Positions 1 to 64,000 of a stretch of DNA of 64,000 nucleotides are shown in pieces; within the stretch, counting starts at the first letter, position 1; each line of letters begins with the position of its first letter. The notes beneath the pieces were generated by a model. The model worked only from the letters and a program-made list of their open reading frames with translations, made no database searches and was not told where the DNA came from. The position numbers were made by a program, and so were the translations under genes. Origin of the DNA: Actinocorallia populi (GTDB lineage Bacteria; Actinomycetota; Actinomycetes; Streptosporangiales; Streptosporangiaceae); NCBI RefSeq assembly GCF_002995495.1, contig NZ_PVZV01000001.1, positions 186,001 through 250,000 on the forward strand, read 5' to 3'.

Positions 1-3
1 CCG

Positions 4-246
4 TCAGTCCACGCGCACTTCGAAATCCTCGATCACCGGATTGGCCAGCAGCGTGCCGGCCAGCTCGCGGATGCGCTCCACCGCGGCCTCGTCGGCGGGG
101 CCGGCCAGCTCGATCTCGAACCGCTTGCCCTGGCGGACCGCGGTCACCCCTTCGAAGCCCATCTGCGGAAGCTTCCGGGCGATCGCCTGACCCTGCGGGT
201 CCAGGATCTCCGGCTTCAGCATGACCTCGACGACCACACGCGCCAC
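4..246 (-). CDS. purS: Phosphoribosylformylglycinamidine synthase subunit PurS
   Basis: An 80-residue protein of the usual PurS size. It begins with a beta strand (ARVVVEVMLKPEILDPQG) that carries the family's LKPxxLDPQG signature, and ends in FEVRVD. PurS is the small subunit that joins PurQ (glutaminase) and PurL (synthetase) in cytosolic purine synthesis, converting FGAR to FGAM. Its stop codon lies three bases from the window edge, so the expected purQ would follow outside on the left. The ATG at 246 is the only sensible start. Identification is from sequence pattern and length. Confidence 0.93.
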   Translation of the reverse strand: MARVVVEVMLKPEILDPQGQAIARKLPQMGFEGVTAVRQGKRFEIELAGPADEAAVERIRELAGTLLANPVIEDFEVRVD

Positions 247-354
247 TACGCTTCCTCCCCTGCGGACCTCGCCCGCGACTGATCACTGTTTTAGTGTTGA
301 CGGCAATCCGAAAGCGTACGCCACGTGCGCGACCCTCCCCCCAGGAGCCAGTCC

Positions 355-1956
355 TTGGACGTCTTGGACCTCACTCCCGCCGAGCGCCGGGTATGGGACG
401 CCTTCCCCGCCGGCGAGCTGGTGGACCTGACCCCGCTCGACGCCGCGCAGGCCGACCAGTGGGGCCCGCACCGCCGGGTGCGCGCCTCGGTCCTGGTCGC
501 GCTGCTCACCGGAGCCCGGGAGCCCGAGCCCGGCCAGGTGCCCAAGCTGCAGCTGCGCGGCGCCTACGTGACGGGCGCGCTCGACCTCGGCCACGCGCAC
601 GTGGAGGTCCCGCTGACGCTCACCGAGTGCGTGCTGGCCGAGCAGCCCCGGCTGTACTGGGCGCAGCTGCAGTCGGTGCACCTCATGCAGTGCCGCATGC
701 CCGGCCTGGTCGCCTCGGGCGTGCGCGTCGACGGCCACCTGTGGCTGGAGGGCAGCGTCATCACCAACGGGGTGCTGCTGGACGGGGCGCACATCGGCGG
801 CATCCTCAACCTCTCGGGCGTGCAGCTGACCAACCCGGCCGAGGAGTCGCTGCTGGCCGACCGGCTCCAGGTCGAGGCCAACATCTACTGCGACCGCGGC
901 TTCGTGGCCGAGGGCGAGGTGCGGCTGCCCGGCGCCCGGATCGGCGGGCAGCTGATCTTCCGCGGCGCCAGCCTGCGCAACTCCGGCGGGCCCGCGCTGT
1001 ACGCGTCCCGGCTGGACGTGGGGGCGAACGTCTTCTGCGACGACGGCTTCACCGCCGAGGGCGAGGTGCGGCTGCGCGGCGCCCGCGTCGGCGGCTACCT
1101 GTCGCTGGTGGGCGCCCGGCTCAACCACCGCGGGCGCGCCCTGAACGCCGACGACCTCGTCGTCGACATCGACGTCTACTGCTCCGACGGGTTCACCTGC
1201 CTGGGCGAGGCCACGTTCGCCGGGGCCAAGATCGGCGGCCAGCTCAGCTTCAAGGGCGCCCGGCTGGCCAACCCCGACGGCACCGCGCTGAGCGTGCAGC
1301 GGCTGACCGCCGAGGAGCTGCTGCTGCGCCCCGCCGTGCCGGTCGAGGGCGTGGTCGACCTCTCCTACGCCAAGATCGCCCTGCTGCGGGACGACCCGGT
1401 CACCTGGGCCTCCTCGCTCCAGCTCGACGGCCTCGCCTACGAGATGCTCGAACCGCCGCTGGAGGCCCCCAAGCGGCTGGAGTGGATCCGCCGCGACAAG
1501 GACGGCTACCAGCCGCAGCCGTACGAGCGCCTGTCGGCCACCTACCGCACGATCGGCCTGGAGGCCGACACCCGCGCGGTCCTGCTGGCCAAGCAGCGCG
1601 ACCGGCGCGCCACCCTGCCCTGGCACCACCGGATCTTCGGCTACCTCCAGGACTTCCTGGTCGGCTACGGCTACAAGCCGTTCCGCGCCCTGGCCTGGCT
1701 GGGCGCACTCCAGGTGGCGGGCACGATCCTCTTCACGATCGAGAAGCCGGGGATCCTGGACGACGGGCACCACCCGCACTTCAACGCCTTCTTCTACACG
1801 CTGGACCTGCTGCTGCCGATCGGCTCGCTCGGACAGGAGGCGGTCTTCGCCCCCGAGGGGGTCTACCAGGTGGCCGCGAACGTCCTGGTCGCCGCGGGCC
1901 TGCTGCTCGGGCTGACCGTGGCGGCGGGGGCCACCCGCGCGCTGTCGCGCGAGTAG
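355..1956 (+). CDS. Beta-helix repeat membrane protein, paralogue 1
   Basis: About 533 residues. Residues 1-50 are helical (LTPAERRVWDAF), followed by roughly 280 residues of a degenerate 20-residue repeat (G-x-R/V-x-G-x-L-x-L-x-GA pattern) that should form a right-handed beta-helix. Then comes a conserved linker (GYQPQPYERL) and two or three hydrophobic segments at the C-terminus, ending in a short basic tail. Such proteins are often labelled membrane-associated oxidoreductase, but I see no nucleotide-binding or redox motif, so the function is unknown. An AGGAG at 343-347 sits seven bases before TTG 355, which I prefer to the in-frame GTG at 325. A full-length paralogue lies at 8984-10402. 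Confidence 0.8.
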   Translation: MDVLDLTPAERRVWDAFPAGELVDLTPLDAAQADQWGPHRRVRASVLVALLTGAREPEPGQVPKLQLRGAYVTGALDLGHAHVEVPLTLTECVLAEQPRLYWAQLQSVHLMQCRMPGLVASGVRVDGHLWLEGSVITNGVLLDGAHIGGILNLSGVQLTNPAEESLLADRLQVEANIYCDRGFVAEGEVRLPGARIGGQLIFRGASLRNSGGPALYASRLDVGANVFCDDGFTAEGEVRLRGARVGGYLSLVGARLNHRGRALNADDLVVDIDVYCSDGFTCLGEATFAGAKIGGQLSFKGARLANPDGTALSVQRLTAEELLLRPAVPVEGVVDLSYAKIALLRDDPVTWASSLQLDGLAYEMLEPPLEAPKRLEWIRRDKDGYQPQPYERLSATYRTIGLEADTRAVLLAKQRDRRATLPWHHRIFGYLQDFLVGYGYKPFRALAWLGALQVAGTILFTIEKPGILDDGHHPHFNAFFYTLDLLLPIGSLGQEAVFAPEGVYQVAANVLVAAGLLLGLTVAAGATRALSRE

Positions 1957-1960
1957 GCCG

Positions 1961-1991
1961 CCTTCCGGGGGGCCGGACGCCCCCCGGAAGG
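1961..1991. terminator. Bidirectional hairpin terminator
   Basis: Perfect 12-bp inverted repeat (1961-1972 with 1980-1991) with a 7-base loop. It lies exactly between two convergent genes, the beta-helix protein and the E2 gene. There is no U-tract on either side, which is common in GC-rich actinomycetes. Confidence 0.8.
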
Positions 1992-1997
1992 ACGGGC

Positions 1998-3320
1998 TCA
2001 GCCGAGGGCCAGCAGGCGGAAGGGCTCCTCCAGGAGGGCGCCCGTCTCGCGCAGGACGGCCGAGCCGAGCTCGCCGTCGACGACGCGGTGGTCGAACGAC
2101 AGGGACAGGGTCACCACCGATCGCGGCCTGATCCTGCCCTTGTGGATCCAGGGCAGCTCGCGGATCCTGCCCACGGCCAGGATCGCGACCTCGCCGGGGC
2201 TGAGGATCGGGGTGCCGGCGTCCACGCCGAAGACCCCCACGTTGGTGATGGTGATGGTGCCGCCGGTCAGGTCGGCGGGCTCGCACCGGCCGTCGCGGGC
2301 CTTGCGGATCAGGGCGTCGAGACCGGCGGCCAGCTCCGGCAGCGGCAGGGCGTGGGCGTCCTTGAGGTTGGGCACCAGCAGGCCGCGCTCGGCCGCGACG
2401 GCCACGCCCAGGTTGACGCGGCGCTTCACCACGATCTCCCGGGCCTCCTCGTCCCAGGAGGAATTGATCATGGGGTGGCGGCGGACCGCCGTCAGCAGCG
2501 CGCGGGCCACCAGCAGCATGGGGGTGACCTTGGTCTCGGCGTACTCCGGGAGGGCGCGGAGCCGCTTCACCGTCTTCACCGCGGGCGTGACGTCCACCTG
2601 CAGGAACTCCGTCACGTGCGGGGCTGAGAAGGCCGAGGAGACCATCGCGGCCGCCGTGGCCCTGCGCACCCCCTTGACCGCGATCCGCTCCTCGTCGGGG
2701 CTCTCCCGCCGCGTCGCGGACCGCTCCCGTCCCGGCGCGGCGGGAGCCTCGGGTGCGGGAGGGGCCTCGGGCGCGAGGGGGGCCTCGACCGACGCCCGCA
2801 CGTCCTCGCGGGTGACCGTCCCCTCGGGTCCGGTGCCCACGATCGACGCGAGGTCGACGCCGAGGTCCCTGGCGAGCTTGCGCACCGGCGGCTTGGCCAG
2901 CGCCCTGCCCGCCGGAGGCGAGGCCGCCGGACGGGTGGCCGCCGGTTTGCGGGGCCGGCGCCGGGTGCTGCCGGGCTTCACGCCGTAACCCACCAGGACG
3001 GGCGTGCGCCCCGAGGGCGCGGGCTCGGCGGGCTCCGGCTCCCCGGCCGCGGGCGCCTCCGGCGTCGCGGACGGCTCCTCCCCCGGCTCGCGCACGCCGA
3101 TGATCGGCGTCCCGACGGCCACGGTGTCGCCCTCGGCCGCCAGCAGCTCGCTGACCACCCCCTCGTACGGGCTGGGCAGCTCGACGATGGCCTTGGCCGT
3201 CTCGATCTCCACGACCGTCTGGTTGAGCTCGACGGGGTCGCCCTCCCGCACGTGCCACCTGACGATCTCCGCCTCGGTCAGCCCCTCCCCCACGTCGGGG
3301 AGCCTGAAGTGCCTCACCAC
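1998..3320 (-). CDS. Dihydrolipoamide acyltransferase (E2) of a 2-oxoacid dehydrogenase
   Basis: About 440 residues. An N-terminal lipoyl domain (LPDVGEGLTEAEI; lipoyl-lysine in IETAKA), a Pro/Ala-rich linker, a peripheral-subunit-binding domain (KPPVRKLARDLGVDL) and the C-terminal acyltransferase domain with catalytic DHRVVDG. It transfers the acyl group from E1 to CoA. It is the last gene of E1a-E1b-E2 and its start overlaps the E1b stop. Two adjacent GTG codons (3320 and 3317) follow an AGGAG at 3327-3331, and either could start. One lipoyl domain and the companion genes fit a branched-chain 2-oxoacid dehydrogenase (bkd) best, but a pyruvate-type enzyme cannot be excluded. No E3 gene is nearby. 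Confidence 0.92.
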   Translation of the reverse strand: MVRHFRLPDVGEGLTEAEIVRWHVREGDPVELNQTVVEIETAKAIVELPSPYEGVVSELLAAEGDTVAVGTPIIGVREPGEEPSATPEAPAAGEPEPAEPAPSGRTPVLVGYGVKPGSTRRRPRKPAATRPAASPPAGRALAKPPVRKLARDLGVDLASIVGTGPEGTVTREDVRASVEAPLAPEAPPAPEAPAAPGRERSATRRESPDEERIAVKGVRRATAAAMVSSAFSAPHVTEFLQVDVTPAVKTVKRLRALPEYAETKVTPMLLVARALLTAVRRHPMINSSWDEEAREIVVKRRVNLGVAVAAERGLLVPNLKDAHALPLPELAAGLDALIRKARDGRCEPADLTGGTITITNVGVFGVDAGTPILSPGEVAILAVGRIRELPWIHKGRIRPRSVVTLSLSFDHRVVDGELGSAVLRETGALLEEPFRLLALG

Positions 3321-4324
3321 GAGAAGCTCCTGTCCACCGCGTCCAGAATCCGGTCGAGGTCGGGGAGGTAGTGGTCCTCCAGCCTCGAGGGGGGATAGGG
3401 GGTGGCGAAGCCGCCGACGCGCAGCACCGGGGCCTCCAGCCGGTAGAAGCAGTGCTCGGTGACGCGGGCGGCGAGCTCGCCGCCGAAGCCGCCGAACACC
3501 GGGGCCTCGTGCACCACCACGCAGCGGCCGGTGCGGCGCACCGACTCCAGGACCGTCCCGGTGTCCAGGGGGGAGAGCGAGCGCAGGTCCACGACCTCCA
3601 GGGAGCGCCCGTCCTCCTGGGCCGCCTGCGCGGCCTCCAGGCAGGTCTTGACCATGGGCCCGTACGCCAGCAGCGTCACGTCGGTGCCGGGACGGGCCAC
3701 CACGGCGCGGTCGAAGGGCACCGCCCCGTCGGCCGGATCGACCTGCGCCTTGTCCCAGTAGCGGCGCTTGGGCTCGAAGAAGATCACCGGGTCGGGGCAC
3801 GCCACGGCCTGCTGGATCATCCAGTAGGCGTCCACGGGGTTGGCGCAGGCCACCACGCGCAGGCCCGCGGTGTGCGCGAAGTACGCCTCGGGCGACTCGC
3901 TGTGGTGCTCGACCGCGCCGATGCCGCCGCCGCACGGGATGCGCACGACCACCGGCAGCTCGACCGCGCCGCGCGAGCGCATCCGCATCTTGGCGAGCTG
4001 GGTGATGATCTGGTCGGCGGCCGGGAAGACGAACCCGTCGAACTGGATCTCGCACACCGGCCGGTACCCGCGCAGCGCCAGGCCGATCGCGGTGCCGACG
4101 ATGCCGGACTCGGCGAGGGGGGTGTCGATCACCCGGTCCTCGCCGAACTCCTGGTGCAGGCCGTCCGTCACCCGGAAGACGCCGCCGAGGCGCCCGACGT
4201 CCTCGCCCATGACCAGGACCTTCGGGTCGTCGGCCATGGCCTTGCGCAGGCCCTGGTTGAGCGCCTTGGCCAGCGTCAGCGTCTCGCTGCGCGGCCTGGG
4301 CATGGTCTCGATCGCGTCGTTCAC
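3314..4324 (-). CDS. 2-oxoacid dehydrogenase E1 component, beta subunit
   Basis: 336 residues with the transketolase pyrimidine-binding fold (MGEDVGRLGGVFRVTDGL, FGEDRVIDTPLAESGIVG) and the C-terminal transketolase domain (GTDVTLLAYGPMVKTCLEAA). It forms the a2b2 E1 decarboxylase with the upstream gene and uses thiamine diphosphate. The GTG at 4324 overlaps the E1a stop in a GTGA arrangement, suggesting translational coupling. An in-frame ATG at 4303 is the alternative start. The substrate, branched-chain 2-oxoacid or pyruvate, cannot be settled from sequence. Confidence 0.92.
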   Translation of the reverse strand: MNDAIETMPRPRSETLTLAKALNQGLRKAMADDPKVLVMGEDVGRLGGVFRVTDGLHQEFGEDRVIDTPLAESGIVGTAIGLALRGYRPVCEIQFDGFVFPAADQIITQLAKMRMRSRGAVELPVVVRIPCGGGIGAVEHHSESPEAYFAHTAGLRVVACANPVDAYWMIQQAVACPDPVIFFEPKRRYWDKAQVDPADGAVPFDRAVVARPGTDVTLLAYGPMVKTCLEAAQAAQEDGRSLEVVDLRSLSPLDTGTVLESVRRTGRCVVVHEAPVFGGFGGELAARVTEHCFYRLEAPVLRVGGFATPYPPSRLEDHYLPDLDRILDAVDRSFSW

Positions 4325-5418
4325 CGGAACCCCGCCAGGTAGGAGTCGTAAGCGGCCTTCTCTTCGGCCAGGACCGCGTGGGGGCCCGCGTAGACCCGGT
4401 CGAACAGCTCGGCGGGGGGCGGGTCGGGCAGGGCCAGGCAGGCGCTCCGCAGGTCGGCGGCCTCCCGCTTGGCCTGCGCGTCGATCTCGTCGAAGAAGTC
4501 GGGCGAGGCCAGGCCGCTGCGCGACAGGTACGCCCGGAACCGGGCGATCGGGTCCTTGAGCTTCCAGGCCTCCAGCTCGTCGGAGTGCCGGTAGCGGGTG
4601 GGGTCGTCGGTGGTGGTGTGGGCGTCCATCCGGTAGGTGAACGCCTCGATCAGGGTGGGGCCGCGGCCGGTCCTGGCCAGGTCCAGGGCCCTGCGGGTGA
4701 CGGCCAGGCAGGCCAGCACGTCGTTGCCGTCCACCCGCACGCCGGGGAAGCCGAAGCCCTGGGCGCGGCGGTACAGCGGGATGCGGGTCTGGCGCTCCAG
4801 CGGCGCGGAGATCGCCCACTGGTTGTTCTGGCAGAAGAACACGATCGGCGCGTTGTAGACGGAGGCCCAGACGAACGACTCGTTGACGTCGCCCTGGGCG
4901 GTGGCCCCGTCGCCGAAGTAGGCGATCGCGGCGTCGCCGATGCCGGTGCCGTGGCGGCCGTCGCGCTGGATGCCCATGGCGTAGCCGGTGGCGTGCAGCG
5001 TCTGGCTGCCGATGACGATCGAGTACAGGTGGAAGCCGTACTCCCTGGGGTCCCAGGCGCCGAGGTCGACGCCGCGGAACAGCTTGAGGATGTTCAGCAG
5101 CGGCAGGCCGCGGCAGTAGGCCACGCCGTGCTCGCGGTAGGTGGGGAAGACCATGTCCCCCGCCCCCAGGGCCCGGCCGGAGCCGACCTGGGCGGCCTCC
5201 TGGCCCAGCAGCGAGGGCCACAGGCCGAGCTCGCCCTGCCGGGTGAGGGCCACGGACTCCCGGTCCAGCGCCCGCACGACGACCAGGTCGCGGTAGAGGT
5301 CGCGAAGCTGGGAGTCGGAGAGCGTGAGCGGGTAGTCGGGGTGTTCGAGCCGCTCGCCCTCGGGGGTGAGCAGCTGGATGAGTTCGGTGTCGTGCACGGT
5401 GTGCGCGTCAAGGGTCAC
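4321..5418 (-). CDS. 2-oxoacid dehydrogenase E1 component, alpha subunit
   Basis: 365 residues. The thiamine-diphosphate motif is clear: GDGATAQGDVNES followed about 18 residues later by CQNNQW. The segment PTRYRHSDELEAWKLKDPI is the phosphorylation-loop region typical of E1 alpha subunits. It is the first gene of the E1a-E1b-E2 operon. The start GTG 5418 is set by AAGGAGG at 5424-5430, five bases upstream; the open frame continues to 5499 without a second good ribosome site. In actinomycetes such operons degrade valine, leucine and isoleucine and supply branched fatty-acid primers, which is the likely role here. Confidence 0.92.
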   Translation of the reverse strand: MTLDAHTVHDTELIQLLTPEGERLEHPDYPLTLSDSQLRDLYRDLVVVRALDRESVALTRQGELGLWPSLLGQEAAQVGSGRALGAGDMVFPTYREHGVAYCRGLPLLNILKLFRGVDLGAWDPREYGFHLYSIVIGSQTLHATGYAMGIQRDGRHGTGIGDAAIAYFGDGATAQGDVNESFVWASVYNAPIVFFCQNNQWAISAPLERQTRIPLYRRAQGFGFPGVRVDGNDVLACLAVTRRALDLARTGRGPTLIEAFTYRMDAHTTTDDPTRYRHSDELEAWKLKDPIARFRAYLSRSGLASPDFFDEIDAQAKREAADLRSACLALPDPPPAELFDRVYAGPHAVLAEEKAAYDSYLAGFR

Positions 5419-5637
5419 GACCGCCTCCTTCGTCTGCCTGGAGCACGGGGTCGCCGTACCTTCCAGGTGGTCGGAGCCTCCTCGTTCCCGCCGGGTCACG
5501 GCGGATCGCGTAAGGGAGATCTAGTCCCATCGTGGCACAGATCACTCAGCTCCTACCATGTCCCACCGGAAGATTTACCCCGTCACCACCGCGTCAGACG
5601 CGAATCTTCGGGCAGACTGCGACACCGCAGGAGGGTT

Positions 5638-5913
5638 TCAGTCGATCACGTCGCGGTCCCTGCGGGTGCGGGCCTCGCGGACGGGCACCTCGCGGACGAT
5701 GACCTCGGGCCCGTCGCCCGGCCGCTCGAGGTGCGGCACGACCTCGGGGTCGACCTGCCGGGCGGGCAGGTACTGCAGGACCAGGGTCACCACACCCATG
5801 ATCATGAAGATGACGCCGATCGCGTTGATGTCCACCGGGTCGCCGTCCGCCTTGATGGCGAACTTGAGGATGGCGCCCACGGTGAAGAGGAAGATCGCCA
5901 GACTGAAGCGCAT
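5638..5913 (-). CDS. DUF6458 family small membrane protein
   Basis: 91 residues. Two hydrophobic segments (MRFSLAIFLFTVGAILKFAI and INAIGVIFMIMGVVTLVLQYL) are joined by a short polar loop, then a charged cytoplasmic tail. The pattern and opening residues fit the actinobacterial DUF6458 family, whose function is unknown. I chose ATG 5913 because the family begins at MRFxL; the open frame reaches to 5979. It is a single gene followed by no obvious terminator. Confidence 0.82.
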   Translation of the reverse strand: MRFSLAIFLFTVGAILKFAIKADGDPVDINAIGVIFMIMGVVTLVLQYLPARQVDPEVVPHLERPGDGPEVIVREVPVREARTRRDRDVID

Positions 5914-6032
5914 GACCGCTGCCTTTCCCGAAGCTGGAGCTTTTGGTAAAGGTCTCCCCAACTCCAGACCGGCGGACACGTGGGTCCCCGTGTGTGCGCG
6001 ATCACCGTGCGCGGCCGTTCCCGGACGGACGG

Positions 6033-6067
6033 CGAGGCCCCGGCACGGAATCCGTGCCGGGGCCTCG
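6033..6067. terminator. Strong hairpin terminator
   Basis: Perfect 17-bp inverted repeat (6033-6049 with 6051-6067) around one central base, located just downstream of the acyl-CoA dehydrogenase stop at 6106 (minus strand). It probably ends that transcript. Confidence 0.85.
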
Positions 6068-6105
6068 TACGGGTCCGGGTCCGTCAGGACGGAGGGTCCC
6101 AGGCC

Positions 6106-7938
6106 TTAGAAGGCCTCCTCCGGGAGCTCCATGACGTCCAGGGTGGTGTTCTCGGCCATCAGGCGGTCCGAGGTGATGCGGGGCAGGACGTTCGCGGTGA
6201 AGAACTGCGCCGCGGCGACCTTGCCGGTGTAGAAGTTGCGGTCGGCCTCGGAGACCTCGCCGCCCAGCCTGTTCAGGGCCACCTCGGACTGGCGCAGCAG
6301 CAGCCACGCCACGACGGTGTCGCCGAGGGCCATCAGCAGGCGGGTGGTGTTCAGCCCGACCTTGTAGATCTCCTTCGGGTTCTCCATCGAGCCGAGCGCG
6401 GCGTTGACCATCGCGCCGAGGATGCCCTCGGTGTCGGCCACGGCCTGGGCCAGCAGGGCGCGGTCGTTCTTCAGGCGGCCGTTGCCGGCCTCGGACGCCG
6501 CGAACTCCTTGATCTCGCCCAGCAGGACGTTCAGGGTGGCGCCCTGGTCGCGGAGGACCTTGCGGAAGAACAGGTCCAGGCCCTGGATCGCGGTGGTGCC
6601 CTCGTAGAGGGTGTCGATCTTGGAGTCCCGGATGTACTGCTCGATCGGGTACTCCTGCAGGAAGCCCGAGCCGCCCAGGGTCTGCAGGGACTCCGCGCCC
6701 AGCAGCGCGTAGGAGCGCTCGGAGCCGAAGCCCTTGACGATCGGCAGCAGGAGGTCGTTCATCTTCTCCGCCGCGGCGTCGTGGCGGCCCTCGTACTGGG
6801 CGATCGCGATCGCGTCCTGGTAGCTCGCGGTCAGCATGACCAGCGCGCGCATGCCCTCGGCGTAGGCCTTCTGGGTGATCAGCGAGCGGCGGACGTCCGG
6901 GTGGTGGGTGATGGTGACGCGCGGGGCGGTCTTGTCGGCCTGCTGGGTCAGGTCGGCGCCCTGCACGCGCTCCTTGGCGTACTCCAGGGCGTTCAGGTAG
7001 CCGGTCGACAGCGTCGCGATGGCCTTGGTGCCGACCATCATGCGGGCGTACTCGATGACCAGGAACATCTGGCGGATGCCGTCGTGCTTGTCGCCGACCA
7101 GCGTGCCGACCGCCGGGTGCTTCTCGCCGAAGGTGAGCTCGCAGGTCGTGGAGACCTTGAGGCCCATCTTCTTCTCGACGTTGGTGACGTAGACGCCGTT
7201 GCGCTCGCCGAGCTCACCGGTCTCCAGGTCCACGTGGTACTTGGGGACCAGGAACAGGGACAGGCCCTTGGTGCCCGGTCCGGCGCCCTCGGGGCGGGCC
7301 AGCACCAGGTGGTAGATGTTCTCGGACATGTCGTGCTCGGCCGAGGTGATGAAGCGCTTCACGCCCTCGATGTGCCAGGTGCCGTCGGGCTGCTGGACCG
7401 CCTTGGCGCGGCCGGCGCCGACGTCGGAGCCCGCGTCGGGCTCGGTCAGCACCATCGTGGCGCCCCACTGGCGCTCGACGGCCAGCTCGGCGAACCGCTT
7501 CTGCGCCTCGTTGCCCTCGTTGAAGAGGATCTGGGCGAAGCCGGGGCCGGAGGAGAACATGAAGACGGCCGGGTTGGCGCCCAGTACCTGCTCGGCCACC
7601 GCCCACACGAGGGAGCGCGGGGCCTGGGAGCCGCCGAGCTCGGGGTTGAGGTCGAGGCGGAACCACTCGGCGTCCATCCACGCCTTGTAGGACTTCTTGA
7701 ACGACTCCGGCATCTTCACCTCGCCGGTGACCGGGTCGAACTTCGGCGGGTTGCGGTCGGCGTCCTCGAAGGACTCCGCGACCGGGCCGGTGGTCAGGCG
7801 GTTGACCTCGTCGAGGATGCTGCGCATGGTGTCCTCGTCCATGTCCTCGTAAGGACCCTTGCCGAGGACCTCCTGGCGGTCGAACACCTCGAAGAGGTTG
7901 AACTCGATGTCGCGAAGGTTGGCCTTGTAGTGCCCCAT
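6106..7938 (-). CDS. Acyl-CoA dehydrogenase, FadE5-like with N- and C-terminal extensions
   Basis: 610 residues, longer than ordinary acyl-CoA dehydrogenases (about 380). The opening [19 protein letters not shown] is the AcylCoA_DH_N extension, then the middle FAD-binding part ([19 protein letters not shown]), the catalytic region ([43 protein letters not shown]) and a C-terminal helical extension. Mycobacterial FadE5 has the same layout and acts on a broad range of acyl-CoAs in beta-oxidation. I place the start at ATG 7938 because the family begins MxHYK; a GTG at 7947 is in frame. It is monocistronic and divergent from spo0M. Confidence 0.92.
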
Positions 7939-8176
7939 GGGTGACACCCCGTCTTACTCGGCGGGTTGCCGCGCACCCGCGTCTACCGGTTAGTAACTAT
8001 TGATGATGCTACCCGCCGGTAACAGTGGCAAGACTTCCCAGACCCCGTCCGGAGTGTGACTCATACCACATAGTTGCGGAAGATCATAACGGAACGTACT
8101 GGTTCCTCCACGCGACTAAGAGAACAGTGACGGCCGGCCACACCGGTCCCACCCACCTCAAGGGAGATGCGGAAGA

Positions 8177-8959
8177 ATGGTCTTCAAGAAGCTGCTCAGC
8201 GCTTTCGGAGTCGGTGGACCCTCCATCGAGACGATCCTGAGGGACTCCAACGTCCGGCCCGGCGGAATCATCGCCGGTGACATCCATCTGACCGGTGGCG
8301 ACAGCACCGCGGAGATCCTGGGGATCAACGTGGCCCTCGTCACCCGCGTGGAGGTGGAGAGCGGCGACAACGAGTACACCCAGAACGAGAAGTACGCCAA
8401 GGCCCACCTGTCCGGGGCGTTCCAGCTCCAGCCGGGCGTGCGCCACAGCTTCCCGTTCCAGCTCGAGGCGCCGTGGGAGACCCCGCTCACCCACATGTAC
8501 GGCCAGCCGCTGCGCGGCACCACCGTCGGCGTCGCCACCGAGCTGGAGGTCGCGCGCGCCGTCGACGCCACCGACCTCGACCCCGTCGCGGTGCACCCGC
8601 TGCCCGCCCAGGAGCGCATCCTCGCGGCCTTCTCCAACCTGGGCTTCCACTTCCGCAACGCCGACTGCGAGAAGGGCCGCATCTACGGCGTCACCCAGCT
8701 CCTGCCCTTCTACCAGGAGATCGAGTTCCACCCGGGCGGCCGCTACTCCCAGCACATCAAGCAGCTGGAGGTGACCTTCGTCAGCAACCCCCAGACCACC
8801 GAGGTCATCCTCGAGCTGGACAAGCGCACGATGTTCGGCGGCAGCCACGACACGTTCAGCCGCTTCACCGTGCCGAACACCGGCTTCGAGAACACCAACT
8901 GGGAGCAGGAGATCGACTCCTTCCTCCAGCAGGCGGGCCGCAAGCGGGGCTTCTTCTAA
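8177..8959 (+). CDS. Sporulation-control protein Spo0M (arrestin-like)
   Basis: 260 residues. The N-terminus (MVFKKLLSAFGVGGPSIETIL) and the following beta-rich segment (VRPGGIIAGDIHLTGGD) match the Spo0M/SpoOM family, cytosolic proteins with an arrestin-like fold. Bacillus Spo0M influences the sporulation phosphorelay and the cell envelope; the actinomycete role is not established. GGAGATG lies ahead of ATG 8177. The next gene follows after 24 bases on the same strand, so the two may be co-transcribed. Confidence 0.9.
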   Translation: MVFKKLLSAFGVGGPSIETILRDSNVRPGGIIAGDIHLTGGDSTAEILGINVALVTRVEVESGDNEYTQNEKYAKAHLSGAFQLQPGVRHSFPFQLEAPWETPLTHMYGQPLRGTTVGVATELEVARAVDATDLDPVAVHPLPAQERILAAFSNLGFHFRNADCEKGRIYGVTQLLPFYQEIEFHPGGRYSQHIKQLEVTFVSNPQTTEVILELDKRTMFGGSHDTFSRFTVPNTGFENTNWEQEIDSFLQQAGRKRGFF

Positions 8960-8983
8960 GCCGAACACGACCGGGAGCCCGAA

Positions 8984-10402
8984 CTGAACAGCGCCGAACA
9001 GCGGTTGTGGGACGCCCATGCCAGGGGCGTCCTGGTGGATCTGACCGACGAGCCCGACGCCCTCGTCTCGGCGTCCGTGATCGCCCGGCTGCTGCTGGGC
9101 GCGCAGGAGGCCGAGCAGGGCTTCGTCCCGGCGGTCCGGTTGCGGGGGGCACGCGTGACCGGCCGCCTGGACGTCTCCGGCGGCACCGTCGAGCGCGAGC
9201 TGCGGCTGGAGAGGTGCGTCCTGGACGAGGCGCCGCGCTTCAACGACGCCCGCACCAGGGAACTGCGCCTCACCGACTGCGTCATGCCGGGCTTCGACGG
9301 GAGCGGGCTGCGCGCCGAGGGGTACGTCAGCCTCTCCGGCTCGGTCGTCGAGGGCCAGGTCAAGCTGGTGCGGGCCCAGCTGTCCAGCGGGCTCCGGATG
9401 AACGGCACGAAGATCACGGCGGGGGACGAGAGGTACGCGTTCTTCGCCGGGGCACTGCTCGTCGAGGGCGGCGTGTTCGTCCGGAACGCCGAGATCACCG
9501 GCGGGGTGCGGCTGACCGGCGCCCGGATGACCGGCGGCTTCTTCCTGGAAGGCGCCCGCCTGTCCAACCCCGGGCGCATCGCCCTGGACGGGCAGAACAT
9601 CACGGTGACCGACGCGATGGAGTGCGCCCGGGGCTTCCAGGCGGAGGGCACCGTCAAGCTCCGGGGGGCGCGGATCGACGGGACGCTCTCGTTCGACCAG
9701 GCGGGGCCGCTGCGGCGTCCGGGCCATGTGGCGCTCCAGCTCAGCCACGCCACCGTCAGCGAGCTGATCCTCACCCCGTCCGAGCCGATCGAGGGCCTGG
9801 TCTCGATGTCGTACGCCAGGTTCGGCGTGCTGCTCGACGATCCGGAGCGCTGGCCGGAGCAGCTGCGGCTGACCGGGGCCACCTACGAGTCGCTGCGCGG
9901 CGGCGGCGTCACCCGGCGCGTCGACTGGGTGAGCCGGGACCCCGAGGGGTTCCGGCCCCAGCCGTACGAGCAGCTCGCCGCCTGGTACCTCAGGGACGGC
10001 AACGAGCACCTGGCCCGGCGCACCCAGCTGCTGAAGATGCGCCGGCGCCGCCGCACGCTGTCCTGGCCGTCCCGGGCGTGGAGCGCACTGCTCGACTACA
10101 CCGTTGGCTACGGGTACCGGCCCTGGCAGGCCTTCGGCTGGCTGGCCGCGATCGTCGCCTTCGGCACCGCCGTGTTCGGCAGGGTGCCGCCCCGGCCGCT
10201 CAAGGAGCCCGCGGAGCTGCCCGACTTCAACGCGTTCGCCTACGTCATCGACCTGATGGTCCCGATCGGGGCGTTCGGGCAGCGGGCGGCCTGGGACGCG
10301 GTGGGGTGGACCCAGTGGCTGGCGTACGGGATCATCGCAGCGGGGTGGATTCTCGCCACCGCGCTGATCGCCGGGGTGACCCGCGTGCTGCGGCCCAACT
10401 GA
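8984..10402 (+). CDS. Beta-helix repeat membrane protein, paralogue 2
   Basis: 472 residues, homologous end to end to the protein at 355-1956: the same opening (AEQRLWDAHARGVLVDL against AERRVWDAFPAGELVDL), a shorter run of G-x-R/V-x-G-x-L-x-L-x-GA repeats, the conserved GFRPQPYEQL linker, and C-terminal membrane segments (AFGWLAAIVAFGTAVFG and a second near the end). The homology extends upstream of TTG 9005 to a CTG codon at 8984 that has GGGAG six bases ahead of it, so CTG is the probable start. Function unknown. It follows spo0M closely and may be part of the same transcript. Confidence 0.8.
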   Translation: MNSAEQRLWDAHARGVLVDLTDEPDALVSASVIARLLLGAQEAEQGFVPAVRLRGARVTGRLDVSGGTVERELRLERCVLDEAPRFNDARTRELRLTDCVMPGFDGSGLRAEGYVSLSGSVVEGQVKLVRAQLSSGLRMNGTKITAGDERYAFFAGALLVEGGVFVRNAEITGGVRLTGARMTGGFFLEGARLSNPGRIALDGQNITVTDAMECARGFQAEGTVKLRGARIDGTLSFDQAGPLRRPGHVALQLSHATVSELILTPSEPIEGLVSMSYARFGVLLDDPERWPEQLRLTGATYESLRGGGVTRRVDWVSRDPEGFRPQPYEQLAAWYLRDGNEHLARRTQLLKMRRRRRTLSWPSRAWSALLDYTVGYGYRPWQAFGWLAAIVAFGTAVFGRVPPRPLKEPAELPDFNAFAYVIDLMVPIGAFGQRAAWDAVGWTQWLAYGIIAAGWILATALIAGVTRVLRPN

Positions 10403-10429
10403 GCGAGGTCGAGGACTGGGGGCAGGAAG

Positions 10430-11185
10430 ATGGGCACTTATCTGATCACCGGGGCCACCGGGGGCATCGGGCTGGCCACCGCCGAGCTGCTGCGCGAGCA
10501 CGGGCACGACCTGATCCTGTCGGGGCGCTCTCCCGAGCGGCTGGCCGCGATCGCCTCCCGGTTCGCCGCCGCGCCCTACGGGCAGACGCAGGGCTGGGCG
10601 CTGCCGCGGCCCGACGGCGCGTCCGCGGGCGAGCAGGCCGAGCACGTCCGGACGGTGCCCCTCGACCTGTCCGAGCCGCGCCGGATCGAGGCCGCCCTGG
10701 CCGTCGCCGACCTGCCCCCCGTGCTGGACGGCGTGGTGCACAGCGCCGGGGTGAGCGAGCTGGGCCGGGTGGCCGAGCAGGAGGCCGACGAGTGGATCGA
10801 CCAGCTCATGGTCAACCTGGTGGCCGCCGCGGAGCTGACCAGGCTGCTGCTGCCGTCCCTGCGCGCCGCGTCGGGGCATGTGGTGTTCGTCAACTCCGGC
10901 GCCGGGCTGCGCGCCAACCCCGGCTGGGCCTCGTACGCGGCGAGCAAGCACGGCCTGAAGGCCCTCGCGGACGCGCTGCGCCAGGAGGAGCCGGGCATCC
11001 GGGTGACGAGCGTCTACCCGGGCCGCACGGCCACCGAGATGCAGCGCAGGGTCCGCGCCCAGGAGGGCGGGCCGTACGAGCCCGCCGACTACATCGCCCC
11101 CTCGACCGTCGCCCGGGCCGTCCTCGGCGCGCTGGAGACGCCCGCCGACGCCGTCGTCACGGACGTCTCCGTACGCCCACGGTGA
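10430..11185 (+). CDS. Short-chain dehydrogenase/reductase
   Basis: 251 residues with a classical SDR layout: the nucleotide-binding TGATGGIG at the N-terminus, HSAGVSE for the NAG region, the catalytic Ser in VFVNSGAG, and YAASK as the YxxxK catalytic pair. NADP(H) or NAD(H) preference and substrate are not predictable. It ends two bases before the convergent rhomboid gene's stop, so no space is left for a terminator. Confidence 0.9.
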   Translation: MGTYLITGATGGIGLATAELLREHGHDLILSGRSPERLAAIASRFAAAPYGQTQGWALPRPDGASAGEQAEHVRTVPLDLSEPRRIEAALAVADLPPVLDGVVHSAGVSELGRVAEQEADEWIDQLMVNLVAAAELTRLLLPSLRAASGHVVFVNSGAGLRANPGWASYAASKHGLKALADALRQEEPGIRVTSVYPGRTATEMQRRVRAQEGGPYEPADYIAPSTVARAVLGALETPADAVVTDVSVRPR

Positions 11186-11186
11186 G

Positions 11187-11825
11187 TCACACCCCGTAGG
11201 GCACCGGGTCGGTCTCGGCGGTTCTGCGGCGGCGCAGGACGTAGGAGGCCGTCAGGCCGCCGATGAGCCCGAAGAGGTGGCCCTGCCAGGAGACCATGGT
11301 GTTGGTGGGCAGCACGCCGTACAGGATGCCCCCGTAGACGATGAAGGCGGCCACGGCGATGAGGGTGTCGCCGAAGTGCCGTTCGAAGAAGCCGCGGCCG
11401 AGGATGTAGCCGAAGTAGCCGAACACCAGGAGGCTGGCGCCGAGCGTCTCGGAGTCCGGCGGGCCGGTGAACCAGACGCCCAGCCCGCCGATCACGATGA
11501 CGATGAGGTTCATCAGCACGAACTTGCCAGGCCCGCGCAGCGCGGCCACGAAGCCCAGCACCGCGAAGGGCACCGTGTTGGCCATGAGATGCTCGAAGTT
11601 CCCGTGCAGGAAGGGAGCACTGAAGATCTGGGGGAGGTCGGGGAGGTAGAGAGCGCGGATGCCGTAGAGGTCGAGCCATCCGCCGAGAACGTAGTCGATG
11701 GACTCCAGCAGCCACATCAGCGCGAGCATCCCGCCCACCAGGGCCGCGCCCGACAGGGCGCGGGTGGCCTGAACGGTCAGCTCTCCAGCGGCTCTGCGGC
11801 CGAATGCCCGGCCTCGGTCGCTCAT
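11187..11825 (-). CDS. Rhomboid family intramembrane serine protease
   Basis: 212 residues with six or more hydrophobic segments. Rhomboid hallmarks are present: HGNFEHLMAN (residues 74-83) at the start of the second helix, the GxS active-site motif GASLLVFG with Ser131, and the catalytic histidine in WQGHLFGLIGG (His183). The protein should therefore be an active membrane protease, not an inactive homologue. Its substrates are unknown. It is monocistronic and convergent with the SDR. Confidence 0.9.
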   Translation of the reverse strand: MSDRGRAFGRRAAGELTVQATRALSGAALVGGMLALMWLLESIDYVLGGWLDLYGIRALYLPDLPQIFSAPFLHGNFEHLMANTVPFAVLGFVAALRGPGKFVLMNLIVIVIGGLGVWFTGPPDSETLGASLLVFGYFGYILGRGFFERHFGDTLIAVAAFIVYGGILYGVLPTNTMVSWQGHLFGLIGGLTASYVLRRRRTAETDPVPYGV

Positions 11826-11906
11826 CGGGAACCTGCCCTATCTGTCGTTTTTCAGGTTAACGACCGATATACCCGATAAGTTCTTGGATTACCTCGACCC
11901 GCCCTT

Positions 11907-12188
11907 TCAGCGGCGAAGGTAACGCCTTTCCTCCGGGGTCGTCCCGCCCCACACTCCGGCCGGCTCGCCGGCCCGCAGCGCCCAGTCCAGGCACGCGGCG
12001 GCCACCGGGCAGCGGTGGCAGATCCGCTTGGCCTCGGCCATCACGTCCCGCCCCGGGCCCGCGTCCGAGATCGGGTAGAAGAGCTCCGGGTCCGCCCCCC
12101 TGCACTCGGCCAGATCGGTCCAGTGCTCGTCGGTGTCCCTGCGTACTGCGAGCGGGTTCGCCGCGTCGCGATACATGGTCGCCTTCAC
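11907..12188 (-). CDS. WhiB-like transcription factor (Wbl)
   Basis: 93 residues with four cysteines at 29, 57, 60 and 66 in the Wbl spacing (C...CxxCxxxxxC) that bind a [4Fe-4S] cluster. They are followed by GVWGG, the Wbl turn, and a basic tail (EERRYLRR). Wbl proteins work with the principal sigma factor in developmental, redox or resistance control. The GTG at 12188 is set by AAGGAGG seven bases upstream; a TTG-led extension to 12212 lacks support. Which Wbl class it belongs to is not clear. Two perfect palindromes lie 37-64 bases upstream of the start. Confidence 0.93.
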   Translation of the reverse strand: MKATMYRDAANPLAVRRDTDEHWTDLAECRGADPELFYPISDAGPGRDVMAEAKRICHRCPVAAACLDWALRAGEPAGVWGGTTPEERRYLRR

Positions 12189-12224
12189 CGGTACGCCTCC
12201 TTGCGTCTCCAACCTCCACCCAAT

Positions 12225-12252
12225 GTAGTACTACAACGCGTAGTACTACAAC
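12225..12252. promoter_or_regulatory. Tandem palindromic operator between wbl and a GNAT gene
   Basis: The 13-base sequence GTAGTACTACAAC occurs twice (12225-12237 and 12240-12252), 15 bases apart. Each copy contains the perfect palindrome GTAGTACTAC, and the pair also forms a larger dyad, TACTAC-N5-GTAGTA. The position in the divergent wbl/GNAT spacer suggests an operator. The TACTAC/GTAGTA arms resemble BlaI/CopY-type sites, but no such regulator is seen in the window. Confidence 0.6.
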
Positions 12253-12311
12253 CCGGCGTTACAAGGAAGCCACCGGACAGGGTGTTCCGGACGCCGGATA
12301 CCCTGCGGGCC

Positions 12312-12785
12312 ATGACCACCCGCAAGCAGCCCGTTTTCCGCGACGCCACCCGCGCCGATCTCGAGAAGATCGTCAGGCTGCTCGCCGACGACGTGCTGGG
12401 CAGCTCCCGCGAGTCGGCCGAGGTCAACGAGCACTACGAGAAGGCGTTCGCCGCCATCGACGCCGACCCCCACAACCGGCTGATCGTCGCCGACACCGAC
12501 GGCGACGTCATCGCCACCCTCCAGCTCACCTACATCCCCGGACTCACCTACATGGGCAGCTCCCGCGCCCAGATCGAGGGCGTCCGGGTCGCCGGCGACC
12601 TGCGGGGGCGCGGCGTCGGCCACGCCATGCTGCGCTGGGCCATCGAGGAGGCCCGCGCGATGGGCTGCCGGGTCGTGCAGCTCACCAGCGACCGGCAGCG
12701 CCCCGACGCCATCCGCTTCTACCAGAAGGTCGGCTTCCGCCCCTCGCACATGGGCCTGCGCTACCCCCTCCAGGACCTGGACTGA
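12312..12785 (+). CDS. GNAT family N-acetyltransferase
   Basis: 157 residues. The acetyl-CoA-binding motif A is visible (IEGVRVAGDLRGRGVGHAMLRWAI, with RGRGVG), followed by VVQLTSDRQRPDAIRFYQKVGF, the usual GNAT C-terminal strand-helix. ATG 12312 starts the family-like VFRDATRADLEKIV. The substrate is unknown. It is divergent from the wbl gene and shares the palindromic spacer with it. Confidence 0.9.
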   Translation: MTTRKQPVFRDATRADLEKIVRLLADDVLGSSRESAEVNEHYEKAFAAIDADPHNRLIVADTDGDVIATLQLTYIPGLTYMGSSRAQIEGVRVAGDLRGRGVGHAMLRWAIEEARAMGCRVVQLTSDRQRPDAIRFYQKVGFRPSHMGLRYPLQDLD

Positions 12786-12850
12786 CACCGGGCGGGGCCG
12801 GGGCACCCCCGGTCCCTGTGCCCGAGATCACTTCCCCTTAGTCTGCCAAA

Positions 12851-13810
12851 ATGCGTGCATTCACGGTGGAAAAACTGGGATCTCTGGAAACTGTTGAGGC
12901 GCCCGAGCCGGTGCCGGGGCCCGGACAGGTCCTCATCGAGGTGGCGGCGGCCGGGGCGAACTACGTGGACGGGCTGTTCCTGCACGGGCGCTACCAGATC
13001 AAGCCTCCGCTGCCCTTCGTGCCGGGCGGGGAGATCGCCGGGACCGTCAAGGCGCTCGGACCCGGAGTGGAGGGGCCCGCCGTCGGCAGCCGGGTCGTCG
13101 CGCTGTGCGGCGTCGGCGGCTTCGCCGAGCAGGTCGTGGTGCAGGCCGGGGCGGCCGTGGTGATCCCGGACGTGCTCGACTTCCCCCGTGCGGCGACCTT
13201 CACGCAGTCCTACTGCACCGCGCTGTACGCGCTGCGCAACCGGGCCGGGCTGCAGGAGGGCGAGACCGTCCTGGTGCTGGGCGCGGGCGGCGGCGTGGGG
13301 CTCGCGGCCGTCCAGGTCGCCAAGGCGCTGGGCGCGAAGGTGCTGGCCGGGGCGTCCTCCCCGGAGAAGCGCGAGGCCGCCCTGGCCTCCGGCGCCGACG
13401 CCGTGGTGGACACCTCCTCCGAGGACGTGAAGACCGCCGCCCGCGCCTTCTCCGAAGGCGGCGTGGACGTCGTCTACGACCCGGTGGGCGGCGCGCTCGC
13501 GGACCCGGCGCTGCGCGCCCTGCGCGACCACGGCCGGTACGCGGTGATCGGCTTCACCGGAGGGATCCCCTCCCTCCCCCTCAACCAGGTGCTGCTGCGC
13601 AACCGCTCGATCGTCGGCGTGGACTGGGGCGGCTGGTCCATGACCGCGCCCGGGCAGCAGGCGGCGCTGCACCGGGAGGCGCTGGACCTCGTCGCCGAGG
13701 GCCGGATCGACCCGATCGCACCGGCCGTCCGGCCGCTGGCCGAGGCCGGGCAGGTCCTGGACGCCCTGCTGAACCGCCAGGTCACCGGCAAGGTCGCGCT
13801 GGTGCCCTAG
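12851..13810 (+). CDS. NADPH:quinone reductase / zinc-independent MDR family oxidoreductase
   Basis: 319 residues, medium-chain dehydrogenase fold: an N-terminal GroES-like domain (GPGQVLIEVAAAGANYVDGLFLHGRY), then a Rossmann domain with GAGGGVGLAAVQVAKALGAKV. No zinc-binding cysteine cluster is present, which fits the quinone-reductase branch (NADPH-dependent reduction of quinones or enones). There is no ribosome site ahead of ATG 12851 and the leader looks short. Its stop overlaps the convergent gamma-glutamylcyclotransferase stop by four bases. Confidence 0.9.
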   Translation: MRAFTVEKLGSLETVEAPEPVPGPGQVLIEVAAAGANYVDGLFLHGRYQIKPPLPFVPGGEIAGTVKALGPGVEGPAVGSRVVALCGVGGFAEQVVVQAGAAVVIPDVLDFPRAATFTQSYCTALYALRNRAGLQEGETVLVLGAGGGVGLAAVQVAKALGAKVLAGASSPEKREAALASGADAVVDTSSEDVKTAARAFSEGGVDVVYDPVGGALADPALRALRDHGRYAVIGFTGGIPSLPLNQVLLRNRSIVGVDWGGWSMTAPGQQAALHREALDLVAEGRIDPIAPAVRPLAEAGQVLDALLNRQVTGKVALVP

Positions 13811-14238
13811 CCGCGTCCCGAGGGTCCGGGGAACGCCCCCGGACCCGCCCGGTACTCCGCCCGCCAGGCCGCGCAGCCCGGGACGTAGGCGGCCAGGACC
13901 CGGGTGGCGAACCACTCCGGGTCCCAGTCCTCGTCCAGCGCCTCGTGCAGCCACCGGTAGGCCAACGCGGGCCGGCCGTCGGTGAGGCGGATCTCGACCA
14001 CTTCGTATTCGACGTCCTCGTAGGCGTGCAGGAGCGCGAGCTCGTCCGCGCCGAGGCCGCCGACCAGCAGGCCGTCCGCGGTTCCGGCGGCGGGGACCAG
14101 CCCGGGGTAGACCCGTCCGGGCAGCGCCGCCGCCCGCCATCCCGGTGCCCCGGCCGGGGTCAGCTCGGGCACCCTGCCCAGCAGGGCGTCCAGCACCTCG
14201 GGGAAGCGGAGCGTGCCGTAGACGAAGAGATCTGGCAT
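13807..14238 (-). CDS. Gamma-glutamylcyclotransferase family protein
   Basis: 143 residues opening with MPDLFVYGTLRFP, the YGTLR motif of the GGCT/AIG2-like fold, and with Glu in HAYEDVEYEVVEI at the usual catalytic position. Members cleave gamma-glutamyl amines or peptides to 5-oxoproline, but many actinobacterial ones are uncharacterised. It is a divergent neighbour of the GNAT gene at 14269, separated by 30 bases. Confidence 0.85.
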   Translation of the reverse strand: MPDLFVYGTLRFPEVLDALLGRVPELTPAGAPGWRAAALPGRVYPGLVPAAGTADGLLVGGLGADELALLHAYEDVEYEVVEIRLTDGRPALAYRWLHEALDEDWDPEWFATRVLAAYVPGCAAWRAEYRAGPGAFPGPSGRG

Positions 14239-14268
14239 GGTGCTCAAGGTACTGAGAGGGGAGCGGTG

Positions 14269-14856
14269 ATGATCCGCGAGTTCCGGCCGGGTGACGAGGC
14301 CGCCGTCTATGACATCTGCCTGCGCACCGGCGCCTCCGGGGAGGACGCCACTCACCTGTTCACCGACCCGGAGCTCCTGGGGCATGTCTATGCCGGGGCG
14401 TATCTGAAGTTGTGCCCCGACTTCGCGTCGGTCGTCGAGGAGGAGGGCGACGTCCTCGGCTACATCCTCGGAGCGCCCGACACCCGCGCGTTCGAGAAGC
14501 GGTGCGAGGAGGAGTGGTGGCCTCCGCTGCGGGAGCGGTACCCCGACCCGGGTGAGCCCGCGACGCCGGACGAGCGGGCCATGTACGCGATCCACCACTT
14601 CCACCCCGCTCCGGACGAGATCGTCGCGGGATACCCGTCGCACCTGCACATCGACCTCCTGCCGCGGACGCAGGGCAAGGGGTACGGGCGCAGGCTGATG
14701 GACCGGCTCCGCGAGCAGCTCCGGCGGGCCGGATCCCCCGGGCTCCACCTGGGCGTCTCCCCCGACAACCGCCGTGCCGTCGGCTTCTACGGGGCGCTGG
14801 GGTTCGCGGTGCTGACCGAGAACGAGCACGTCATCTGGATGGGCGAGCGCCTCTGA
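14269..14856 (+). CDS. GNAT family N-acetyltransferase
   Basis: 195 residues. The N-terminus MIREFRPGDEAAVYDICLRTG and the motif HLHIDLLPRTQGKGYGRRLMDRL (acetyl-CoA pyrophosphate loop QGKGYG) followed by LGVSPDNRRAVGFYGALGF identify a GNAT of the type related to O-GlcNAcase C-terminal acetyltransferases. A GAGAGGGGAG purine run precedes adjacent GTG (14266) and ATG (14269) codons; the ATG is used here. Substrate unknown. Confidence 0.88.
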   Translation: MIREFRPGDEAAVYDICLRTGASGEDATHLFTDPELLGHVYAGAYLKLCPDFASVVEEEGDVLGYILGAPDTRAFEKRCEEEWWPPLRERYPDPGEPATPDERAMYAIHHFHPAPDEIVAGYPSHLHIDLLPRTQGKGYGRRLMDRLREQLRRAGSPGLHLGVSPDNRRAVGFYGALGFAVLTENEHVIWMGERL

Positions 14857-14922
14857 CCCTCAGGGTCCGGCCTCCTCCTTCACTTCGCGCATCGGTGACT
14901 CGCGTCACACCATCTCCGCGAA

Positions 14923-14939
14923 ATACCCCTAGGGGGTAT
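14923..14939. promoter_or_regulatory. CsoR-type copper operator
   Basis: The sequence ATACCCCTAGGGGGTAT is a G/C-tract palindrome of the form TACCCC-TA-GGGG(G)TA. This is the known signature of the operator bound by the copper sensor CsoR. It sits 35 bases upstream of the secreted copper protein gene, with copA next, so it probably represses the pair when copper is low. The csoR gene is not in the window. Confidence 0.8.
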
Positions 14940-14974
14940 ATGGTTCAGGAAGGTGACGGACCTAAGGAGAGACC

Positions 14975-15832
14975 ATGAACACCGCGGTGAAGCTCAGCGC
15001 GTTCACATTGGGGATGGCAGGCGTCTTCGGCGTGTCCCTCGGAGCTGGACAGCTCCTCGGACCCGACCGGGCCGAACGGCCCGAGCACGTCCAGAGCAGC
15101 CCCGCAGCCGCCCACGGCGACCACGGCGACCACGCGGCCCCCGAACCCGAGCCCGCCGCCGCCGCGGAACTCGCGATCAGCCGGGCGGACGCGCCGGACG
15201 GACGGTTCGCCTTCCTCGTCACCGGACAGGACGGGAAGCCCGTCACCTCCTACGACGTTGAACACGACAAGAAGATGCACCTGATCGTCGTTCGCAAGGA
15301 CCTCTCGGGGTTCCGCCACGTCCACCCGGAGCTTCGCCCTGACGGCGCCTGGGAGGTCGAGTCCCCGCTGGGCGAGCCCGGCGGGTACCGCGCGTTCGCC
15401 GACTTCAAGCCCACCGGCGGAAGCGCCCAGGTGCTGACGCTCGACACGGAGGTGCCTGGCTCGGCCACCGAGCGCCCGCTGCCCGCAGCCTCCGAGACCG
15501 CCGAGGTGGACGGGTACACCGTCACCCTCGACGGCACGCTCACCGCGGGCGGGACCAGCGAGCTGACCATGAGCGTCAGCAGGGACGGGAAGCCCGTCAC
15601 CGACCTCCAGCCGTACCTGGGCGCCTACGGGCACCTCGTGGCGCTGCGCAAGGACGACCTCGCCTATCTTCATGTCCATCCGGAGGGCGCTCCCGGCGAC
15701 GGCAAGACGGCCCCCGGGCCGGACATCACCTTCTTCGCCGAAGCCCCGTCCGGCGGTGACCACCGGCTCTACCTGGACTTCCAGCACGAGGGCCGGGTCC
15801 ACACCGCGGAATTCACCGTCCACGTCCACTGA
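14975..15832 (+). CDS. Secreted or membrane-anchored copper-module protein with paired HVHP motifs
   Basis: 285 residues. An N-terminal hydrophobic segment (about residues 6-30) is a signal or anchor, followed by an Ala/His-rich stretch with HGDHGDH (a plausible metal ligand), then two beta-rich repeats. Each repeat contains the same elements: a DGKPVT turn, a segment ending in K(D)DL, and a histidine motif (FRHVHPE near 110, YLHVHPE near 235). The C-terminus ends in HVHVH. Located behind the CsoR operator and 96 bases upstream of copA, it is probably an extracytoplasmic copper-binding protein. AAGGAGAG precedes ATG 14975. It has no close named relative that I recognise. Confidence 0.8.
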   Translation: MNTAVKLSAFTLGMAGVFGVSLGAGQLLGPDRAERPEHVQSSPAAAHGDHGDHAAPEPEPAAAAELAISRADAPDGRFAFLVTGQDGKPVTSYDVEHDKKMHLIVVRKDLSGFRHVHPELRPDGAWEVESPLGEPGGYRAFADFKPTGGSAQVLTLDTEVPGSATERPLPAASETAEVDGYTVTLDGTLTAGGTSELTMSVSRDGKPVTDLQPYLGAYGHLVALRKDDLAYLHVHPEGAPGDGKTAPGPDITFFAEAPSGGDHRLYLDFQHEGRVHTAEFTVHVH

Positions 15833-15928
15833 AAGAAGTGCGTCTGACGGCGCACTACCCATGGCTGAACGCATGCTCGCGCATACTGAACGATCCACCG
15901 TCACCACCGACCTCGTGAGGAGGCCCTG

Positions 15929-18163
15929 ATGAACCCCGTGCAGGACCGGATCGAACTGTCGATCGGCGGGATGACCTGCGCCTCCTGCGCGAACCGCGTC
16001 GAACGGCGGCTCAACAAGCTCGAAGGCGTCAGCGCCAGCGTCAACTACGCCACCGAGAAGGCGAGCGTCTCCTACGGGCCCGGGATCACGCCCGAGGACC
16101 TGATCTCCCAGGTGGAGAAGGCCGGCTACACCGCCGAACTGCCCGCCCCGCCGCGGGAGGAGAGCGGCGAGGCGCCCTCTCCGGAGGACTCCGCCCTCCG
16201 GACGCTGCGGCAGCGGCTGATCGTCAGCCTGGTGCTGGCCGTCCCGGTGATCGCGATGGCGATGATCCCGGCGCTGCAGTTCCGCAACTGGCAGTGGGCC
16301 TCGCTCACCCTCGCCGCGCCCGTCGTGGTGTGGGGCGCGTGGCCGTTCCACCTCGCCGCCTGGAAGAACCTCAGGCTGGGCGCCGCGACGATGGACACCC
16401 TCGTCTCGCTCGGCACCGCCTCGGCCTTCCTGTGGTCGCTCTACGCGCTGTTCTTCGGGCACGCCGGCGAGCCCGGCATGAAGCACCCGTTCGAGCTCAC
16501 CGTGGAACGCACCGACGGCAGCGGCAACATCTACCTGGAGGTCGCCGCCGGGGTCACCGTCTTCCTTCTGGCCGGACGGTACTTCGAGGCACGCTCCAAG
16601 CGGCGGGCCGGCGCTGCGCTGCGCGCCCTGCTGGAGATGGGCGCCAAGGACGTGACCGTGCTGCGCGACGGCGCCCAGACCACGATCCCGATCGACTGGT
16701 TGGCCGTCGGCGACCTGTTCGTCGTCCGGCCCGGCGAGAAGATCGCCACGGACGGGGTGATCGTCGAGGGCGCGTCCGCCGTCGACACCAGCATGATCAC
16801 CGGCGAGCCCGTGCCCGTGGAGGTCGGCGTCGGCGACGCCGTCACCGGCGCGACCGTCAACGCCGGCGGGCGGCTGGTCGTCCGCGCCGTGCGGGTCGGC
16901 TCCGACACCCGCCTCGCCCAGATGGCGCGGCTGGTGGAGGAGGCGCAGAACGGCAAGGCCCGGGCCCAGCGGCTCGCCGACCGCGTCTCCGGGATCTTCG
17001 TGCCGGTGGTGATCGCCCTGGCCGTCGCCACCCTCGGCTTCTGGCTGGGCTCCGGCGCGGAGGCCGCCACCGCCTTCACCGCCGCGGTCGCCGTCCTCAT
17101 CATCGCCTGCCCGTGCGCCCTGGGCCTGGCCACCCCCACCGCCCTGCTGGTGGGCACCGGCCGCGGCGCCCAGCTCGGCATCCTCATCAAGGGCCCCGAG
17201 GTCCTGGAGTCCACCCGCCGGATCGACACCATCGTCCTGGACAAGACCGGCACCGTCACCCACGGCAGGATGAGCCTCGCCGCGGTCGTCACCGCCCCCG
17301 GCGAGGACGAGGAGGAGGTCCTGCGCCTCGCCGGCGCCCTGGAGGACGCCTCGGAGCACCCGATCGCCCAGGCCGTCGCCAAGGCCGCCGCGGAGCGGAC
17401 GGGGGCGCTGCCGCCCGTCGCGGACTTCCAGAACGTGCCGGGCCTGGGCGTCCAGGGCATGGTGGACGGGCACGCGGTGCTCGTCGGCCGGCCCCGGCTC
17501 CTGGCCGAGTGGTCGCAGCCGCTGCCCGCGTCCCTGTCCGCCGCCAAGCAGGAGGCAGAGGCGTCCGGCAGGACCGTCGTGGCGGTCGGCTGGGACGGCG
17601 CGGCGCGCGCCCTCCTGGTCGTCGCCGACACCATCAAGGAGACCAGCGCCGAAGCCATCACCCAGTTCCGCGCCCTGGGGCTCACCCCGATCCTGCTGAC
17701 CGGCGACAACGAGGCCGCAGCCCGCTCCGTCGCCGCTTCCGTCGGAATCACCGAGGTCCACGCCGAGGTCATGCCGGAGGACAAGGTCACCGTGGTCAAG
17801 GAGCTGCAGGCCGAAGGCCGGGTCGTCGCCATGGTCGGCGACGGCGTCAACGACGCGGCCGCCCTGGCCCAGGCCGACCTGGGCCTGGCCATGGGCACCG
17901 GAACGGACGTCGCCATCGAGGCCGCCGACCTGACCCTCGTCCGCGGCGACCTGCGCGCGGCGGCCGACGCGATCCGCCTGTCCCGGCGCACCCTGGGCAC
18001 CATCAAGGGCAACCTGTTCTGGGCCTTCGCCTACAACGTCGCCGCCCTGCCCCTCGCGGCCGCTGGACTGCTCAACCCGATGCTCGCCGGCGCGGCCATG
18101 GCCTTCTCCAGCGTCTTCGTCGTGAGCAACAGCCTCCGCCTCCGGCGGTTCAGCCCCTCCTGA
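15929..18163 (+). CDS. copA: Copper-translocating P-type ATPase CopA
   Basis: 744 residues. One N-terminal heavy-metal domain with GMTCASC (residues 14-20), eight predicted membrane helices, the transport-site CPC in [13 protein letters not shown] (near residue 394), the phosphorylated aspartate in DKTGT (near 438), the SEHP histidine-proline motif, and the hinge [10 protein letters not shown]. These features are diagnostic of P1B-type Cu+ exporters. GAGGAGG lies ahead of ATG 15929. It is the second gene of the CsoR-controlled copper module and should pump Cu(I) out of the cell. Confidence 0.95.
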
Positions 18164-18174
18164 CGACCGCTCGC

Positions 18175-18218
18175 ACGTCAGCGGCCGCGGGGACGATCGT
18201 CCCCGCGGCCGCTGACGT
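18175..18218. terminator. 44-bp perfect palindrome, probable terminator after copA
   Basis: A perfectly self-complementary 44-base sequence (22-base arms, no loop) begins 11 bases after the copA stop. In RNA it would form a very stable hairpin with a minimal loop. The position suggests transcription termination; no U-tract follows. Confidence 0.75.
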
Positions 18219-18330
18219 TCCCTGACTTGCCGAGTCAAGGGTGTGGCGGGTTCGCGTATTCCTGAGAAAAAGCGTGTACTCATAGTTATCGTTTGATCTC
18301 GATACGGAGTCGAAGGGCTGCACACTGCTT

Positions 18331-18789
18331 ATGGGGGCGGGGGCTGGCATGGCCGGGTACTCGGCGCCGCGGCCGCGGCGGGGAAGTGAACGAGTGGGCG
18401 GGTACGACTGCTCCATCATCGTCGGCGACCGGAGGTTCCGGCTGCTGAGGAGCCGGTTCCGGCGGCTCATCTCGGTGCTCTTCGTGCTGTTCCTCGGGTG
18501 GTACCTGCTCTACATCGGGCTGTCGGCGTTCGCGCGCGGATTCATGGCGCAGCCGGTGGTGGGGAACGTCAACGTGGCGCTGGTGTTCGGGATGTCGCAG
18601 TTCGCCTCGACGTTCCTGCTGGCCTGGTGCTACTCGCGTTACGCGCGGCGGCGGCTCGACCCGCTGGCCGCGCAGATCTGCGAGGAGGCGGAGCGGCGGC
18701 GGGAGGCCTACACGCGGATGATGGCCGAGCGGGGGCGCATGGACGACTGGTTCCCGGCCGACGAACCCGCGGGCGGGGGGCAGGCGTGA
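18331..18789 (+). CDS. DUF485 domain membrane protein
   Basis: 152 residues. A central DUF485 domain has two membrane helices (LISVLFVLFLGWYLLYIGL and NVALVFGMSQFASTFLLAWCY), followed by the conserved charged YARRRLDPLAAQICEE. Such proteins are nearly always encoded immediately upstream of acetate-type solute:sodium symporters, as here, where the stop overlaps the symporter's GTG. ATG 18349 is an alternative start. An accessory role in symporter function is likely but unproven. Confidence 0.9.
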   Translation: MGAGAGMAGYSAPRPRRGSERVGGYDCSIIVGDRRFRLLRSRFRRLISVLFVLFLGWYLLYIGLSAFARGFMAQPVVGNVNVALVFGMSQFASTFLLAWCYSRYARRRLDPLAAQICEEAERRREAYTRMMAERGRMDDWFPADEPAGGGQA

Positions 18790-20471
18790 TCTCCGCGACC
18801 GGTGACGGGCGGACGCTGACGATCGCCCTGTTCGTCGTCTTCATCGTCATCACGCTCGGCGTGACGTTCTGGGCGCGGGCCAACACCCGCAGCGCCGACG
18901 ACTTCTACGCCGGGGGACGCATGTTCTCCGGGGCGCAGAACGGGGTGGCGCTCGCCGGCGACTACATGTCGGCCGCCTCGTTCCTGGGCATCGCGGGGCT
19001 CATCGCGCTGTCGGGGTACGACGGCTTCCTGTACTCGATCGGCTTCCTGGTGGCGTGGCTGCTCAGCCTGCTGCTGGTCGAGATGATGCGCAACGCCGGG
19101 CGTTTCACCATGGCGGACGTGTTGTCGTACCGGGCCAGGAGCCGGCCGAAGGTGCGGACGGCCGCGGCCGTCTCGACCGTCACCGTGTCGGTGTTCTACC
19201 TGCTGGCCCAGATGGTCGGCGCGGGCGCGCTGGTGTCGATGCTGCTGGGCATCCACTCCGGCGGGACGTTCCTGGGCGTGTCCGGCGAGGCCGCCGAGGT
19301 GCTCACCATCGCCGGCGTCGGCGTCATGATGATCTTCTATGTGATGTTCGGCGGGATGAAGGCCACCACCTGGGTGCAGATCATCAAGGCGGTGCTGCTC
19401 ATCTCCAGCACGGTCGTGCTGACCGCGCTGGTGCTCGGCCGGTTCGGCTTCAACCTCAGCACCATGCTGGGCGCGGCGGCCGACGCCAGCGGCTCGTCGG
19501 GGTTCCTGCAGCCCGGCGGGCGCTACGGGCAGGACGTCCGGGGCGACACCGTGCGCACGGTCCTCAACAAGCTGGACCTCATCAGCCTGGCGCTCGCCCT
19601 CGTGCTGGGCACGGCGGGCCTGCCGCACATCGTCGGCCGGTTCTTCACCGTGCCCGACGCCCGCGCCGCGCGCCGCTCGGTGAACTGGGCGATCGGCCTC
19701 GTCGGCGTGTTCTACCTGATGACGCTGGCGCTGGGCTTCGGCGCCGCGGCGCTCGTCGGCGAGAAGGCCATCTCCGAGCAGGACCCGGCGGGCAACACCG
19801 CGGCGCTGCAGCTCGCCCACGAGCTCGGCAGCCACCTGGGCGGGCGGCTCGGCGGCGACCTGCTGCTGGCCTTCATCGGCGCGGTCGCCTTCGCGACGAT
19901 CCTCGCGGTGGTCTCCGGGCTGGTGCTGGCCTCCTCCACCTCGCTGGCGCACGACTACTTCGGCCACGTGCTGATGCTGGGCCGGCCGCGCGAGTCGCAG
20001 GAGGTCGCGGTCGCCCGGGTCGCGGCGTTCCTCATCGGCACGCTGGCGATCATGCTGGCGGTGGTGGCGCGGAACCTGAACGTCGCCTTCCTGGTGGGGC
20101 TGGCGTTCGCCATGGCGGCCTCCGCCAACCTCCCCGCGATCGTCCTGTCGCTGTTCTGGAAGCGGTTCACCGCGACGGGGGCGCTCGCGGGGATCTACGG
20201 GGGGCTCGCCGGCAGCCTCCTGCTGGTGCTGCTGTCCCCGGTCGTCTCGGGCAAGGTCGATCCGGAGACCGGCAGGAACCTCTCGCTCCTGCCCAAGGGG
20301 GTGGACTTCCAGCTGTTCCCGCTGGAGAACCCGGGGCTGGTGTCCATCCCGTTCGGGTTCCTGTGCGCGATCGCGGGCAGTCTGCTGAGCCGGGAGAAGG
20401 CCGAGCCGCAGGGCTACGACGAGCTGTCCGTGCGTTCCCTCACCGGGCTGGGCGCCCACCGCCCGGCGTGA
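18786..20471 (+). CDS. Solute:sodium symporter, cation/acetate symporter type
   Basis: 561 residues with about 13 hydrophobic segments and the SSS-family pattern: DDFYAGGRMFSGAQNGVALAGDYMSAASFLGI near the N-terminus and GTAGLPHIVGRFFTVPDARAARRSV in the middle, both characteristic of ActP/MctC-like carriers of acetate and other short monocarboxylates. The GTG start overlaps the DUF485 stop (GTGA), so the two are translationally coupled. Substrate assignment to acetate or pyruvate is from family and context only. Confidence 0.9.
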   Translation: MISATGDGRTLTIALFVVFIVITLGVTFWARANTRSADDFYAGGRMFSGAQNGVALAGDYMSAASFLGIAGLIALSGYDGFLYSIGFLVAWLLSLLLVEMMRNAGRFTMADVLSYRARSRPKVRTAAAVSTVTVSVFYLLAQMVGAGALVSMLLGIHSGGTFLGVSGEAAEVLTIAGVGVMMIFYVMFGGMKATTWVQIIKAVLLISSTVVLTALVLGRFGFNLSTMLGAAADASGSSGFLQPGGRYGQDVRGDTVRTVLNKLDLISLALALVLGTAGLPHIVGRFFTVPDARAARRSVNWAIGLVGVFYLMTLALGFGAAALVGEKAISEQDPAGNTAALQLAHELGSHLGGRLGGDLLLAFIGAVAFATILAVVSGLVLASSTSLAHDYFGHVLMLGRPRESQEVAVARVAAFLIGTLAIMLAVVARNLNVAFLVGLAFAMAASANLPAIVLSLFWKRFTATGALAGIYGGLAGSLLLVLLSPVVSGKVDPETGRNLSLLPKGVDFQLFPLENPGLVSIPFGFLCAIAGSLLSREKAEPQGYDELSVRSLTGLGAHRPA

Positions 20472-20489
20472 CGGGCCGGAATCCGGCGC

Positions 20490-21371
20490 TCAGCGGACCA
20501 GGAGCTCGACGACGCCCGTCACGTCCTCCTCACCATGCCCGTCGGCGACCCGGCGCTCCATCAACGCCATGAACGGGGCGAGGAGCTCGGGGGTGACGCC
20601 CTGCTCCTGTGCCGTGCGCAGGAGCGTCGCGTTGCCCTCGGACATCATGGCGAGGTTGGAGACCACCCCCCGCGTGTAGTCGCCGCTCTCCAGGCGTTCG
20701 GCCTGCTCCTGGACGCTCTGCGTCATGGCGTTGAGCCAGCCGGCGAGCAGCGGAGCCAGGCTCGTGGGCGCGACATCCGACTTGCGGATCAGCGCGAAGG
20801 CGTGCGCGATACCGGCGAACATCCCCGTCATCGCGCTCAGCAGTGCCACGTCGTGCAGAGAAGCGGCGCCGGGGTCCTCACCGGTGTACTCGGTGCCGGC
20901 CGGGATCGACAACGTCGCACGGTGCTCGTCGAACAGCGCCCGCGAACCGCTGTAGAAGACGTACCCGCCGGCCTCCGGAACACCGATCATCGGCGGGACG
21001 GCCATGATCCCGCCGTCCAGGAAGCGGGCGCCGCGCTCCTCGGCCCACCTGGCGCGGGTGCGGGCCTCGGCGGGCGTGCGGGTGGTGAGGTCCACCAGGT
21101 CCTTGCCGGTCAGGTCGATCCCGTCCAGGGCCTGCACGACCGAGGCGTCGTCGAGGAGGCAGACCACCACGAGATCGCTCGCGGCCACCGCCTCGGCCGC
21201 CGTCGCGGCGGGCCTCGCCCCCTGGGAGGCCAGCGCCTCGGCCTTGCCGGGCGTGCGGTTCCAGACGGTCGGCTTCAGGCCCACGGCGAGCCAGGCCCGC
21301 ACCAGCGCCGTCCCCATGGCGCCGAGCCCGAGGACCGTGAGGGGAGAGCGTTCGAAAGTGTCGTCGTTCAT
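20490..21371 (-). CDS. NAD(P)-dependent beta-hydroxyacid dehydrogenase / imine reductase family
   Basis: 293 residues. An N-terminal Rossmann domain with LTVLGLGAMGTALVRAWLAVGLKPTVWNRTPGKAEAL (GLGAMG, then NRT, which suggests NADPH) and an all-helical C-terminal domain. The layout is that of 6-phosphogluconate-dehydrogenase-like proteins such as imine reductases and beta-hydroxyacid dehydrogenases; the GGIMAVPPMIG motif is common in the imine-reductase branch. It is divergent from an HxlR regulator with shared operators, so it is probably the regulator's target. Confidence 0.87.
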   Translation of the reverse strand: MNDDTFERSPLTVLGLGAMGTALVRAWLAVGLKPTVWNRTPGKAEALASQGARPAATAAEAVAASDLVVVCLLDDASVVQALDGIDLTGKDLVDLTTRTPAEARTRARWAEERGARFLDGGIMAVPPMIGVPEAGGYVFYSGSRALFDEHRATLSIPAGTEYTGEDPGAASLHDVALLSAMTGMFAGIAHAFALIRKSDVAPTSLAPLLAGWLNAMTQSVQEQAERLESGDYTRGVVSNLAMMSEGNATLLRTAQEQGVTPELLAPFMALMERRVADGHGEEDVTGVVELLVR

Positions 21372-21407
21372 GCCGCCTAGGCTGGTCGAGGGCCCTGGAA
21401 TGATCAA

Positions 21408-21442
21408 GTACGCACTTCGGAGTGCGTACGCACTCTGAAGTG
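21408..21442. promoter_or_regulatory. Paired inverted-repeat operators in the HxlR/oxidoreductase spacer
   Basis: GTACGCACT-tcgg-AGTGCGTAC (21408-21429) is a perfect 9-bp inverted repeat. A second element, CACT-ctga-AGTG (21431-21442), repeats its CACT-N4-AGTG core 18 bases further on. Two sites in a divergent spacer are typical for an HxlR regulator controlling itself and its neighbour. Confidence 0.65.
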
Positions 21443-21462
21443 AGCGAGCAGGTGGAGGCGTC

Positions 21463-21792
21463 GTGACAGTCCCGCGCAGGCCGGGCATGTTCATCTGCGG
21501 CATCGACGCGGCGATGGACGTGATCGGCGGAAAGTGGAAGGTGCTGATCCTCTGGGAGCTGACGGACCGCCCGCGCCGCTTCGGCGAGCTGCGCAGGTCC
21601 CTGGCGGGCGTCTCCGAGAAGGTGCTCGCCTCGCACCTGCGCGAACTGGAGGCCGACGGCATCGTGCACCGCGAGGCCCACGACGAGGTGCCCCCTCGCG
21701 TCGAGTACTCACTGACCCCGCTCGGAGTGTCGCTGAACGAGGCACTCGAACCTCTCGGCGCCTGGGGCCGCGAACACGTCCTCGGCAGGTGA
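21463..21792 (+). CDS. HxlR family transcriptional regulator
   Basis: 109 residues of winged-helix HxlR type: DAAMDVIGGKWKVLILWELTDRPRRFGELRRSL, then SEKVLASHLRELEADGIVHREAHDEVPPRVEYSLTPLG. An N-terminal cysteine (FICGID) could be redox-sensitive, as in HypR/QorR relatives. The GTG start has GGTGGAGG six bases ahead. It is divergent from an imine-reductase-like oxidoreductase whose expression it presumably controls in response to electrophiles or other stress. Confidence 0.92.
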   Translation: MTVPRRPGMFICGIDAAMDVIGGKWKVLILWELTDRPRRFGELRRSLAGVSEKVLASHLRELEADGIVHREAHDEVPPRVEYSLTPLGVSLNEALEPLGAWGREHVLGR

Positions 21793-21899
21793 GGACGTCA
21801 CTCTCACGGGGGAGCCCGGAAGAGCACTCTCCCGGCGGACGCCCGAGACGGGGCCGCACGCCTAACTTCGCTTCACACGCCGAACGTTGAGGAGGCAGT

Positions 21900-22811
21900 G
21901 TGATCGAGCTGCGTGAGCTGTGCAAACGGTACGGCGGGAGGACAGCCGTCGACGGGTTGTCTTTCCGGGTTCCGCCGGGGAGGGTGACGGGTTTCCTCGG
22001 GCCGAACGGAGCCGGGAAATCGACGACGATGCGCATGATCGTCGGCCTGGACCGGCCCACCGCGGGGAGTGCGACCGTCTGCGGGAAGGCGTACCGGGAG
22101 TTTCCGGCTCCGCTGCGGGAAGTGGGGACGCTGCTGGAGCCCGGGGCCGTACAGGGCGGGCGGACGGCTTTCCACCACCTGCTGTGGCTGGCGTACTCCA
22201 ACGGGATCGGCGAGCGCGGAGTGCGGGAGGCGCTGGAGCGTGTCGGGCTCGGTGACGCCGGGCGGCGGAAAGTCGGCGGGTTCTCGCTCGGGATGACGCA
22301 GCGGCTGGGCATCGCCGCGGCCCTGCTCGGAGATCCCGGGGTGGTGCTGCTGGACGAGCCGATCAACGGCCTGGACACCGAGGGCATCCGCTGGTTGCGC
22401 GGGCTGCTGCGGGAGCTGGCCGGTGAAGGGCGGACGGTCCTGCTGTCCAGCCATGTGATGAGCGAGATGGAGCTGGTCGCCGACCATCTGATCGTCATCG
22501 GAAAGGGGAGGCTGGTCTCCGACAGTCCACTGCGGGAGTTCATCGAGCGGTATTCACGGGCTTCCACGACGCTTCGCTCCCCTGATGGCGAACGTTTCTG
22601 CGCCGTACTGCGGAGCCGTGGGGCCGCAGTACACGAAACGGGGAACGAACGTTACGTGGTGGAGGGGCCGGACGCCGTCACGGTCGGCTCCTGGGCCGCG
22701 GAACACGGCGTGACGCTGTACGAGCTGACGCCCCGCCACGCGTCTCTCGAGGAGATCTACACGGAGCTGACACGGGACGAGGGCGAGTACACGGCCAAGG
22801 GGGCGGCATGA
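21900..22811 (+). CDS. ABC transporter ATP-binding protein
   Basis: 303 residues. Walker A GPNGAGKST, Q-loop region replaced by LEPGAVQGGR, signature FSLGMTQRLGIA, Walker B VVLLDEPINGLD, and the switch histidine in LLSSHVMSEM. The type is that of the DrrA/BcrA-like exporters. GAGGAGG precedes GTG 21900. It is the first of four overlapping genes (ATPase, permease, histidine kinase, response regulator), so it is probably an exporter for an antimicrobial or lipid whose expression is tuned by the linked two-component system. Confidence 0.93.
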   Translation: MIELRELCKRYGGRTAVDGLSFRVPPGRVTGFLGPNGAGKSTTMRMIVGLDRPTAGSATVCGKAYREFPAPLREVGTLLEPGAVQGGRTAFHHLLWLAYSNGIGERGVREALERVGLGDAGRRKVGGFSLGMTQRLGIAAALLGDPGVVLLDEPINGLDTEGIRWLRGLLRELAGEGRTVLLSSHVMSEMELVADHLIVIGKGRLVSDSPLREFIERYSRASTTLRSPDGERFCAVLRSRGAAVHETGNERYVVEGPDAVTVGSWAAEHGVTLYELTPRHASLEEIYTELTRDEGEYTAKGAA

Positions 22812-23554
22812 ACACCTTCCGTCATGCGGTGGCCGCCGAGTGGGTGAAGACGCGTTCGCTCCGCTCTACGGTATGGACGCCACTGGCGATCGTTCCGATG
22901 GTGGCGGGGATGGCGCTGTTCGTAGGGGTCACGGAAAGCCTGCAACCGGACGACACGGTGCTCGGAGGCAGCTTGACCGGGGCCGTTCTCGCGCAGTTCG
23001 CGGCCGCCGTCTTCGGTGTTCTGGTCGTCTCCGGCGAATACGGCTCCGGTATGCACCGGACGACGTTCACAGCGATGCCGCGGCGGAGTCTCGTCCTGGC
23101 CGCCAAGGGACTCGTCGTGTTCACCTTCACGGTGCTCTCGGCTTTCGTTGCCTCATGTCTGGGCCTCTGGATCGGGGCCTGGATGTTGTCGGGCAAGGGG
23201 TACTCCGATGGAGAACCCTTTCCGGCCCTCTTCGGCGTCGCATTGTGCATCGCGTTGACGGCGCTGCTCGGGCTCGCGGCGGGTGTGCTGCTGCGCCATT
23301 CGGCCGGTGCGATCACCGCCGTCATCGGGTTTCTGATGCTTCCCGGGCTGTTCGCGCCGCTCTTCGGGGACTTTCAGGGTTGGATCAGCGGTACGTCGCC
23401 GCAGGTCGTCCTGCAGAAGATGACGCAGACTTCAGACGTGACCGCTCAGAATGCGGGAAGTCTGGGGGCGTGGCCTTCGCTGGGTCTCGTGGCGGCTTAC
23501 GCCGTCGTCCTTCTGGGGTTCGCGGGCGTCCGCCTGGTGCGCCGCGATGCCTGA
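22808..23554 (+). CDS. ABC-2 type permease
   Basis: 248 residues with about six hydrophobic segments and the N-terminal RHAVAAEWVKTRSLRSTVWT typical of ABC-2 permeases paired with bacitracin-type ATPases. Start ATG 22808 overlaps the ATPase stop by four bases, and its own stop lies inside the histidine kinase start. It forms the membrane part of the exporter. Confidence 0.9.
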   Translation: MNTFRHAVAAEWVKTRSLRSTVWTPLAIVPMVAGMALFVGVTESLQPDDTVLGGSLTGAVLAQFAAAVFGVLVVSGEYGSGMHRTTFTAMPRRSLVLAAKGLVVFTFTVLSAFVASCLGLWIGAWMLSGKGYSDGEPFPALFGVALCIALTALLGLAAGVLLRHSAGAITAVIGFLMLPGLFAPLFGDFQGWISGTSPQVVLQKMTQTSDVTAQNAGSLGAWPSLGLVAAYAVVLLGFAGVRLVRRDA

Positions 23555-24782
23555 TCTCTCGACGCTGCTACGGGACCTGCGCTCGGATCTCTCGCCGGGC
23601 GCGGGCACTCCGTTGCTGCCCGGACGCGGGAGATTCTGGACGGCCTGGCTGCCTCACATGTTCGTCGCCCTGCTCGCGATGACGTTGGCGGGAGTCTCCT
23701 GGCACACTTTGATCGAGGACTTCGGGGTACCGAACCAGGTCTCAGCGGCCATCGGAATCACTCAGGCGTCAGCGCTGCTGTTCGCCCTCTACTGGCCGGT
23801 GTGGGGATGGTGGCTGTCTCTGGGGACGCTGATCATCTCGGCCGTCGTCGCCGCGGACGGACCGTTGTGGCCGGGACCGAACCTGGCGACGCATCTGTGC
23901 GTGCTGGCTCTGGTGGCATTCGCCGTACGTCCTCGCGTCCTGATGGAAATGTGGGTGCTGACGCAGCTCGCCGGGCTGCTGCTGGCGCTTTTCCTGACCG
24001 GACGGGGCGTGCTGGAAGGCGTGACCGCCATGGCGGTGTTCTCGGGTGCCGTATCGGTCACCGCCGGAGCGTTGAAGGCCCGGACGGAAGCCCTTCGGCG
24101 GCTGGCCGAAGAGGTGCGGACGGGTGATGAAGAACGAGCCCGGCGAGCGCGTCTGGAGGAGCGTGCACGGATCGCACGTGAGCTGCACGATGTCGTCGCC
24201 CACCACATGTCCGTCATCGCCATTCAGGCGGAGGCCGCTCCGCACCGCGTCGAAGAGCCGCCTCAGGAGCTCACCCGTGCGTTCGGCATGATCCGGCAGA
24301 ACGCGGTGGAAGCCATGGCGGAACTGCATCGCGTGCTGAAAGTACTGCGCGAGGACGAACCCGGACCAGCGGAGGAGCCTCAACCCACACTGCAGTTGCT
24401 GGACGAACTGTTGTCAGGGGTGCGTGGGACAGGGCTCCAGGTGACGGTGAAAATCACCGGACAGCAGCGGCCACTGCCTTCGGGCGTCGAACTGTCGGCG
24501 TACCGGATCATCCAGGAGTCTTTGAGCAACGTCCTACGACATGCTCCCGACGCCCCTACGGAGATCACCCTCGACTACCAGCGCGACCGTTTCGACTTCC
24601 AGGTGCGCAATGGGCCGCCTTCGACGCCTTCGACAACGGAAGAACGTCCCGGGCACGGTCTCCCAGGGATGCGGGAACGAGTGGGCATGCTGGGAGGAGA
24701 GTTCACCGCAGGCCCTGAACCGGACGGCGGTTACGCCGTACGCGTCTCCCTCCCCGATCGCTCTGAAGGGCATGACACATGA
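23547..24782 (+). CDS. Sensor histidine kinase (NarL/DesK type)
   Basis: 411 residues. Four to five membrane helices in residues 35-165, a HisKA_3 dimerisation domain with the phosphorylated His in ERARIARELHDVVAHHMSVIAIQAEAA, and a HATPase domain (SAYRIIQESLSNVLRHA, RPGHGLPGMRERVGMLGGEF). No extracellular sensing domain is evident, which fits intramembrane sensors that monitor a linked ABC exporter. ATG 23547 lies inside the end of the permease gene (8-base overlap) and its stop overlaps the response-regulator start. Confidence 0.92.
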   Translation: MPDLSTLLRDLRSDLSPGAGTPLLPGRGRFWTAWLPHMFVALLAMTLAGVSWHTLIEDFGVPNQVSAAIGITQASALLFALYWPVWGWWLSLGTLIISAVVAADGPLWPGPNLATHLCVLALVAFAVRPRVLMEMWVLTQLAGLLLALFLTGRGVLEGVTAMAVFSGAVSVTAGALKARTEALRRLAEEVRTGDEERARRARLEERARIARELHDVVAHHMSVIAIQAEAAPHRVEEPPQELTRAFGMIRQNAVEAMAELHRVLKVLREDEPGPAEEPQPTLQLLDELLSGVRGTGLQVTVKITGQQRPLPSGVELSAYRIIQESLSNVLRHAPDAPTEITLDYQRDRFDFQVRNGPPSTPSTTEERPGHGLPGMRERVGMLGGEFTAGPEPDGGYAVRVSLPDRSEGHDT

Positions 24783-25438
24783 CGATCCGTGTGCTCCTCG
24801 CCGACGACCAGGCCATGGTGCGGGAAGGGTTCTCCATCCTGCTGGGAACGCAGCCCGACATCAACGTGGTGGGCGAGGCCGTCGACGGCAGGGACGCGGT
24901 GGAGCAGGCCGCGCGGCTGGCCCCGGACGTCGTCCTCATGGACGTCCGCATGCCCGTCCTCAACGGACTGGAGGCCACGCGCCTCGTCTGCGCGGAGCCG
25001 TCCGCTCCGAAGGTGCTCGTCCTCACGACCTTCGATCTGGACGAGTACGTCTACGAGGCGCTCCGGGCTGGGGCCAGCGGTTTCCTGCTGAAGACGGCCA
25101 CCGGCCGGGACCTCGCCGAGGCCGTGCGGGTGGTGGCGGCCGGTGACGCCCTGCTCGCCCCGTCCGTCACCCGCCGGCTCATCACCGAGTTCGCCAGGCT
25201 CGGTCCGGCCAGGCCCACCGGCGTCCGGATCGAGGAGCTCACCGAACGGGAGACGGAGGTGCTGGTCCTGCTGGCGCGCGGGTTGTCGAACACCGAACTC
25301 GCCGAGCGGCTGTTCGTCTCGGAGCAGACGGTGAAGACGCACGTGAGCCGTCTGCTGGGCAAGCTCGGGCTGCGCGACCGCACCCAGGCCGTCGTCTTCG
25401 CCTATGAGAGCGGGCTCGTCCGTTCCGGGTCGTCGTGA
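24779..25438 (+). CDS. Response regulator, NarL/LuxR family
   Basis: 219 residues. A receiver domain (IRVLLADDQAMVREGF; phosphoacceptor Asp in DVVLMDVRMPVLNGLEA; Lys in LKTATG) and a LuxR-type helix-turn-helix (LTERETEVLVLLARGLSNTELAERLFVSEQTVKTHVSRLLGKL). It is coupled by ATGA to the kinase and ends the exporter operon, presumably activating it. Its last 37 bases overlap the convergent MarR gene. Confidence 0.95.
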   Translation: MTIRVLLADDQAMVREGFSILLGTQPDINVVGEAVDGRDAVEQAARLAPDVVLMDVRMPVLNGLEATRLVCAEPSAPKVLVLTTFDLDEYVYEALRAGASGFLLKTATGRDLAEAVRVVAAGDALLAPSVTRRLITEFARLGPARPTGVRIEELTERETEVLVLLARGLSNTELAERLFVSEQTVKTHVSRLLGKLGLRDRTQAVVFAYESGLVRSGSS

Positions 25439-25908
25439 CAGGCGCCGGCGTACCCTCTGACTCTGTCGATCAGCCTGCCGCTCACCTTCAGGAAGGTGTC
25501 CAGCTCCTGCGGCGGCAGGCCGAAGAAGAGGTGGAAGGCGTTCTCGCTGAAGTCCTCTTGGGCCTTGTTCATCGTCTCGGTGCCCTTGGCGGTCAGGGAG
25601 ACGAGCATCGCGCGGCGGTCGTTCGGGTGGCGCCTGCGGGTGACGTAGTCGTCGGTCTCCAGGGCGTCGACCAGGCCCGTGATGTTCCGGGGGGTCACGC
25701 CCACCACGTCGGAGAGTTCACGCTGCGTCACCGGCCCCCGGTGGTGCAGCACCCACAGCACCGACGCCCTCGCCCGTGACAGGCCGCGCTCGGTCAGACC
25801 CCGTTTCACGAACACGGCGGTGACCTCGGTCAGTTCGAGCAGGCGCTCGAGCGCGCTTCGCGCCCCGTCCCGAGAAAGAGAACACCGTTCGTCATCCAGC
25901 CGCTCCAC
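25402..25908 (-). CDS. MarR family transcriptional regulator
   Basis: 168 residues. Winged helix: RARASVLWVLHHRGPVTQRELSDVVGVTPRNITGLVDALETDDYVTRRRHPNDRRAMLVSLTAKG. The DRR wing motif is intact. GTG 25908 is preceded by GGAGG at the right distance; an in-frame TTG at 25950 would extend the protein across its own operator palindrome, which argues against it. The ligand is unknown. The 3' end overlaps the response-regulator gene. Confidence 0.9.
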   Translation of the reverse strand: MERLDDERCSLSRDGARSALERLLELTEVTAVFVKRGLTERGLSRARASVLWVLHHRGPVTQRELSDVVGVTPRNITGLVDALETDDYVTRRRHPNDRRAMLVSLTAKGTETMNKAQEDFSENAFHLFFGLPPQELDTFLKVSGRLIDRVRGYAGACHDDPERTSPLS

Positions 25909-25919
25909 TATGTCGCACC

Positions 25920-25932
25920 CTCCATTATGGAG
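25920..25932. promoter_or_regulatory. MarR autoregulatory palindrome
   Basis: CTCCATTATGGAG, a perfect palindrome around one base, flanked by AT-rich DNA, lies 12 bases upstream of the marR GTG and also between marR and the DUF2809 gene. The placement suggests binding by the MarR protein itself. Confidence 0.55.
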
Positions 25933-25946
25933 AATAACGTGCGCGC

Positions 25947-26345
25947 TCAAGGAGCGGTCCTCGGAAGCGGCCGGGGCCTTGTCCGCGTGTGAACGGCGGC
26001 GACGAGAGCCGCACCGATCATATAAGGGACGAGGTCAGGGGCATGGAAGGTGGAACCGAACACCAGCCGGGCCAGAAAGCTCTGCTCCGCCCACTGCGCG
26101 GGCCAGGGCGTCAGCTGGAGGAACTCCACCGCCCAGCACACGCCGGCAGTCGCGGCCAGGAGGAGGAAAGGCCTCACACGCGGCGCGAGCAACAGGATCA
26201 GCAGGCCGATGAGGCACGCGTAGAGCACGCCCCCGGCGTACTCCCCGACCGCCCCGAAACCGATCAGGGTGACCCCGAGCCCCACCGCGAGGGTCACCGC
26301 GATCCCCGCCAGCACCGAAAGCCGAAAACGCAGCAGGCCGTTCAT
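25947..26345 (-). CDS. DUF2809 family membrane protein
   Basis: 132 residues with four membrane helices and the conserved core [45 protein letters not shown], characteristic of DUF2809. Function unknown. ATG 26345 begins just before the first helix; the purine-rich GAAGGAGGG is about 16 bases upstream, so initiation may be weak. It lies immediately upstream of, and co-directional with, marR. Confidence 0.82.
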
Positions 26346-26402
26346 GGCCTGATGAGACGATCCCTCCTTCCCTCCGGTTCGGCTTTCCGGCGGGAAAAGG
26401 GA

Positions 26403-26433
26403 GGGCTCCGATATCCCGTGGATATCGGAGCCC
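26403..26433. terminator. Hairpin terminator
   Basis: Perfect 14-bp stem (26403-26416 with 26420-26433) and 3-base loop, just downstream of the DUF3817 stop at 26444 on the minus strand. On that strand, a purine-rich sequence follows. Confidence 0.82.
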
Positions 26434-26443
26434 ATCCGGAAGG

Positions 26444-26809
26444 TCAGACCTTGGCGGATCCGGCGGTCGGGACCGCCGCCGCGCCCTCGGGCGGGGTGAG
26501 GCGGCCGCTGCGGCGCGCCCACACCTCGAAGACCACGGTGGCGAACGGCGGGACGGCGGCGACCAGGGCGAGGGCCGTGGTCCAGAAGAACGACCACTTC
26601 AGGCGGGCCGCGGCCAGGACCGCCACGACGACGTAGAGCATGAACACCCCGCCATGCAGCGGGCCGAAGATCTTGACGCCCAGCTCGGTCGTCTCCGGCA
26701 CGTACTTGAAGTACATGCCGATCAGGAGTCCCGCCCAGGTGAACGCCTCCACGGCGGCGATCACCGAGAAGGCGCGGACGATGAGGCGGTCCCAGCCCTT
26801 GTCAGTCAC
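26444..26809 (-). CDS. DUF3817 domain membrane protein
   Basis: 121 residues with three membrane helices and the DUF3817 pattern: [24 protein letters not shown], then [23 protein letters not shown] and a third helix ending [12 protein letters not shown]. Function unknown. GTG 26809 has GAGAGGA a few bases upstream. The family is widespread in actinobacteria, often as a single gene, as here. Confidence 0.88.
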
Positions 26810-26963
26810 TTCAGGTCCTCTCAGGGGTATGCGGTCGCCGAAAGAACGGCGGGAATCACCTCGCACGGGGCCTGGGGGTCTTCAGCACGGCGAAGTCACC
26901 GCCAGGATAAGGGCGCTCCCACCCGGCCCCTCCCCGGGTCGGGTGATCGCGGAGAGCTGCATT

Positions 26964-26982
26964 TCTCTGCTGTCGGCAGAGA
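26964..26982. promoter_or_regulatory. Operator upstream of the clpP pair
   Basis: TCTCTGC-tgtcg-GCAGAGA is a perfect 7-bp inverted repeat 72 bases upstream of the first clpP start. Position and symmetry suggest the binding site for the PopR/ClgR-like regulator encoded after the pair. I cannot confirm that it matches a published PopR motif. Confidence 0.6.
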
Positions 26983-27053
26983 TCCCTGGGCGTCCTCCGG
27001 CCGCCGACCTAGCGTCGGTCGTGACATCGGCACCGAAACCGGGGAGAAGACCC

Positions 27054-27671
27054 ATGCACACCGCCTCCGACGGGCCCGCCATCGGCGGGTCGCTCGACGA
27101 CCAGCTGGCCGGGCGGCTGCTCCAGCAGCGCATCATCGTCCTGGGCACCGAGGTCGACGACCAGGTGGCCAACCGGATCTGCGCGCAGCTCCTGCTGCTG
27201 TCCGCCGAGGACCCGCGCAGCGACATCAGCCTCTACATCAACTCGCCCGGCGGATCCGTCAGCGCCGGTCTGGCCATCTACGACACGATGCGGCTCATCC
27301 CCAACGACGTGAGCACGCTGGTGCTGGGGCTCGCCGCGAGCATGGGGCAGTTCCTGCTGACGGCGGGGACGGCCGGCAAGCGGTTCAGCCTGCCGCACGC
27401 CCAGGTGCTCATGCACCAGGGCTCCGCGGGCTTCGGCGGCACCGCGGCCGACATCGAGATCTACGCCGGGCAGCTGGAGCGCATCGGAAGGCTGATGACC
27501 CGGCTGACCGCCGAGCACACCGGGCAGCCCGAGGAGAAGATCGAACGGGACAGCAGGCGCGACGCCTGGTTCAGCGCCGACGAGGCCCTCGAGTACGGGT
27601 TCCTCGACCACATCGTGGAACGGGTCGACGACGTCCGCCCGTCGCTCGTCCGCCAGAAGGTGGGTCTGTGA
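27054..27671 (+). CDS. ATP-dependent Clp protease proteolytic subunit, first of pair
   Basis: 205 residues. Serine-protease ClpP fold with [21 protein letters not shown], the nucleophile in [14 protein letters not shown], the histidine in AQVLMHQGS and the aspartate region [25 protein letters not shown]. The histidine is followed by GS, not the usual PSG. Actinomycetes carry an essential clpP1P2 pair plus extra pairs, and the linked PopR-like gene suggests this is the clpP3 of a clpP3-clpP4-type operon. Its TGA overlaps the ATG of the next clpP. Confidence 0.92.
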
Positions 27672-28258
27672 TGAGCCAGTACATGATCCCGACCGTCGTG
27701 GAGCGCACGTCCAGCGGGGAGCGCGCCTTCGACATCTACTCGCGGCTCCTGGCCGAACGCATCATCTTCATCGGCACCGAGATCGACGACGGCGTCGCCA
27801 ACGTGGTGATGGCGCAGCTGCTGCACCTGGAGTCGGTGAGCGGGGACGTCGACATCAACCTGTACATCAACTCCCCGGGCGGGTCGTTCAGCGCGCTGAC
27901 CGCCATCTACGACACGATGCACTTCGTCAAGCCCGACGTGGCGACGACGTGCATGGGGCAGGCCTCGTCGGCCGCCGCCGTCCTGCTCGCGGCGGGGGCG
28001 CACGGCAAGCGCGCCGTCCTGCGGCACGCCAAGGTGATGCTGCACCAGCCTTCCGGCCAGGCGCGGGGCACGCTGCCCGACCTGGCCGTCCAGGCACGCG
28101 AGGTGGCGACGGTCCGCGCCGAGATGGAGGAGATCCTCAGCCGGCACACCGGACACCCCGTGGACAAGATCCGCGAGGACACGGACCGCAACCGCACCTT
28201 CAACGCGCACGAAGCCGTCGACTACGGTCTGGCCGACCAGATCATCATCACCCGGTGA
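27671..28258 (+). CDS. ATP-dependent Clp protease proteolytic subunit, second of pair
   Basis: 195 residues. [21 protein letters not shown], nucleophile in [27 protein letters not shown] with the catalytic histidine, and [25 protein letters not shown]. In normal ClpP the nucleophile loop reads AASMGA; here it is ASSAAA, keeping the serine. The two subunits presumably form a mixed tetradecamer that works with ClpX or ClpC. The start overlaps the first clpP stop, giving strict co-translation. Confidence 0.92.
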
Positions 28259-28479
28259 GCGCTCACGCGGCCAGCCAGTAGGCGTCGCCGCACTCGCGGA
28301 GCAGCCGGACCGCCGGACGCGGCACCCGGTGAGCGCTCTCCCGGCGGGCTCCGCCGGACCCGAGGAGCAGCTGAGCCGCCGGACGCGGTGTCCGATGAGC
28401 GCTCACACAGCCACGTGGCGGGCTCCGCCGGACTTGAGGAGCGGCTGAGCCGCCGGACGCGGTGCGCGGTGAGCGCTCA
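28256..28479. repeat. Tandem duplication including the popR 3' end
   Basis: The palindrome TGAGCGCTCA (one copy ends in T) recurs at 28256, 28330, 28396 and 28470, spaced 74, 66 and 74 bases, so a unit of about 140 bases is duplicated. The outer copies include the popR tail: on the minus strand both 28263 and 28477 end reading frames coding Tyr-(Trp or Cys)-Leu-Ala-Ala-stop. The inner part repeats a GGCGGGCTCCGCCGGA segment and a GAGCCGCCGGACGCGG segment. Confidence 0.75.
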
Positions 28480-28845
28480 GGCGGCCAGGCAGTAGGCGTC
28501 GCCGGACCTGCGGGCCGGTTGCGCCGCCCGGCGGCCGAGTGCGACGTCCAGCCTGAGGACGCGTTCGCGGTGGACGCGGTCGGCGGCCAGGCCGCGGCCC
28601 ACCTCGGCCAGCACGTCGGAGAGTTCGACGCGCAGGGCGTCGCAGACGGCGGCGAGCACCTCGGAGGAGGCCTCCTTGCGGCCCCGCTCCACCTCCGACA
28701 GGTACGGCATGGAGATCTTCGCGGCCCTCGCCACGTCCTCCAGGGTGCGCCGCTGCTCGCGGCGCTCGCGACGCAGCACGTCGCCGAGCATCGTCCGCAG
28801 CAAGGGCCGGGGCTTCTCATCGCTACCGAAGGCCGGAGCCGGCAT
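28477..28845 (-). CDS. XRE-family regulator, PopR/ClgR-like, with C-terminal Ala-Ala degron
   Basis: 122 residues. An XRE helix-turn-helix ([41 protein letters not shown]) like that of ClgR and PopR, the actinomycete activators of clp genes. The protein ends Tyr-Cys-Leu-Ala-Ala; PopR and ClgR are known to be degraded by ClpP1P2 through a C-terminal Ala-Ala, so this ending is functionally suggestive. AGGAG lies six bases ahead of ATG 28845. It is convergent with the clpP pair and is the best candidate for its activator. Confidence 0.88.
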
Positions 28846-29118
28846 CCGTCTCTCCTCTTCCGCGGCTGCTTTCTTCAGCTGTATCCCGGAGGCCGGGGGC
28901 CCGGAAGGGCTTTTCGCCCCAGGCGTAGGGATCTCGGACCCTTCACCTGACGGCTCGCCGCCCGTGGCTGAACGCACGCCGACGCGCCGGACCATCCACA
29001 GATGTCGGCCAAGGCCTTCGGGCGGGCGCGGGAGGAGGCACGATCGATTCCGGGAGCGCCGTCCTTTTCCCGGGGCGCCGTTCGTCGTAGTGGCGACACC
29101 GATGTTCGGGAGGATCAC

Positions 29119-29442
29119 GTGAAGTACATGCTGTTGATCTGCGGGGACGAGTCCGCCGCGGAGCACGCCGACGAGGGGTGCGGCGGCTGGTCGGAGGAGA
29201 TGTCGGAGCGGGGCGTCCTGCAGGGCGGCGGCGGGCTGCGGCCGCCGTCCGAGGCGACGGCCGTGCGGGTGCGCGACGACGAGGTGCTGCTCACCGACGG
29301 GCCGTTCGCCGAGGCCAAGGAGCAGATCGGGGGCTACTGCATCATCGAGTGCGCCGACCTGGACGAGGCCATCGACGTCGCCGCCCGGCATCCGGCCGCG
29401 GGTTACGGCACGATCGAGATCCGGCCGCTCTGGGAGCCGTGA
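29119..29442 (+). CDS. YCII/DGPF domain protein linked to an ECF sigma factor
   Basis: 107 residues with the DGPF motif ([37 protein letters not shown]) of the YCII-related fold. Proteins of this kind are conserved partners of ECF42 sigma factors; their biochemical role is not settled. GGGAGG stands five bases before GTG 29119. The stop overlaps the sigma factor's GTG, so the two are translationally coupled. Confidence 0.92.
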
Positions 29443-30755
29443 GCGCCCCGGTCGACGCCCGGACGGCGGTCGCCGAGGCCTTCCGCGACGAGTGGGGCCA
29501 GGTCGTGGCGACCCTGATCCGGGTGACCGGCGACTGGGACCTGGCCGAGGAGTGCGCCCAGGACGCCCTCACCCTCGCCCTGCAGCGCTGGGAGTCCGAG
29601 GGCGTGCCCCGCCGTCCCGGCGCCTGGCTCACCACGGTCGCCCGCAACCGCGCCGTGGACCGGATGCGCCGCGCCGCCGTCGGCGAGGCGAAACTCAGGG
29701 AGGTGGCCGCCATGGCCGTCGAGCCCCCGTCCGGGGAACCGCCGGACGACACGATCCCCGACGACGTGCTGCGCCTGATGTTCACCTGCTGCCATCCGGC
29801 CCTCGCGCCGGAGGCGCGGGTCGCCCTCACCCTGCGCGCCCTCGCGGGCCTGACCACGGCCGAGATCGCCCGTGCCTTCCTGGTCTCCGAGCAGACCATG
29901 GCCAAACGCCTGACCAGGGCCAAGCAGAAGATCAGGCACGCCGTGATCCCCTTCCGCGTCCCCGGGCCCGCGCTGCTCCCCGGCCGGCTCAGGTCCGTCC
30001 TGAGCGTGCTCTACCTGCTGTTCAACGAGGGCTACTCGGCGTCCTCCGGCGACGAGCTCGTCCGCCGGAACCTCACCGCCGAGGCCGTCCGCCTGACCCG
30101 CGTCCTCACCCGCCTGATGCCCGACGAGCCCGAGGCCGCGGGCCTGCTCGCCCTCATGCTCCTGCACGACGCCCGCACCCCCGCCCGCACCGGCCCCTCC
30201 GGCGCCCTGATCCCCCTGGAGGAGCAGGACCGCTCCCTGTGGGACCGCCCCCGGATCGAGGAGGGCGTGTCCCTCCTCGACCGGGCGATGGCCCGCCGCT
30301 CCCCCGGCCCCTACCAGGTCCAGGCCGCCATAGCCGCCTGCCACGCCACCGCGCCCACCCCCGCCGACACCGACTGGCCCCAGATCGCCGCCCTCTACGC
30401 CCGGCTCTCCCGCCTGACCCCCTCCCCCGTCGTCGAACTCAACCGCGCCGTCGCCGTCGCCATGGCCCGCGGCCCCGCCGCCGCTCTCCCCCTCCTGGAC
30501 GCCCTCGACTCCACGGGCGCCCTCGCCGGCCACCACCTCCTCCCCGCCACCCGGGCCGACCTCCTCCGCCGCCTGAGCCGCCCCGCCGAAGCCGCCACCG
30601 CCTACCGCCAGGCCCTGGCCCTGGTCCCCACCGCCCCCGAACGCCGCTACCTCGCCCACCGCCTCGCCGCCCTCCCCCCGCCTTTATCCGTCTCCCCACC
30701 GACGCCTCCCCTTCGACACCGCCCTGCACCGGCCTCAAAGCACCAGAGTCCGTGA
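29439..30755 (+). CDS. ECF42-type RNA polymerase sigma factor with C-terminal TPR-like extension
   Basis: 438 residues, more than twice the size of a simple ECF. Region 2 ([37 protein letters not shown]), region 4 ([37 protein letters not shown]) and then the large helical extension with [25 protein letters not shown] and [28 protein letters not shown], typical of ECF42 proteins, where it replaces an anti-sigma factor. The last 25 residues ([17 protein letters not shown]) look like run-on into low-complexity DNA. Targets commonly include the adjacent DGPF gene. Confidence 0.93.
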
Positions 30756-31110
30756 CGAGAAGAGCACCCGCAGCGGAGACCCGTGACCCCGTTCTGCCCC
30801 GGCTTCGAAGCGCCCAGGCTCCGAATCCCGCAAGGACACGTGGTTCCACTCCGCACCGACCTCAAGAGAACCCGAGACCCGTGGCGAGAAGGACTCCGAA
30901 CAGAGGTCCGTAACCCGGCCCCGCACCGGATTCAAAGCGTCCGGAGTCCGGAACGAGAAGAGCTCCCACAGGGGCGCGCGGTCCCGCTCCGCACCGGCCC
31001 CGAGAGAACCCGAGACCGGTGGCGAGAAGGGCTTCCGGAGCAGGGGTCCGTGGTGTTCTCCTGCGTCGGTTTCGAAAGTCCGGAGTTCGTGGTGGAGGGG
31101 TGTCCTGCAG
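30727..31110. repeat. Degenerate tandem array of about six 70-bp units
   Basis: This gene-free stretch is made of diverged units that begin CACCGG(C/A)(T/C)TC and run through GAGTCCG...GAGAAG. Unit starts fall at about 30727, 30797, 30854, 30924, 30992 and 31064, so the spacing is about 70 bases. Odd and even units share different substitutions, suggesting growth by duplication of a pair. No open frame with coding character crosses it. The remainder to 31191 holds only the leader of the next gene. Confidence 0.7.
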
Positions 31111-31191
31111 GAGGGGGTCCGTTCGTCGGTGGGTGACGGATGCGAAGGCGGGTCCGCGGGGAAGTGGGCCGCCGGGATCGAGGGAGGACTC

Positions 31192-31827
31192 GTGGACGTG
31201 GACGAAGCGGAGATCAGGGAGCAGATCGCGGCCGAGCGGGAGGAGCTGGCGGAGTTGCTCGCGGGGCTTCCGGCGGAGGCGTGGGACGAGCCGACTCTGT
31301 GCGAGGGGTGGCGGGTGCGGGAGGTGGTCGCGCATATGACGATGCCGTTCCACTCGTCGACCTGGCGGTTCCTGACGGGGATGCTCCGGGCTCGGGGCGA
31401 CTTCAATCGCATGGCCGACCGGTGCGCGCGGCAGGACGCGGAGGAGTACACGCCGGAGGCGTTCACCGCGATGCTGCGGGAGAACGCCCGCTTCCCCTGG
31501 AAGCCTCCGGGCGGCGGCTACGCAGGAGCCCTGTCGCACGACGTGATCCACGGTCTGGACATCACCGTGGCGCTGGATCTCGACCGCCGCGTCCCCTACG
31601 AGCGGCTCCGCACGGTCCTGGGAGGCTCCGACTCCCCCCGAAGCCGGAAGTTCTTCGGCACCGACCTGGCCGGTGTCCGCCTCCAGGCCGACGACCTGGA
31701 CTGGTCTCTGGGCTCCGGCGAGCCCTTGACCGCCTCCGCCCAGGACCTCCTGCTCGTCCTCTGCGGCCGCCGTCTTCCGCCCGGCCGCCTCCACGGCGCC
31801 CCGGCCGCCCGCTTCACCGCCCCCTGA
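31192..31827 (+). CDS. Maleylpyruvate isomerase / DinB-like family protein
   Basis: 211 residues. The N-terminal four-helix DinB-like domain has the pattern EEWDEPTLCEGWRVREVVAHMTMPF (here WDEPTLCEGW and VVAHM), and a metal-site histidine recurs in GGYAGALSHDVIHGLDI. Such proteins are thought to be metal-dependent, mycothiol-using enzymes in actinomycetes. GAGGGAGGA precedes GTG 31192. The upstream spacer is the 70-bp repeat array and the downstream one is a purine-rich tract. Confidence 0.85.
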   Translation: MDVDEAEIREQIAAEREELAELLAGLPAEAWDEPTLCEGWRVREVVAHMTMPFHSSTWRFLTGMLRARGDFNRMADRCARQDAEEYTPEAFTAMLRENARFPWKPPGGGYAGALSHDVIHGLDITVALDLDRRVPYERLRTVLGGSDSPRSRKFFGTDLAGVRLQADDLDWSLGSGEPLTASAQDLLLVLCGRRLPPGRLHGAPAARFTAP

Positions 31828-31892
31828 CCTCCCGACGCTCCCTGACCTCCGGCGCTCCCTGACCTCCCGACGCCCGCGAACGGGCGCGGGTA

Positions 31893-32085
31893 CAGGAGCG
31901 GCGCGGAGGCGGGGATCGAGGCGAAGGCATGGACGGAAGCCGAGGCGGGGCGGAGGCGGGGCAGGGATGGAGGCGGAGGTCGAGGCGGGGGCAGAGGTGG
32001 AAGCCGAGGCAGCGGCGGAGGTCAAGGCGGAGGCGGAGGTCGAGGCGGAGGCAGGGATGGAGGCGGAAGCCGAGGCGGTTTACGG
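31893..32085. repeat. Purine-rich GGCGGAGGC low-complexity tract
   Basis: About 190 bases whose plus strand is almost only G and A with scattered C, built from degenerate GAGGC/GGAGGTCGAGGC hexamer-to-dodecamer repeats. Segments such as GCAGGGATGGAGGCGGA occur twice. Several G3-G4 runs (31940-31975) could form a G-quadruplex. The run-up (31828-31890) repeats TCCCTGACCTCC three times. No gene is supported in 31828-32202. Confidence 0.75.
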
Positions 32086-32202
32086 CATCTGATGCACGAA
32101 GGGCTGTCTTGGGGGCGGTCGATCCTTTTATGATCAATTGGGGGGCGGCGAGATCGGCGGCCCCTGTTCGCGTTCGTGGCACGAGACCCCCGGAGCCGCC
32201 GC

Positions 32203-32904
32203 ATGTCCTGTGAGCAGACCGCCTCTTCCGCCTTCGGCGCCGAAGGGATGCTCCCCCTGTCGGGGGTGGAGCTTCTGACGACGACGCGGGCCGTGCGCAA
32301 GCGGCTGGACCTCGACCGGCCCGTCTCCGACGACGTGCTGCGCGAGTGCGTGCGGATCGCGCTCCAGGCGCCGGCGCCGTCCAACCAGATCGCGGTGCGC
32401 TTCGTCGTCGTCACCGATCCCGAGGTGCGCCGGAGGCTCGGCGAGCTCTACCAGACGGGGTACGGCGTCTACCGGCAGCTGGACGGCATCTACATCGGCA
32501 GCATCGACAAGGAGGAGGGGGCCGAGCGGGAGCAGCAGGAGCGGACCGCGGTCTCGGCGGACCACCTCGCCGAGATCATGCCGGAGGTCCCCGCCATCGT
32601 CGTCGGCTGCGTCGCCGGGCGCGCCGAGAACATGGGGGCCTGGGTGACATCGTCGCTCCTCGGCGGCGCCATGCCCGCGCTGTGGTCGTTCATGCTCGCC
32701 GCGCGCCTGCACGGCCTGGGCACCTGCTGGACGTCCGTGCACCTCCAGCAGGAGGAGGCCGTCGCCGACCTGCTGGGCATCCCGTTCGAAGGCGTCACCC
32801 AGGTGATGCTCACCCCCGTCGCCCACTACACGGGCGAGACCTTCAAACCGGTCGACCGCCCCGACCCCGACGCCTTCATCCACTGGAACCGCTGGCAGGC
32901 CTGA
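32203..32904 (+). CDS. Nitroreductase family protein
   Basis: 233 residues. FMN-dependent nitroreductase fold: TTTRAVRKRLDLDRPVSDDVLRECVRIALQAPAPSNQIAVRFVVVTD, with the phosphate-binding Arg-Ala-Val-Arg, and GLGTCWTSVHLQQEEAVADLLGIP in the C-terminal half. GGAG is seven bases ahead of ATG 32203. The substrate is unknown; family members reduce nitro compounds, quinones or enones with NAD(P)H. Confidence 0.9.
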   Translation: MSCEQTASSAFGAEGMLPLSGVELLTTTRAVRKRLDLDRPVSDDVLRECVRIALQAPAPSNQIAVRFVVVTDPEVRRRLGELYQTGYGVYRQLDGIYIGSIDKEEGAEREQQERTAVSADHLAEIMPEVPAIVVGCVAGRAENMGAWVTSSLLGGAMPALWSFMLAARLHGLGTCWTSVHLQQEEAVADLLGIPFEGVTQVMLTPVAHYTGETFKPVDRPDPDAFIHWNRWQA

Positions 32905-32950
32905 CGGCCCCCGGCCGCGAACGCGGACCGTCCGGACCCGCGTCCTGGCG

Positions 32951-33076
32951 GGAACCCCGCACCCTCACAGGGGCCCGCACCTTCACGGGAGCCCGCACCC
33001 CCACGGGAGCCCGCACCCTTGCGGGAGCCCGCACCCTTGCGGGAGGGCGCACCCTCACGGGGGCCCGCACCCTCGC
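32951..33076. repeat. 18-bp minisatellite, seven units
   Basis: Seven head-to-tail 18-base units with consensus GGGAGCCCGCACCCTTGC, units 4 and 5 identical, followed by a partial eighth. Each junction forms GCGGGAGCCCGC, a short inverted repeat. The array sits between the convergent nitroreductase and DUF1330 genes. The period divisible by three keeps all frames open, but no start or ribosome site supports translation. Confidence 0.9.
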
Positions 33077-33092
33077 GGGAGGGCGGGGCGGG

Positions 33093-33380
33093 TCACAGGC
33101 CTTTGGCGAGGATGACGACGCCGGTGGTGGCGGCGACGCGGTCCTTGGAGATCTCCTGGTATTCGGGGGAGTACGCCCATTTCTCGAAGGCGTCGCGGTC
33201 CGCGAAGGAGATGAGCACGACCTTGTCGTGGGGCCAGTCGCCCTCGATGACCTCGGGCTGTTCGTCGGCGGCGAGGAGGCGGCCGTCGTACCTGGTGAGG
33301 ACGTCCATGAAGCGCGCGGCGTAGGAGGCGTAGCGCTCTCGGTCGTGGACGGAGAGCTGTGCCATGGCGTAGACCGTCAT
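33093..33380 (-). CDS. DUF1330 domain protein
   Basis: 95 residues, ferredoxin-like fold of the DUF1330/ABM type: YAMAQLSVHDRERYASYAARFMDVLTRYDGRLLAADEQPEVIEGDW, then VVLISFADRDAFEKWAYSPEYQEI. These small dimeric proteins have no established activity. ATG 33380 is the only start. Its stop lies 16 bases beyond the 18-bp repeat array. Confidence 0.9.
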   Translation of the reverse strand: MTVYAMAQLSVHDRERYASYAARFMDVLTRYDGRLLAADEQPEVIEGDWPHDKVVLISFADRDAFEKWAYSPEYQEISKDRVAATTGVVILAKGL

Positions 33381-33473
33381 GGCCGGATGTTACCGAATCG
33401 GATTCGGCCGCTTGGCGGGAGAGCGGCTCGGCACGGCCGCCCGCCGCGCGCACGACCAGATGTATCGGCTTTT

Positions 33474-33491
33474 TTCACGACTTCTCGTGAA
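33474..33491. promoter_or_regulatory. Inverted repeat in the promoter region of the WXG-like cassette
   Basis: TTCACGA-cttc-TCGTGAA is a perfect 7-bp inverted repeat in the only T-rich part of the DUF1330/cassette spacer, about 110 bases upstream of the first cassette gene. It is a plausible operator or a short terminator-like hairpin; the role is inferred from position only. Confidence 0.45.
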
Positions 33492-33600
33492 CAAGATCGG
33501 AACGCGTTGAACGCCGTCTGCCTCTCCCCTAAGCTTTCGCGCAAATTACAGCGATCCATTCTCCTCATCCAGCTGTCCGATCGTGATGGAGGTTCCGGTC

Positions 33601-34029
33601 TTGGCGGACCCCAATCCCCCGAGCTCCCTCGATGCTCTGCTGAACCAGAGCACCCCCTACGCCCCCGAGGACGAGAACGAGCGGGCCCGGCGGCTGGCCG
33701 CCGCGAACGCCCCGTCCTCCGGGACCCCCGCGGGCGAGGCCCCGCCGCGCGAGAGGCACCTGTCGGAGCTGTCCACCGCCTTCGTCCCCACGATGCAGGA
33801 GGCCGGGCCGAACGAGCGGCCCAGGTACCAGCTGCGGGAGATGGTCGACGGCACCGCGGGCCTGGCCGTCTACACCTCGCTGGAGCTGCTCAAGGAGCGG
33901 CTCGGCGCGGACCAGCCCTGGGCCGAGGCCCCCCTGATCGAGCTCCTCTACATCGTGGGCAGGGACAAGATCGGTGTCGTCCTCAACCCCCACCTCATGA
34001 CCGAGGACGGGCGGGGGGATGCCTCATGA
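33601..34029 (+). CDS. SseB/SAV_915-like protein, first gene of a WXG-type cassette
   Basis: 142 residues. A Pro/Glu-rich N-terminus (YAPEDENERARRLAA) precedes a compact domain (RPRYQLREMVDGTAGLAVYTSLELLKERLGADQPWAEAPLIELLYIVGRDKIGVVLNPHL) resembling the SseB N-terminal fold found beside WXG100 genes in actinomycetes (SAV_915 family). TTG 33601 has GGAGG eight bases upstream; a GTG at 33583 is in frame but has no ribosome site. Its stop overlaps the next ATG. Function unknown. Confidence 0.75.
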   Translation: MADPNPPSSLDALLNQSTPYAPEDENERARRLAAANAPSSGTPAGEAPPRERHLSELSTAFVPTMQEAGPNERPRYQLREMVDGTAGLAVYTSLELLKERLGADQPWAEAPLIELLYIVGRDKIGVVLNPHLMTEDGRGDAS

Positions 34030-34349
34030 GCGCCGAGATCAACGTCGTCTACCAGGACATCCTCGACTCGTCCTCCGTCTTCAAGACCCAGGGGGTGAAG
34101 TACGACGGCATCGTGCCCAAGGAGGTCGGCACCGTCCCCCAGGTCACAGAGTCCTCGCTCAGCGACGCCATCACCCGGGTCCTGGAGGCCATCTCCACCC
34201 TGCACGACTCCCTCGGGTCCTCCATGCAGATCCACGGCGACAAGCTGAAGACCGTCCACGACCGCTACCGCAACACCGAGGACGACATCGACGACCTCAT
34301 GCGGAGCATCGACGATCCCGCGACCATCCAGCCGCGCGTGGGCTACTGA
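34026..34349 (+). CDS. WXG100-like helical protein (DUF6317 type)
   Basis: 107 residues, almost entirely helical, opening MSAEINVVYQDILDSSSVFKTQG and containing a long central helical hairpin (SDAITRVLEAISTLHDSLGSSMQIHGDKLKTVHDRYRNTEDDIDDLM). There is no Trp-x-Gly and no signal peptide. The size and the pattern of two helices are those of ESX-type secreted partners. It is translationally coupled (ATGA) to the SseB-like gene and followed after 15 bases by a larger protein. A secreted partner or chaperone role is inferred. Confidence 0.72.
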   Translation: MSAEINVVYQDILDSSSVFKTQGVKYDGIVPKEVGTVPQVTESSLSDAITRVLEAISTLHDSLGSSMQIHGDKLKTVHDRYRNTEDDIDDLMRSIDDPATIQPRVGY

Positions 34350-34364
34350 CCTCAGGAGACCGAG

Positions 34365-35180
34365 ATGGCACCGAAAGAACCGGCTCCCGTCCCGCCCGGC
34401 GTGCAGGCCGTCGGCGGCGAGCTGTCCCTGGGCGTGGACATCCACGGCCTGGCCGCCCTGGCCGGCAGGCTCTACGGCTACGTGCCGCCGAGCGAGGAGG
34501 TCGTGGAGGCCATCGAGCAGTCGGTGAAGAAGCTCGTCACCGACGCGGGCTGGAAGGGCGACGACGCCAACGGCTTCCAGGACGCCTGGGGCGAGGACGC
34601 GTCCGACGCCAAGAAGCTCTCGATGTTCATCGACGACGTGGCCCACGAGCTCGACCAGCTGGCGACGTCCCTCTCGGAGCTCCAGCTGGCGGTCAACGAC
34701 CGTGCGGGGGAGTTCAAGGACAAGGCCGCGGCGGCCAAGGACGACGACCCCTTCGCGAGCCAGAACGCCGACAACGAGGCGTACCGGATCTGGATCGACG
34801 GCTTCCACCAGGCGCGCAAGCTCCAGGAGGAGTGCGCCAAGCGCCTGGTCGGGCTCTACTCCGGCAACGGTGACGGCTGGTCGGTCATGAACACCACCAA
34901 GTCGCTCTCGGACGACAAGAACCTCTCGAAGGACCTGCGCGACCGGCTCAACCACGTCGAGGACGAGCTCGACGACGGGCTGCCCGACGACGACTTCGAC
35001 TGGACGGGTTTCGCCGGCTGGGTCGGCGGCGGCGCCGGGATCGGCGCGGCCATCGGCGCTCCGTTCGCCGGTGTCGGCGCGCTGCCCGGAGCCGCTCTCG
35101 GCGGCCTCATCGGGCTGGGCGCCGGGGTCGTCGTCGGCGGCGGCGGCTGGCTCGTCGACCAGATCGACGACTGGTTCTGA
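34365..35180 (+). CDS. WXG-type protein with glycine-zipper C-terminus, possible T7-secreted effector
   Basis: 271 residues. Residues 1-115 are helical with WKGDDANGFQDAWGED, a W-x-G turn between two helices as in WXG100 or PE-type domains; a charged linker follows. Residues about 220-265 are a glycine zipper (GGGAGIGAAIGAPFAGVGALPGAALGGLIGLGAGVVVGGG) that could insert in a membrane, ending QIDDWF. Secreted effectors of type VII systems combine such parts. No enzyme domain or immunity gene is obvious, though the next gene is a small membrane protein. The function is inferred. Confidence 0.7.
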   Translation: MAPKEPAPVPPGVQAVGGELSLGVDIHGLAALAGRLYGYVPPSEEVVEAIEQSVKKLVTDAGWKGDDANGFQDAWGEDASDAKKLSMFIDDVAHELDQLATSLSELQLAVNDRAGEFKDKAAAAKDDDPFASQNADNEAYRIWIDGFHQARKLQEECAKRLVGLYSGNGDGWSVMNTTKSLSDDKNLSKDLRDRLNHVEDELDDGLPDDDFDWTGFAGWVGGGAGIGAAIGAPFAGVGALPGAALGGLIGLGAGVVVGGGGWLVDQIDDWF

Positions 35181-35190
35181 CGGGCCGCCG

Positions 35191-35529
35191 ATGAACCCCC
35201 TGCTCGGCGCGGCCGGCCCGTTCTTCCTGGGCCTCATGTGCGTCGTCCTCGGCGTGCGGCTCAGGAAGGGCCTCGGCGACGTCCAGGCCTCGCGCGGCGC
35301 CCGTGTCCCCGCGGCCCGGCTCCCCCTGCCGGTGCGCACCCGCGCGGGCGACGCCAACCTGCTGCTGGGCGCGGCCTTCCTGGCCGTCGCGGCCTGCTGC
35401 CTCTCCCCCGGCCCCGTCCTGCTGGCGCCGATCGCCCTCTGCCTCCTCCTCGGCTATCCCTACCTCATCCGCCACAGGGCGCTCAGGGCGGCCGCCGAGG
35501 AGGTCCTGCGGGCGGACTCGGGCGGCTGA
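35191..35529 (+). CDS. Small membrane protein, last gene of the WXG-type cassette
   Basis: 112 residues with an N-terminal helix (LGAAGPFFLGLMCVVLGVRL) and a second hydrophobic hairpin (ANLLLGAAFLAVAACCLSPGPVLLAPIALCLLLGYPYL), and a charged end. Not recognised as a known family. It starts 10 bases after the glycine-zipper protein and shares its direction, so it is probably in the same transcript. Whether it protects against, or exports, the upstream protein is a guess. Confidence 0.6.
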   Translation: MNPLLGAAGPFFLGLMCVVLGVRLRKGLGDVQASRGARVPAARLPLPVRTRAGDANLLLGAAFLAVAACCLSPGPVLLAPIALCLLLGYPYLIRHRALRAAAEEVLRADSGG

Positions 35530-35577
35530 CGAGAGCCGGACACGCCGCGCATCCGCCGATTACCTAGAGTGATACCC

Positions 35578-36189
35578 ATGGGGGATGCGGAGAGGGAGCG
35601 GATCGTCGACGTGGCGACGCGGTTGTTCGCCGAACTGGGGTTCGACGGCACCCCGTGGCGGTTGATCGCCGACACGACGGGGGTCGAGACGGGGACGCTG
35701 ACCGGATTGTTCGGGGACAAGGCCAGCCTGTACCGGGAGGTGATGCTGGGGGTCCACCAGGCCGAACGGGACGCCCTGGTCGAGGCCGCCGCCTCGTTCA
35801 CCCCGACCCGGCAGGGCGTGATCGACCTTGTCGACGCCTACCTCGACTTCCACGTCGAGCATCCCCAGGTCGTCGCCCTGTGGCTCCAGCGCTGGATAGG
35901 CGACGCCGCCGACATCCCCGACCTGGAGGAGCGGGTGCGCTCGTTGTCGGTCATGATGGCGAGCGCGGTGCAGGAGGTGACGGCGCCCGACATCGACGCC
36001 GAGTACATGATCTGGACGATCGTGTGGTGCGTGCACGGTTTCCTGTCCGGCGGCATCCAGCATCCCGGCCCCCACCGCTACCACGCCCGTGGCGAGCCGC
36101 TCAGCCCCCAGGCGTTGCGGCGCTTCCGCGCCCACCTGCACGCCCTCATCGTCCACATCACGGCCCCGCAGGACGACGGGGCGGGCTGA
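35578..36189 (+). CDS. TetR family transcriptional regulator
   Basis: 203 residues. The N-terminal helix-turn-helix (RERIVDVATRLFAELGFDGTPWRLIADTTGVETGTLTGLFGDKASLYREVML) fits TetR, although the last HTH helix (TGLFGDK) departs from the usual YxxFxxKxxL. A GTG at 35569 is an in-frame alternative to ATG 35578. Ligand unknown. It converges with the DoxX gene, six bases between stops. Confidence 0.88.
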   Translation: MGDAERERIVDVATRLFAELGFDGTPWRLIADTTGVETGTLTGLFGDKASLYREVMLGVHQAERDALVEAAASFTPTRQGVIDLVDAYLDFHVEHPQVVALWLQRWIGDAADIPDLEERVRSLSVMMASAVQEVTAPDIDAEYMIWTIVWCVHGFLSGGIQHPGPHRYHARGEPLSPQALRRFRAHLHALIVHITAPQDDGAG

Positions 36190-36195
36190 CCGGCG

Positions 36196-36576
36196 TCACT
36201 GCGCGTCGCGCGCCACCTTCAGCGCCCACAGGACCAGCGGGATCTGCAGCGGAAGCCGGGCGTAGGCGACGGTGCGCAGCGGCGCGGGGCGGTCCCGCCA
36301 GTCGACCGCCATCTTGACGTTCGCCGGGAAGACCGCGGCGAACAGCCCCGCCGTCGCCAGCGCGCCGAGCCTGCGTGTCCTGGGCGCCGCCACGGCCGCG
36401 GCGCAGGCCAGCTCGGCGACGCCGCTGAGGTAGGTCCAGGTGCGCGGGCCGCCGGGAAGGCCCTGCGGGACGATCTTGTCGAACGGGCGGGGCGCCAGGA
36501 AGTGCAGGATCCCCATGCCCGCGAGCATGGTCGCCAGGTTCCGTGTCGAAGCAGTATCCATGCGCTCATTGTTCAC
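36196..36576 (-). CDS. DoxX family membrane protein
   Basis: 126 residues with four membrane helices in the DoxX pattern (TMLAGMGILHFLAPRPFDKIVPQGLPG, TWTYLSGVAELACAAAVAAP, then two more). Function uncertain; relatives occur beside oxidative stress genes. GTG 36576 is preceded by AAGG at six bases; ATG 36561 is an alternative. It is divergent from the phosphotransferase gene. Confidence 0.85.
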   Translation of the reverse strand: MNNERMDTASTRNLATMLAGMGILHFLAPRPFDKIVPQGLPGGPRTWTYLSGVAELACAAAVAAPRTRRLGALATAGLFAAVFPANVKMAVDWRDRPAPLRTVAYARLPLQIPLVLWALKVARDAQ

Positions 36577-36679
36577 TCACAGCCTTAGCGGGAGAAGAGC
36601 GCCGGAAGGGTCTTCGGTGGCGGCGCCTACTGAGCGCCCGGTATGTTACGGCGAGCGGAACCGAGTGCCGGGAGGAAAC

Positions 36680-37744
36680 GTGGCGGGATCGATGGCGGCC
36701 GGCGAACCGCGCGCCGAGGACGCGTTCGACGTGGAGGCCGTGCACCGCTGGTTGTCGGAGCGCGTCCCCGGCCTGCCGGGGCCGCCGGAGGTGCGGCAGT
36801 TCGGCGGCGGCTCGTCCAACCTGACGTTCCTGCTGGCCTACCCCGGCCGGAACCTGGTGCTGCGCCGCCCCCCGCACGGCCGGAAGGCCGCCTCCGCCCA
36901 CGACATGGGCCGCGAGGTCGCCGTCCAGCGCGGGCTCGCACCGTTCTGGCCGATGGTGCCGAAGGTGTACGGGTTCTGCGAGGACACCTCGGTGATCGGC
37001 GCCGAGTTCTACGTCATGGAGCACCTCGCCGGCGTGATCCTGGGCTCCGAGCTCCCGCCGGGGGTCGAGCTCGACCCGGCGCGGGCGCGCGTGCTGGGCG
37101 AGACGGTGATCGACACCCTGGCCGACCTGCACGGCGTGGACGTCGGGAAGGCCGGGCTCGCCGCGCTCGGCAAGGGCCAGGGGTACGTGCGCCGCCAGAT
37201 CGAGGGCTGGTCGCGGCGCTGGCTCGGCGCGGCCACCGACGACGCCCCCGACGCAGGGCCGCTGCTGGCCTGGCTGGACGGGAACCAGCCCGGCGACGTC
37301 GCCGCCCGGATGCTGCACGGCGACTGGAAGCTCGACAACCTCGTCCTGGACCTGGACGGCCCGGCTCCGCGCGTCGTGGGCGTCCTGGACTGGGAGATGG
37401 CCACCGTCGGGGACCCGCTGATGGACCTGGGCGCGTCCATGGCCTACTGGGTCACCGCCGACGACGACCCCTTCTTCGCCCTGCTGCGCCGCCAGCCCTC
37501 CCACCTACCCGGCATGCCCACCCGCGAGGAGATGGTCGCCCGCTACCTGGAGCGCACCGGCCTGCCCGCGAACGGCTGGCGCTTCTACGAGGTGTACGGC
37601 CTGTTCCGCCTCGCGGTCATCGCCCAGCAGATCTGGGCGCGCTACCGCGCCGGGCAGACCACCAACCCGGCCTTCAAGGACTTCGGCTCCGCCGTCGCCG
37701 TCCTCGTCGACCGCGCGACCCGGCTGATCCCGGAGCGGGCGTGA
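36680..37744 (+). CDS. APH-type phosphotransferase family protein
   Basis: 354 residues with the aminoglycoside-phosphotransferase kinase-like fold: GGGSSNLTFLLAYPGRNLVLRRPP, the catalytic loop MLHGDWKLDNLVLD (HGD...N) and the metal aspartate in VVGVLDWEMATVGDPLMDLG. The closest pattern is the family next to acyl-CoA dehydrogenases (ACAD10/11 N-terminal domain), thought to phosphorylate hydroxyacyl-CoA intermediates, not antibiotics. GGAGG precedes GTG 36680. Its stop overlaps a TetR gene, which probably regulates it. Confidence 0.88.
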   Translation: MAGSMAAGEPRAEDAFDVEAVHRWLSERVPGLPGPPEVRQFGGGSSNLTFLLAYPGRNLVLRRPPHGRKAASAHDMGREVAVQRGLAPFWPMVPKVYGFCEDTSVIGAEFYVMEHLAGVILGSELPPGVELDPARARVLGETVIDTLADLHGVDVGKAGLAALGKGQGYVRRQIEGWSRRWLGAATDDAPDAGPLLAWLDGNQPGDVAARMLHGDWKLDNLVLDLDGPAPRVVGVLDWEMATVGDPLMDLGASMAYWVTADDDPFFALLRRQPSHLPGMPTREEMVARYLERTGLPANGWRFYEVYGLFRLAVIAQQIWARYRAGQTTNPAFKDFGSAVAVLVDRATRLIPERA

Positions 37745-38337
37745 GCGGCGCGGCGGTGCGCGGCGAGGGCCGCGAACGCATCCTCGCCGCGGCCACCGAC
37801 CTCTTCGCCCGCCAGGGGTACGAGGCCACCGGCACCCGGCAGATCGCCGAGGCCGCGCAGGTCACCAAGGGCGCCCTCTACCACTGGTTCGACTCCAAGC
37901 AGCACCTGCTGATCTGCATCTACCGCGACCTGCTCGCCGAGCAGACCGGCCGGCTGGCCGCCATCGCCGCCGAGGACGCCCCGGTCGAGCGGCGGCTGCG
38001 CGCCGCGGTGCTCGACCTCGTCGAGCACGTCGCCGAGCACTTCGAGCCGCTGACCGTCTGGGCCCGCTCGACGCACCTGCTGGAAGGCGAGCCCGCCGCC
38101 GCCATCCGCGCCGACCGCCGCCGCTACCACCAGATGTTCCGCAACCTCCTGGCCGAGGGCCAGGAGGCGGGCGCCGTCCGCACGGACGTCTCGGCGAGCG
38201 TCATGGCGCACGGCTTCCTCGGCACCGTCAACAACGTCCACACCTGGTTCGGGGCGGACGGCCCGCTCACCCACCGCCAGGTCGGCCGCCAGCTCGCCGT
38301 GCTCTTCCTGGACGGCCTGCGCCCGCCGGAGAGATGA
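37741..38337 (+). CDS. TetR family transcriptional regulator
   Basis: 198 residues. Good helix-turn-helix: RERILAAATDLFARQGYEATGTRQIAEAAQVTKGALYHWFDSKQHLLICIYRDLL. The C-terminal part (VRTDVSASVMAHGFLGTVNNVHTWF) resembles the FadR/KstR2-like branch that senses acyl-CoA or similar ligands, in line with the upstream phosphotransferase. The start overlaps that gene's stop (GTGA). Confidence 0.92.
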   Translation: MSGAAVRGEGRERILAAATDLFARQGYEATGTRQIAEAAQVTKGALYHWFDSKQHLLICIYRDLLAEQTGRLAAIAAEDAPVERRLRAAVLDLVEHVAEHFEPLTVWARSTHLLEGEPAAAIRADRRRYHQMFRNLLAEGQEAGAVRTDVSASVMAHGFLGTVNNVHTWFGADGPLTHRQVGRQLAVLFLDGLRPPER

Positions 38338-38423
38338 TCACCACTTCGTCCCCCGACAGCCCGTCACGGCGGACTTGACGCATTCCAGCCCAGGTCGGGG
38401 AGCGATTCAGTAATCTGCCCCCC

Positions 38424-39293
38424 ATGGGAGTGGTCGGGACCTGGCGCGTCCCCGGATACGACGAGGTACGGGAGCTGAGCAGCGGGTCACAGGGCCGTAC
38501 GGTCCTGGTCCGCCACCACAGCTCCGGCAAGCCCTATGTCATCAAGTACCTGACCTCGACGAACCCGGCGACCCGCCGCAGGTTCGAGGAGGAGTCGTCC
38601 CTCATCCAGCAGATCTTCAGCCCGTACGTGGCCCGCTGGTACGGGCACCTGGACCAGGGTCCCGTCGCGGCGATCCTCCTGGAGGCCGTCGACGGCGTCC
38701 CCCTGCGGGACGTCCTGACCTGGCACGGGCACCTGTCGCCCGAGGCGGCGCTGGCGGTGCTCAAGAGGTCGCTGCTCGGGCTGCAGGAGGCGCACTCGCG
38801 GGGGATCGTGCACCGCGACTGCAAGCCCGCGAACATCGTGGTGCGCCGCAACGGGCTGAGCAAGCTCGTCGGCTTCGGCGTCGGCACGCTGGCCGGGGAG
38901 CGCCGGCATCCGGGCACCCCGGCCTACAAGGCGCCGGAGCAGTGGCTGAACGCCTCCGCCGTCCCGGCGACCGACGTCTACGCCGTCACCTGCGTCTTCT
39001 TCGAGTGCCTCACCGGCCGCCCTCCCCTGGGCGCCGCCAAGGAGGCCCACCTGTCGGAGCCGGTCCCCCTCGACCACGTCCCCGAGCCGCTGCACGACCT
39101 CGTCCTCAGCGGCCTCGCCAAGAGCCTCCTGCACCGCCCCTCCAGCGCGGCGGGTTTCGCCGCCGACCTGGAGAGGCGCGCCACCTCGCTCTACGGGCCG
39201 GAGTGGGAGCGCCACGGCATCACCCTGCTCGGCGGCCTCGCCGGGAGCCTGGCCCCGCTCCTTCCGGAGGCCGAGCCCGACCCCGCCCGCTGA
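38424..39293 (+). CDS. Ser/Thr kinase-fold protein lacking the DFG aspartate (probable pseudokinase)
   Basis: 289 residues covering only a kinase domain, with no membrane helix or sensor. The glycine loop is atypical (SSGSQG, 19-24), Lys41 is in place (VIKYL), the catalytic loop HRDCKPANIVV (130-140) is intact, and GTPAYKAPEQ (164-173) and DVYA (184-187) are present. The metal-binding DFG, however, reads Gly-Phe-Gly (150-152). Loss of this aspartate usually abolishes Mg-ATP catalysis, so it may act as a scaffold or bind nucleotide without phosphotransfer. Partners are unknown. Confidence 0.88.
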   Translation: MGVVGTWRVPGYDEVRELSSGSQGRTVLVRHHSSGKPYVIKYLTSTNPATRRRFEEESSLIQQIFSPYVARWYGHLDQGPVAAILLEAVDGVPLRDVLTWHGHLSPEAALAVLKRSLLGLQEAHSRGIVHRDCKPANIVVRRNGLSKLVGFGVGTLAGERRHPGTPAYKAPEQWLNASAVPATDVYAVTCVFFECLTGRPPLGAAKEAHLSEPVPLDHVPEPLHDLVLSGLAKSLLHRPSSAAGFAADLERRATSLYGPEWERHGITLLGGLAGSLAPLLPEAEPDPAR

Positions 39294-39294
39294 G

Positions 39295-39642
39295 TCAGGC
39301 CGGGGACGCCGTCCCCGAGCCCTCTGAGCCGAGCTCGAAGCGGGCGCGGCGGTCGGCGGGGACCAGGTCGAGGTATTCGGGGTGGCGCTGGATGTAGCGG
39401 CGCACGAACGGGCAGAACGGAAGGACGTCGAGGCCCTGGGCGCGGGCCGCGTCCAGGGCGCCGCGGACCAGGACCGAGCCGAGCCCGCGGCCCCCGAACC
39501 GCGGGTCGATCTCGGTGTGCAGGAACGACAGGCCCGCAGCGGTGCGCTTGTAGTCGATGAAACCGGCCAGGTCGTCGTCGAGGAAGACCTCGAAGCGGTG
39601 GGCCTGCGGGTCCTCGGTGACCCGGGTCTGCTGCTGTTGCAT
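39295..39642 (-). CDS. Small GNAT-like acetyltransferase (Acetyltransf_CG type)
   Basis: 115 residues. The compact GNAT form with RFEVFLDDDLAGFIDYKRTAAGLSFLHTEIDPRFGGRGLGSVLVRGALDAARAQGLDVLPFCPFVRRYIQRHPEY: acetyl-CoA loop GGRGLG and the conserved PFCPFVRRYIQRHPEY. Such proteins acetylate small metabolites or protein N-termini; the substrate is not known. It converges with the kinase-fold gene and lies just downstream of pirin on the same strand. Confidence 0.9.
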   Translation of the reverse strand: MQQQQTRVTEDPQAHRFEVFLDDDLAGFIDYKRTAAGLSFLHTEIDPRFGGRGLGSVLVRGALDAARAQGLDVLPFCPFVRRYIQRHPEYLDLVPADRRARFELGSEGSGTASPA

Positions 39643-39667
39643 GCTGCGCTCCTTCAGGGGGTCGGGT

Positions 39668-40435
39668 TCAGGCGGCGACGGCGGCGTGCATCTCCCACAC
39701 CAGGATCTCGGCGTCCGCCACCGCGGTGACCTGCTGGCCGCCCGTGGCGGTGAAGCGCACCGCGTCCCCGGTGTCCAGTGCTCCGGCGCCTTCCAGGTTC
39801 ACCCTGCCACGCGGGACGAACAGGTGCAGATAGGGGGCTTCGGGCAACTGCACGCTCTGGCCGGCCGCGAGGCGGGCGGCGTACAGGCCCGCGTAGCGGT
39901 TCTTGATGCGGATGGCCGCGGCGTCGCGGTGCTTGTCCATGCCGGACGCGACCGGCACGAGGCCGCCCTTGAGGAGCTCGTCGCCGATCTCCAGCTGCTC
40001 GTAGCCGGGGGCGATGCCGGCCTCGTCGGGGACGACCCACATCTGCACGAAGTGCACCGGCTCGTCGTGGGCGTCGCCGCCCCGCAGCCGCCAGGAGTCG
40101 TTCTTCTCCGAGTGCCGGATGCCGGTGCCCGCGCTCATCCGCTGGGCGAGGCCGGGGTAGATGACGCCGTTGTGCCCCTCGGAGTCCTGGTGGACCAGCG
40201 AACCCTGGAGCACCCAGGTGACGATCTCCATGTCCCGGTGCGGGTGGGTGTCGAAGCCGGTGCCGGGCCGTACGACGTCGTCGTTGTTGACCAGCAGCAC
40301 CCCGTGGTGGGTGTTGGCGCGGTCGTGGTGGTGGCCGAAGGAGAAGGAGTGCCGGGAGGTCAGCCAGCCGGCCTCGGTGGGGAAGCGCTCGGCGGAGCGG
40401 CGGATGTCGATCTGCGGGGTCGAAGTGGCGGCCAT
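39668..40435 (-). CDS. Pirin family protein (bicupin)
   Basis: 255 residues. The pirin N-terminal cupin with metal ligands in GFDTHPHRDMEIVTWVLQGSLVHQDSEGHNGVI (the H-x-H...H...E set) followed by the pirin C-terminal cupin. Bacterial pirins can be quercetinases or redox cofactors; function here unknown. GGGAGGG lies six bases ahead of ATG 40435. It is divergent from a MarR regulator with twin operators between them. Confidence 0.92.
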   Translation of the reverse strand: MAATSTPQIDIRRSAERFPTEAGWLTSRHSFSFGHHHDRANTHHGVLLVNNDDVVRPGTGFDTHPHRDMEIVTWVLQGSLVHQDSEGHNGVIYPGLAQRMSAGTGIRHSEKNDSWRLRGGDAHDEPVHFVQMWVVPDEAGIAPGYEQLEIGDELLKGGLVPVASGMDKHRDAAAIRIKNRYAGLYAARLAAGQSVQLPEAPYLHLFVPRGRVNLEGAGALDTGDAVRFTATGGQQVTAVADAEILVWEMHAAVAA

Positions 40436-40451
40436 CGTGACCCTCCCAAGA

Positions 40452-40521
40452 AGATGACGTGTCATGTACCTGCCCCAACCTATCCGGGTCCCCGCTCATT
40501 CCGCAAGATGACATGTCATCT
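40452..40521. promoter_or_regulatory. Twin MarR operators between pirin and marR
   Basis: AGATGACATGTCATCT (40506-40521) is a perfect 16-base palindrome. A near copy, AGATGACGTGTCATGT, is at 40452-40467. Both lie in the divergent pirin/marR spacer, one beside each start, consistent with joint repression by the encoded MarR protein. Confidence 0.7.
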
Positions 40522-40540
40522 AAACCGCTACAGTGAGGCC

Positions 40541-41014
40541 ATGAGCGACACCCGGTGGCTGAACGACGACGAGCAGCGCTCCTGGCGTGCCTACCTGCGC
40601 CTGCAGGGAGCGCTCGGCGCGGAACTCAACCGGCGCCTGCAGGCCTCCTCCGGCCTGTCCCTGGCCGACTACGACGTCCTCGTCCACCTCACCGACGCCC
40701 CCGATGGGCGGCTGCGCCCCTACGAGCTGCAGCACGAGCTGCACTGGGAGCAGAGCCGCCTCTCCCACCACCTGAGCCGCATGCAGAAACGCGGCCTCGT
40801 CCGGCGCGAGGAGTGCGACGAGGACGGGCGCGGCGCCTACGTGCTGCTCACCGAGGCGGGCCGCCGGGCGATCACCGAGGCGGCCCCCGACCACGTCGAG
40901 ACCGTCCGCCGCCTGTTCATCGACGCCCTGTCCCCCGAGCAGATCACCGCCCTGGAGGAGCTCGCCACCCGGGTCCTCGCCCGCCTGGAGGAACCCGCCG
41001 GAGACGCCGGCTGA
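40541..41014 (+). CDS. MarR family transcriptional regulator
   Basis: 157 residues. LADYDVLVHLTDAPDGRLRPYELQHELHWEQSRLSHHLSRMQKRGLVRREECDEDGRGAYVLLTEAGRRAI is a MarR winged helix with the D-x-R-G wing. It probably represses pirin and itself through the twin ATGACATGTCAT-type palindromes. Ligand unknown. Confidence 0.93.
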   Translation: MSDTRWLNDDEQRSWRAYLRLQGALGAELNRRLQASSGLSLADYDVLVHLTDAPDGRLRPYELQHELHWEQSRLSHHLSRMQKRGLVRREECDEDGRGAYVLLTEAGRRAITEAAPDHVETVRRLFIDALSPEQITALEELATRVLARLEEPAGDAG

Positions 41015-41023
41015 TCCCGGGGC

Positions 41024-42289
41024 TCAGGCCTGCCGGGAGGCCAGCTCGATCACGGTGATGTCGGAGGGCGCGCCGACCCGGACCGGCGGGCCCCACGCGC
41101 CCGCGCCCCGGGAGACGTACAGCTGGGTGTCCTCGTAGCGCTCCAGCCCGGCGAGGGTCGGGTTGGCCAGGGCCGCCACGTAGCTGACGGGCCACATCTG
41201 CCCGCCGTGCGTGTGCCCGGACAGCTGGAGGTCCACCCCGTGGCGGACGGCGTCGTGGACGACCACGGGCTGGTGGGCGAGCAGTACGGAGGCGCGCGTG
41301 CGGTCGCGGTCGCCGAGCGCGCGGGCGAAGTCCGGGCCCTGCCCCTCGTCCTCGCCCGCCAGGTCGTTGACGCCGGCGAGGTCGAAGCCGGGCAGCTCGA
41401 CGCGGGCGTTGGGCAGCAGGTGCAGGCCGAGCCCCTGGACGTGCTCGACCCACTGCTCCGCGCCGGAGATGTACTCGTGGTTGCCGGTCACGAAGTAGGC
41501 GCCGTGCCGGGCGCGCAGCCCGGCCAGGGGCGCCACGGCGGGGCCCAGGTCCTCGACGTTCCCGTCGATGAGGTCGCCGACGACGGCGATGGCGTCCGAC
41601 TGGGTGGCGTTGATCGTGTCGACGACCCGCTGGGCGAAACCGCGGCCCAGGACCGGGCCGAGGTGGATGTCGCTGACGACGGCGATCCGGAAGCCGTGCG
41701 CGCTGCGCGGCAGCTTGGCCAGCGGGACCGTCACACGCTTGACCTTCGGCCCGCGGAGCGTCCCGTACGCGCCGTAGCCGACCGTCCCGAGCGCGGCGGC
41801 CGCGGCTGTCCCCGCCACCACGCGGGAGACGAAGAGCCGCCGCGAAGGGCCTCCGGCCCGCTCCGGCGCGTCGGACGCAGGCTCCGGAGCGGCCGCCGGG
41901 GACTCCTCGGACGCCTCCCCCGCCGGCACCGTCACGAGCTCCGACACCTTGGCCTGGCGCGGCGCCTCCTTCTCGCGCGGCAGCCGGACCAGCAGCGGCC
42001 GGACGAGCTCGCCGACCGCCAGCGCCAGCAGCAGGTACAGGAAGACGGCCAGCCACAGGTACCCCGGCCAGGCGATGACCTGCACCACCTCGAACGGCAG
42101 CACCGTCCTCCCGCCGACGAAGGTGGCGACCGTCAGCAGCGGCAGCCCGATCATCACGATCCGGCCCGCCCGCCGCGCGGCCGACCCGGGGGCCGTCGTG
42201 TCCCTGACCAGCCGCCGCCAGACGTACCAGTGCAGCACGCCGAGCAACGTCAGGACGGCGACCGCGACGAGAACGAAGACGACGACCAC
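41024..42289 (-). CDS. Membrane-anchored metallophosphoesterase
   Basis: 421 residues. Four membrane segments in residues 1-95, an acidic/Pro-Ala linker, a fifth hydrophobic segment (RLFVSRVVAGTAAAAALGTVGYGAYG), then the calcineurin-like catalytic domain with all metal motifs: VVSDIHLG, VGDLIDG, TGNHEY, LLAHQP and SGHTHGGQ. The domain would face outside. The substrate may be a phospholipid or nucleotide (YkuE-like). The run of GTG codons at the start leaves the exact initiation uncertain by a few residues. Confidence 0.9.
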   Translation of the reverse strand: MVVVFVLVAVAVLTLLGVLHWYVWRRLVRDTTAPGSAARRAGRIVMIGLPLLTVATFVGGRTVLPFEVVQVIAWPGYLWLAVFLYLLLALAVGELVRPLLVRLPREKEAPRQAKVSELVTVPAGEASEESPAAAPEPASDAPERAGGPSRRLFVSRVVAGTAAAAALGTVGYGAYGTLRGPKVKRVTVPLAKLPRSAHGFRIAVVSDIHLGPVLGRGFAQRVVDTINATQSDAIAVVGDLIDGNVEDLGPAVAPLAGLRARHGAYFVTGNHEYISGAEQWVEHVQGLGLHLLPNARVELPGFDLAGVNDLAGEDEGQGPDFARALGDRDRTRASVLLAHQPVVVHDAVRHGVDLQLSGHTHGGQMWPVSYVAALANPTLAGLERYEDTQLYVSRGAGAWGPPVRVGAPSDITVIELASRQA

Positions 42290-42406
42290 GACAACACCGT
42301 TCCACGAGTTCTCAAGGGGATCCGCAAGCGGGCGAGGACCTCACCACCTGCACACCCCCGCATAACGCATCCTCGCATCCCGGGGTTCCCGCCGGGCAGG
42401 CCGGGC

Positions 42407-43537
42407 TCAGCGGGCCGCCGGAGGCCCTTCGGGAACGGAGGACAGGCGGTGCGCCTTGACGGCCAGGTGGAGCAGGAGGCGGTCCTCGCCGGACTCCAGG
42501 TCCAGGCCGGTGAGCGCCTCGATCCGGGAGAGCCGGTAGTACAGCGTCTGGCGGTGCACCGAAAGGGCGGCCGCGGCCCGCTGGACGTGGCCGGCGTGGT
42601 CGAGGTACGTCTCGGCGGAGTGCAGGAGGTCGGTGCGGGCGGCGTCCAGCAGCGGGAGCAGGACGGGATCGGCGGACGGGGCCGGGGGCAGCGAGGCGAT
42701 CAGGCGGTAGGCGCCCAGCTCGCCCCAGCGGGCCACCGGACCCAGCCGGGGCTCGGCACGGGCGGCCCGGAACGCCGTCCAGGCCTCCCGCCAGGAGTCC
42801 ACGGCCTCCTCCAGGAGGGCCCGTCCGCCGCCCACCCCGGCGAGTGGCGCGTCCGGCGCGGGGCCGAGGACCCGGACGGCGGCGGCTTCGGCGGGCGAGG
42901 TGTCCGAAGGATCCGCCAGCGGGACGAGAAGCGCCAGTCCGTCGGGGCTCTGGTACGCCAGGACGCCGTGCGGGATCCGGGCCCGCACGTATGCGGACGC
43001 CGGACTCACCACGACCGCAGAGGCCCGCGCCGAGGAGATCGGGTGGCCCATGGCGGCGAGGGCCCGGGACCCCTCCGCGCGTTCGGCGCCCGAGGCGGAC
43101 AGCAGGCGCGCGAACGCGCGCGGGGCCGCCTCGCCCTTCCAGACCTCGGCGGCCAGCAGTGCTCCCGCCCGTTCCGCCAGCGCCATGGCCCGGCCCAGCC
43201 GGGGATCATCGATCTCGACGGCGCCGTTGTCCAGCAGCCACAGGTAGCCGTAGGCGCGCCCTTCGTGCCGGGCGGGGAGGCACAACCGTCCGCGCACCCC
43301 CGTGGCGGGATCGGCGGGAGTGCGCACCGGCCCCGCCGCCTCCGCTATCCCGAAGCCCTCGAACCAGGCGCGGACCTTCGGGGAGGACCTGCGGCTCAGG
43401 ATCGAACGGGCGCGCACCGGGTCCGGCTCGTCCTCGTGCGAGCTGAAGGCGATCAGCGTGAACTCCCGGTCCTCCAGCGTCACGGGGGCCCGGAGCAGCC
43501 CGGACACCTCGTCCACCAGGCTCTGATAGTCGCTCAC
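42407..43537 (-). CDS. PucR family transcriptional regulator, probable PutR
   Basis: 376 residues. N-terminal sensory region, and a C-terminal PucR-type helix-turn-helix (HAGHVQRAAAALSVHRQTLYYRLSRIEALTGLDL). It is divergent from the proline dehydrogenase gene; in Streptomyces a PucR-type PutR activates proline catabolism in the same arrangement, so this is its likely role. AAGGGGG stands five bases ahead of GTG 43537; a GTG at 43543 overlaps that ribosome site and is less likely. Confidence 0.9.
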   Translation of the reverse strand: MSDYQSLVDEVSGLLRAPVTLEDREFTLIAFSSHEDEPDPVRARSILSRRSSPKVRAWFEGFGIAEAAGPVRTPADPATGVRGRLCLPARHEGRAYGYLWLLDNGAVEIDDPRLGRAMALAERAGALLAAEVWKGEAAPRAFARLLSASGAERAEGSRALAAMGHPISSARASAVVVSPASAYVRARIPHGVLAYQSPDGLALLVPLADPSDTSPAEAAAVRVLGPAPDAPLAGVGGGRALLEEAVDSWREAWTAFRAARAEPRLGPVARWGELGAYRLIASLPPAPSADPVLLPLLDAARTDLLHSAETYLDHAGHVQRAAAALSVHRQTLYYRLSRIEALTGLDLESGEDRLLLHLAVKAHRLSSVPEGPPAAR

Positions 43538-43664
43538 CGGCACCCCCTTCAGACAAATGTATGACGCGTGCCGCCCCAGGTCATGACGGTTGTCGATGGT
43601 CCTCCCGGCTCCCCGCTCCTAGGTTCGAGAAGACCGGAATCCGCTCCCCGTCCAGGAGGCCGCC

Positions 43665-44594
43665 GTGCTGACGCCCCTGCTGCTCACCGCCTCGCGCAGC
43701 GAGCTCATGCGCCGTTTCGTCAGCGGCGCCCCCGTGACGCGCCCCGTCGTCGACCGGTTCATCGCCGGGGACGCCCTGGCCGAGGCGCTGGCGTCCGTCC
43801 GGACGCTGGCCTCGCAGGGCGTCGACGTCACCCTCGACCATCTGGGCGAGGACATCACCGAGCCCGCCCAGGCCCGCCGCAACCGTGACTCCTACCTCGC
43901 GCTGCTGGCCGCGCTGGGCGGCGAGGGCCTGGGGGACCGCGCCGAGGTGTCGGTGAAGCTGTCGGCGTTCGGCCAGTCGCTGCCGGACGGGCACCGGCTC
44001 GCCCTCGACGGCGTCCGCGCGGTGTGCGAGGCCGCCGCGGCGATCGGCACCACGGTCACCCTCGACATGGAGGACCACACCACCGTCGACTCCACCCTGG
44101 CGATCCTCGCCGAGCTGCGGCGCGACTTCCCGCGGACCGGCGTGGCCGTGCAGGCCGCCCTGTTCCGCACCGAGCAGGACGTGCGGGCGCTGGCCCTCCC
44201 CGGGTCGCGGGTCCGGCTCGTCAAGGGCGCCTACAAGGAGCCCGCCTCGGTGGCGCACCAGCGCAAGGAGGACGTGGACCGGGCGTACGCGCGGTGCCTG
44301 AACGTCCTCATGGCCGGGGACGGCTACCCGATGGTCGGCTCGCACGACCCGCGGATCATCGACCTGGCCCTGCGGCTGGCCGAGCGGTACGGCCGCGGGC
44401 CCGACTCGTACGAGTTCCAGATGCTCTACGGCATCCGCGACGCCGAGCAGCGGCGGCTGGCCGCCGAGGAGCACCGGCGGGTCCGCGCCTACGTGCCCTA
44501 CGGCTCGGACTGGTACGGCTACTTCATGCGCCGCCTGGCGGAGCGTCCGGCCAACCTCGTCTTCTTCCTTCGTTCGTTCCTCATCCGTCGTTGA
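43665..44594 (+). CDS. Proline dehydrogenase
   Basis: 309 residues, the monofunctional ProDH size. Beta/alpha barrel with FAD-binding features VSVKLSAFGQSL, DMEDHTTVDSTL, RLVKGAYKEPA and the C-terminal YVPYGSDWYGYFMRRLAERPAN. It oxidises L-proline to pyrroline-5-carboxylate and passes electrons to quinone. AGGAGG precedes GTG 43665. It is followed by P5C dehydrogenase, completing conversion of proline to glutamate. Equivalent to putB in other actinomycetes. Confidence 0.95.
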   Translation: MLTPLLLTASRSELMRRFVSGAPVTRPVVDRFIAGDALAEALASVRTLASQGVDVTLDHLGEDITEPAQARRNRDSYLALLAALGGEGLGDRAEVSVKLSAFGQSLPDGHRLALDGVRAVCEAAAAIGTTVTLDMEDHTTVDSTLAILAELRRDFPRTGVAVQAALFRTEQDVRALALPGSRVRLVKGAYKEPASVAHQRKEDVDRAYARCLNVLMAGDGYPMVGSHDPRIIDLALRLAERYGRGPDSYEFQMLYGIRDAEQRRLAAEEHRRVRAYVPYGSDWYGYFMRRLAERPANLVFFLRSFLIRR

Positions 44595-44607
44595 TCGGAG
44601 ACTCCTC

Positions 44608-46233
<1,626 letters not shown>

Positions 46234-46243
46234 AACGCCCGTT

Positions 46244-46804
46244 TCAGGGCTTCCTCCGGTGGCGGAGCAGGACGACCTGGGAGTCGAACGTCCGCGACTC
46301 CACGAGCTCCAGGCCCGCCCGCCGCCCCCGGGGCTGGAAGACGGGCTTGCCGCCGCCGAGGAGCACCGGGTGGACGCACACCTGGTACTCGTCGATCACG
46401 CCTTGCTCGGTGAGGTGCGAGGCGAGCTCGGAGCCGCCGAACAGCAGCAGGTCGGTGCCGGACTCCTTGAGCGCCGTCAGCTCCTCGGCGGCGTTCTCGC
46501 CGATCACGCGGGTGTTCCAGTCGGCCTTCTCCAGCGTGCGGGAGACGACGACCTTCGGCGTCTCCCGCCAGATCGGCGCGAACGCCAGGTCGTGCTCGTC
46601 GGTGGAGTACTGCTCGGCGTTCGGCCAGTAGTTCGCCATCATCTCCCACACGACCCGCCCGTACAGGAAGGTCTTGCCGCCCCTGCTCAGCTCCTGGGAG
46701 TAGGCGGACAGCTCCGGGCCCATCAGCGGCCAGTCGAACTCTCCGTTCGGTCCCTCGATGAAGCCGTCCAGGGACTGGTGCACGAAGTGGATCAGCTTGC
46801 CCAT
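46244..46804 (-). CDS. Dihydrofolate reductase-like (RibD C-terminal) protein
   Basis: 186 residues. HFVHQSLDGFIEGPNGEFDWP, GRVVWEMMANYWP and LLFGGSELASHLTEQGVIDEYQVCVHPVLLGGGKPVF match the RibD C-terminal/DHFR-like family (often annotated YwjB-like). NADPH-dependent reductase of unknown substrate. It converges with pruA. The 238-base spacer upstream (46805-47042), divergent to the DUF1206 gene, shows nothing beyond possible promoters. Confidence 0.9.
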   Translation of the reverse strand: MGKLIHFVHQSLDGFIEGPNGEFDWPLMGPELSAYSQELSRGGKTFLYGRVVWEMMANYWPNAEQYSTDEHDLAFAPIWRETPKVVVSRTLEKADWNTRVIGENAAEELTALKESGTDLLLFGGSELASHLTEQGVIDEYQVCVHPVLLGGGKPVFQPRGRRAGLELVESRTFDSQVVLLRHRRKP

Positions 46805-47042
46805 GGTGGGGTCCTCTCTGCCGGTTCCGCGCCCCTGCGGCGCGTTCTCATCCGGTGGTCGGAGCCGTCGCCGCCTTCTCTACATCCCTCGCTGAAGTTC
46901 CCTGATTTTCTTCGGACCTCCGTGAGTCCTCTCACCCAGGGTTCCACGGGCACCTTCTCCGACCTGCGGAAAGGCCTTCGCACGATGTGCCACCGCCCGC
47001 CGCACTCGTTTTGGTGAAGTTTGTCCTGGGCACAGGGGCTTC

Positions 47043-47867
47043 ATGGTAATTAGTCCGGAAAGACAGGCGCGGCAGGCCTCGCAGAGCAAGACGATGGGCC
47101 TGCTGGCACGGCTGGGACTGGCCGTGCGCGGCGTCCTCTACGTACTCATGGGGCTGCTGGCCCTCCAGATCGCCTTCGGCTCGGGCGGCGAGGAGGCCGA
47201 CAACTCGGGAGCCATCCAGACGCTGGCCGCCCAGCCCGGCGGCGAGTTCCTGCTCTGGCTGATCGTCGCCGGGCTGGGCGGGCTGGCGCTGTGGCGGCTG
47301 GCCGAGGCCGCCTTCGGGGCGGCGGGCCCCGACGGCCACAAGGCGTCCGAGCGGCTCATGTCCCTGGGACGGGGCGTCGTCTACACCGCCCTGTTCGTCA
47401 CGACCCTCCTGTTCACGCTCGGAGCCGGCGACCAGAAGTCGACCGACTCGCAGTCCAAGGACCTCACCGCCCAGGCGATGCAGGACATCCCGGGCGGTCG
47501 CTGGCTCGTCCTGCTGGCCGGTCTCGCCCTCATCGCCGGTGCCGCGTGGATGGCCTGGCAGGCGGTGGCGCACAAGGACTTCATGGACAGGCTCAACGTC
47601 ACCGGCAACGCCCGCGAGGTCGTCGAGAAGCTCGGCATGGCCGGTTACACGGCCCGCTCCGCCGTCTACGTGGGCATCGGCGCCTTCCTCTCCTACGCCG
47701 CGATCACCTTCGACGCCGGCAAGGCCAAGGGCATCGACGGCACCCTCCGCGAACTCGCCGGCACCCCCGCGGGCCCCTGGCTCCTGGCCGTCGTCGCCCT
47801 GGGCCTCGTCCTCTTCGGCGTCTACTCCTGCTGCGAAGCCCGCTGGCGCCGCGTCACCCCCGGCTGA
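47043..47867 (+). CDS. DUF1206 membrane protein
   Basis: 274 residues with six membrane helices arranged as three repeats of the DUF1206 helical hairpin. Each repeat begins with a G-x-x-A/V-R-G-V/A-x-Y motif (LGLAVRGVLYVLMG, LGRGVVYTALFV, YTARSAVYVGIG). Function unknown; widespread in actinobacteria. ATG 47043 follows a T/A-rich leader without a strong ribosome site. Confidence 0.9.
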   Translation: MVISPERQARQASQSKTMGLLARLGLAVRGVLYVLMGLLALQIAFGSGGEEADNSGAIQTLAAQPGGEFLLWLIVAGLGGLALWRLAEAAFGAAGPDGHKASERLMSLGRGVVYTALFVTTLLFTLGAGDQKSTDSQSKDLTAQAMQDIPGGRWLVLLAGLALIAGAAWMAWQAVAHKDFMDRLNVTGNAREVVEKLGMAGYTARSAVYVGIGAFLSYAAITFDAGKAKGIDGTLRELAGTPAGPWLLAVVALGLVLFGVYSCCEARWRRVTPG

Positions 47868-47959
47868 TCCACAGGGCCCCGTCCGAGATTGTCTACAACA
47901 AAACCATCTGCTAATGTCCCTTCTGTCACGGAACGAACCGCAGAGAGGCGCTGATCCAG

Positions 47960-48466
47960 ATGGCCGAGCCCACCACCGCACCCCCGGAAGAAGAAGCAGG
48001 ACCCGCGCCGCGCGCCCTCAGCGAGAAGGAGGCCTCGGACCTCATCGGAGCGCAGGAGTTCGGCGTGCTGGCGACCGTGAAGCGCAGCGGCCACCCGCAC
48101 CTGTCCACCGTCCTCTACCGCTGGGACCCGGCGGAACGGATCATCCGGGTCTCCACCACCGAAGGACGGCTCAAGACCCGCCACATCCGCAACGACCCCC
48201 GTCTGGCCCTGCACGTGAACGGCCCCGACGTCTGGTCGTTCGCCGTCGCCGAGGGCGAGGCGGAGATCTCGGAGCCGACGGTCGAACCCGGTGACGCGAC
48301 CGGCAGGGAGCTGCTGTCCCTCACCCCCGGCTTCGACGACCCCGCGGAGGAGGCCGCCTTCCTCGCCCGGCTCGTGGCGGAGCGGCGCGTGGTGATCCGG
48401 CTGCGGGTGACGCGCCTGTACGGCACCGCTCTCGACTTCCCGACGGGAGACGACGACGGGAACTGA
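47960..48466 (+). CDS. PPOX-class F420/FMN-dependent protein
   Basis: 168 residues. Split-barrel flavin fold: FGVLATVKRSGHPHLSTVLYRWDPAERIIRVSTTEGRLKTRHIRNDPRLALHV, the pattern of F420-dependent PPOX proteins (Rv1155-like). It probably binds F420 or FMN and acts as a reductase, although many members have no known substrate. It starts 93 bases after the DUF1206 stop. Confidence 0.9.
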   Translation: MAEPTTAPPEEEAGPAPRALSEKEASDLIGAQEFGVLATVKRSGHPHLSTVLYRWDPAERIIRVSTTEGRLKTRHIRNDPRLALHVNGPDVWSFAVAEGEAEISEPTVEPGDATGRELLSLTPGFDDPAEEAAFLARLVAERRVVIRLRVTRLYGTALDFPTGDDDGN

Positions 48467-48543
48467 CACTGTCGGTGATCGGCCTCCGAAGATTACTGTC
48501 GTTGTCGCAGCTCCCCGTACCTTCCTCGAAGGAGGCCGCGACC

Positions 48544-51500
48544 GTGACAGCCACCGCCGACCGTCCCGTACGACTGGAAGACCGCTACGAGATGCTCGAC
48601 GGGGAGGTACACCTCTCGGGACTGCAGGCACTGGTGCGGATCCCGTTCGACCAGATGCGCATGGACCGCCGCCGGGGGCTGAAAACTGCGGTCTTCGTCT
48701 CCGGGTACGAAGGCTCTCCGCTGGGCGGCTACGACCTCGAACTGAACCGGCGGAAGAAGCTGCTCGACGCGCATGACGTCGTGTTCCGGCCCGCGGTCAA
48801 CGAAGAACTCGCGGCCAACGCGGTGCAGGGGTCGCAGCTCGTGCCCGCGTTCGAGGACCGCCTCCACGAGGGGGTCCTGGGCATCTGGTACGGCAAGGCG
48901 CCCGGCCTCGACCGGGCCACCGACGCGCTGCGGCACGCGAACCTCGGGGGCGCGTCGCCGACCGGCGGTGCGCTCGCGCTGGTGGGCGACGACTCGATCG
49001 CGAAGTCCTCGACGGTGCCGAGCGGGTCCGAGAGCGCCATGGCGGGCATCGGCATGGCCGTGCTGTCCCCGGCCGACCCGCAGGACATCCTGGACCTGGG
49101 GCTGCACGGGATCGCGCTGTCCCGGTTCAGCGGGTTGTGGGCGGGATTGAAGCTGGCCACGAACGTCGTGGACGGCACGGGCACCACGGTCGTCCGCGGC
49201 GACCAGATGACGCCGGTCCTGCCGGATCGCGACATCGACGGGCGGCCTTTCGTCCACGGGGTCTCGGCGGACTTCCTCCAGCCGAACCTGGCCGTGCTGG
49301 AGGAGAGCCTGGTCACGTCGCGGGCGGAGCTGGCCCGCCGGTACGCGTACGCGAACGGGCTCAACAAGATCGAGGGCGACCCGCGGGCGAAGGTCGGGAT
49401 CGTCGCGGCCGGAGGCACGTACCTCGACGTGCACCAGGCGCTGACGGCGCTCGGCGTCTCCCGGGCGGATCTGGCGTCCTCGGGGATCCGGATCCTCAAG
49501 CTCGGGATGATCTCCCCGTTGGAGCCCCGGATCGTGGCGGAGTTCGCCGACGGCCTCGCGGAGATCGTCGTCGTCGAGGAGAAACGGCCGTTCATCGAAC
49601 CGGCGCTCAAGGACCTCCTCTACGGACGGCCGGGCGCTCCCCTGGTGTCCGGCAAGCGCACCCCGTCGGACGAGCCCCTGCTCCGCTCGCACGCCGACCT
49701 CCCGCCGCACCTCATCGCCGAGGCGCTCGCTCCCCGGCTGCTCGCGCACCTCGACGACGACCGGTTCCGGGCGGTGAAGGCCGCCCGGCCCCGCCCGCTG
49801 CTGCCGGTGGTGGCCCGGACCCCCTACTTCTGCTCCGGCTGCCCGCACAACCGCTCCACCGCCGTGCCCCCGGGTTCGCTGGTCGGGGCCGGCATCGGCT
49901 GCCACACCCTGGCCACGCTGATGCCCAAGGAACGCGTCGGCGACATCATCGGGCTCTGCCAGATGGGCGGCGAGGGCGCGCCCTGGATCGGGATCTCGCC
50001 GTTCACCGGGCGCAAGCACCTCATCCAGAACCTCGGGGACGGCACCTTCCACCACTCCGGAAGCCTCGCGATCCGCGCGTCCGTCGCGGCGGGCTCGAAC
50101 ATCACCTACAAGCTGCTCTACAACGACGCCGTGGCCATGACGGGCGGGCAGCGGGCGGTCGGCCGGATGGCGGTCCCCCAGGTCGTCCGGTCCCTGCTCG
50201 CCGAGGGCGCCGCCCGGGTGGTGATCACCACGGAGGACCCCGGACGGTACCGCAAGGCGCGGCTCCCCCGGGGCGTCGAGGTCCGGCACAGGGACGACCT
50301 GCTGCGGACGCAGGAGGAGCTGGCCGCCGTCGCGGGCGTCACCGTGCTGATCCACGACCAGGAGTGCGCCACCGAGCTCCGCCGCAAGCGCAAGCGCGGC
50401 CGTGCCGCGGTCCCCGCCGAGCACGTCTTCGTCAACGAGCGGGTGTGCGAGGGCTGCGGCGACTGCGGGGCGGTGTCGAACTGCCTCTCGGTGCACCCCG
50501 TGGAGACCGAGTTCGGGCGCAAGACCCAGATCCACCAGGCCTCCTGCAACAAGGACCTCTCGTGCCTGGACGGGGACTGCCCGTCGTTCGTCACCGTCCG
50601 CCCCGGCAGGAAGGCCGCGCGGGCCGCGGAGCCCTTCACCGGCCGGGACCTGCCCGAACCGGTGCTCAAGGTCGGCGCCGCCGACTTCGCCATGCGCCTC
50701 ACCGGGATCGGCGGGACGGGCGTCGTGACGACCGCGCAGATCATCTCGACCGCCGCGACGATGGCGGGCCTGCACGTGCGCGGCCTGGACCAGCTGGGCC
50801 TGGCGCAGAAGGGCGGCGCGGTCGTCTCCGACATCAGGCTGTCGGACTCCCCGTTCCTGGGCGCCAACAAGGTCGGCCCCGGCGAGTGCGACCTCTATCT
50901 GGGCTGCGACCTGCTGGTGGCCGCGAGCGAGGCGAACCTGGCCGTCACCTCCCCCGAGCGGACCATCGCGGTCGTCTCCACGTCCAAGGTGCCGACGGGT
51001 CCGATGGTGACCGACGTCCGGACGTCCTTCCCGCCCGTGGACGGGATCGCCGACGGCGTCCGGGCCCTGACCCGCCGGGAGGACGGCGTCTTCACCGACG
51101 CGGGGGCGGCCGTCCGGGGGCTGTTCGACGACGACCAGTACGCCAACGTCTTCCTCGTCGGCGTGGCGGTGCAGGCCGGGGCGCTGCCGGTACCGGCGGA
51201 CAAGCTGGAGCAGGCGATCGCGCTCAACGGGGTGGCCGTCGAGCGCAACATCGAGGCGTTCCGTCGCGGCCGCCAGCTCGTCGCCGACCCGGAAGGGCTC
51301 CGGGCCGCCCTGCCCTCGCGCGCCGTGCACCGCGGCGCTCCCTCCGGCCGTGTCGCGGCGATCGCCGCTTCGGTGCGCTCGGGGGAGGACGTCGAGCTCG
51401 CGGATCTCGTCTCCCGGCGGGTCGCCGAACTCATCGCCTATCAGGACGAGAGGTATGCGAAGCGGTATGCCGGGTTCCTGGAGCGGGTGCGTTCCCGGGA

Positions 51501-52008
51501 GGCCGAGACCTGCGGTGAAGCCGGGGCCGTCACCCGCGCCGTGGCGCGCAACCTCTACAAGCTCATGGCCTACAAGGACGAGTACGAAGTCGCCCGGCTC
51601 TCGCTCGATCCCGCGTTCGAGCAGGCCGTCCGGGAGCGGTTCGGCGAAGGCGCGAGGTACTCCTACCGGATCCATCCCCCCGTGCTGCGCGCGCTGGGCC
51701 TGGACCGGAAGATCAGCCTCGGGCCGTGGTTCAGGCCCGTTTTCCGGGCCCTCCACGGTCTGCGGCGGCTGCGCGGGACCCGGCTGGACCCCTTCGGCCG
51801 CGCCCGGGTGCGGGTCGTGGAGCGGGAGCTCGTCCCGGAGTACACCGAGGCGGTGGCCACGGCCCTGCGGTCCCTGACACCCGAAAACCGGGCGGCCGTG
51901 GCCGAACTGGCCGAGCTGCCCGACCTGGTGCGCGGTTACGAGGAGCTGAAACTGACCAACGTCACCATTTACCGCACAAAGCTCGCCGATCACCTCCGAG
52001 CCCTGTAA
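48544..52008 (+). CDS. Indolepyruvate ferredoxin oxidoreductase family protein (fused)
   Basis: About 1154 residues, all subunits fused. N-terminal pyruvate:ferredoxin-like alpha part (VFVSGYEGSPLGGYDLEL; NEELAANAVQGSQL), a thiamine-diphosphate part (CSGCPHNRST, GGEGAPWIG), a ferredoxin-like cluster region (VCEGCGDCGAVSNCLSVHP, SCNKDLSCLDGDCPSF), a gamma part (TGIGGTGVVTTAQII, LDQLGLAQKGGAVVSDI) and a C-terminal DUF6537 region. It oxidatively decarboxylates aryl-2-oxoacids from aromatic amino acids to acyl-CoA using ferredoxin. GTG 48544 has AAGGAGG upstream. No ferredoxin gene is adjacent. Confidence 0.92.
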   Translation: MTATADRPVRLEDRYEMLDGEVHLSGLQALVRIPFDQMRMDRRRGLKTAVFVSGYEGSPLGGYDLELNRRKKLLDAHDVVFRPAVNEELAANAVQGSQLVPAFEDRLHEGVLGIWYGKAPGLDRATDALRHANLGGASPTGGALALVGDDSIAKSSTVPSGSESAMAGIGMAVLSPADPQDILDLGLHGIALSRFSGLWAGLKLATNVVDGTGTTVVRGDQMTPVLPDRDIDGRPFVHGVSADFLQPNLAVLEESLVTSRAELARRYAYANGLNKIEGDPRAKVGIVAAGGTYLDVHQALTALGVSRADLASSGIRILKLGMISPLEPRIVAEFADGLAEIVVVEEKRPFIEPALKDLLYGRPGAPLVSGKRTPSDEPLLRSHADLPPHLIAEALAPRLLAHLDDDRFRAVKAARPRPLLPVVARTPYFCSGCPHNRSTAVPPGSLVGAGIGCHTLATLMPKERVGDIIGLCQMGGEGAPWIGISPFTGRKHLIQNLGDGTFHHSGSLAIRASVAAGSNITYKLLYNDAVAMTGGQRAVGRMAVPQVVRSLLAEGAARVVITTEDPGRYRKARLPRGVEVRHRDDLLRTQEELAAVAGVTVLIHDQECATELRRKRKRGRAAVPAEHVFVNERVCEGCGDCGAVSNCLSVHPVETEFGRKTQIHQASCNKDLSCLDGDCPSFVTVRPGRKAARAAEPFTGRDLPEPVLKVGAADFAMRLTGIGGTGVVTTAQIISTAATMAGLHVRGLDQLGLAQKGGAVVSDIRLSDSPFLGANKVGPGECDLYLGCDLLVAASEANLAVTSPERTIAVVSTSKVPTGPMVTDVRTSFPPVDGIADGVRALTRREDGVFTDAGAAVRGLFDDDQYANVFLVGVAVQAGALPVPADKLEQAIALNGVAVERNIEAFRRGRQLVADPEGLRAALPSRAVHRGAPSGRVAAIAASVRSGEDVELADLVSRRVAELIAYQDERYAKRYAGFLERVRSREAETCGEAGAVTRAVARNLYKLMAYKDEYEVARLSLDPAFEQAVRERFGEGARYSYRIHPPVLRALGLDRKISLGPWFRPVFRALHGLRRLRGTRLDPFGRARVRVVERELVPEYTEAVATALRSLTPENRAAVAELAELPDLVRGYEELKLTNVTIYRTKLADHLRAL

Positions 52009-52036
52009 AGATCCGGAAGAACGAGGGAGCAGCGTC

Positions 52037-52168
52037 ATGAAGGCAGCGCGGTGCCACGGGTTCGGCGATCCGGACGCCGGCCGCCTCATCCCCGCGCCGG
52101 CGGGCGCCGCCCCCTCGCCGAAGCCCACCCAGGCAGGTCCAGGCAAGGCCCTGGTCCTCCCCGAATAA
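52037..52168 (+). pseudogene. Short remnant resembling the N-terminus of an MDR quinone reductase
   Basis: A 43-codon open frame beginning MKAARCHGFGDPDAGRLIPAPAG, which is how many zinc-free alcohol dehydrogenase/quinone reductases start, and ending PGKALVLPE where PGxVLV would be expected. The rest of the domain is missing. GGGAG is nine bases upstream. It may be a decayed gene or a small gene of its own; I favour a remnant. Confidence 0.45.
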
Positions 52169-52180
52169 GGCAGTGACACC

Positions 52181-53092
52181 ATGACCCTCCCGCTGTCCAG
52201 CCCGGACGCCGTCGTCCTCGGCACGAACACGATGGACGCCACCGCGGCCTTCCTGCAGAACCTCGGCTTCACCGAAACCAGCAAGACCGTGCTCTCCTCG
52301 GACGCCGCGCAGGCGCTGTACGGGCTCACCGGCGAGGCGGAGCAGCGCACCTACGCCGTGCGCGACGCGTCCGGCCAGTCGCTCCCCGGCCGGATCCGCC
52401 TGGTGCACACCGACGAGGAGCCCCTGGAGTACAACGCGTACCGGACCGGCGGGCACGCCATCGACGTCTACTGCCTCGACCAGGAGAAGGGCTCCCTCCT
52501 GGCCAGGGAGGGCGGCGCGGAGGTCGGCGAGACCGCCGTCTTCAAGACCGCCTTCTTCACCATGTCCGGCACGTTCTGCATCATCCCCGGCGGCGGCCCG
52601 GTGGTCCTGCTGAGCGCCGAGCGCCGCCTGCCCAGCGTCCTCGACGACGACCCGTCCCGCCTCCACTCCCAGGTCCACAGCCTCATCTGGATCGTCCCCG
52701 AGCTCGCCCCGTCCCTGGAGTTCTTCGCCGCGGCCGGCCTGCCCGAGACCCGCCGCAACGTCTTCGGCCCCGACCCGGACGTGGCCGCCCTGATGGCGCT
52801 CCCCGAGCCCGCCCCCTTCAGCATGGCCCTGCTCGCGGACGCCGCGATGACCCCGTCCCGCCTGGAGCTCCTGGCCTTCGACACCCCCGACGTCCCCCTC
52901 GTCCCGGACCCCGGCCGCCCCCTCCGGCCCGGCCAGATGGTGTTGTCGTTCTCCGTCGCCTCGCTGCCCGCCGCGCGGACGCTCCTGGCCCGGCACGGCG
53001 CGTCGTTCGGCGCCACCGCCGCCGCCGGCGACGCCCAGGCCGTCACCGGCCTGGCCCCGGGCGGCATCTGGCTCGAACTCCGCGCCCGCTGA
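52181..53092 (+). CDS. VOC (glyoxalase/bleomycin-resistance fold) protein
   Basis: 303 residues in two halves, each with a VOC-like beta-alpha-beta module (VVLGTNTMDATAAFLQNLGF at the start; LIWIVPELAPSLEFFAAAGL in the second half). The metal ligands of typical glyoxalases are not clearly preserved. The substrate is unknown. It follows the oxidoreductase gene and the remnant at 52037. Confidence 0.75.
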   Translation: MTLPLSSPDAVVLGTNTMDATAAFLQNLGFTETSKTVLSSDAAQALYGLTGEAEQRTYAVRDASGQSLPGRIRLVHTDEEPLEYNAYRTGGHAIDVYCLDQEKGSLLAREGGAEVGETAVFKTAFFTMSGTFCIIPGGGPVVLLSAERRLPSVLDDDPSRLHSQVHSLIWIVPELAPSLEFFAAAGLPETRRNVFGPDPDVAALMALPEPAPFSMALLADAAMTPSRLELLAFDTPDVPLVPDPGRPLRPGQMVLSFSVASLPAARTLLARHGASFGATAAAGDAQAVTGLAPGGIWLELRAR

Positions 53093-53199
53093 ACCGCCTC
53101 CGAGCGGCGGCCCGCGACCGGGAGATGCCACTATTGGTCGAGGAAGCCCGGCTGTCCTCGGCCGGGCTCCGCGTCGGTTACCTATCCGGAAGGACCTCC

Positions 53200-53838
53200 A
53201 TGGCCACGCTGCGCCTCGGCGACGAAGCCCCTGACTTCACCGCCGCCACCACTGACGGCACGCTCAGCTTCCACGAGTGGAAGGGCGACAGCTGGGCGGT
53301 GCTGTTCTCGCACCCGAAGGACTTCACCCCGGTGTGCACCACCGAGCTCGGCCGGGTCGCCGGCCTCAAGCCGGAGTTCGACAAGCGGAACGTCAAGGCC
53401 ATCGGCGTCTCCGTCGACCCGCTGGAAGACCACCACGCGTGGGCCGGTGACATCGAGGAGGTGACCGGCAACGCCCTGAACTTCCCGCTGATCGCCGACT
53501 CCGACCGCAAGATCGCCGATCTGTACGACATGATCCACCCGAACGCCAACGACACCCTGACCGTGCGTTCGGTCTTCATCATCGGCCCGGACAACAAGGT
53601 CAAGCTGACCCTGACCTACCCGGCGTCCACCGGCCGCAACTTCGACGAGATCCTGCGCGTCATCGACTCCCTGCAGCTGACCGCCCAGTACACCGTCGCC
53701 ACCCCGGCCGACTGGAAGGACGGCGACAACGTCATCGTCGCCCCCGCCCTCTCCGACGAGGAGGCCAAGCAGCGCTTCCCCAAGGGCTTCGAGACCAAGA
53801 AGCCCTACCTCCGCGTCACCCCCCAGCCCAACAAGTAG
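53200..53838 (+). CDS. 1-Cys peroxiredoxin (Prx6 type)
   Basis: 212 residues. LGDEAPDFTAATTDGTLSFHEWKGDSWAVLFSHPKDFTPVCTTELG with the peroxidatic Cys46 in PVCTTE, and the long C-terminal domain of Prx6 (SLQLTAQYTVATPADWKDGDNVIVAPALSDEEAKQRFPKGF). It reduces hydrogen peroxide and organic peroxides. GGAAGG lies six bases before ATG 53200. A hairpin terminator follows. Confidence 0.95.
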   Translation: MATLRLGDEAPDFTAATTDGTLSFHEWKGDSWAVLFSHPKDFTPVCTTELGRVAGLKPEFDKRNVKAIGVSVDPLEDHHAWAGDIEEVTGNALNFPLIADSDRKIADLYDMIHPNANDTLTVRSVFIIGPDNKVKLTLTYPASTGRNFDEILRVIDSLQLTAQYTVATPADWKDGDNVIVAPALSDEEAKQRFPKGFETKKPYLRVTPQPNK

Positions 53839-53853
53839 GACCCCGCACTCCCG

Positions 53854-53888
53854 CTCGTGAGCCGGCGCCCTCCCGTCCGGCTCACGAG
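53854..53888. terminator. Hairpin terminator after the peroxiredoxin gene
   Basis: Perfect 12-bp stem (53854-53865 with 53877-53888) with an 11-base loop, 15 bases after the stop codon. Confidence 0.8.
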
Positions 53889-54017
53889 CAGCCCCGCCGC
53901 AGAGGTCGTCGCGAGGGGCGGGACCGCGGCTTGGGGACCGGCTGGCGCGGCGCCGGGCGGACGTGGGTCGCGTGACGCGCGGAACGGGCATGATCCGCGC
54001 GAGGCCGCGGTCGGCGC

Positions 54018-54695
54018 TCAGCCGCGGGAGCCGGGGCGCTTGGGCGGCCTGATGCGCACCCGCTCGTCCTCGCTGGCGTTCTCGATGTCGTCGAGCTGCG
54101 CGCGGACCGTCTCCCGCAGGTCGTCGTAGTCGCGGAACGAGTGGTCCTTGAACAGGGTGTAGCCCGTCCACATCAGGTTGGCGCACACCCGGGGCGGCAC
54201 CTGGCCCGTCGCCGCGCCCATCCCGACCAGCGCCACCGACGCGATGCCGCCCTGCGCCCTCTCGTTCTGCATGTGGACGGCCTGGAAGGCCGCGGCGCAC
54301 GCCAGTGCCACGTTCAGCGTCCGGCTGACGTCCTGCGCCGAACTCTCCATCGTCGGCGTCGAGATCAGGAACTTCGGGTTGGTCGCCCCGGACGGTACGC
54401 ACACGGCGCTTCCGACCGGCATCCGCCCCTCGAACCGGTCGCGGATCGCCCGCTGGACGCGGAGCTGGATGCCCGCGCCGAGGTGCCGCTTGATGACCGC
54501 GTCGGTCCCGCCGTCCATCCGCCCGCGGGAGTTGGTCGGGGTGACCCAGGCGTCGACGTGCTGGTCGAGGATCGACCCGCGGTGGATGTCGACCTCCGGG
54601 GTGTCGGCGAACGCCGCCAGCCAGGCCTCCACGACTTTCGTGTTGACGTCCGCCAGCACGACCCTGAGCTGCGGTTTCACCCGATCGACGGCCAT
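54018..54695 (-). CDS. Macrodomain (ADP-ribose-binding) protein, divergent partner of the UDG-ART gene
   Basis: 225 residues built around a macrodomain: VDIHRGSILDQHVDAWVTPTNSRGRMDGGTDAVIKRHLG is the strand, N-S and GG loop that hold ADP-ribose (the usual form is D-A-x-V-N-x-A-N-S), and ALVGMGAATGQVPP is the second phosphate loop. Residues near the C-terminus (ETVRAQLDDIENASEDERVRI) are charged and helical. Macrodomains read or remove ADP-ribose. It is encoded back to back with a UDG-ART fusion protein, 285 bases apart, which makes it the probable antidote or eraser. GGAG is six bases before ATG 54695. Confidence 0.9.
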   Translation of the reverse strand: MAVDRVKPQLRVVLADVNTKVVEAWLAAFADTPEVDIHRGSILDQHVDAWVTPTNSRGRMDGGTDAVIKRHLGAGIQLRVQRAIRDRFEGRMPVGSAVCVPSGATNPKFLISTPTMESSAQDVSRTLNVALACAAAFQAVHMQNERAQGGIASVALVGMGAATGQVPPRVCANLMWTGYTLFKDHSFRDYDDLRETVRAQLDDIENASEDERVRIRPPKRPGSRG

Positions 54696-54797
54696 GACTC
54701 ACTCCGGTCTCCAAGAGGGGCTTTCCAACACCGGCGAAACTACCGCGGCCCACCGACAAACCATTACCGGCCGCAGGACCGCGCCCGTTCGGTGCGA

Positions 54798-54826
54798 TTG
54801 CGGGTGTCATACCCCGGTGTTACTCT
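54798..54826 (+). promoter_or_regulatory. Candidate promoter for the UDG-ART gene
   Basis: TTGCGG (54798-54803) and TACTCT (54821-54826) are 17 bases apart, a weak match to a principal-sigma promoter. The resulting leader would be about 145 bases long. Low confidence. Confidence 0.3.
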
Positions 54827-54980
54827 GCCGCGAACCAAGCCCTGAAAGACGATGACCGCGGCGGAAACACCATCCGCTCCCCCGGTTTCCGGACATCGTG
54901 GCCAGGGCTTTTACGCGAGCGATTCCGTCTCGACAGCCCCGTGCCGACAACGGTACTTTTCGCCAATCCTGGAGTCCACG

Positions 54981-56591
54981 ATGAGCGACGCCTCCGACCG
55001 GCCCGACCCGCATGACCCGCTGGCTCTCGCCGAACTCTTCGAGGGCGGCGGCGAGCCGTGGCTGCCCCTGCTGAAGCCGGTCATCGAAGGGAATCCGGCC
55101 GCGGCCACGTTCATCGGCCCCGGCCGCAGCCCGGAGGTCGTGCCCGTGCGGGAACTGACCTTCCAGGCGCTCAAGCCCAACCCGCCGCACAAATGGAAAG
55201 TCGTCGTCTTCGGCCAGAATCCGTATCCGCGCCCCGAGAGCGCCACCGGAATCGCCATGTTCGACAACACCTTCCACGACTGGAAGGACAGCCAGTTCGG
55301 GCGGGTCGTCTCCATCCGCTGCATCATCAAGGCCGCGGCGATGTGGAAATACGGCATCCCCAAGAAGACGCCCATCGCCGATATCCGTGCGCTCCTGAAG
55401 AAGCAGGAGACCGTGCAGCCGCCGGAATGGTTCCAGGCGATGCTCACGCAGGGCGTGCTGCTGCTGAACGCGGCGCTCACCGCCAGCAGCAGCGGCGTGA
55501 TGGCCACCGACCAGCACACCGCGTTCTGGCGCCCGGTCGTCGAGCGGATCGTCGAGGAGATCCTGAAGGCCAAGCAGAACGCCGACGAGGACGACCGGGG
55601 CGTGGTGTTCGCCTGGTGGGGCGTCCACGCCCGCGGCCTCAAGCAGATCGTGCTGCGGCTCCAGCAGAAGTACCCCGACGTCGAGGTCTGCCACATCGAC
55701 CACCCCAACCCCGCGGCGCAGGGCGACATCTTCTGCGACGGAGACCACTTCGGCGCGGTGAACACGGCGCTCAGGTCGCTCGGGGCCGACGAGGTCGACT
55801 GGCTGCCCCGCAAGGGCTGGAACAGGCCCACGTCCCAGGGCGGCGGACCCGACGCGGACACGGCGGAACGCATGGGAGCGTTCATCACCTCCACGATGGA
55901 GGCGCACAAGCTCTACCTCGAACGCCTCGCGAGCGTCAAGGACGAGGGGCTGGTCCTCCCCGCGATCACCGGTGTGTTCGACTCCCCCCTCATGGACTTC
56001 CGCGAGACCATCGCCCCGGTGGCCAAGCTGCTTTCGGGGCTCGACTCCTACGTCCGGCGTTCCTACGAGTTCGGCAAGATGCAGGCGGACGGAGTGACCG
56101 AGGGCCTGTCCGCCGACGAGATCGCGGCGCTCTACCTCTACACCTGCGAATCGGCCTTCTACCGGCAGATCAACGCCACCCTGCGCAACCCCGACCGCAC
56201 CCGGGCCGTCCCGTACCTGCCGTACCTGCGGCTTCTCTTCGCCGCCGTGTCGCGCCTCCCCGCCCGCAGGGAGCCGCTGTGGCGCGGAGTGTCGCTGGAC
56301 CTGCGGGCGCAGTACCCCCTCGGCCGGACCGTGACGTGGTGGGGCGTGTCCTCGTGCACGTCGAAGCTCAGCGTGGCCCGGTCCTTCCTGGGCGGCCGCG
56401 GCAAGCGGACGCTCTTCGAGGTGACCCCCGTGCGCGCCGTGGGCATCCGCGACTTCTCGGCCTTCACCGGCGAGGAGGAGTTCATCCTCCCGCCCGGCAC
56501 CCAGCTCAAGGTGACCGACGTGAAGGCCGAGCGCGGCGGCCTCTACACCGTGAAACTGACCGAGCTCGACGAGCAGCCCCTGATCACGTGA
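54981..56591 (+). CDS. Uracil-DNA-glycosylase-fold / ADP-ribosyltransferase fusion protein
   Basis: 536 residues. The first half (about 60-275) is a family-1 UDG fold: VVVFGQNPYP at 74-83, GVLLLNAALTASS at 158-170 (Asn163 at the uracil-binding position), VVFAWWGVHARGL, and DHPNPAAQGDIFCDGDHFGAVNTAL at 240-264 with the catalytic-loop His241. In Ung the first motif is GQDPYH; here the catalytic Asp is Asn80. The last third is an R-S-ExE ADP-ribosyltransferase: SADEIAALYLYT helix, Arg435 in LWRGV, SSCTS at 457-461, and E498/E500 in GEEEFILPPGT. GGAG at 54971 sets ATG 54981 (an in-frame ATG at 54852 has no ribosome site). Probably a DNA-directed ADP-ribosyltransferase. Confidence 0.87.
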   Translation: MSDASDRPDPHDPLALAELFEGGGEPWLPLLKPVIEGNPAAATFIGPGRSPEVVPVRELTFQALKPNPPHKWKVVVFGQNPYPRPESATGIAMFDNTFHDWKDSQFGRVVSIRCIIKAAAMWKYGIPKKTPIADIRALLKKQETVQPPEWFQAMLTQGVLLLNAALTASSSGVMATDQHTAFWRPVVERIVEEILKAKQNADEDDRGVVFAWWGVHARGLKQIVLRLQQKYPDVEVCHIDHPNPAAQGDIFCDGDHFGAVNTALRSLGADEVDWLPRKGWNRPTSQGGGPDADTAERMGAFITSTMEAHKLYLERLASVKDEGLVLPAITGVFDSPLMDFRETIAPVAKLLSGLDSYVRRSYEFGKMQADGVTEGLSADEIAALYLYTCESAFYRQINATLRNPDRTRAVPYLPYLRLLFAAVSRLPARREPLWRGVSLDLRAQYPLGRTVTWWGVSSCTSKLSVARSFLGGRGKRTLFEVTPVRAVGIRDFSAFTGEEEFILPPGTQLKVTDVKAERGGLYTVKLTELDEQPLIT

Positions 56592-56655
56592 CCGGTCACA
56601 CCGCACCGGTCTTCTCCGCGATCTACCTTTTTCGCGGAACACTCTGACAACACAG

Positions 56656-56672
56656 CTTTTCTTTAGGAAAAG
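56656..56672 (+). terminator. Weak hairpin after the UDG-ART gene
   Basis: CTTTTC-tttag-GAAAAG, a 6-bp AT-rich stem 65 bases after the stop, in an unusually AT-rich spacer for this genome. It may be a weak terminator or a promoter-region dyad. Confidence 0.3.
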
Positions 56673-56813
56673 GAGCGACTTCTAGTTTTTCTTGGTTCAT
56701 CGCAGAACAACAGCGACGGTTCTCGGTACTCGGTGACGGCCCGTGGCCGCCTAGCCTCGGTATCCGGACGACAGGTGGAAGCCACGAGTCACACCCTCAC
56801 TCCGGAGGCAGGC

Positions 56814-57161
56814 ATGATCAGGAGAACGCTCGGCGTCGCGGTCCTCGGCACGGCCCTGCTCGGCGCGCCCGCCATGGCGACCTCGGCGGAGGCCGCCACG
56901 GGCGTCACCGCGTCGGCCCAGGCGTCGGTCCAGGCCCGGGACTGCCGGTGGAAGCACGACTGCGACCGCGACTGGTGGAAGGACCACCACCGCAAGTACT
57001 GGAAGCACCACGGATGGAAGTACCACCACAAGTGGAAGCACCGCCACCACGACAAGTGGGACCACCACGGTAAGTGGCACAGGGGGGACCACCACGACAA
57101 GTGGCGTCACCACGACAAGGGGAGCCACTACGACAAGGGGAGCCACTACAGCAGGTACTGA
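56814..57161 (+). CDS. Secreted histidine/lysine/tryptophan-rich peptide
   Basis: 115 residues. A clean signal peptide (MIRRTLGVAVLGTALLGAPAMATSAEA, cleavage likely after AEA) precedes a low-complexity mature part. Residues 42-115 contain 19 histidines, often as HH pairs in DKW/HHDKW units, many Lys and Trp, and two cysteines (44, 50) in a CRWKHDC loop. Two GSHYDK-type units close the chain. The composition suggests metal binding (Zn, Cu or Ni) or membrane interaction. GGAGG precedes ATG 56814. No relative is recognised. Confidence 0.8.
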   Translation: MIRRTLGVAVLGTALLGAPAMATSAEAATGVTASAQASVQARDCRWKHDCDRDWWKDHHRKYWKHHGWKYHHKWKHRHHDKWDHHGKWHRGDHHDKWRHHDKGSHYDKGSHYSRY

Positions 57162-57204
57162 GACCTGAGGCCGCGCCACCGGCCGGTGCCGCGAGAACGA
57201 ACCG

Positions 57205-57238
57205 GGTCCGGCTCGGGACCAGCGTCCCGAGCCGGACC
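57205..57238. terminator. Hairpin terminator after the His-rich peptide gene
   Basis: Perfect 15-bp stem (57205-57219 with 57224-57238) and 4-base loop. Confidence 0.85.
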
Positions 57239-57345
57239 TTCGCCGTGCAAGCGCAGGGCCGGACACGTCCGCGCACCGTCCGCGGCTTTGACGCGGCCCG
57301 TTCCCCCCGACCCGCGGCGCACCGGACCGGCCCGCCGGACGAGCC

Positions 57346-57732
57346 TCACCCGAGGTCGTCCGCCCCGTCCGCGGACCGCTCCGAGGCGGAGGCGAGCAGG
57401 GTGTCGAGTGCCCGCCGGGACTCCTGAAGCCTGGTGATCTCCCCGGTCACGCGGCTGCGCTCCCGCCGCAGATCGGTGACCATGCCCGGACAGCCCGACG
57501 GCACGAGCCGCTCGCCTTCGTCGTGGACGCAGTGGAGAAGGCGGGCGATGACGGCGGTGGGAAGACCCGCGGCGAGAAGCCCCCGGATATGGCGTACCGC
57601 GGTCACGTCCGACTCGGAGTACTCGCGGTAACCGTTGGCGAGCCGTACCGGCCGGAGCAGGCCCTGCTCCTCGTAGTAGCGCAACAACCGCCGGTTGACG
57701 CCTGTCGCGCCGGCGAGATCTCCGATCCGCAC
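57346..57732 (-). CDS. MerR family transcriptional regulator
   Basis: 128 residues. MerR helix-turn-helix (MRIGDLAGATGVNRRLLRYYEEQGLLRPVRLANGYREYSESDVTAVRHIRGLLAAGLPTAVI) and a coiled-coil dimer helix. Two cysteines (LLHCVHDE, PSGCPGM) could bind a metal or sense redox. GTG 57732 is preceded by GGAGGG. It is divergent from an SDR gene whose promoter has the 19-base spacer typical for MerR activation. Confidence 0.9.
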   Translation of the reverse strand: MRIGDLAGATGVNRRLLRYYEEQGLLRPVRLANGYREYSESDVTAVRHIRGLLAAGLPTAVIARLLHCVHDEGERLVPSGCPGMVTDLRRERSRVTGEITRLQESRRALDTLLASASERSADGADDLG

Positions 57733-57746
57733 GGGTCCCTCCGCGG

Positions 57747-57777
57747 TTGACCTTCACACCGATGTGACGCCTTAACG
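57747..57777 (+). promoter_or_regulatory. MerR-type promoter with 19-bp spacer and operator
   Basis: TTGACC (57747-57752) and TTAACG (57772-57777) are separated by exactly 19 bases, and the spacer contains the dyad TCACA-ccga-TGTGA. Overlong 19-base spacers with a central operator are the hallmark of promoters activated by MerR proteins. It drives the SDR gene at 57818. Confidence 0.75.
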
Positions 57778-57817
57778 TCCCCATTGTCACCGATCACGAC
57801 CGAACAAGGAGACAGGG

Positions 57818-58504
57818 ATGTCCGGAGCAGTGGTCATCGGAGCGGGTCCGGGCATCGGCCGGGCCGTCGCCCGCCGGTTCGCCCGGGAGGGACTGCCGAT
57901 CGCCCTCATCGCACGCGGTGCGGAGACGCTGAGCGCCGCGGCCCGGGACCTCGCCCCCAGCGGGGTGCGGGTCGCCGCCCTGGCCGCCGACAGCAGCGAC
58001 GACACCGCGCTGCGCGCCGCGCTCGACAGGGCGGCCGACGAGCTCGGGCCGCCGGACGTCGTGGTGTACAACGCCGCGGTCGTCCGGGCCGACGCGCTGG
58101 GAGAGCTGTCCGTGCGGGCCCACCTGGACGCCTGGGCCGTCAACGTGGTCGGAGCGGTCACCGCCGCCGCCCACGTCCTGCCGGAGATGGCGCGGCGCGG
58201 CGGCGGTTCGTTCATCATCACCGGCGGGATGCCCGAGCCGAAACCGCAGTACGTCAGCCTCTCGCTCGGCAAGGCCGGAGTGCGGACGCTGGTGGCGCTC
58301 CTCGACCGGGAGTACGGGCCCTCCGGCGTCCACGTGGCGACCGTCACCGTGGACGGCCCGGTCGCCCCGGGCACGGACTTCGACCCGGACGACATCGCCG
58401 AGCACTACTGGCGGCTGCACGGACAGCCGAGGCACCGGTGGGAGCGGGAGGTCCTCCACCGGGGCGGCCGTCAGTCGCGGGACCTCTCCCACATGCGCAG
58501 GTAG
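57818..58504 (+). CDS. Short-chain dehydrogenase/reductase, MerR-controlled
   Basis: 228 residues. The nucleotide-binding loop VVIGAGPGIGRAVARRF is present, and the NAA motif follows (VVYNAAVVRAD). The catalytic Tyr appears in QYVSLSLGKAG (Y-x7-K spacing, not the classical YxxxK), so the active site is atypical. NADP(H) use is probable. The gene ends inside the 3' end of the convergent amidohydrolase gene (34-base overlap). Confidence 0.82.
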   Translation: MSGAVVIGAGPGIGRAVARRFAREGLPIALIARGAETLSAAARDLAPSGVRVAALAADSSDDTALRAALDRAADELGPPDVVVYNAAVVRADALGELSVRAHLDAWAVNVVGAVTAAAHVLPEMARRGGGSFIITGGMPEPKPQYVSLSLGKAGVRTLVALLDREYGPSGVHVATVTVDGPVAPGTDFDPDDIAEHYWRLHGQPRHRWEREVLHRGGRQSRDLSHMRR

Positions 58505-60129
58505 GCCTCCGCACCGTGTGACATGTCGGTGATGATCTCGTCGCCGCCGACGGTGTGGACGTCGGCGAGCCAGTCGGGGATCAGGCCGTAGTTGGCGACG
58601 CCCTCGGTGTTGACGTCCCAGGCGCGTTCGCCGGTCCGCTGGCGGTCCAGCCGCACGCCAGGGTCGAACGGAGAGGTGAACGGGTAGCGCACCGGGTTCG
58701 CCGCGTTGCCGCCGCGGGGGCCGGGGAGCGGGCCCATGCCGTTGGCGTCCAGGCCGAAGCCGAAGCCGAAGAAATCACCGGGGACGCTCGCCTTCCGCGC
58801 CTGGCGCCAGCTCGCGACGAAGCCGTCGGCGGCGGAAGCGTAGGAGGTGGCCATCCCGCCGAGCCGGTAGATGCGCTGGAGGAAGTTGCGGTCGGTCCAG
58901 CTGTGGCTGGAGACCACTCCCGGGTAGTCCTCCTGTTCCAGGATCGACAGCGTCCGGTCGGCCGCCTCGACACTCATGTGGTCGACCTCGACGAGCATTC
59001 CGCGCTTGATCATGCCCTTGACCGCGTACGCGCCGAGGTCGGTGAGCCCGTTGATGTTGCAGTGCGGCGGCTCGGGATAGGCGGGCACCGTGAGGCCGAG
59101 CGGTCTCAGGTGCGCCAGCGGGCCCGCGAGCACGGAGGTGAACTCGTTCGCCGGCGAGATCGTGTTGTCGCGTTCGGGTCGCCTGCAGGTGTCGGCCTGC
59201 CAGAAGCGGCCGCTTCCCAGGAAGTTGCCGATGTTGAGGACGAGCCCGGTGGTGTCGGGGTCGAAGCGGACCCCGCACAGCGCGTTGTCGAACTTGTGGC
59301 AGAGGAACATGGAGCCGACCCCGAGCCGCTGCATCTCGTCCAGCCCGTCGTCGATCTGCTTCTCGGTGCACCGCGCCCGCCCGCGGACCTGCCTGCACCC
59401 GAACGGTTCGGAGGTCTCGACGCCCAGCACGACCGCGAGCTTCCCCTGCTCGATGACGCGGCGCGCCTCGTCCGGCCCGCGCACGATCCGGAACCAGCCC
59501 CGGCCGGGCCCTCCGCTGCGCCCGTCGATGTACTCCTGGAGATCGTACGTGCGTTCCGCCTGGAGCCGGATCGAGCTCATCTCGTCGCAGGGGTGCTTCT
59601 TCAGCGGGTACACCTCGCAGAGGGTCCGGTTGGACACCAGGTGGTTGACCAGCAGCCGCTGCCCCGCGCGCCAGGACCGCTCGATCCAGGTGTGGTAAGC
59701 CTGCTGGTGGGTCCGCGAGCTCCTGCTGGGCCAGTCCTCGAACGTCGGCCAGCCCTCGGTGTCGTGCTTCCCGAACGGGCTCCCCGTGCTGACGAGGTTC
59801 TCGAACCAGGCCGTCGAGCCGTCGGTCCCGTGGTCGGGGCAGTCCTTCAGCGCTTCCGCGACCCCTCCCTCGTCGAACACGCTCCCGCACATCACCCTGC
59901 CGCCGAAGCCCTCGTACGACATCAGGTGGCTGTGCAGGTCGGCGTAGCCGCGCACCAGCCCGTCCGGCGAGGTCCCGCTGAAGGGCTCCCCGCTGACTTC
60001 GACCGCGTCCTCACGCGGGGGGACGGGTTCGGCGCGGCTCGGCGCGGCTCCGTGGACCAATCCGCCGAGAACGGCCGTCGCGGTCAGGACGGTGAGGACG
60101 GCACGAGTGGCGAGATTCCCATGAGGCAT
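58471..60129 (-). CDS. Secreted amidohydrolase-superfamily (dipeptidase M19-like) protein
   Basis: 552 residues. A Tat/Sec-like signal peptide (RAVLTVLTATAVLGGLVHGAAPSRAE) precedes a metal-dependent hydrolase barrel: GYADLHSHLMSYEGFGG (H-x-H metal site), VVLGVETSEPFGCR, MLVEVDHMSVEAAD, VVSSHSWTDR and a late FGLDANGMGPLP. Cysteine pairs occur through the mature part. Renal-dipeptidase/M19-like activity on an extracellular substrate is likely, but its length and insertions are unusual for that family. GGAGGG lies nine bases before ATG 60129. Confidence 0.83.
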   Translation of the reverse strand: MPHGNLATRAVLTVLTATAVLGGLVHGAAPSRAEPVPPREDAVEVSGEPFSGTSPDGLVRGYADLHSHLMSYEGFGGRVMCGSVFDEGGVAEALKDCPDHGTDGSTAWFENLVSTGSPFGKHDTEGWPTFEDWPSRSSRTHQQAYHTWIERSWRAGQRLLVNHLVSNRTLCEVYPLKKHPCDEMSSIRLQAERTYDLQEYIDGRSGGPGRGWFRIVRGPDEARRVIEQGKLAVVLGVETSEPFGCRQVRGRARCTEKQIDDGLDEMQRLGVGSMFLCHKFDNALCGVRFDPDTTGLVLNIGNFLGSGRFWQADTCRRPERDNTISPANEFTSVLAGPLAHLRPLGLTVPAYPEPPHCNINGLTDLGAYAVKGMIKRGMLVEVDHMSVEAADRTLSILEQEDYPGVVSSHSWTDRNFLQRIYRLGGMATSYASAADGFVASWRQARKASVPGDFFGFGFGLDANGMGPLPGPRGGNAANPVRYPFTSPFDPGVRLDRQRTGERAWDVNTEGVANYGLIPDWLADVHTVGGDEIITDMSHGAEAYLRMWERSRD

Positions 60130-60251
60130 GGCGGGCACCCTCCAAAGGCGAATATTTTTCGCACTTCTAGCTGAGTACCACGCCCTGGCACATCCGGGAA
60201 GGGCCCCATCACCCTGCGCGTCGGCTCTGCCACAGGGTGGCGGGAACGCGA

Positions 60252-60283
60252 AACGGCGCACACCGCCAGGGGTGTACGCCGTT
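60252..60283. terminator. Hairpin terminator downstream of the helicase gene
   Basis: 13-bp stem with one mismatch (60252-60264 with 60271-60283) and 6-base loop, downstream of the helicase stop (60299, minus strand) and upstream of the amidohydrolase start. Confidence 0.7.
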
Positions 60284-60298
60284 CGTGCTGGTGCCGGG

Positions 60299-61720
60299 CT
60301 AGCGGGCGGCGGCCGCCCGCGGGCGGCCGTGGCCGACGCGGCGGGGGTTGCCGGAACCGGAGCGGCGGCGGCCGCCCTGGGCGGCGCGAGGCGCGGCGGG
60401 AGCGGGCACGGAGGCGATGACCACCGGGATGCCGGAGGGCGCGCGGGCGCCGGTGATGCGGGTGAGGAGGTCCTCGCCCGCGGCGACACGCGCCTCGTGG
60501 GGGGTGATGCCCGCGGTGCGCATCATCTGGTCCATCTCGCGGCGCTGGTCGGCCAGGACCAGGGTGACGACCGTGCCGGACTCGCCCGCGCGGGCCGTAC
60601 GGCCGCCGCGGTGCAGGTAGTCCTTGTGGTCGGTCGGCGGGTCGATGTTGACGACCATGTCGAGGCCGTCGATGTGGATGCCGCGGGCCGCCACGTTGGT
60701 CGCGACCAGCACGTTGACCTCGCCGGTGCGGAACTGCTCCAGGGTCCGGTTGCGCTGCGGCTGGGACTTGCCGCCGTGCAGGGCCGCGGCGCGGACGCCG
60801 CTGGACAGCAGCTTCTTGGTGAGGCGGTCGGCGGCGTGCTTCATGCCGACGAACATGATGGTGCGGCCCTCGCGGGCGGCGATGTGGACGGTGGCGTCCA
60901 TCTTCCCGCCGTCCGAGACGTACAGGAGGTGGTGCTCCATCGTGGTGACCGCGCCGGCCGACGGGTCGACCGAGTGGGTGACCGGGTCGTCGAGGAACCG
61001 CCGGACCAGCCGGTCGACGTTGCGGTCGAGGGTCGCGGAGAACAGCATGCGCTGGCCGCCGGCCTCGACCTGGTCGAGCAGCCGGGTCACCTGCGGCAGG
61101 AAGCCCATGTCGGCCATCTGGTCGGCCTCGTCCAGCACCGTGATGCCGACCTGGTCGAGCTGCACGGCACCGCGGTCGATCAGGTCGGCGAGCCGGCCGG
61201 GGGTCGCGATGACGACCTCGCGGCCCCGCTTGATCGCCGAGGCCTGCCGGCCGATGGACATGCCGCCCACGACCGTGGTGAGGCGGACCCGCACGGCGTC
61301 GGCGTACGGGGTGAGCGCGTCGGTGACCTGCTGGGCGAGCTCGCGGGTCGGCACCAGCACCAGGGCCAGGGGCCTGCCCGGCTCGGCGCGCCTGCCGGCG
61401 ATCCGGGAGAGCACGGCGAGCCCGAAGGCGAGCGTCTTGCCGGAGCCGGTGCGGCCGCGGCCGAGCACGTCACGGCCGGCGAGCGCGTTGGGGAGCGTCG
61501 CGGCCTGGATCGGGAACGGGGCGGTCAGGCCCTGCTCGGCGAGGACGGCCAGCAGCGGGGCCGGCATGTCCATCGCCGCGAACTCCTCGACCGGCGGGAG
61601 CGCGGGAACGACGTTGACCGGCATCGCGAACTCGTCGTGCCGGGCGGCGGGCCGGGAGGATTTGCGGGGGGCGTTCGAGCGACGCGGTCTGCGTTGCTGG
61701 GGCTGGGGTGTACGGGTCAT
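60299..61720 (-). CDS. DEAD-box RNA helicase
   Basis: 473 residues. Complete DEAD motif set: FPIQAATLP (Q), GRTGSGKT (I), PTRELAQQ (Ia), ATPGRL (Ib), VLDEADQM (II), SATL (III), FVGMKHAADRL (IV), TNVAARGIHI (V) and HRGGRTARAG (VI). The N- and C-terminal tails are basic and low in complexity (QPQQRRPRRSNAP; GGRRRSGSGNPRRVGHGRPRAAAAR), suited to RNA binding. It follows a cold-shock gene on the same strand with a hairpin between, so it probably serves RNA remodelling in the cold. Confidence 0.95.
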   Translation of the reverse strand: MTRTPQPQQRRPRRSNAPRKSSRPAARHDEFAMPVNVVPALPPVEEFAAMDMPAPLLAVLAEQGLTAPFPIQAATLPNALAGRDVLGRGRTGSGKTLAFGLAVLSRIAGRRAEPGRPLALVLVPTRELAQQVTDALTPYADAVRVRLTTVVGGMSIGRQASAIKRGREVVIATPGRLADLIDRGAVQLDQVGITVLDEADQMADMGFLPQVTRLLDQVEAGGQRMLFSATLDRNVDRLVRRFLDDPVTHSVDPSAGAVTTMEHHLLYVSDGGKMDATVHIAAREGRTIMFVGMKHAADRLTKKLLSSGVRAAALHGGKSQPQRNRTLEQFRTGEVNVLVATNVAARGIHIDGLDMVVNIDPPTDHKDYLHRGGRTARAGESGTVVTLVLADQRREMDQMMRTAGITPHEARVAAGEDLLTRITGARAPSGIPVVIASVPAPAAPRAAQGGRRRSGSGNPRRVGHGRPRAAAAR

Positions 61721-61793
61721 CGGATCGACCTTCCTCGATGCGGCACGTATCGAGGAGACGAATCCAAGTACGAACCAGGTGTGGGGCAGACAG

Positions 61794-61835
61794 CCCACAG
61801 GGGCTCGAATCTCTGCGGATTCGAGCCCCCGTGGG
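61794..61835 (-). terminator. Hairpin between the cold-shock gene and the helicase gene
   Basis: Near-perfect 18-bp stem (one mismatch) with a 6-base loop, 10 bases beyond the cold-shock stop and 74 bases before the helicase start, both genes reading leftward. It may end most cold-shock transcripts, leaving the helicase to read-through or a second promoter. Confidence 0.75.
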
Positions 61836-61845
61836 AGGTGAAGCC

Positions 61846-62049
61846 TTAGGCGGGAACGATGTTCTCCGCCTGCGGGCCCTTCTGGCCCTGGGTGACGTCG
61901 AAGGAAACCTTCTGGCCCTCCTGCAGCTCGCGGAAGCCCTGGGCGGCGATGTTCGAGTAGTGGGCGAAGACGTCAGCGCCGCCGCCGTCCTGCTCGATGA
62001 AGCCGAAGCCCTTTTCCGCGTTGAACCACTTCACGGTGCCAGTAGCCAT
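61846..62049 (-). CDS. Cold-shock protein (CspA family)
   Basis: 67 residues, the classical size. RNP1 KGFGFIE and RNP2 VFAHYSNI are intact in the OB-fold ([18 protein letters not shown]...). It binds single-stranded RNA and works as an RNA chaperone. GAGGAG lies about eight bases ahead of ATG 62049. A strong promoter with perfect TTGACA stands upstream and a hairpin downstream. Confidence 0.97.
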
Positions 62050-62109
62050 GTCTGAATTCTCCTCTGGAGGCATGCACGGAGCCCGCACCTTACGAGCTCC
62101 CAGCTGCCG

Positions 62110-62138
62110 AAATGACCCCGTCAGGTAGAACCTGTCAA
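62110..62138 (-). promoter_or_regulatory. Promoter of the cold-shock gene
   Basis: On the minus strand TTGACA (62138-62133) and TCATTT (62115-62110) are 17 bases apart. The palindrome CAGGT-aga-ACCTG (62122-62134) overlaps the -35. The leader would be about 60 bases. Confidence 0.55.
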
Positions 62139-62395
62139 ACAAAAATGCGCCACCGCCAGCCAGATGCCTGCGGGGCGCATAGAACGTCTATGGGAACCAC
62201 AACTACAACCGCTACTAACTGTAGCCTCTGCCCTCACAAAAAGCAACCGCACGGCCGAAGCCGCTGCGACAGGGCCCTGAGCAGGCAGGACACCGGGGAG
62301 CCGCCGCACTCCACGACCACGACCGCGCCGGATGCCTCGCCGTCGAACGCCCCTTCCGGAAGTGGCGTCTTGACCGGCGATCCACACTGACGGGT
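62139..62395. other. Divergent spacer, no gene seen
   Basis: The rest of the 346-base spacer between the cold-shock gene and the gene at 62396 holds an inverted repeat CATAGA-acg-TCTATG (62178-62192), AT-rich patches and no open frame with coding character. The open frames that cross it on both strands lack ribosome sites and normal codon use. Confidence 0.6.
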
Positions 62396-63163
62396 GTGGA
62401 CGGGAACGATCGGGAGTACGCGCGGAGCTGGCTGGCGGCCGACGGCGTCGTAGAGATCAGTGCCGGCGTTTGGACCAGCGCCGAGGAGCCGGATGCACGG
62501 CTGACGGCGTGCGAAGTGGCGCACGAATGGGCGCAGGCGGCCCTGAACGACTCCGAACTCGAACCGGTCGAGCGGCTTCGGCTCGGTTTCGGGATGCTGG
62601 ACCTGCTCGACGAGTTCTGGGTGACCGCCGAGATCGGCTTCATGGTGAAGGCGGAGAAGAACCCGCAGGTGAACGAGGCGCTCTGGGACGCCTACCGCCG
62701 CAGACTCGAGGCGCCGCAGATCGCCGAGAACGTCTCCTACTCCCTGTGGGTGGACTGGTTCGAGAACCACGCCACCGTGGAGACCGCCTTCGCCGAGGTG
62801 CTGGGCGCCGACATCGGGGAACTCCAGCGCGGTGGCCGGCTCGACGAGATCACCCGCGATCCGCTGATCCGGAGGGTCCGCCGGGTGCTGGAGGTCTCCG
62901 GCCCCGTCCCCTGGACGATCAAGCTCCCCGTCCACCAGGCCGTGGCGGGGTTCCCTGAACTGCACCCCGCGCTGTTCAGGGGCCTCCTCCTCAGCTACCA
63001 CGACGTCTACGGCGACCTCGAACCCCGTGCCGCCCTCGCCCTTCTGGAGCGGCTCGAACTTCCGCCCGGAACCGAGCACCTCGCCACGCTGAGCGCGGTC
63101 CTCAGGGAAGGCCACACCAACCACTACCGCTCCCCGGGGGCCTGGGACCACGCAAAGCAGTGA
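62396..63163 (+). CDS. Unrecognised protein
   Basis: 255 residues, acidic, mostly helical, no signal or membrane segment. It has paired hydrophobic-helix segments such as RLRLGFGMLDLLDEFW and HQAVAGFPELHPALFRGLLLSYHDVYGDLEPRAALALLERL, but no motif I can name. Codon use matches its neighbours, so it is a real gene. GTG 62396 is the most upstream start and lacks a strong ribosome site. It stands alone between the cold-shock spacer and the HPF1-like gene. Confidence 0.7.
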   Translation: MDGNDREYARSWLAADGVVEISAGVWTSAEEPDARLTACEVAHEWAQAALNDSELEPVERLRLGFGMLDLLDEFWVTAEIGFMVKAEKNPQVNEALWDAYRRRLEAPQIAENVSYSLWVDWFENHATVETAFAEVLGADIGELQRGGRLDEITRDPLIRRVRRVLEVSGPVPWTIKLPVHQAVAGFPELHPALFRGLLLSYHDVYGDLEPRAALALLERLELPPGTEHLATLSAVLREGHTNHYRSPGAWDHAKQ

Positions 63164-63251
63164 GAAGCGGCAGGGCTTCCACATCCGCACGAAAGCCTGC
63201 GGAAATCAATAAATCCGGCAAACTCCAGCGATAAGCCATTACCATGCACCA

Positions 63252-64000
63252 ATGGATGACGACACACGAAGGCAAGCAGCTCTCGAAACGATGTGGGAGC
63301 GTTTCCCCGCCGTCTCGGAAAGGGTCCAGCAGGTTTACGGACTGCGGCTCCCCCGCCACCTCGCCGTGTTCTGCGCCTTGTGGAAGAGCGCCGATTCCGC
63401 AGAACGGCAGGCGCTCGGCCACCTGGGCGTGGGCCCGTTCGGCGTCTCCGACTACTTCGGCGACGACGGGCTGCGGCTGGTGGGCCGCGACGGGCTGGAC
63501 GAGCGGCTCCACGGCCGCTTCCGGTGCGACCCCGCCGAATTCGTGACGGTGATGACGGGCGGCTCCGACGGGCTGCATTACGGCCTTTGGTACGACGACC
63601 CGGCCGAACTCCCCTCGTTCGTCGCACACAACTACGCCCGCGATTCCGCGGAGACCTGGACCAACCATTTCCCGGCCCTGATCATGGAGCTGCGCGACAT
63701 CGTCTCCATGGCGATGTCGGACTACGGCGACAGCGGCGAGGAGGCGGAAATACTCCAGCCTCTCGTCGCCGCCCTGGAATGGTTCGCCCCTGCGGAGTAC
63801 CAGGCCCTGGAGACCGACGGAAAACCGCGTTGGGCATCGGCGGCGCGGCCTTCCGGCTTCCCCTCGATCTTCCCCGCCCTGCCGCCGGACAGCGGCGATC
63901 CGCACTCGTCGCAGTCGAGCAGCCGCCTGTCGGCCTTCCGGAACGGCACTCCCGAGGCCGCCGAATGGATCACGCGGGCCGAGCAGGAGCTGGCGGCCGG
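63252..64000 (+). CDS. HPF1-like ADP-ribosylation family protein (incomplete at window end)
   Basis: An open frame of 249 codons running off the right edge without a stop. After MDDDTRRQAALETMWERFPAVSERVQQVYGLRLPRHLAVF comes VGPFGVSDYF and the stretch CDPAEFVTVMTGGSDGLHYGLWYDDPAELPSFVAHNYA, which resembles histone PARylation factor 1 (DUF2228): DPPEF..T, then Y-H-x-G-x-(F/W)-x-D-x-P-(D/A)-E. HPF1 completes the active site of PARP enzymes in animals; bacterial homologues are uncharacterised. The C-terminal half, with the residues that would decide catalysis, is only partly included. The start lacks a ribosome site, so it may be leaderless. Confidence 0.7.
   Translation, partial: MDDDTRRQAALETMWERFPAVSERVQQVYGLRLPRHLAVFCALWKSADSAERQALGHLGVGPFGVSDYFGDDGLRLVGRDGLDERLHGRFRCDPAEFVTVMTGGSDGLHYGLWYDDPAELPSFVAHNYARDSAETWTNHFPALIMELRDIVSMAMSDYGDSGEEAEILQPLVAALEWFAPAEYQALETDGKPRWASAARPSGFPSIFPALPPDSGDPHSSQSSSRLSAFRNGTPEAAEWITRAEQELAA

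What the first reader, a model, noticed from the sequence alone, without database searches (positions are those of the whole stretch)
54018..56591. Divergent macrodomain and UDG-ADP-ribosyltransferase pair: a candidate new DNA ADP-ribosylation system
Seen: a 536-residue protein with a family-1 uracil-DNA-glycosylase fold (residues 60-275) joined to an R-S-ExE ADP-ribosyltransferase (435-500), and 285 bases away, divergent, a macrodomain protein. Known: macrodomains bind or remove ADP-ribose, DarT/DarG is a toxin-antitoxin pair of a DNA-modifying transferase and macrodomain, and Streptomyces Scabin modifies DNA. Inference: the UDG fold steers the transferase to a base, abasic site or phage uracil DNA and the macrodomain reverses or limits it. 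The function could be phage defence, toxin-antitoxin or DNA-damage signalling. I know of no published system with this fusion.
Basis: partly seen in the sequence, partly recalled or inferred. Interest (0 to 1): 0.9.

Follow-up and report, generated by a model that had tools for sequence, protein, structure and literature searches.

The report
DNA-damage-linked UDG–ART–macrodomain module
Actinomycete bacteria carry a small, tightly linked gene pair (sometimes one fused gene) that joins a DNA-repair-like recognition domain, an enzyme that attaches ADP-ribose and a domain that may remove it, apparently under a DNA-damage promoter, which hints at a bacterial look-alike of the PARP damage-signalling system.

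Summary
In detail: a 536-aa protein with a uracil-DNA-glycosylase (UDG) fold joined to an R-S-ExE ADP-ribosyltransferase (ART), 285 bp from a divergent macrodomain gene. The pairing is real: the macrodomain gene adjoins the fusion in 78 of the 80 best genome-contig loci (the other two start at a contig edge); in 246 Streptomyces genomes the same 41 hold both; in 15 of these all three domains share one reading frame. New here is regulation: the macrodomain gene is preceded by a RecA-NDp (PafBC-type) promoter motif (72 of 79 loci with at most 2 mismatches). In this genome the exact motif occurs six times: here, before recA, uvrB and radA, and before two unknown genes. The UDG domain lacks the usual catalytic Asp (GQNPYP, invariant in 80 rows), yet evolves slowest. 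The ART resembles arginine-specific protein transferases; no DarT family was hit. I read it as a damage-responsive ADP-ribosylation module: UDG fold as lesion/uracil reader, ART as writer, macrodomain as eraser or reader. DNA as the modified substrate and phage defence are not excluded but lack positive support. Activity, target and damage induction are all inferred.

The parts
54018..54695 (-). macrodomain protein, 225 aa (candidate ADP-ribose eraser or reader)
   Evidence: PF01661 E 3e-10; N55, G62, G63 and D65 the same in 78 of 78 relatives
54696..54980 (.). 285-bp intergenic region between the two divergent genes
54737..54759 (-). RecA-NDp/PafBC-type promoter motif TTGTCGGTG-N8-TAGTTT facing the macrodomain gene, starting 64 nt from its start codon
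   Evidence: exact match; one of 6 exact matches in the 8.25-Mb genome, backward control 0
54981..56591 (+). UDG-ART fusion protein, 536 aa
55020..55820 (+). UDG-fold domain (about aa 14-280)
   Evidence: NCBIfam ung models, 5x3g and 3tr7, alignment to housekeeping UNGs
55218..55220 (+). Asn80 codon (GQNPYP), at the place of the catalytic Asp of family-1 UDGs
   Evidence: alignment; N in 80 of 80 rows
56094..56570 (+). ART domain (aa 372-530)
   Evidence: PF01129; Vis E 2.3e-4 with the family profile
56283..56285 (+). Arg435 codon, the R of R-S-E
   Evidence: R in 80 of 80 rows
56472..56480 (+). Glu498-Glu499-Glu500 codons, the E-x-E motif
   Evidence: E498 and E500 in 80 of 80 rows, E499 in 79 of 80

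Best explanation
A DNA-damage-responsive ADP-ribosylation module. The UDG-fold domain recognises uracil, an abasic site or another lesion in DNA, with little or no base excision, and brings the R-S-ExE ART to it; the ART adds ADP-ribose to a protein there (itself or a DNA-bound partner, probably on arginine); the macrodomain, made from a damage-activated RecA-NDp/PafBC promoter, removes or reads the mark. Shown: domain identities, strict linkage, natural three-domain fusions, active-site substitutions, promoter motif and its company. Inferred: lesion recognition, catalysis by either enzyme, the target, damage induction.
For: Linkage: macrodomain gene next to the fusion in 78 of 80 loci, the other two at contig edges; 10 of 10 genomes; 41 of 246 Streptomyces genomes have the macrodomain and the same 41 have the fusion (40 full length, one split over contigs), 39 of 41 within 0.5 kb. 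One reading frame for all three domains in 5 of 13 co-directional loci, in 15 of the 41 Streptomyces genomes (in G989 the macrodomain matches only from residue 61), and annotated as one 801-aa protein on a Streptomyces plasmid. No other neighbour family in more than 7 of 80 loci. Promoter: motif with at most 2 mismatches before 72 of 79 macrodomain genes, 0.32 expected from shuffles, 38 of 42 exact ones 61-67 nt from the start; 13 of 13 co-directional loci have it exactly, so there it would drive the writer too. In this genome the other five exact sites precede recA, radA, uvrB, a DUF4132 gene and an unknown gene. UDG slowest-evolving part (mean pairwise distance 0.156; ART 0.228; macrodomain 0.273).
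Against: No experiment. In the window no good motif faces the writer gene (best 4 mismatches; fusion-facing motif with at most 2 mismatches in 24 of 66 divergent loci), so here the damage promoter would raise the eraser only. Seven of 79 macrodomain genes lack the motif, and of 12 relatives searched for exact sites only 4 (G062, G029, G563, G732) have one at the module. Known arginine-specific macrodomains are of another class (MavL/DUF4804; PMC10951314, passages), so writer and eraser chemistry may not match. Asn at the catalytic place is usual in other UDG families (recalled), so excision is not excluded. Distribution is patchy and several copies are broken. The consensus of the motif is recalled, not read.
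Confidence: 0.52

Rival explanations
1. DNA (or nucleic-acid) ADP-ribosylation system: the UDG fold flips out a base and the ART modifies DNA there; the macrodomain reverses it, as DarG or TARG1 do for thymidine.
For: UDG fold fused to ART; macrodomains of the TARG1/DarG/SCO6735 group remove ADP-ribose from DNA thymidine and RNA uracil (PMC9411070, PMC13036486, passages).
Against: ART hits are arginine protein transferases; E-x-E is invariant, whereas DNA-modifying Scabin-type ARTs have Q-x-E (recalled). No DarT family hit. The macrodomain has a MacroD-like Nx6GG loop and no recognisable match to SCO6735 chains in the PDB search.
Confidence: 0.16
2. Toxin-antitoxin or abortive-infection system: UDG-ART is a toxin triggered by uracil-containing or damaged phage DNA (or by a phage UDG inhibitor acting on the UDG-like domain), and the macrodomain is the antitoxin.
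For: Patchy spread in changing gene contexts and on four plasmid-collection records; identity does not follow kinship (UDG part 85.4% to Streptomyces G732, 81.3% to same-family G070), which suggests transfer. In two recently broken copies (G359, G365) the macrodomain gene is intact while the fusion is broken. Fold matches to an ART toxin/immunity pair.
Against: The UDG part is the most conserved, not the fastest-changing, part. PADLOC gave at most 2 of 135 neighbours per family. No relative of the fusion in phages or viral contigs. Damage promoter on the would-be antitoxin. G063 keeps a second full-length fusion copy with no macrodomain in its 13-kb stretch, though the genome has one elsewhere.
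Confidence: 0.2
3. The UDG domain still removes a base (SMUG/TDG-like use of Asn) and the ART modifies repair proteins or caps the resulting abasic site: a two-step repair enzyme.
For: Asn163 and His241, counterparts of the uracil-binding Asn and catalytic His, are invariant; strong conservation.
Against: Catalytic Asp, the following His, the stacking Phe and the intercalating Leu are all replaced (N80, P83, M93, A245, each 80 of 80 rows), and the Pro-Pro-Ser loop is absent from the alignment. The host has its own canonical UNG.
Confidence: 0.1

Closest known systems
DarT-DarG (and DarT-NADAR) toxin-antitoxin systems
   Same: ADP-ribosyltransferase gene next to a macrodomain (or NADAR) gene; link to DNA is proposed here, shown there
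   Different: No DarT-family hit; R-S-ExE ART instead; UDG domain; RecA-NDp-type motif; often one polypeptide
Eukaryotic PARP1/PARP2 with TARG1/PARG-type erasers
   Same: Functional analogy only: DNA-damage reader joined to ART, macrodomain eraser, damage response
   Different: Reader is a UDG fold, ART is of the arginine-transferase kind; no sequence link tested or claimed
Tre1/Tri1 and related ART toxin/immunity pairs (6drh, 6dre)
   Same: Best Foldseek matches of the ART part (E 2.3e-9, on a low-confidence model); ART with a partner gene
   Different: Eraser here is a macrodomain; no secretion feature seen by eye; UDG domain; damage motif
SCO6735 macrodomain of Streptomyces coelicolor
   Same: Streptomyces macrodomain gene with a RecA-NDp promoter, UV-inducible (PMC5087735, passages)
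   Different: 161-aa ALC1/TARG1-branch protein with no writer partner named in the passages I saw; our macrodomain has a MacroD-like loop and a phage-tail-type family (phrog_2613 E 2.2e-37, phrog_14717 tail)
Family-1 uracil-DNA glycosylases (UNG), 5x3g-type GQDPYPRPESA
   Same: Fold by sequence; motif region FGQxPYPRPESA shared with 5x3g
   Different: Asp to Asn at the catalytic place and HxNPAA in place of HPSPLS

Membership tests
DarTG | DarT-family (PARP-like) transferase | tested here: not met
   no DarT family among Pfam, NCBIfam or PADLOC hits up to E 10; PF01129 instead
DarTG | macrodomain partner encoded next door | tested here: met
   78 of 80 loci, two at contig edges
DarTG | transferase toxic and modifies DNA | not testable with these tools
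   needs assay
R-S-ExE (arginine-type) mono-ARTs, PF01129 | family score and R, S, E-x-E motif | tested here: met
   45.8 bits against cut-off 22.3; R435, S457-S458, E498/E500 in 80 of 80 rows
R-S-ExE (arginine-type) mono-ARTs, PF01129 | transfer to arginine | not testable with these tools
   needs assay
Catalytic family-1 UNG | GQDPYH with catalytic Asp, and HPSPLS | tested here: not met
   GQNPYP and HxNPAA; 80 of 80 rows N80, P83, N243, A245
Catalytic family-1 UNG | uracil-binding Asn and motif-B His | tested here: met
   N163 and H241 in 80 of 80 rows
MacroD-type macrodomain hydrolases (motifs as given in PMC10951314) | Nx(6)GG[V/L/I] | tested here: inconclusive
   N55 and GG in 78 of 78; next residue V 61, L 3, but T 11 (window included in that kind) and A 3
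MacroD-type macrodomain hydrolases (motifs as given in PMC10951314) | G[V/I/A][Y/F]G | tested here: not met
   loop reads G-M/L-G-A-x-T-G
MavL/DUF4804 arginine-specific macrodomains | DUF4804 family or its WDxx[S/A]xPGN motif | tested here: not met
   no DUF4804 among Pfam hits up to E 10; motif absent from the sequence
RecA-NDp / PafBC regulon | promoter motif before the gene | tested here: met
   exact in the window; at most 2 mismatches in 72 of 79 loci against 0.32 in shuffles; same motif before recA, uvrB, radA in this genome
RecA-NDp / PafBC regulon | PafBC-dependent induction by DNA damage | not testable with these tools
   needs expression data
Anti-phage defence system | defence-rich neighbourhood | tested here: inconclusive
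   12 PADLOC families, each matching 1 or 2 of 135 nearest neighbours; 13 of 148 candidates left out for length; no control set

The most novel reading that the evidence does not exclude
A bacterial counterpart of PARP signalling built from unrelated parts: a UDG fold retired from base excision reads uracil or damaged DNA and switches on a fused arginine-type ART, marking proteins at the lesion, while a macrodomain under the RecA-independent (PafBC) damage promoter erases the mark; in some Streptomyces reader, writer and eraser are one polypeptide. It would be one of the undiscovered endogenous protein ADP-ribosyltransferases that PMC5087735 says Streptomyces must have.
Probability: 0.35. Interest if true: 0.93.

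Novelty: new variant of a known kind. Interest (0 to 1): 0.8.

Why it matters
Lalic et al. (PMC5087735, passages seen) note that Streptomyces have many ADP-ribose hydrolases while the major protein ADP-ribosyltransferases are 'yet to be uncovered'. This module, in about one in six of the Streptomyces genomes sampled (41 of 246), is a concrete endogenous writer tied by gene fusion to its likely eraser and by promoter to DNA damage. [quoted passage not shown]

Tried and rejected
Structure: the first AlphaFold job on the fusion gave mean pLDDT 51.4 with the UDG part mostly below 50, so I do not use it for the UDG; its Foldseek list is used only for the ART part and with caution. A second job on a natural three-domain fusion failed uncounted and a better alignment could not be run, so the macrodomain class and the active-site geometry rest on sequence.

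Viral and phage relatives of the fusion: none. LexA box in the intergenic region: 0 of 52. A window-side damage motif facing the fusion gene: not found (best 4 mismatches). Housekeeping-UNG misannotation: rejected, the genome has a separate canonical UNG. SCO6735 or MavL identity of the macrodomain: not supported. Decoy in an arms race: less likely because the UDG part is the slowest-evolving, though recent transfer could also keep identity high.

Literature: ten searches. For UDG with ART and macrodomain, searches found 0, 1, 1, 3 and 1 papers; I looked at passages of three of them and at listings only for the rest; none shown describes this architecture. [quoted passage not shown]
Full report
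What is there. The window holds a 536-aa ORF (54981-56591, +) and a divergent 225-aa ORF (54018-54695, -) with 285 bases between the start codons. The first is a UDG-fold domain (five NCBIfam ung models, E 1.5e-20 to 3.3e-12, below curated cut-offs; solved UDGs) followed by an R-S-ExE ART (PF01129 E 5.9e-12). The second is a macrodomain (PF01661 E 3e-10). No signal peptide is evident by eye.

The pair is a unit. In 10 of 10 genomes of the fusion holders first found, the macrodomain gene lies beside it. In genome contigs 200 relatives were found and the best 80 returned, all in actinomycetes such as Streptomyces, Nonomuraea, Kitasatospora, Micromonospora, Nocardia, Catellatospora and Dactylosporangium. 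The macrodomain gene adjoins the fusion in 78 of 80; in the other two the contig begins 10 or 16 bases before the match. In 65 of the 78 the genes are divergent, in 13 the macrodomain gene precedes the fusion on the same strand, and in 5 of those 13 all three domains are one open frame of 772-786 codons. RefSeq annotation on a Streptomyces plasmid likewise gives a single 801-aa protein. On a tree of 78 tips orientation changes at least twice and fusion at least once. No other neighbouring protein family occurs in more than 7 of the 80 loci.

Genome survey. Of 246 Streptomyces genomes, 40 have a full-length fusion and one (G815) has it split over two contigs; the macrodomain at E 1e-20 or better is in 41 of 246, and these are the same 41 (only part of the first-look candidates was scored per genome). 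Recounted: 15 single frames (G989 with a macrodomain match only from residue 61), 9 co-directional separate, 16 divergent, and G888 with the genes on different contigs; 39 of 41 are within 0.5 kb and G826 is 2.3 kb apart. In the order, 28 of 345 genomes hold a full or nearly full copy and 7 only pieces; in a phylum draw, 3 of 396, this genome included. It is thus patchy, and several copies are decaying: in G359 and G365 the macrodomain gene is intact while the fusion is broken, in G363 both are partial, four others keep only remnants, and G063 has a second fusion copy without a macrodomain gene in its 13-kb stretch. The UDG part of Streptomyces G732 is closer to the window (85.4%) than that of same-family G070 (81.3%), which suggests horizontal transfer. 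Four records of the plasmid collection carry it (two are of chromosome size), no phage record or viral contig does.

The UDG domain. Against the genome's own canonical UNG and others and in 80 rows, the catalytic Asp is Asn80, the next-but-two His is Pro83, the stacking Phe is Met93 and the intercalating Leu is Ala245, all invariant, while the uracil-binding Asn (N163), the motif-B His (H241) and the Tyr (Y82) are kept. Role names are recalled. Yet this domain is the slowest-evolving of the three (mean pairwise distance 0.156, ART 0.228, macrodomain 0.273), and in 11 genomes it is 81-88% identical to the window where the housekeeping UNG is 46-58% identical (transfer of the module would also raise the first figure). 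That argues for a kept binding role rather than decay. Asn at this place is normal in SMUG/TDG-type enzymes (recalled), so weak excision remains possible.

The ART and macrodomain. With the family profile the best solved ART is the arginine transferase Vis (E 2.3e-4); Foldseek on the low-confidence model puts an ART toxin/immunity pair (6drh, E 2.3e-9) and Vis on top, followed by many other ART toxins. E-x-E is invariant. No DarT family was hit. The macrodomain has N55, GG and D65 in 78 of 78 (one relative, L171, has an in-frame stop), a MacroD-like first loop but not the second MacroD signature, and its nearest named families are phage ones (phrog_2613 E 2.2e-37, a tail family E 6.2e-19), with 30-36% identical relatives beside tail-fibre genes. 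Known arginine-specific macrodomains belong to another class (PMC10951314, passages), so whether it erases the mark of this ART is open.

The promoter. The most shared 8- and 9-mers of 52 divergent intergenic regions spell TTGTCAGTGG toward the macrodomain gene, the RecA-NDp motif (consensus TTGTCRGTG-N8-TAnnnT recalled). It is exact before 42 of 79 macrodomain genes and within 2 mismatches in 72 of 79, against 0.32 in my approximate dinucleotide shuffles; 38 of the 42 start 61-67 nt from the start codon. Facing the fusion it is within 2 mismatches in 24 of 66 divergent loci (0.32 in shuffles), but not in the window. In this genome the exact motif occurs 6 times and its backward control 0 times: before this macrodomain gene, recA, radA and uvrB (NCBIfam scores above cut-off), a DUF4132 gene and an unknown gene. 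In 12 relatives it occurs 4-34 times, control 0, but exactly at the module in only 4. PafBC activates RecA-NDp promoters after DNA damage (PMC6789036, PMC8223512, passages), and the unrelated S. coelicolor macrodomain SCO6735 has such a promoter and is UV-inducible (PMC5087735, passages).

Reading. I think this is a damage-responsive ADP-ribosylation module, with the UDG fold as reader, ART as writer and macrodomain as eraser or reader (0.52). Fusion of writer and eraser speaks against a classical toxin-antitoxin pair, and the neighbours are ordinary metabolic and regulatory genes (Pfam list; PADLOC at most 2 of 135 per family, no control). Toxin or defence roles (0.2), DNA modification (0.16) and a two-step repair enzyme (0.1) stay open. 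No activity, target or induction has been shown.

Novelty. Reversible writer-eraser pairs are known; a UDG-ART fusion, its three-domain form and its damage promoter were not found in the searches named under Tried and rejected, but two likely reviews could not be read. I file it as a new variant of a known kind.

Noticed in passing
L393:1640-2503 and L394:1647-3023 (this genome, contig C5): Two further genes of unknown role, one with DUF4132, carry exact RecA-NDp motifs upstream, about 17 kb apart; candidate uncharacterised damage genes.
   Followed up: partly
L184 (G063:C8:924000-937000): A second, 71-73% identical full-length UDG-ART copy in a genome that has the pair elsewhere, with no macrodomain gene in the 13-kb stretch.
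   Followed up: partly
L177-L183: Broken or remnant copies of the fusion in seven genomes of the order; in two the macrodomain gene is still intact.
   Followed up: partly
L229-L308 (IMG/VR contigs) and phage hits H35-H52: The macrodomain family is shared with phage and prophage genes annotated next to tail-fibre genes (Gifsy-1, SEN4/5, phiM12 and others), 30-36% identical; role unknown.
   Followed up: no
window 56814-57161 (+): Downstream gene for a short, apparently secreted protein very rich in His, Lys and Trp (HHKWKH-like repeats).
   Followed up: no
L171 (Nocardia crassostreae): Macrodomain gene interrupted by an in-frame stop beside a fusion gene.
   Followed up: no
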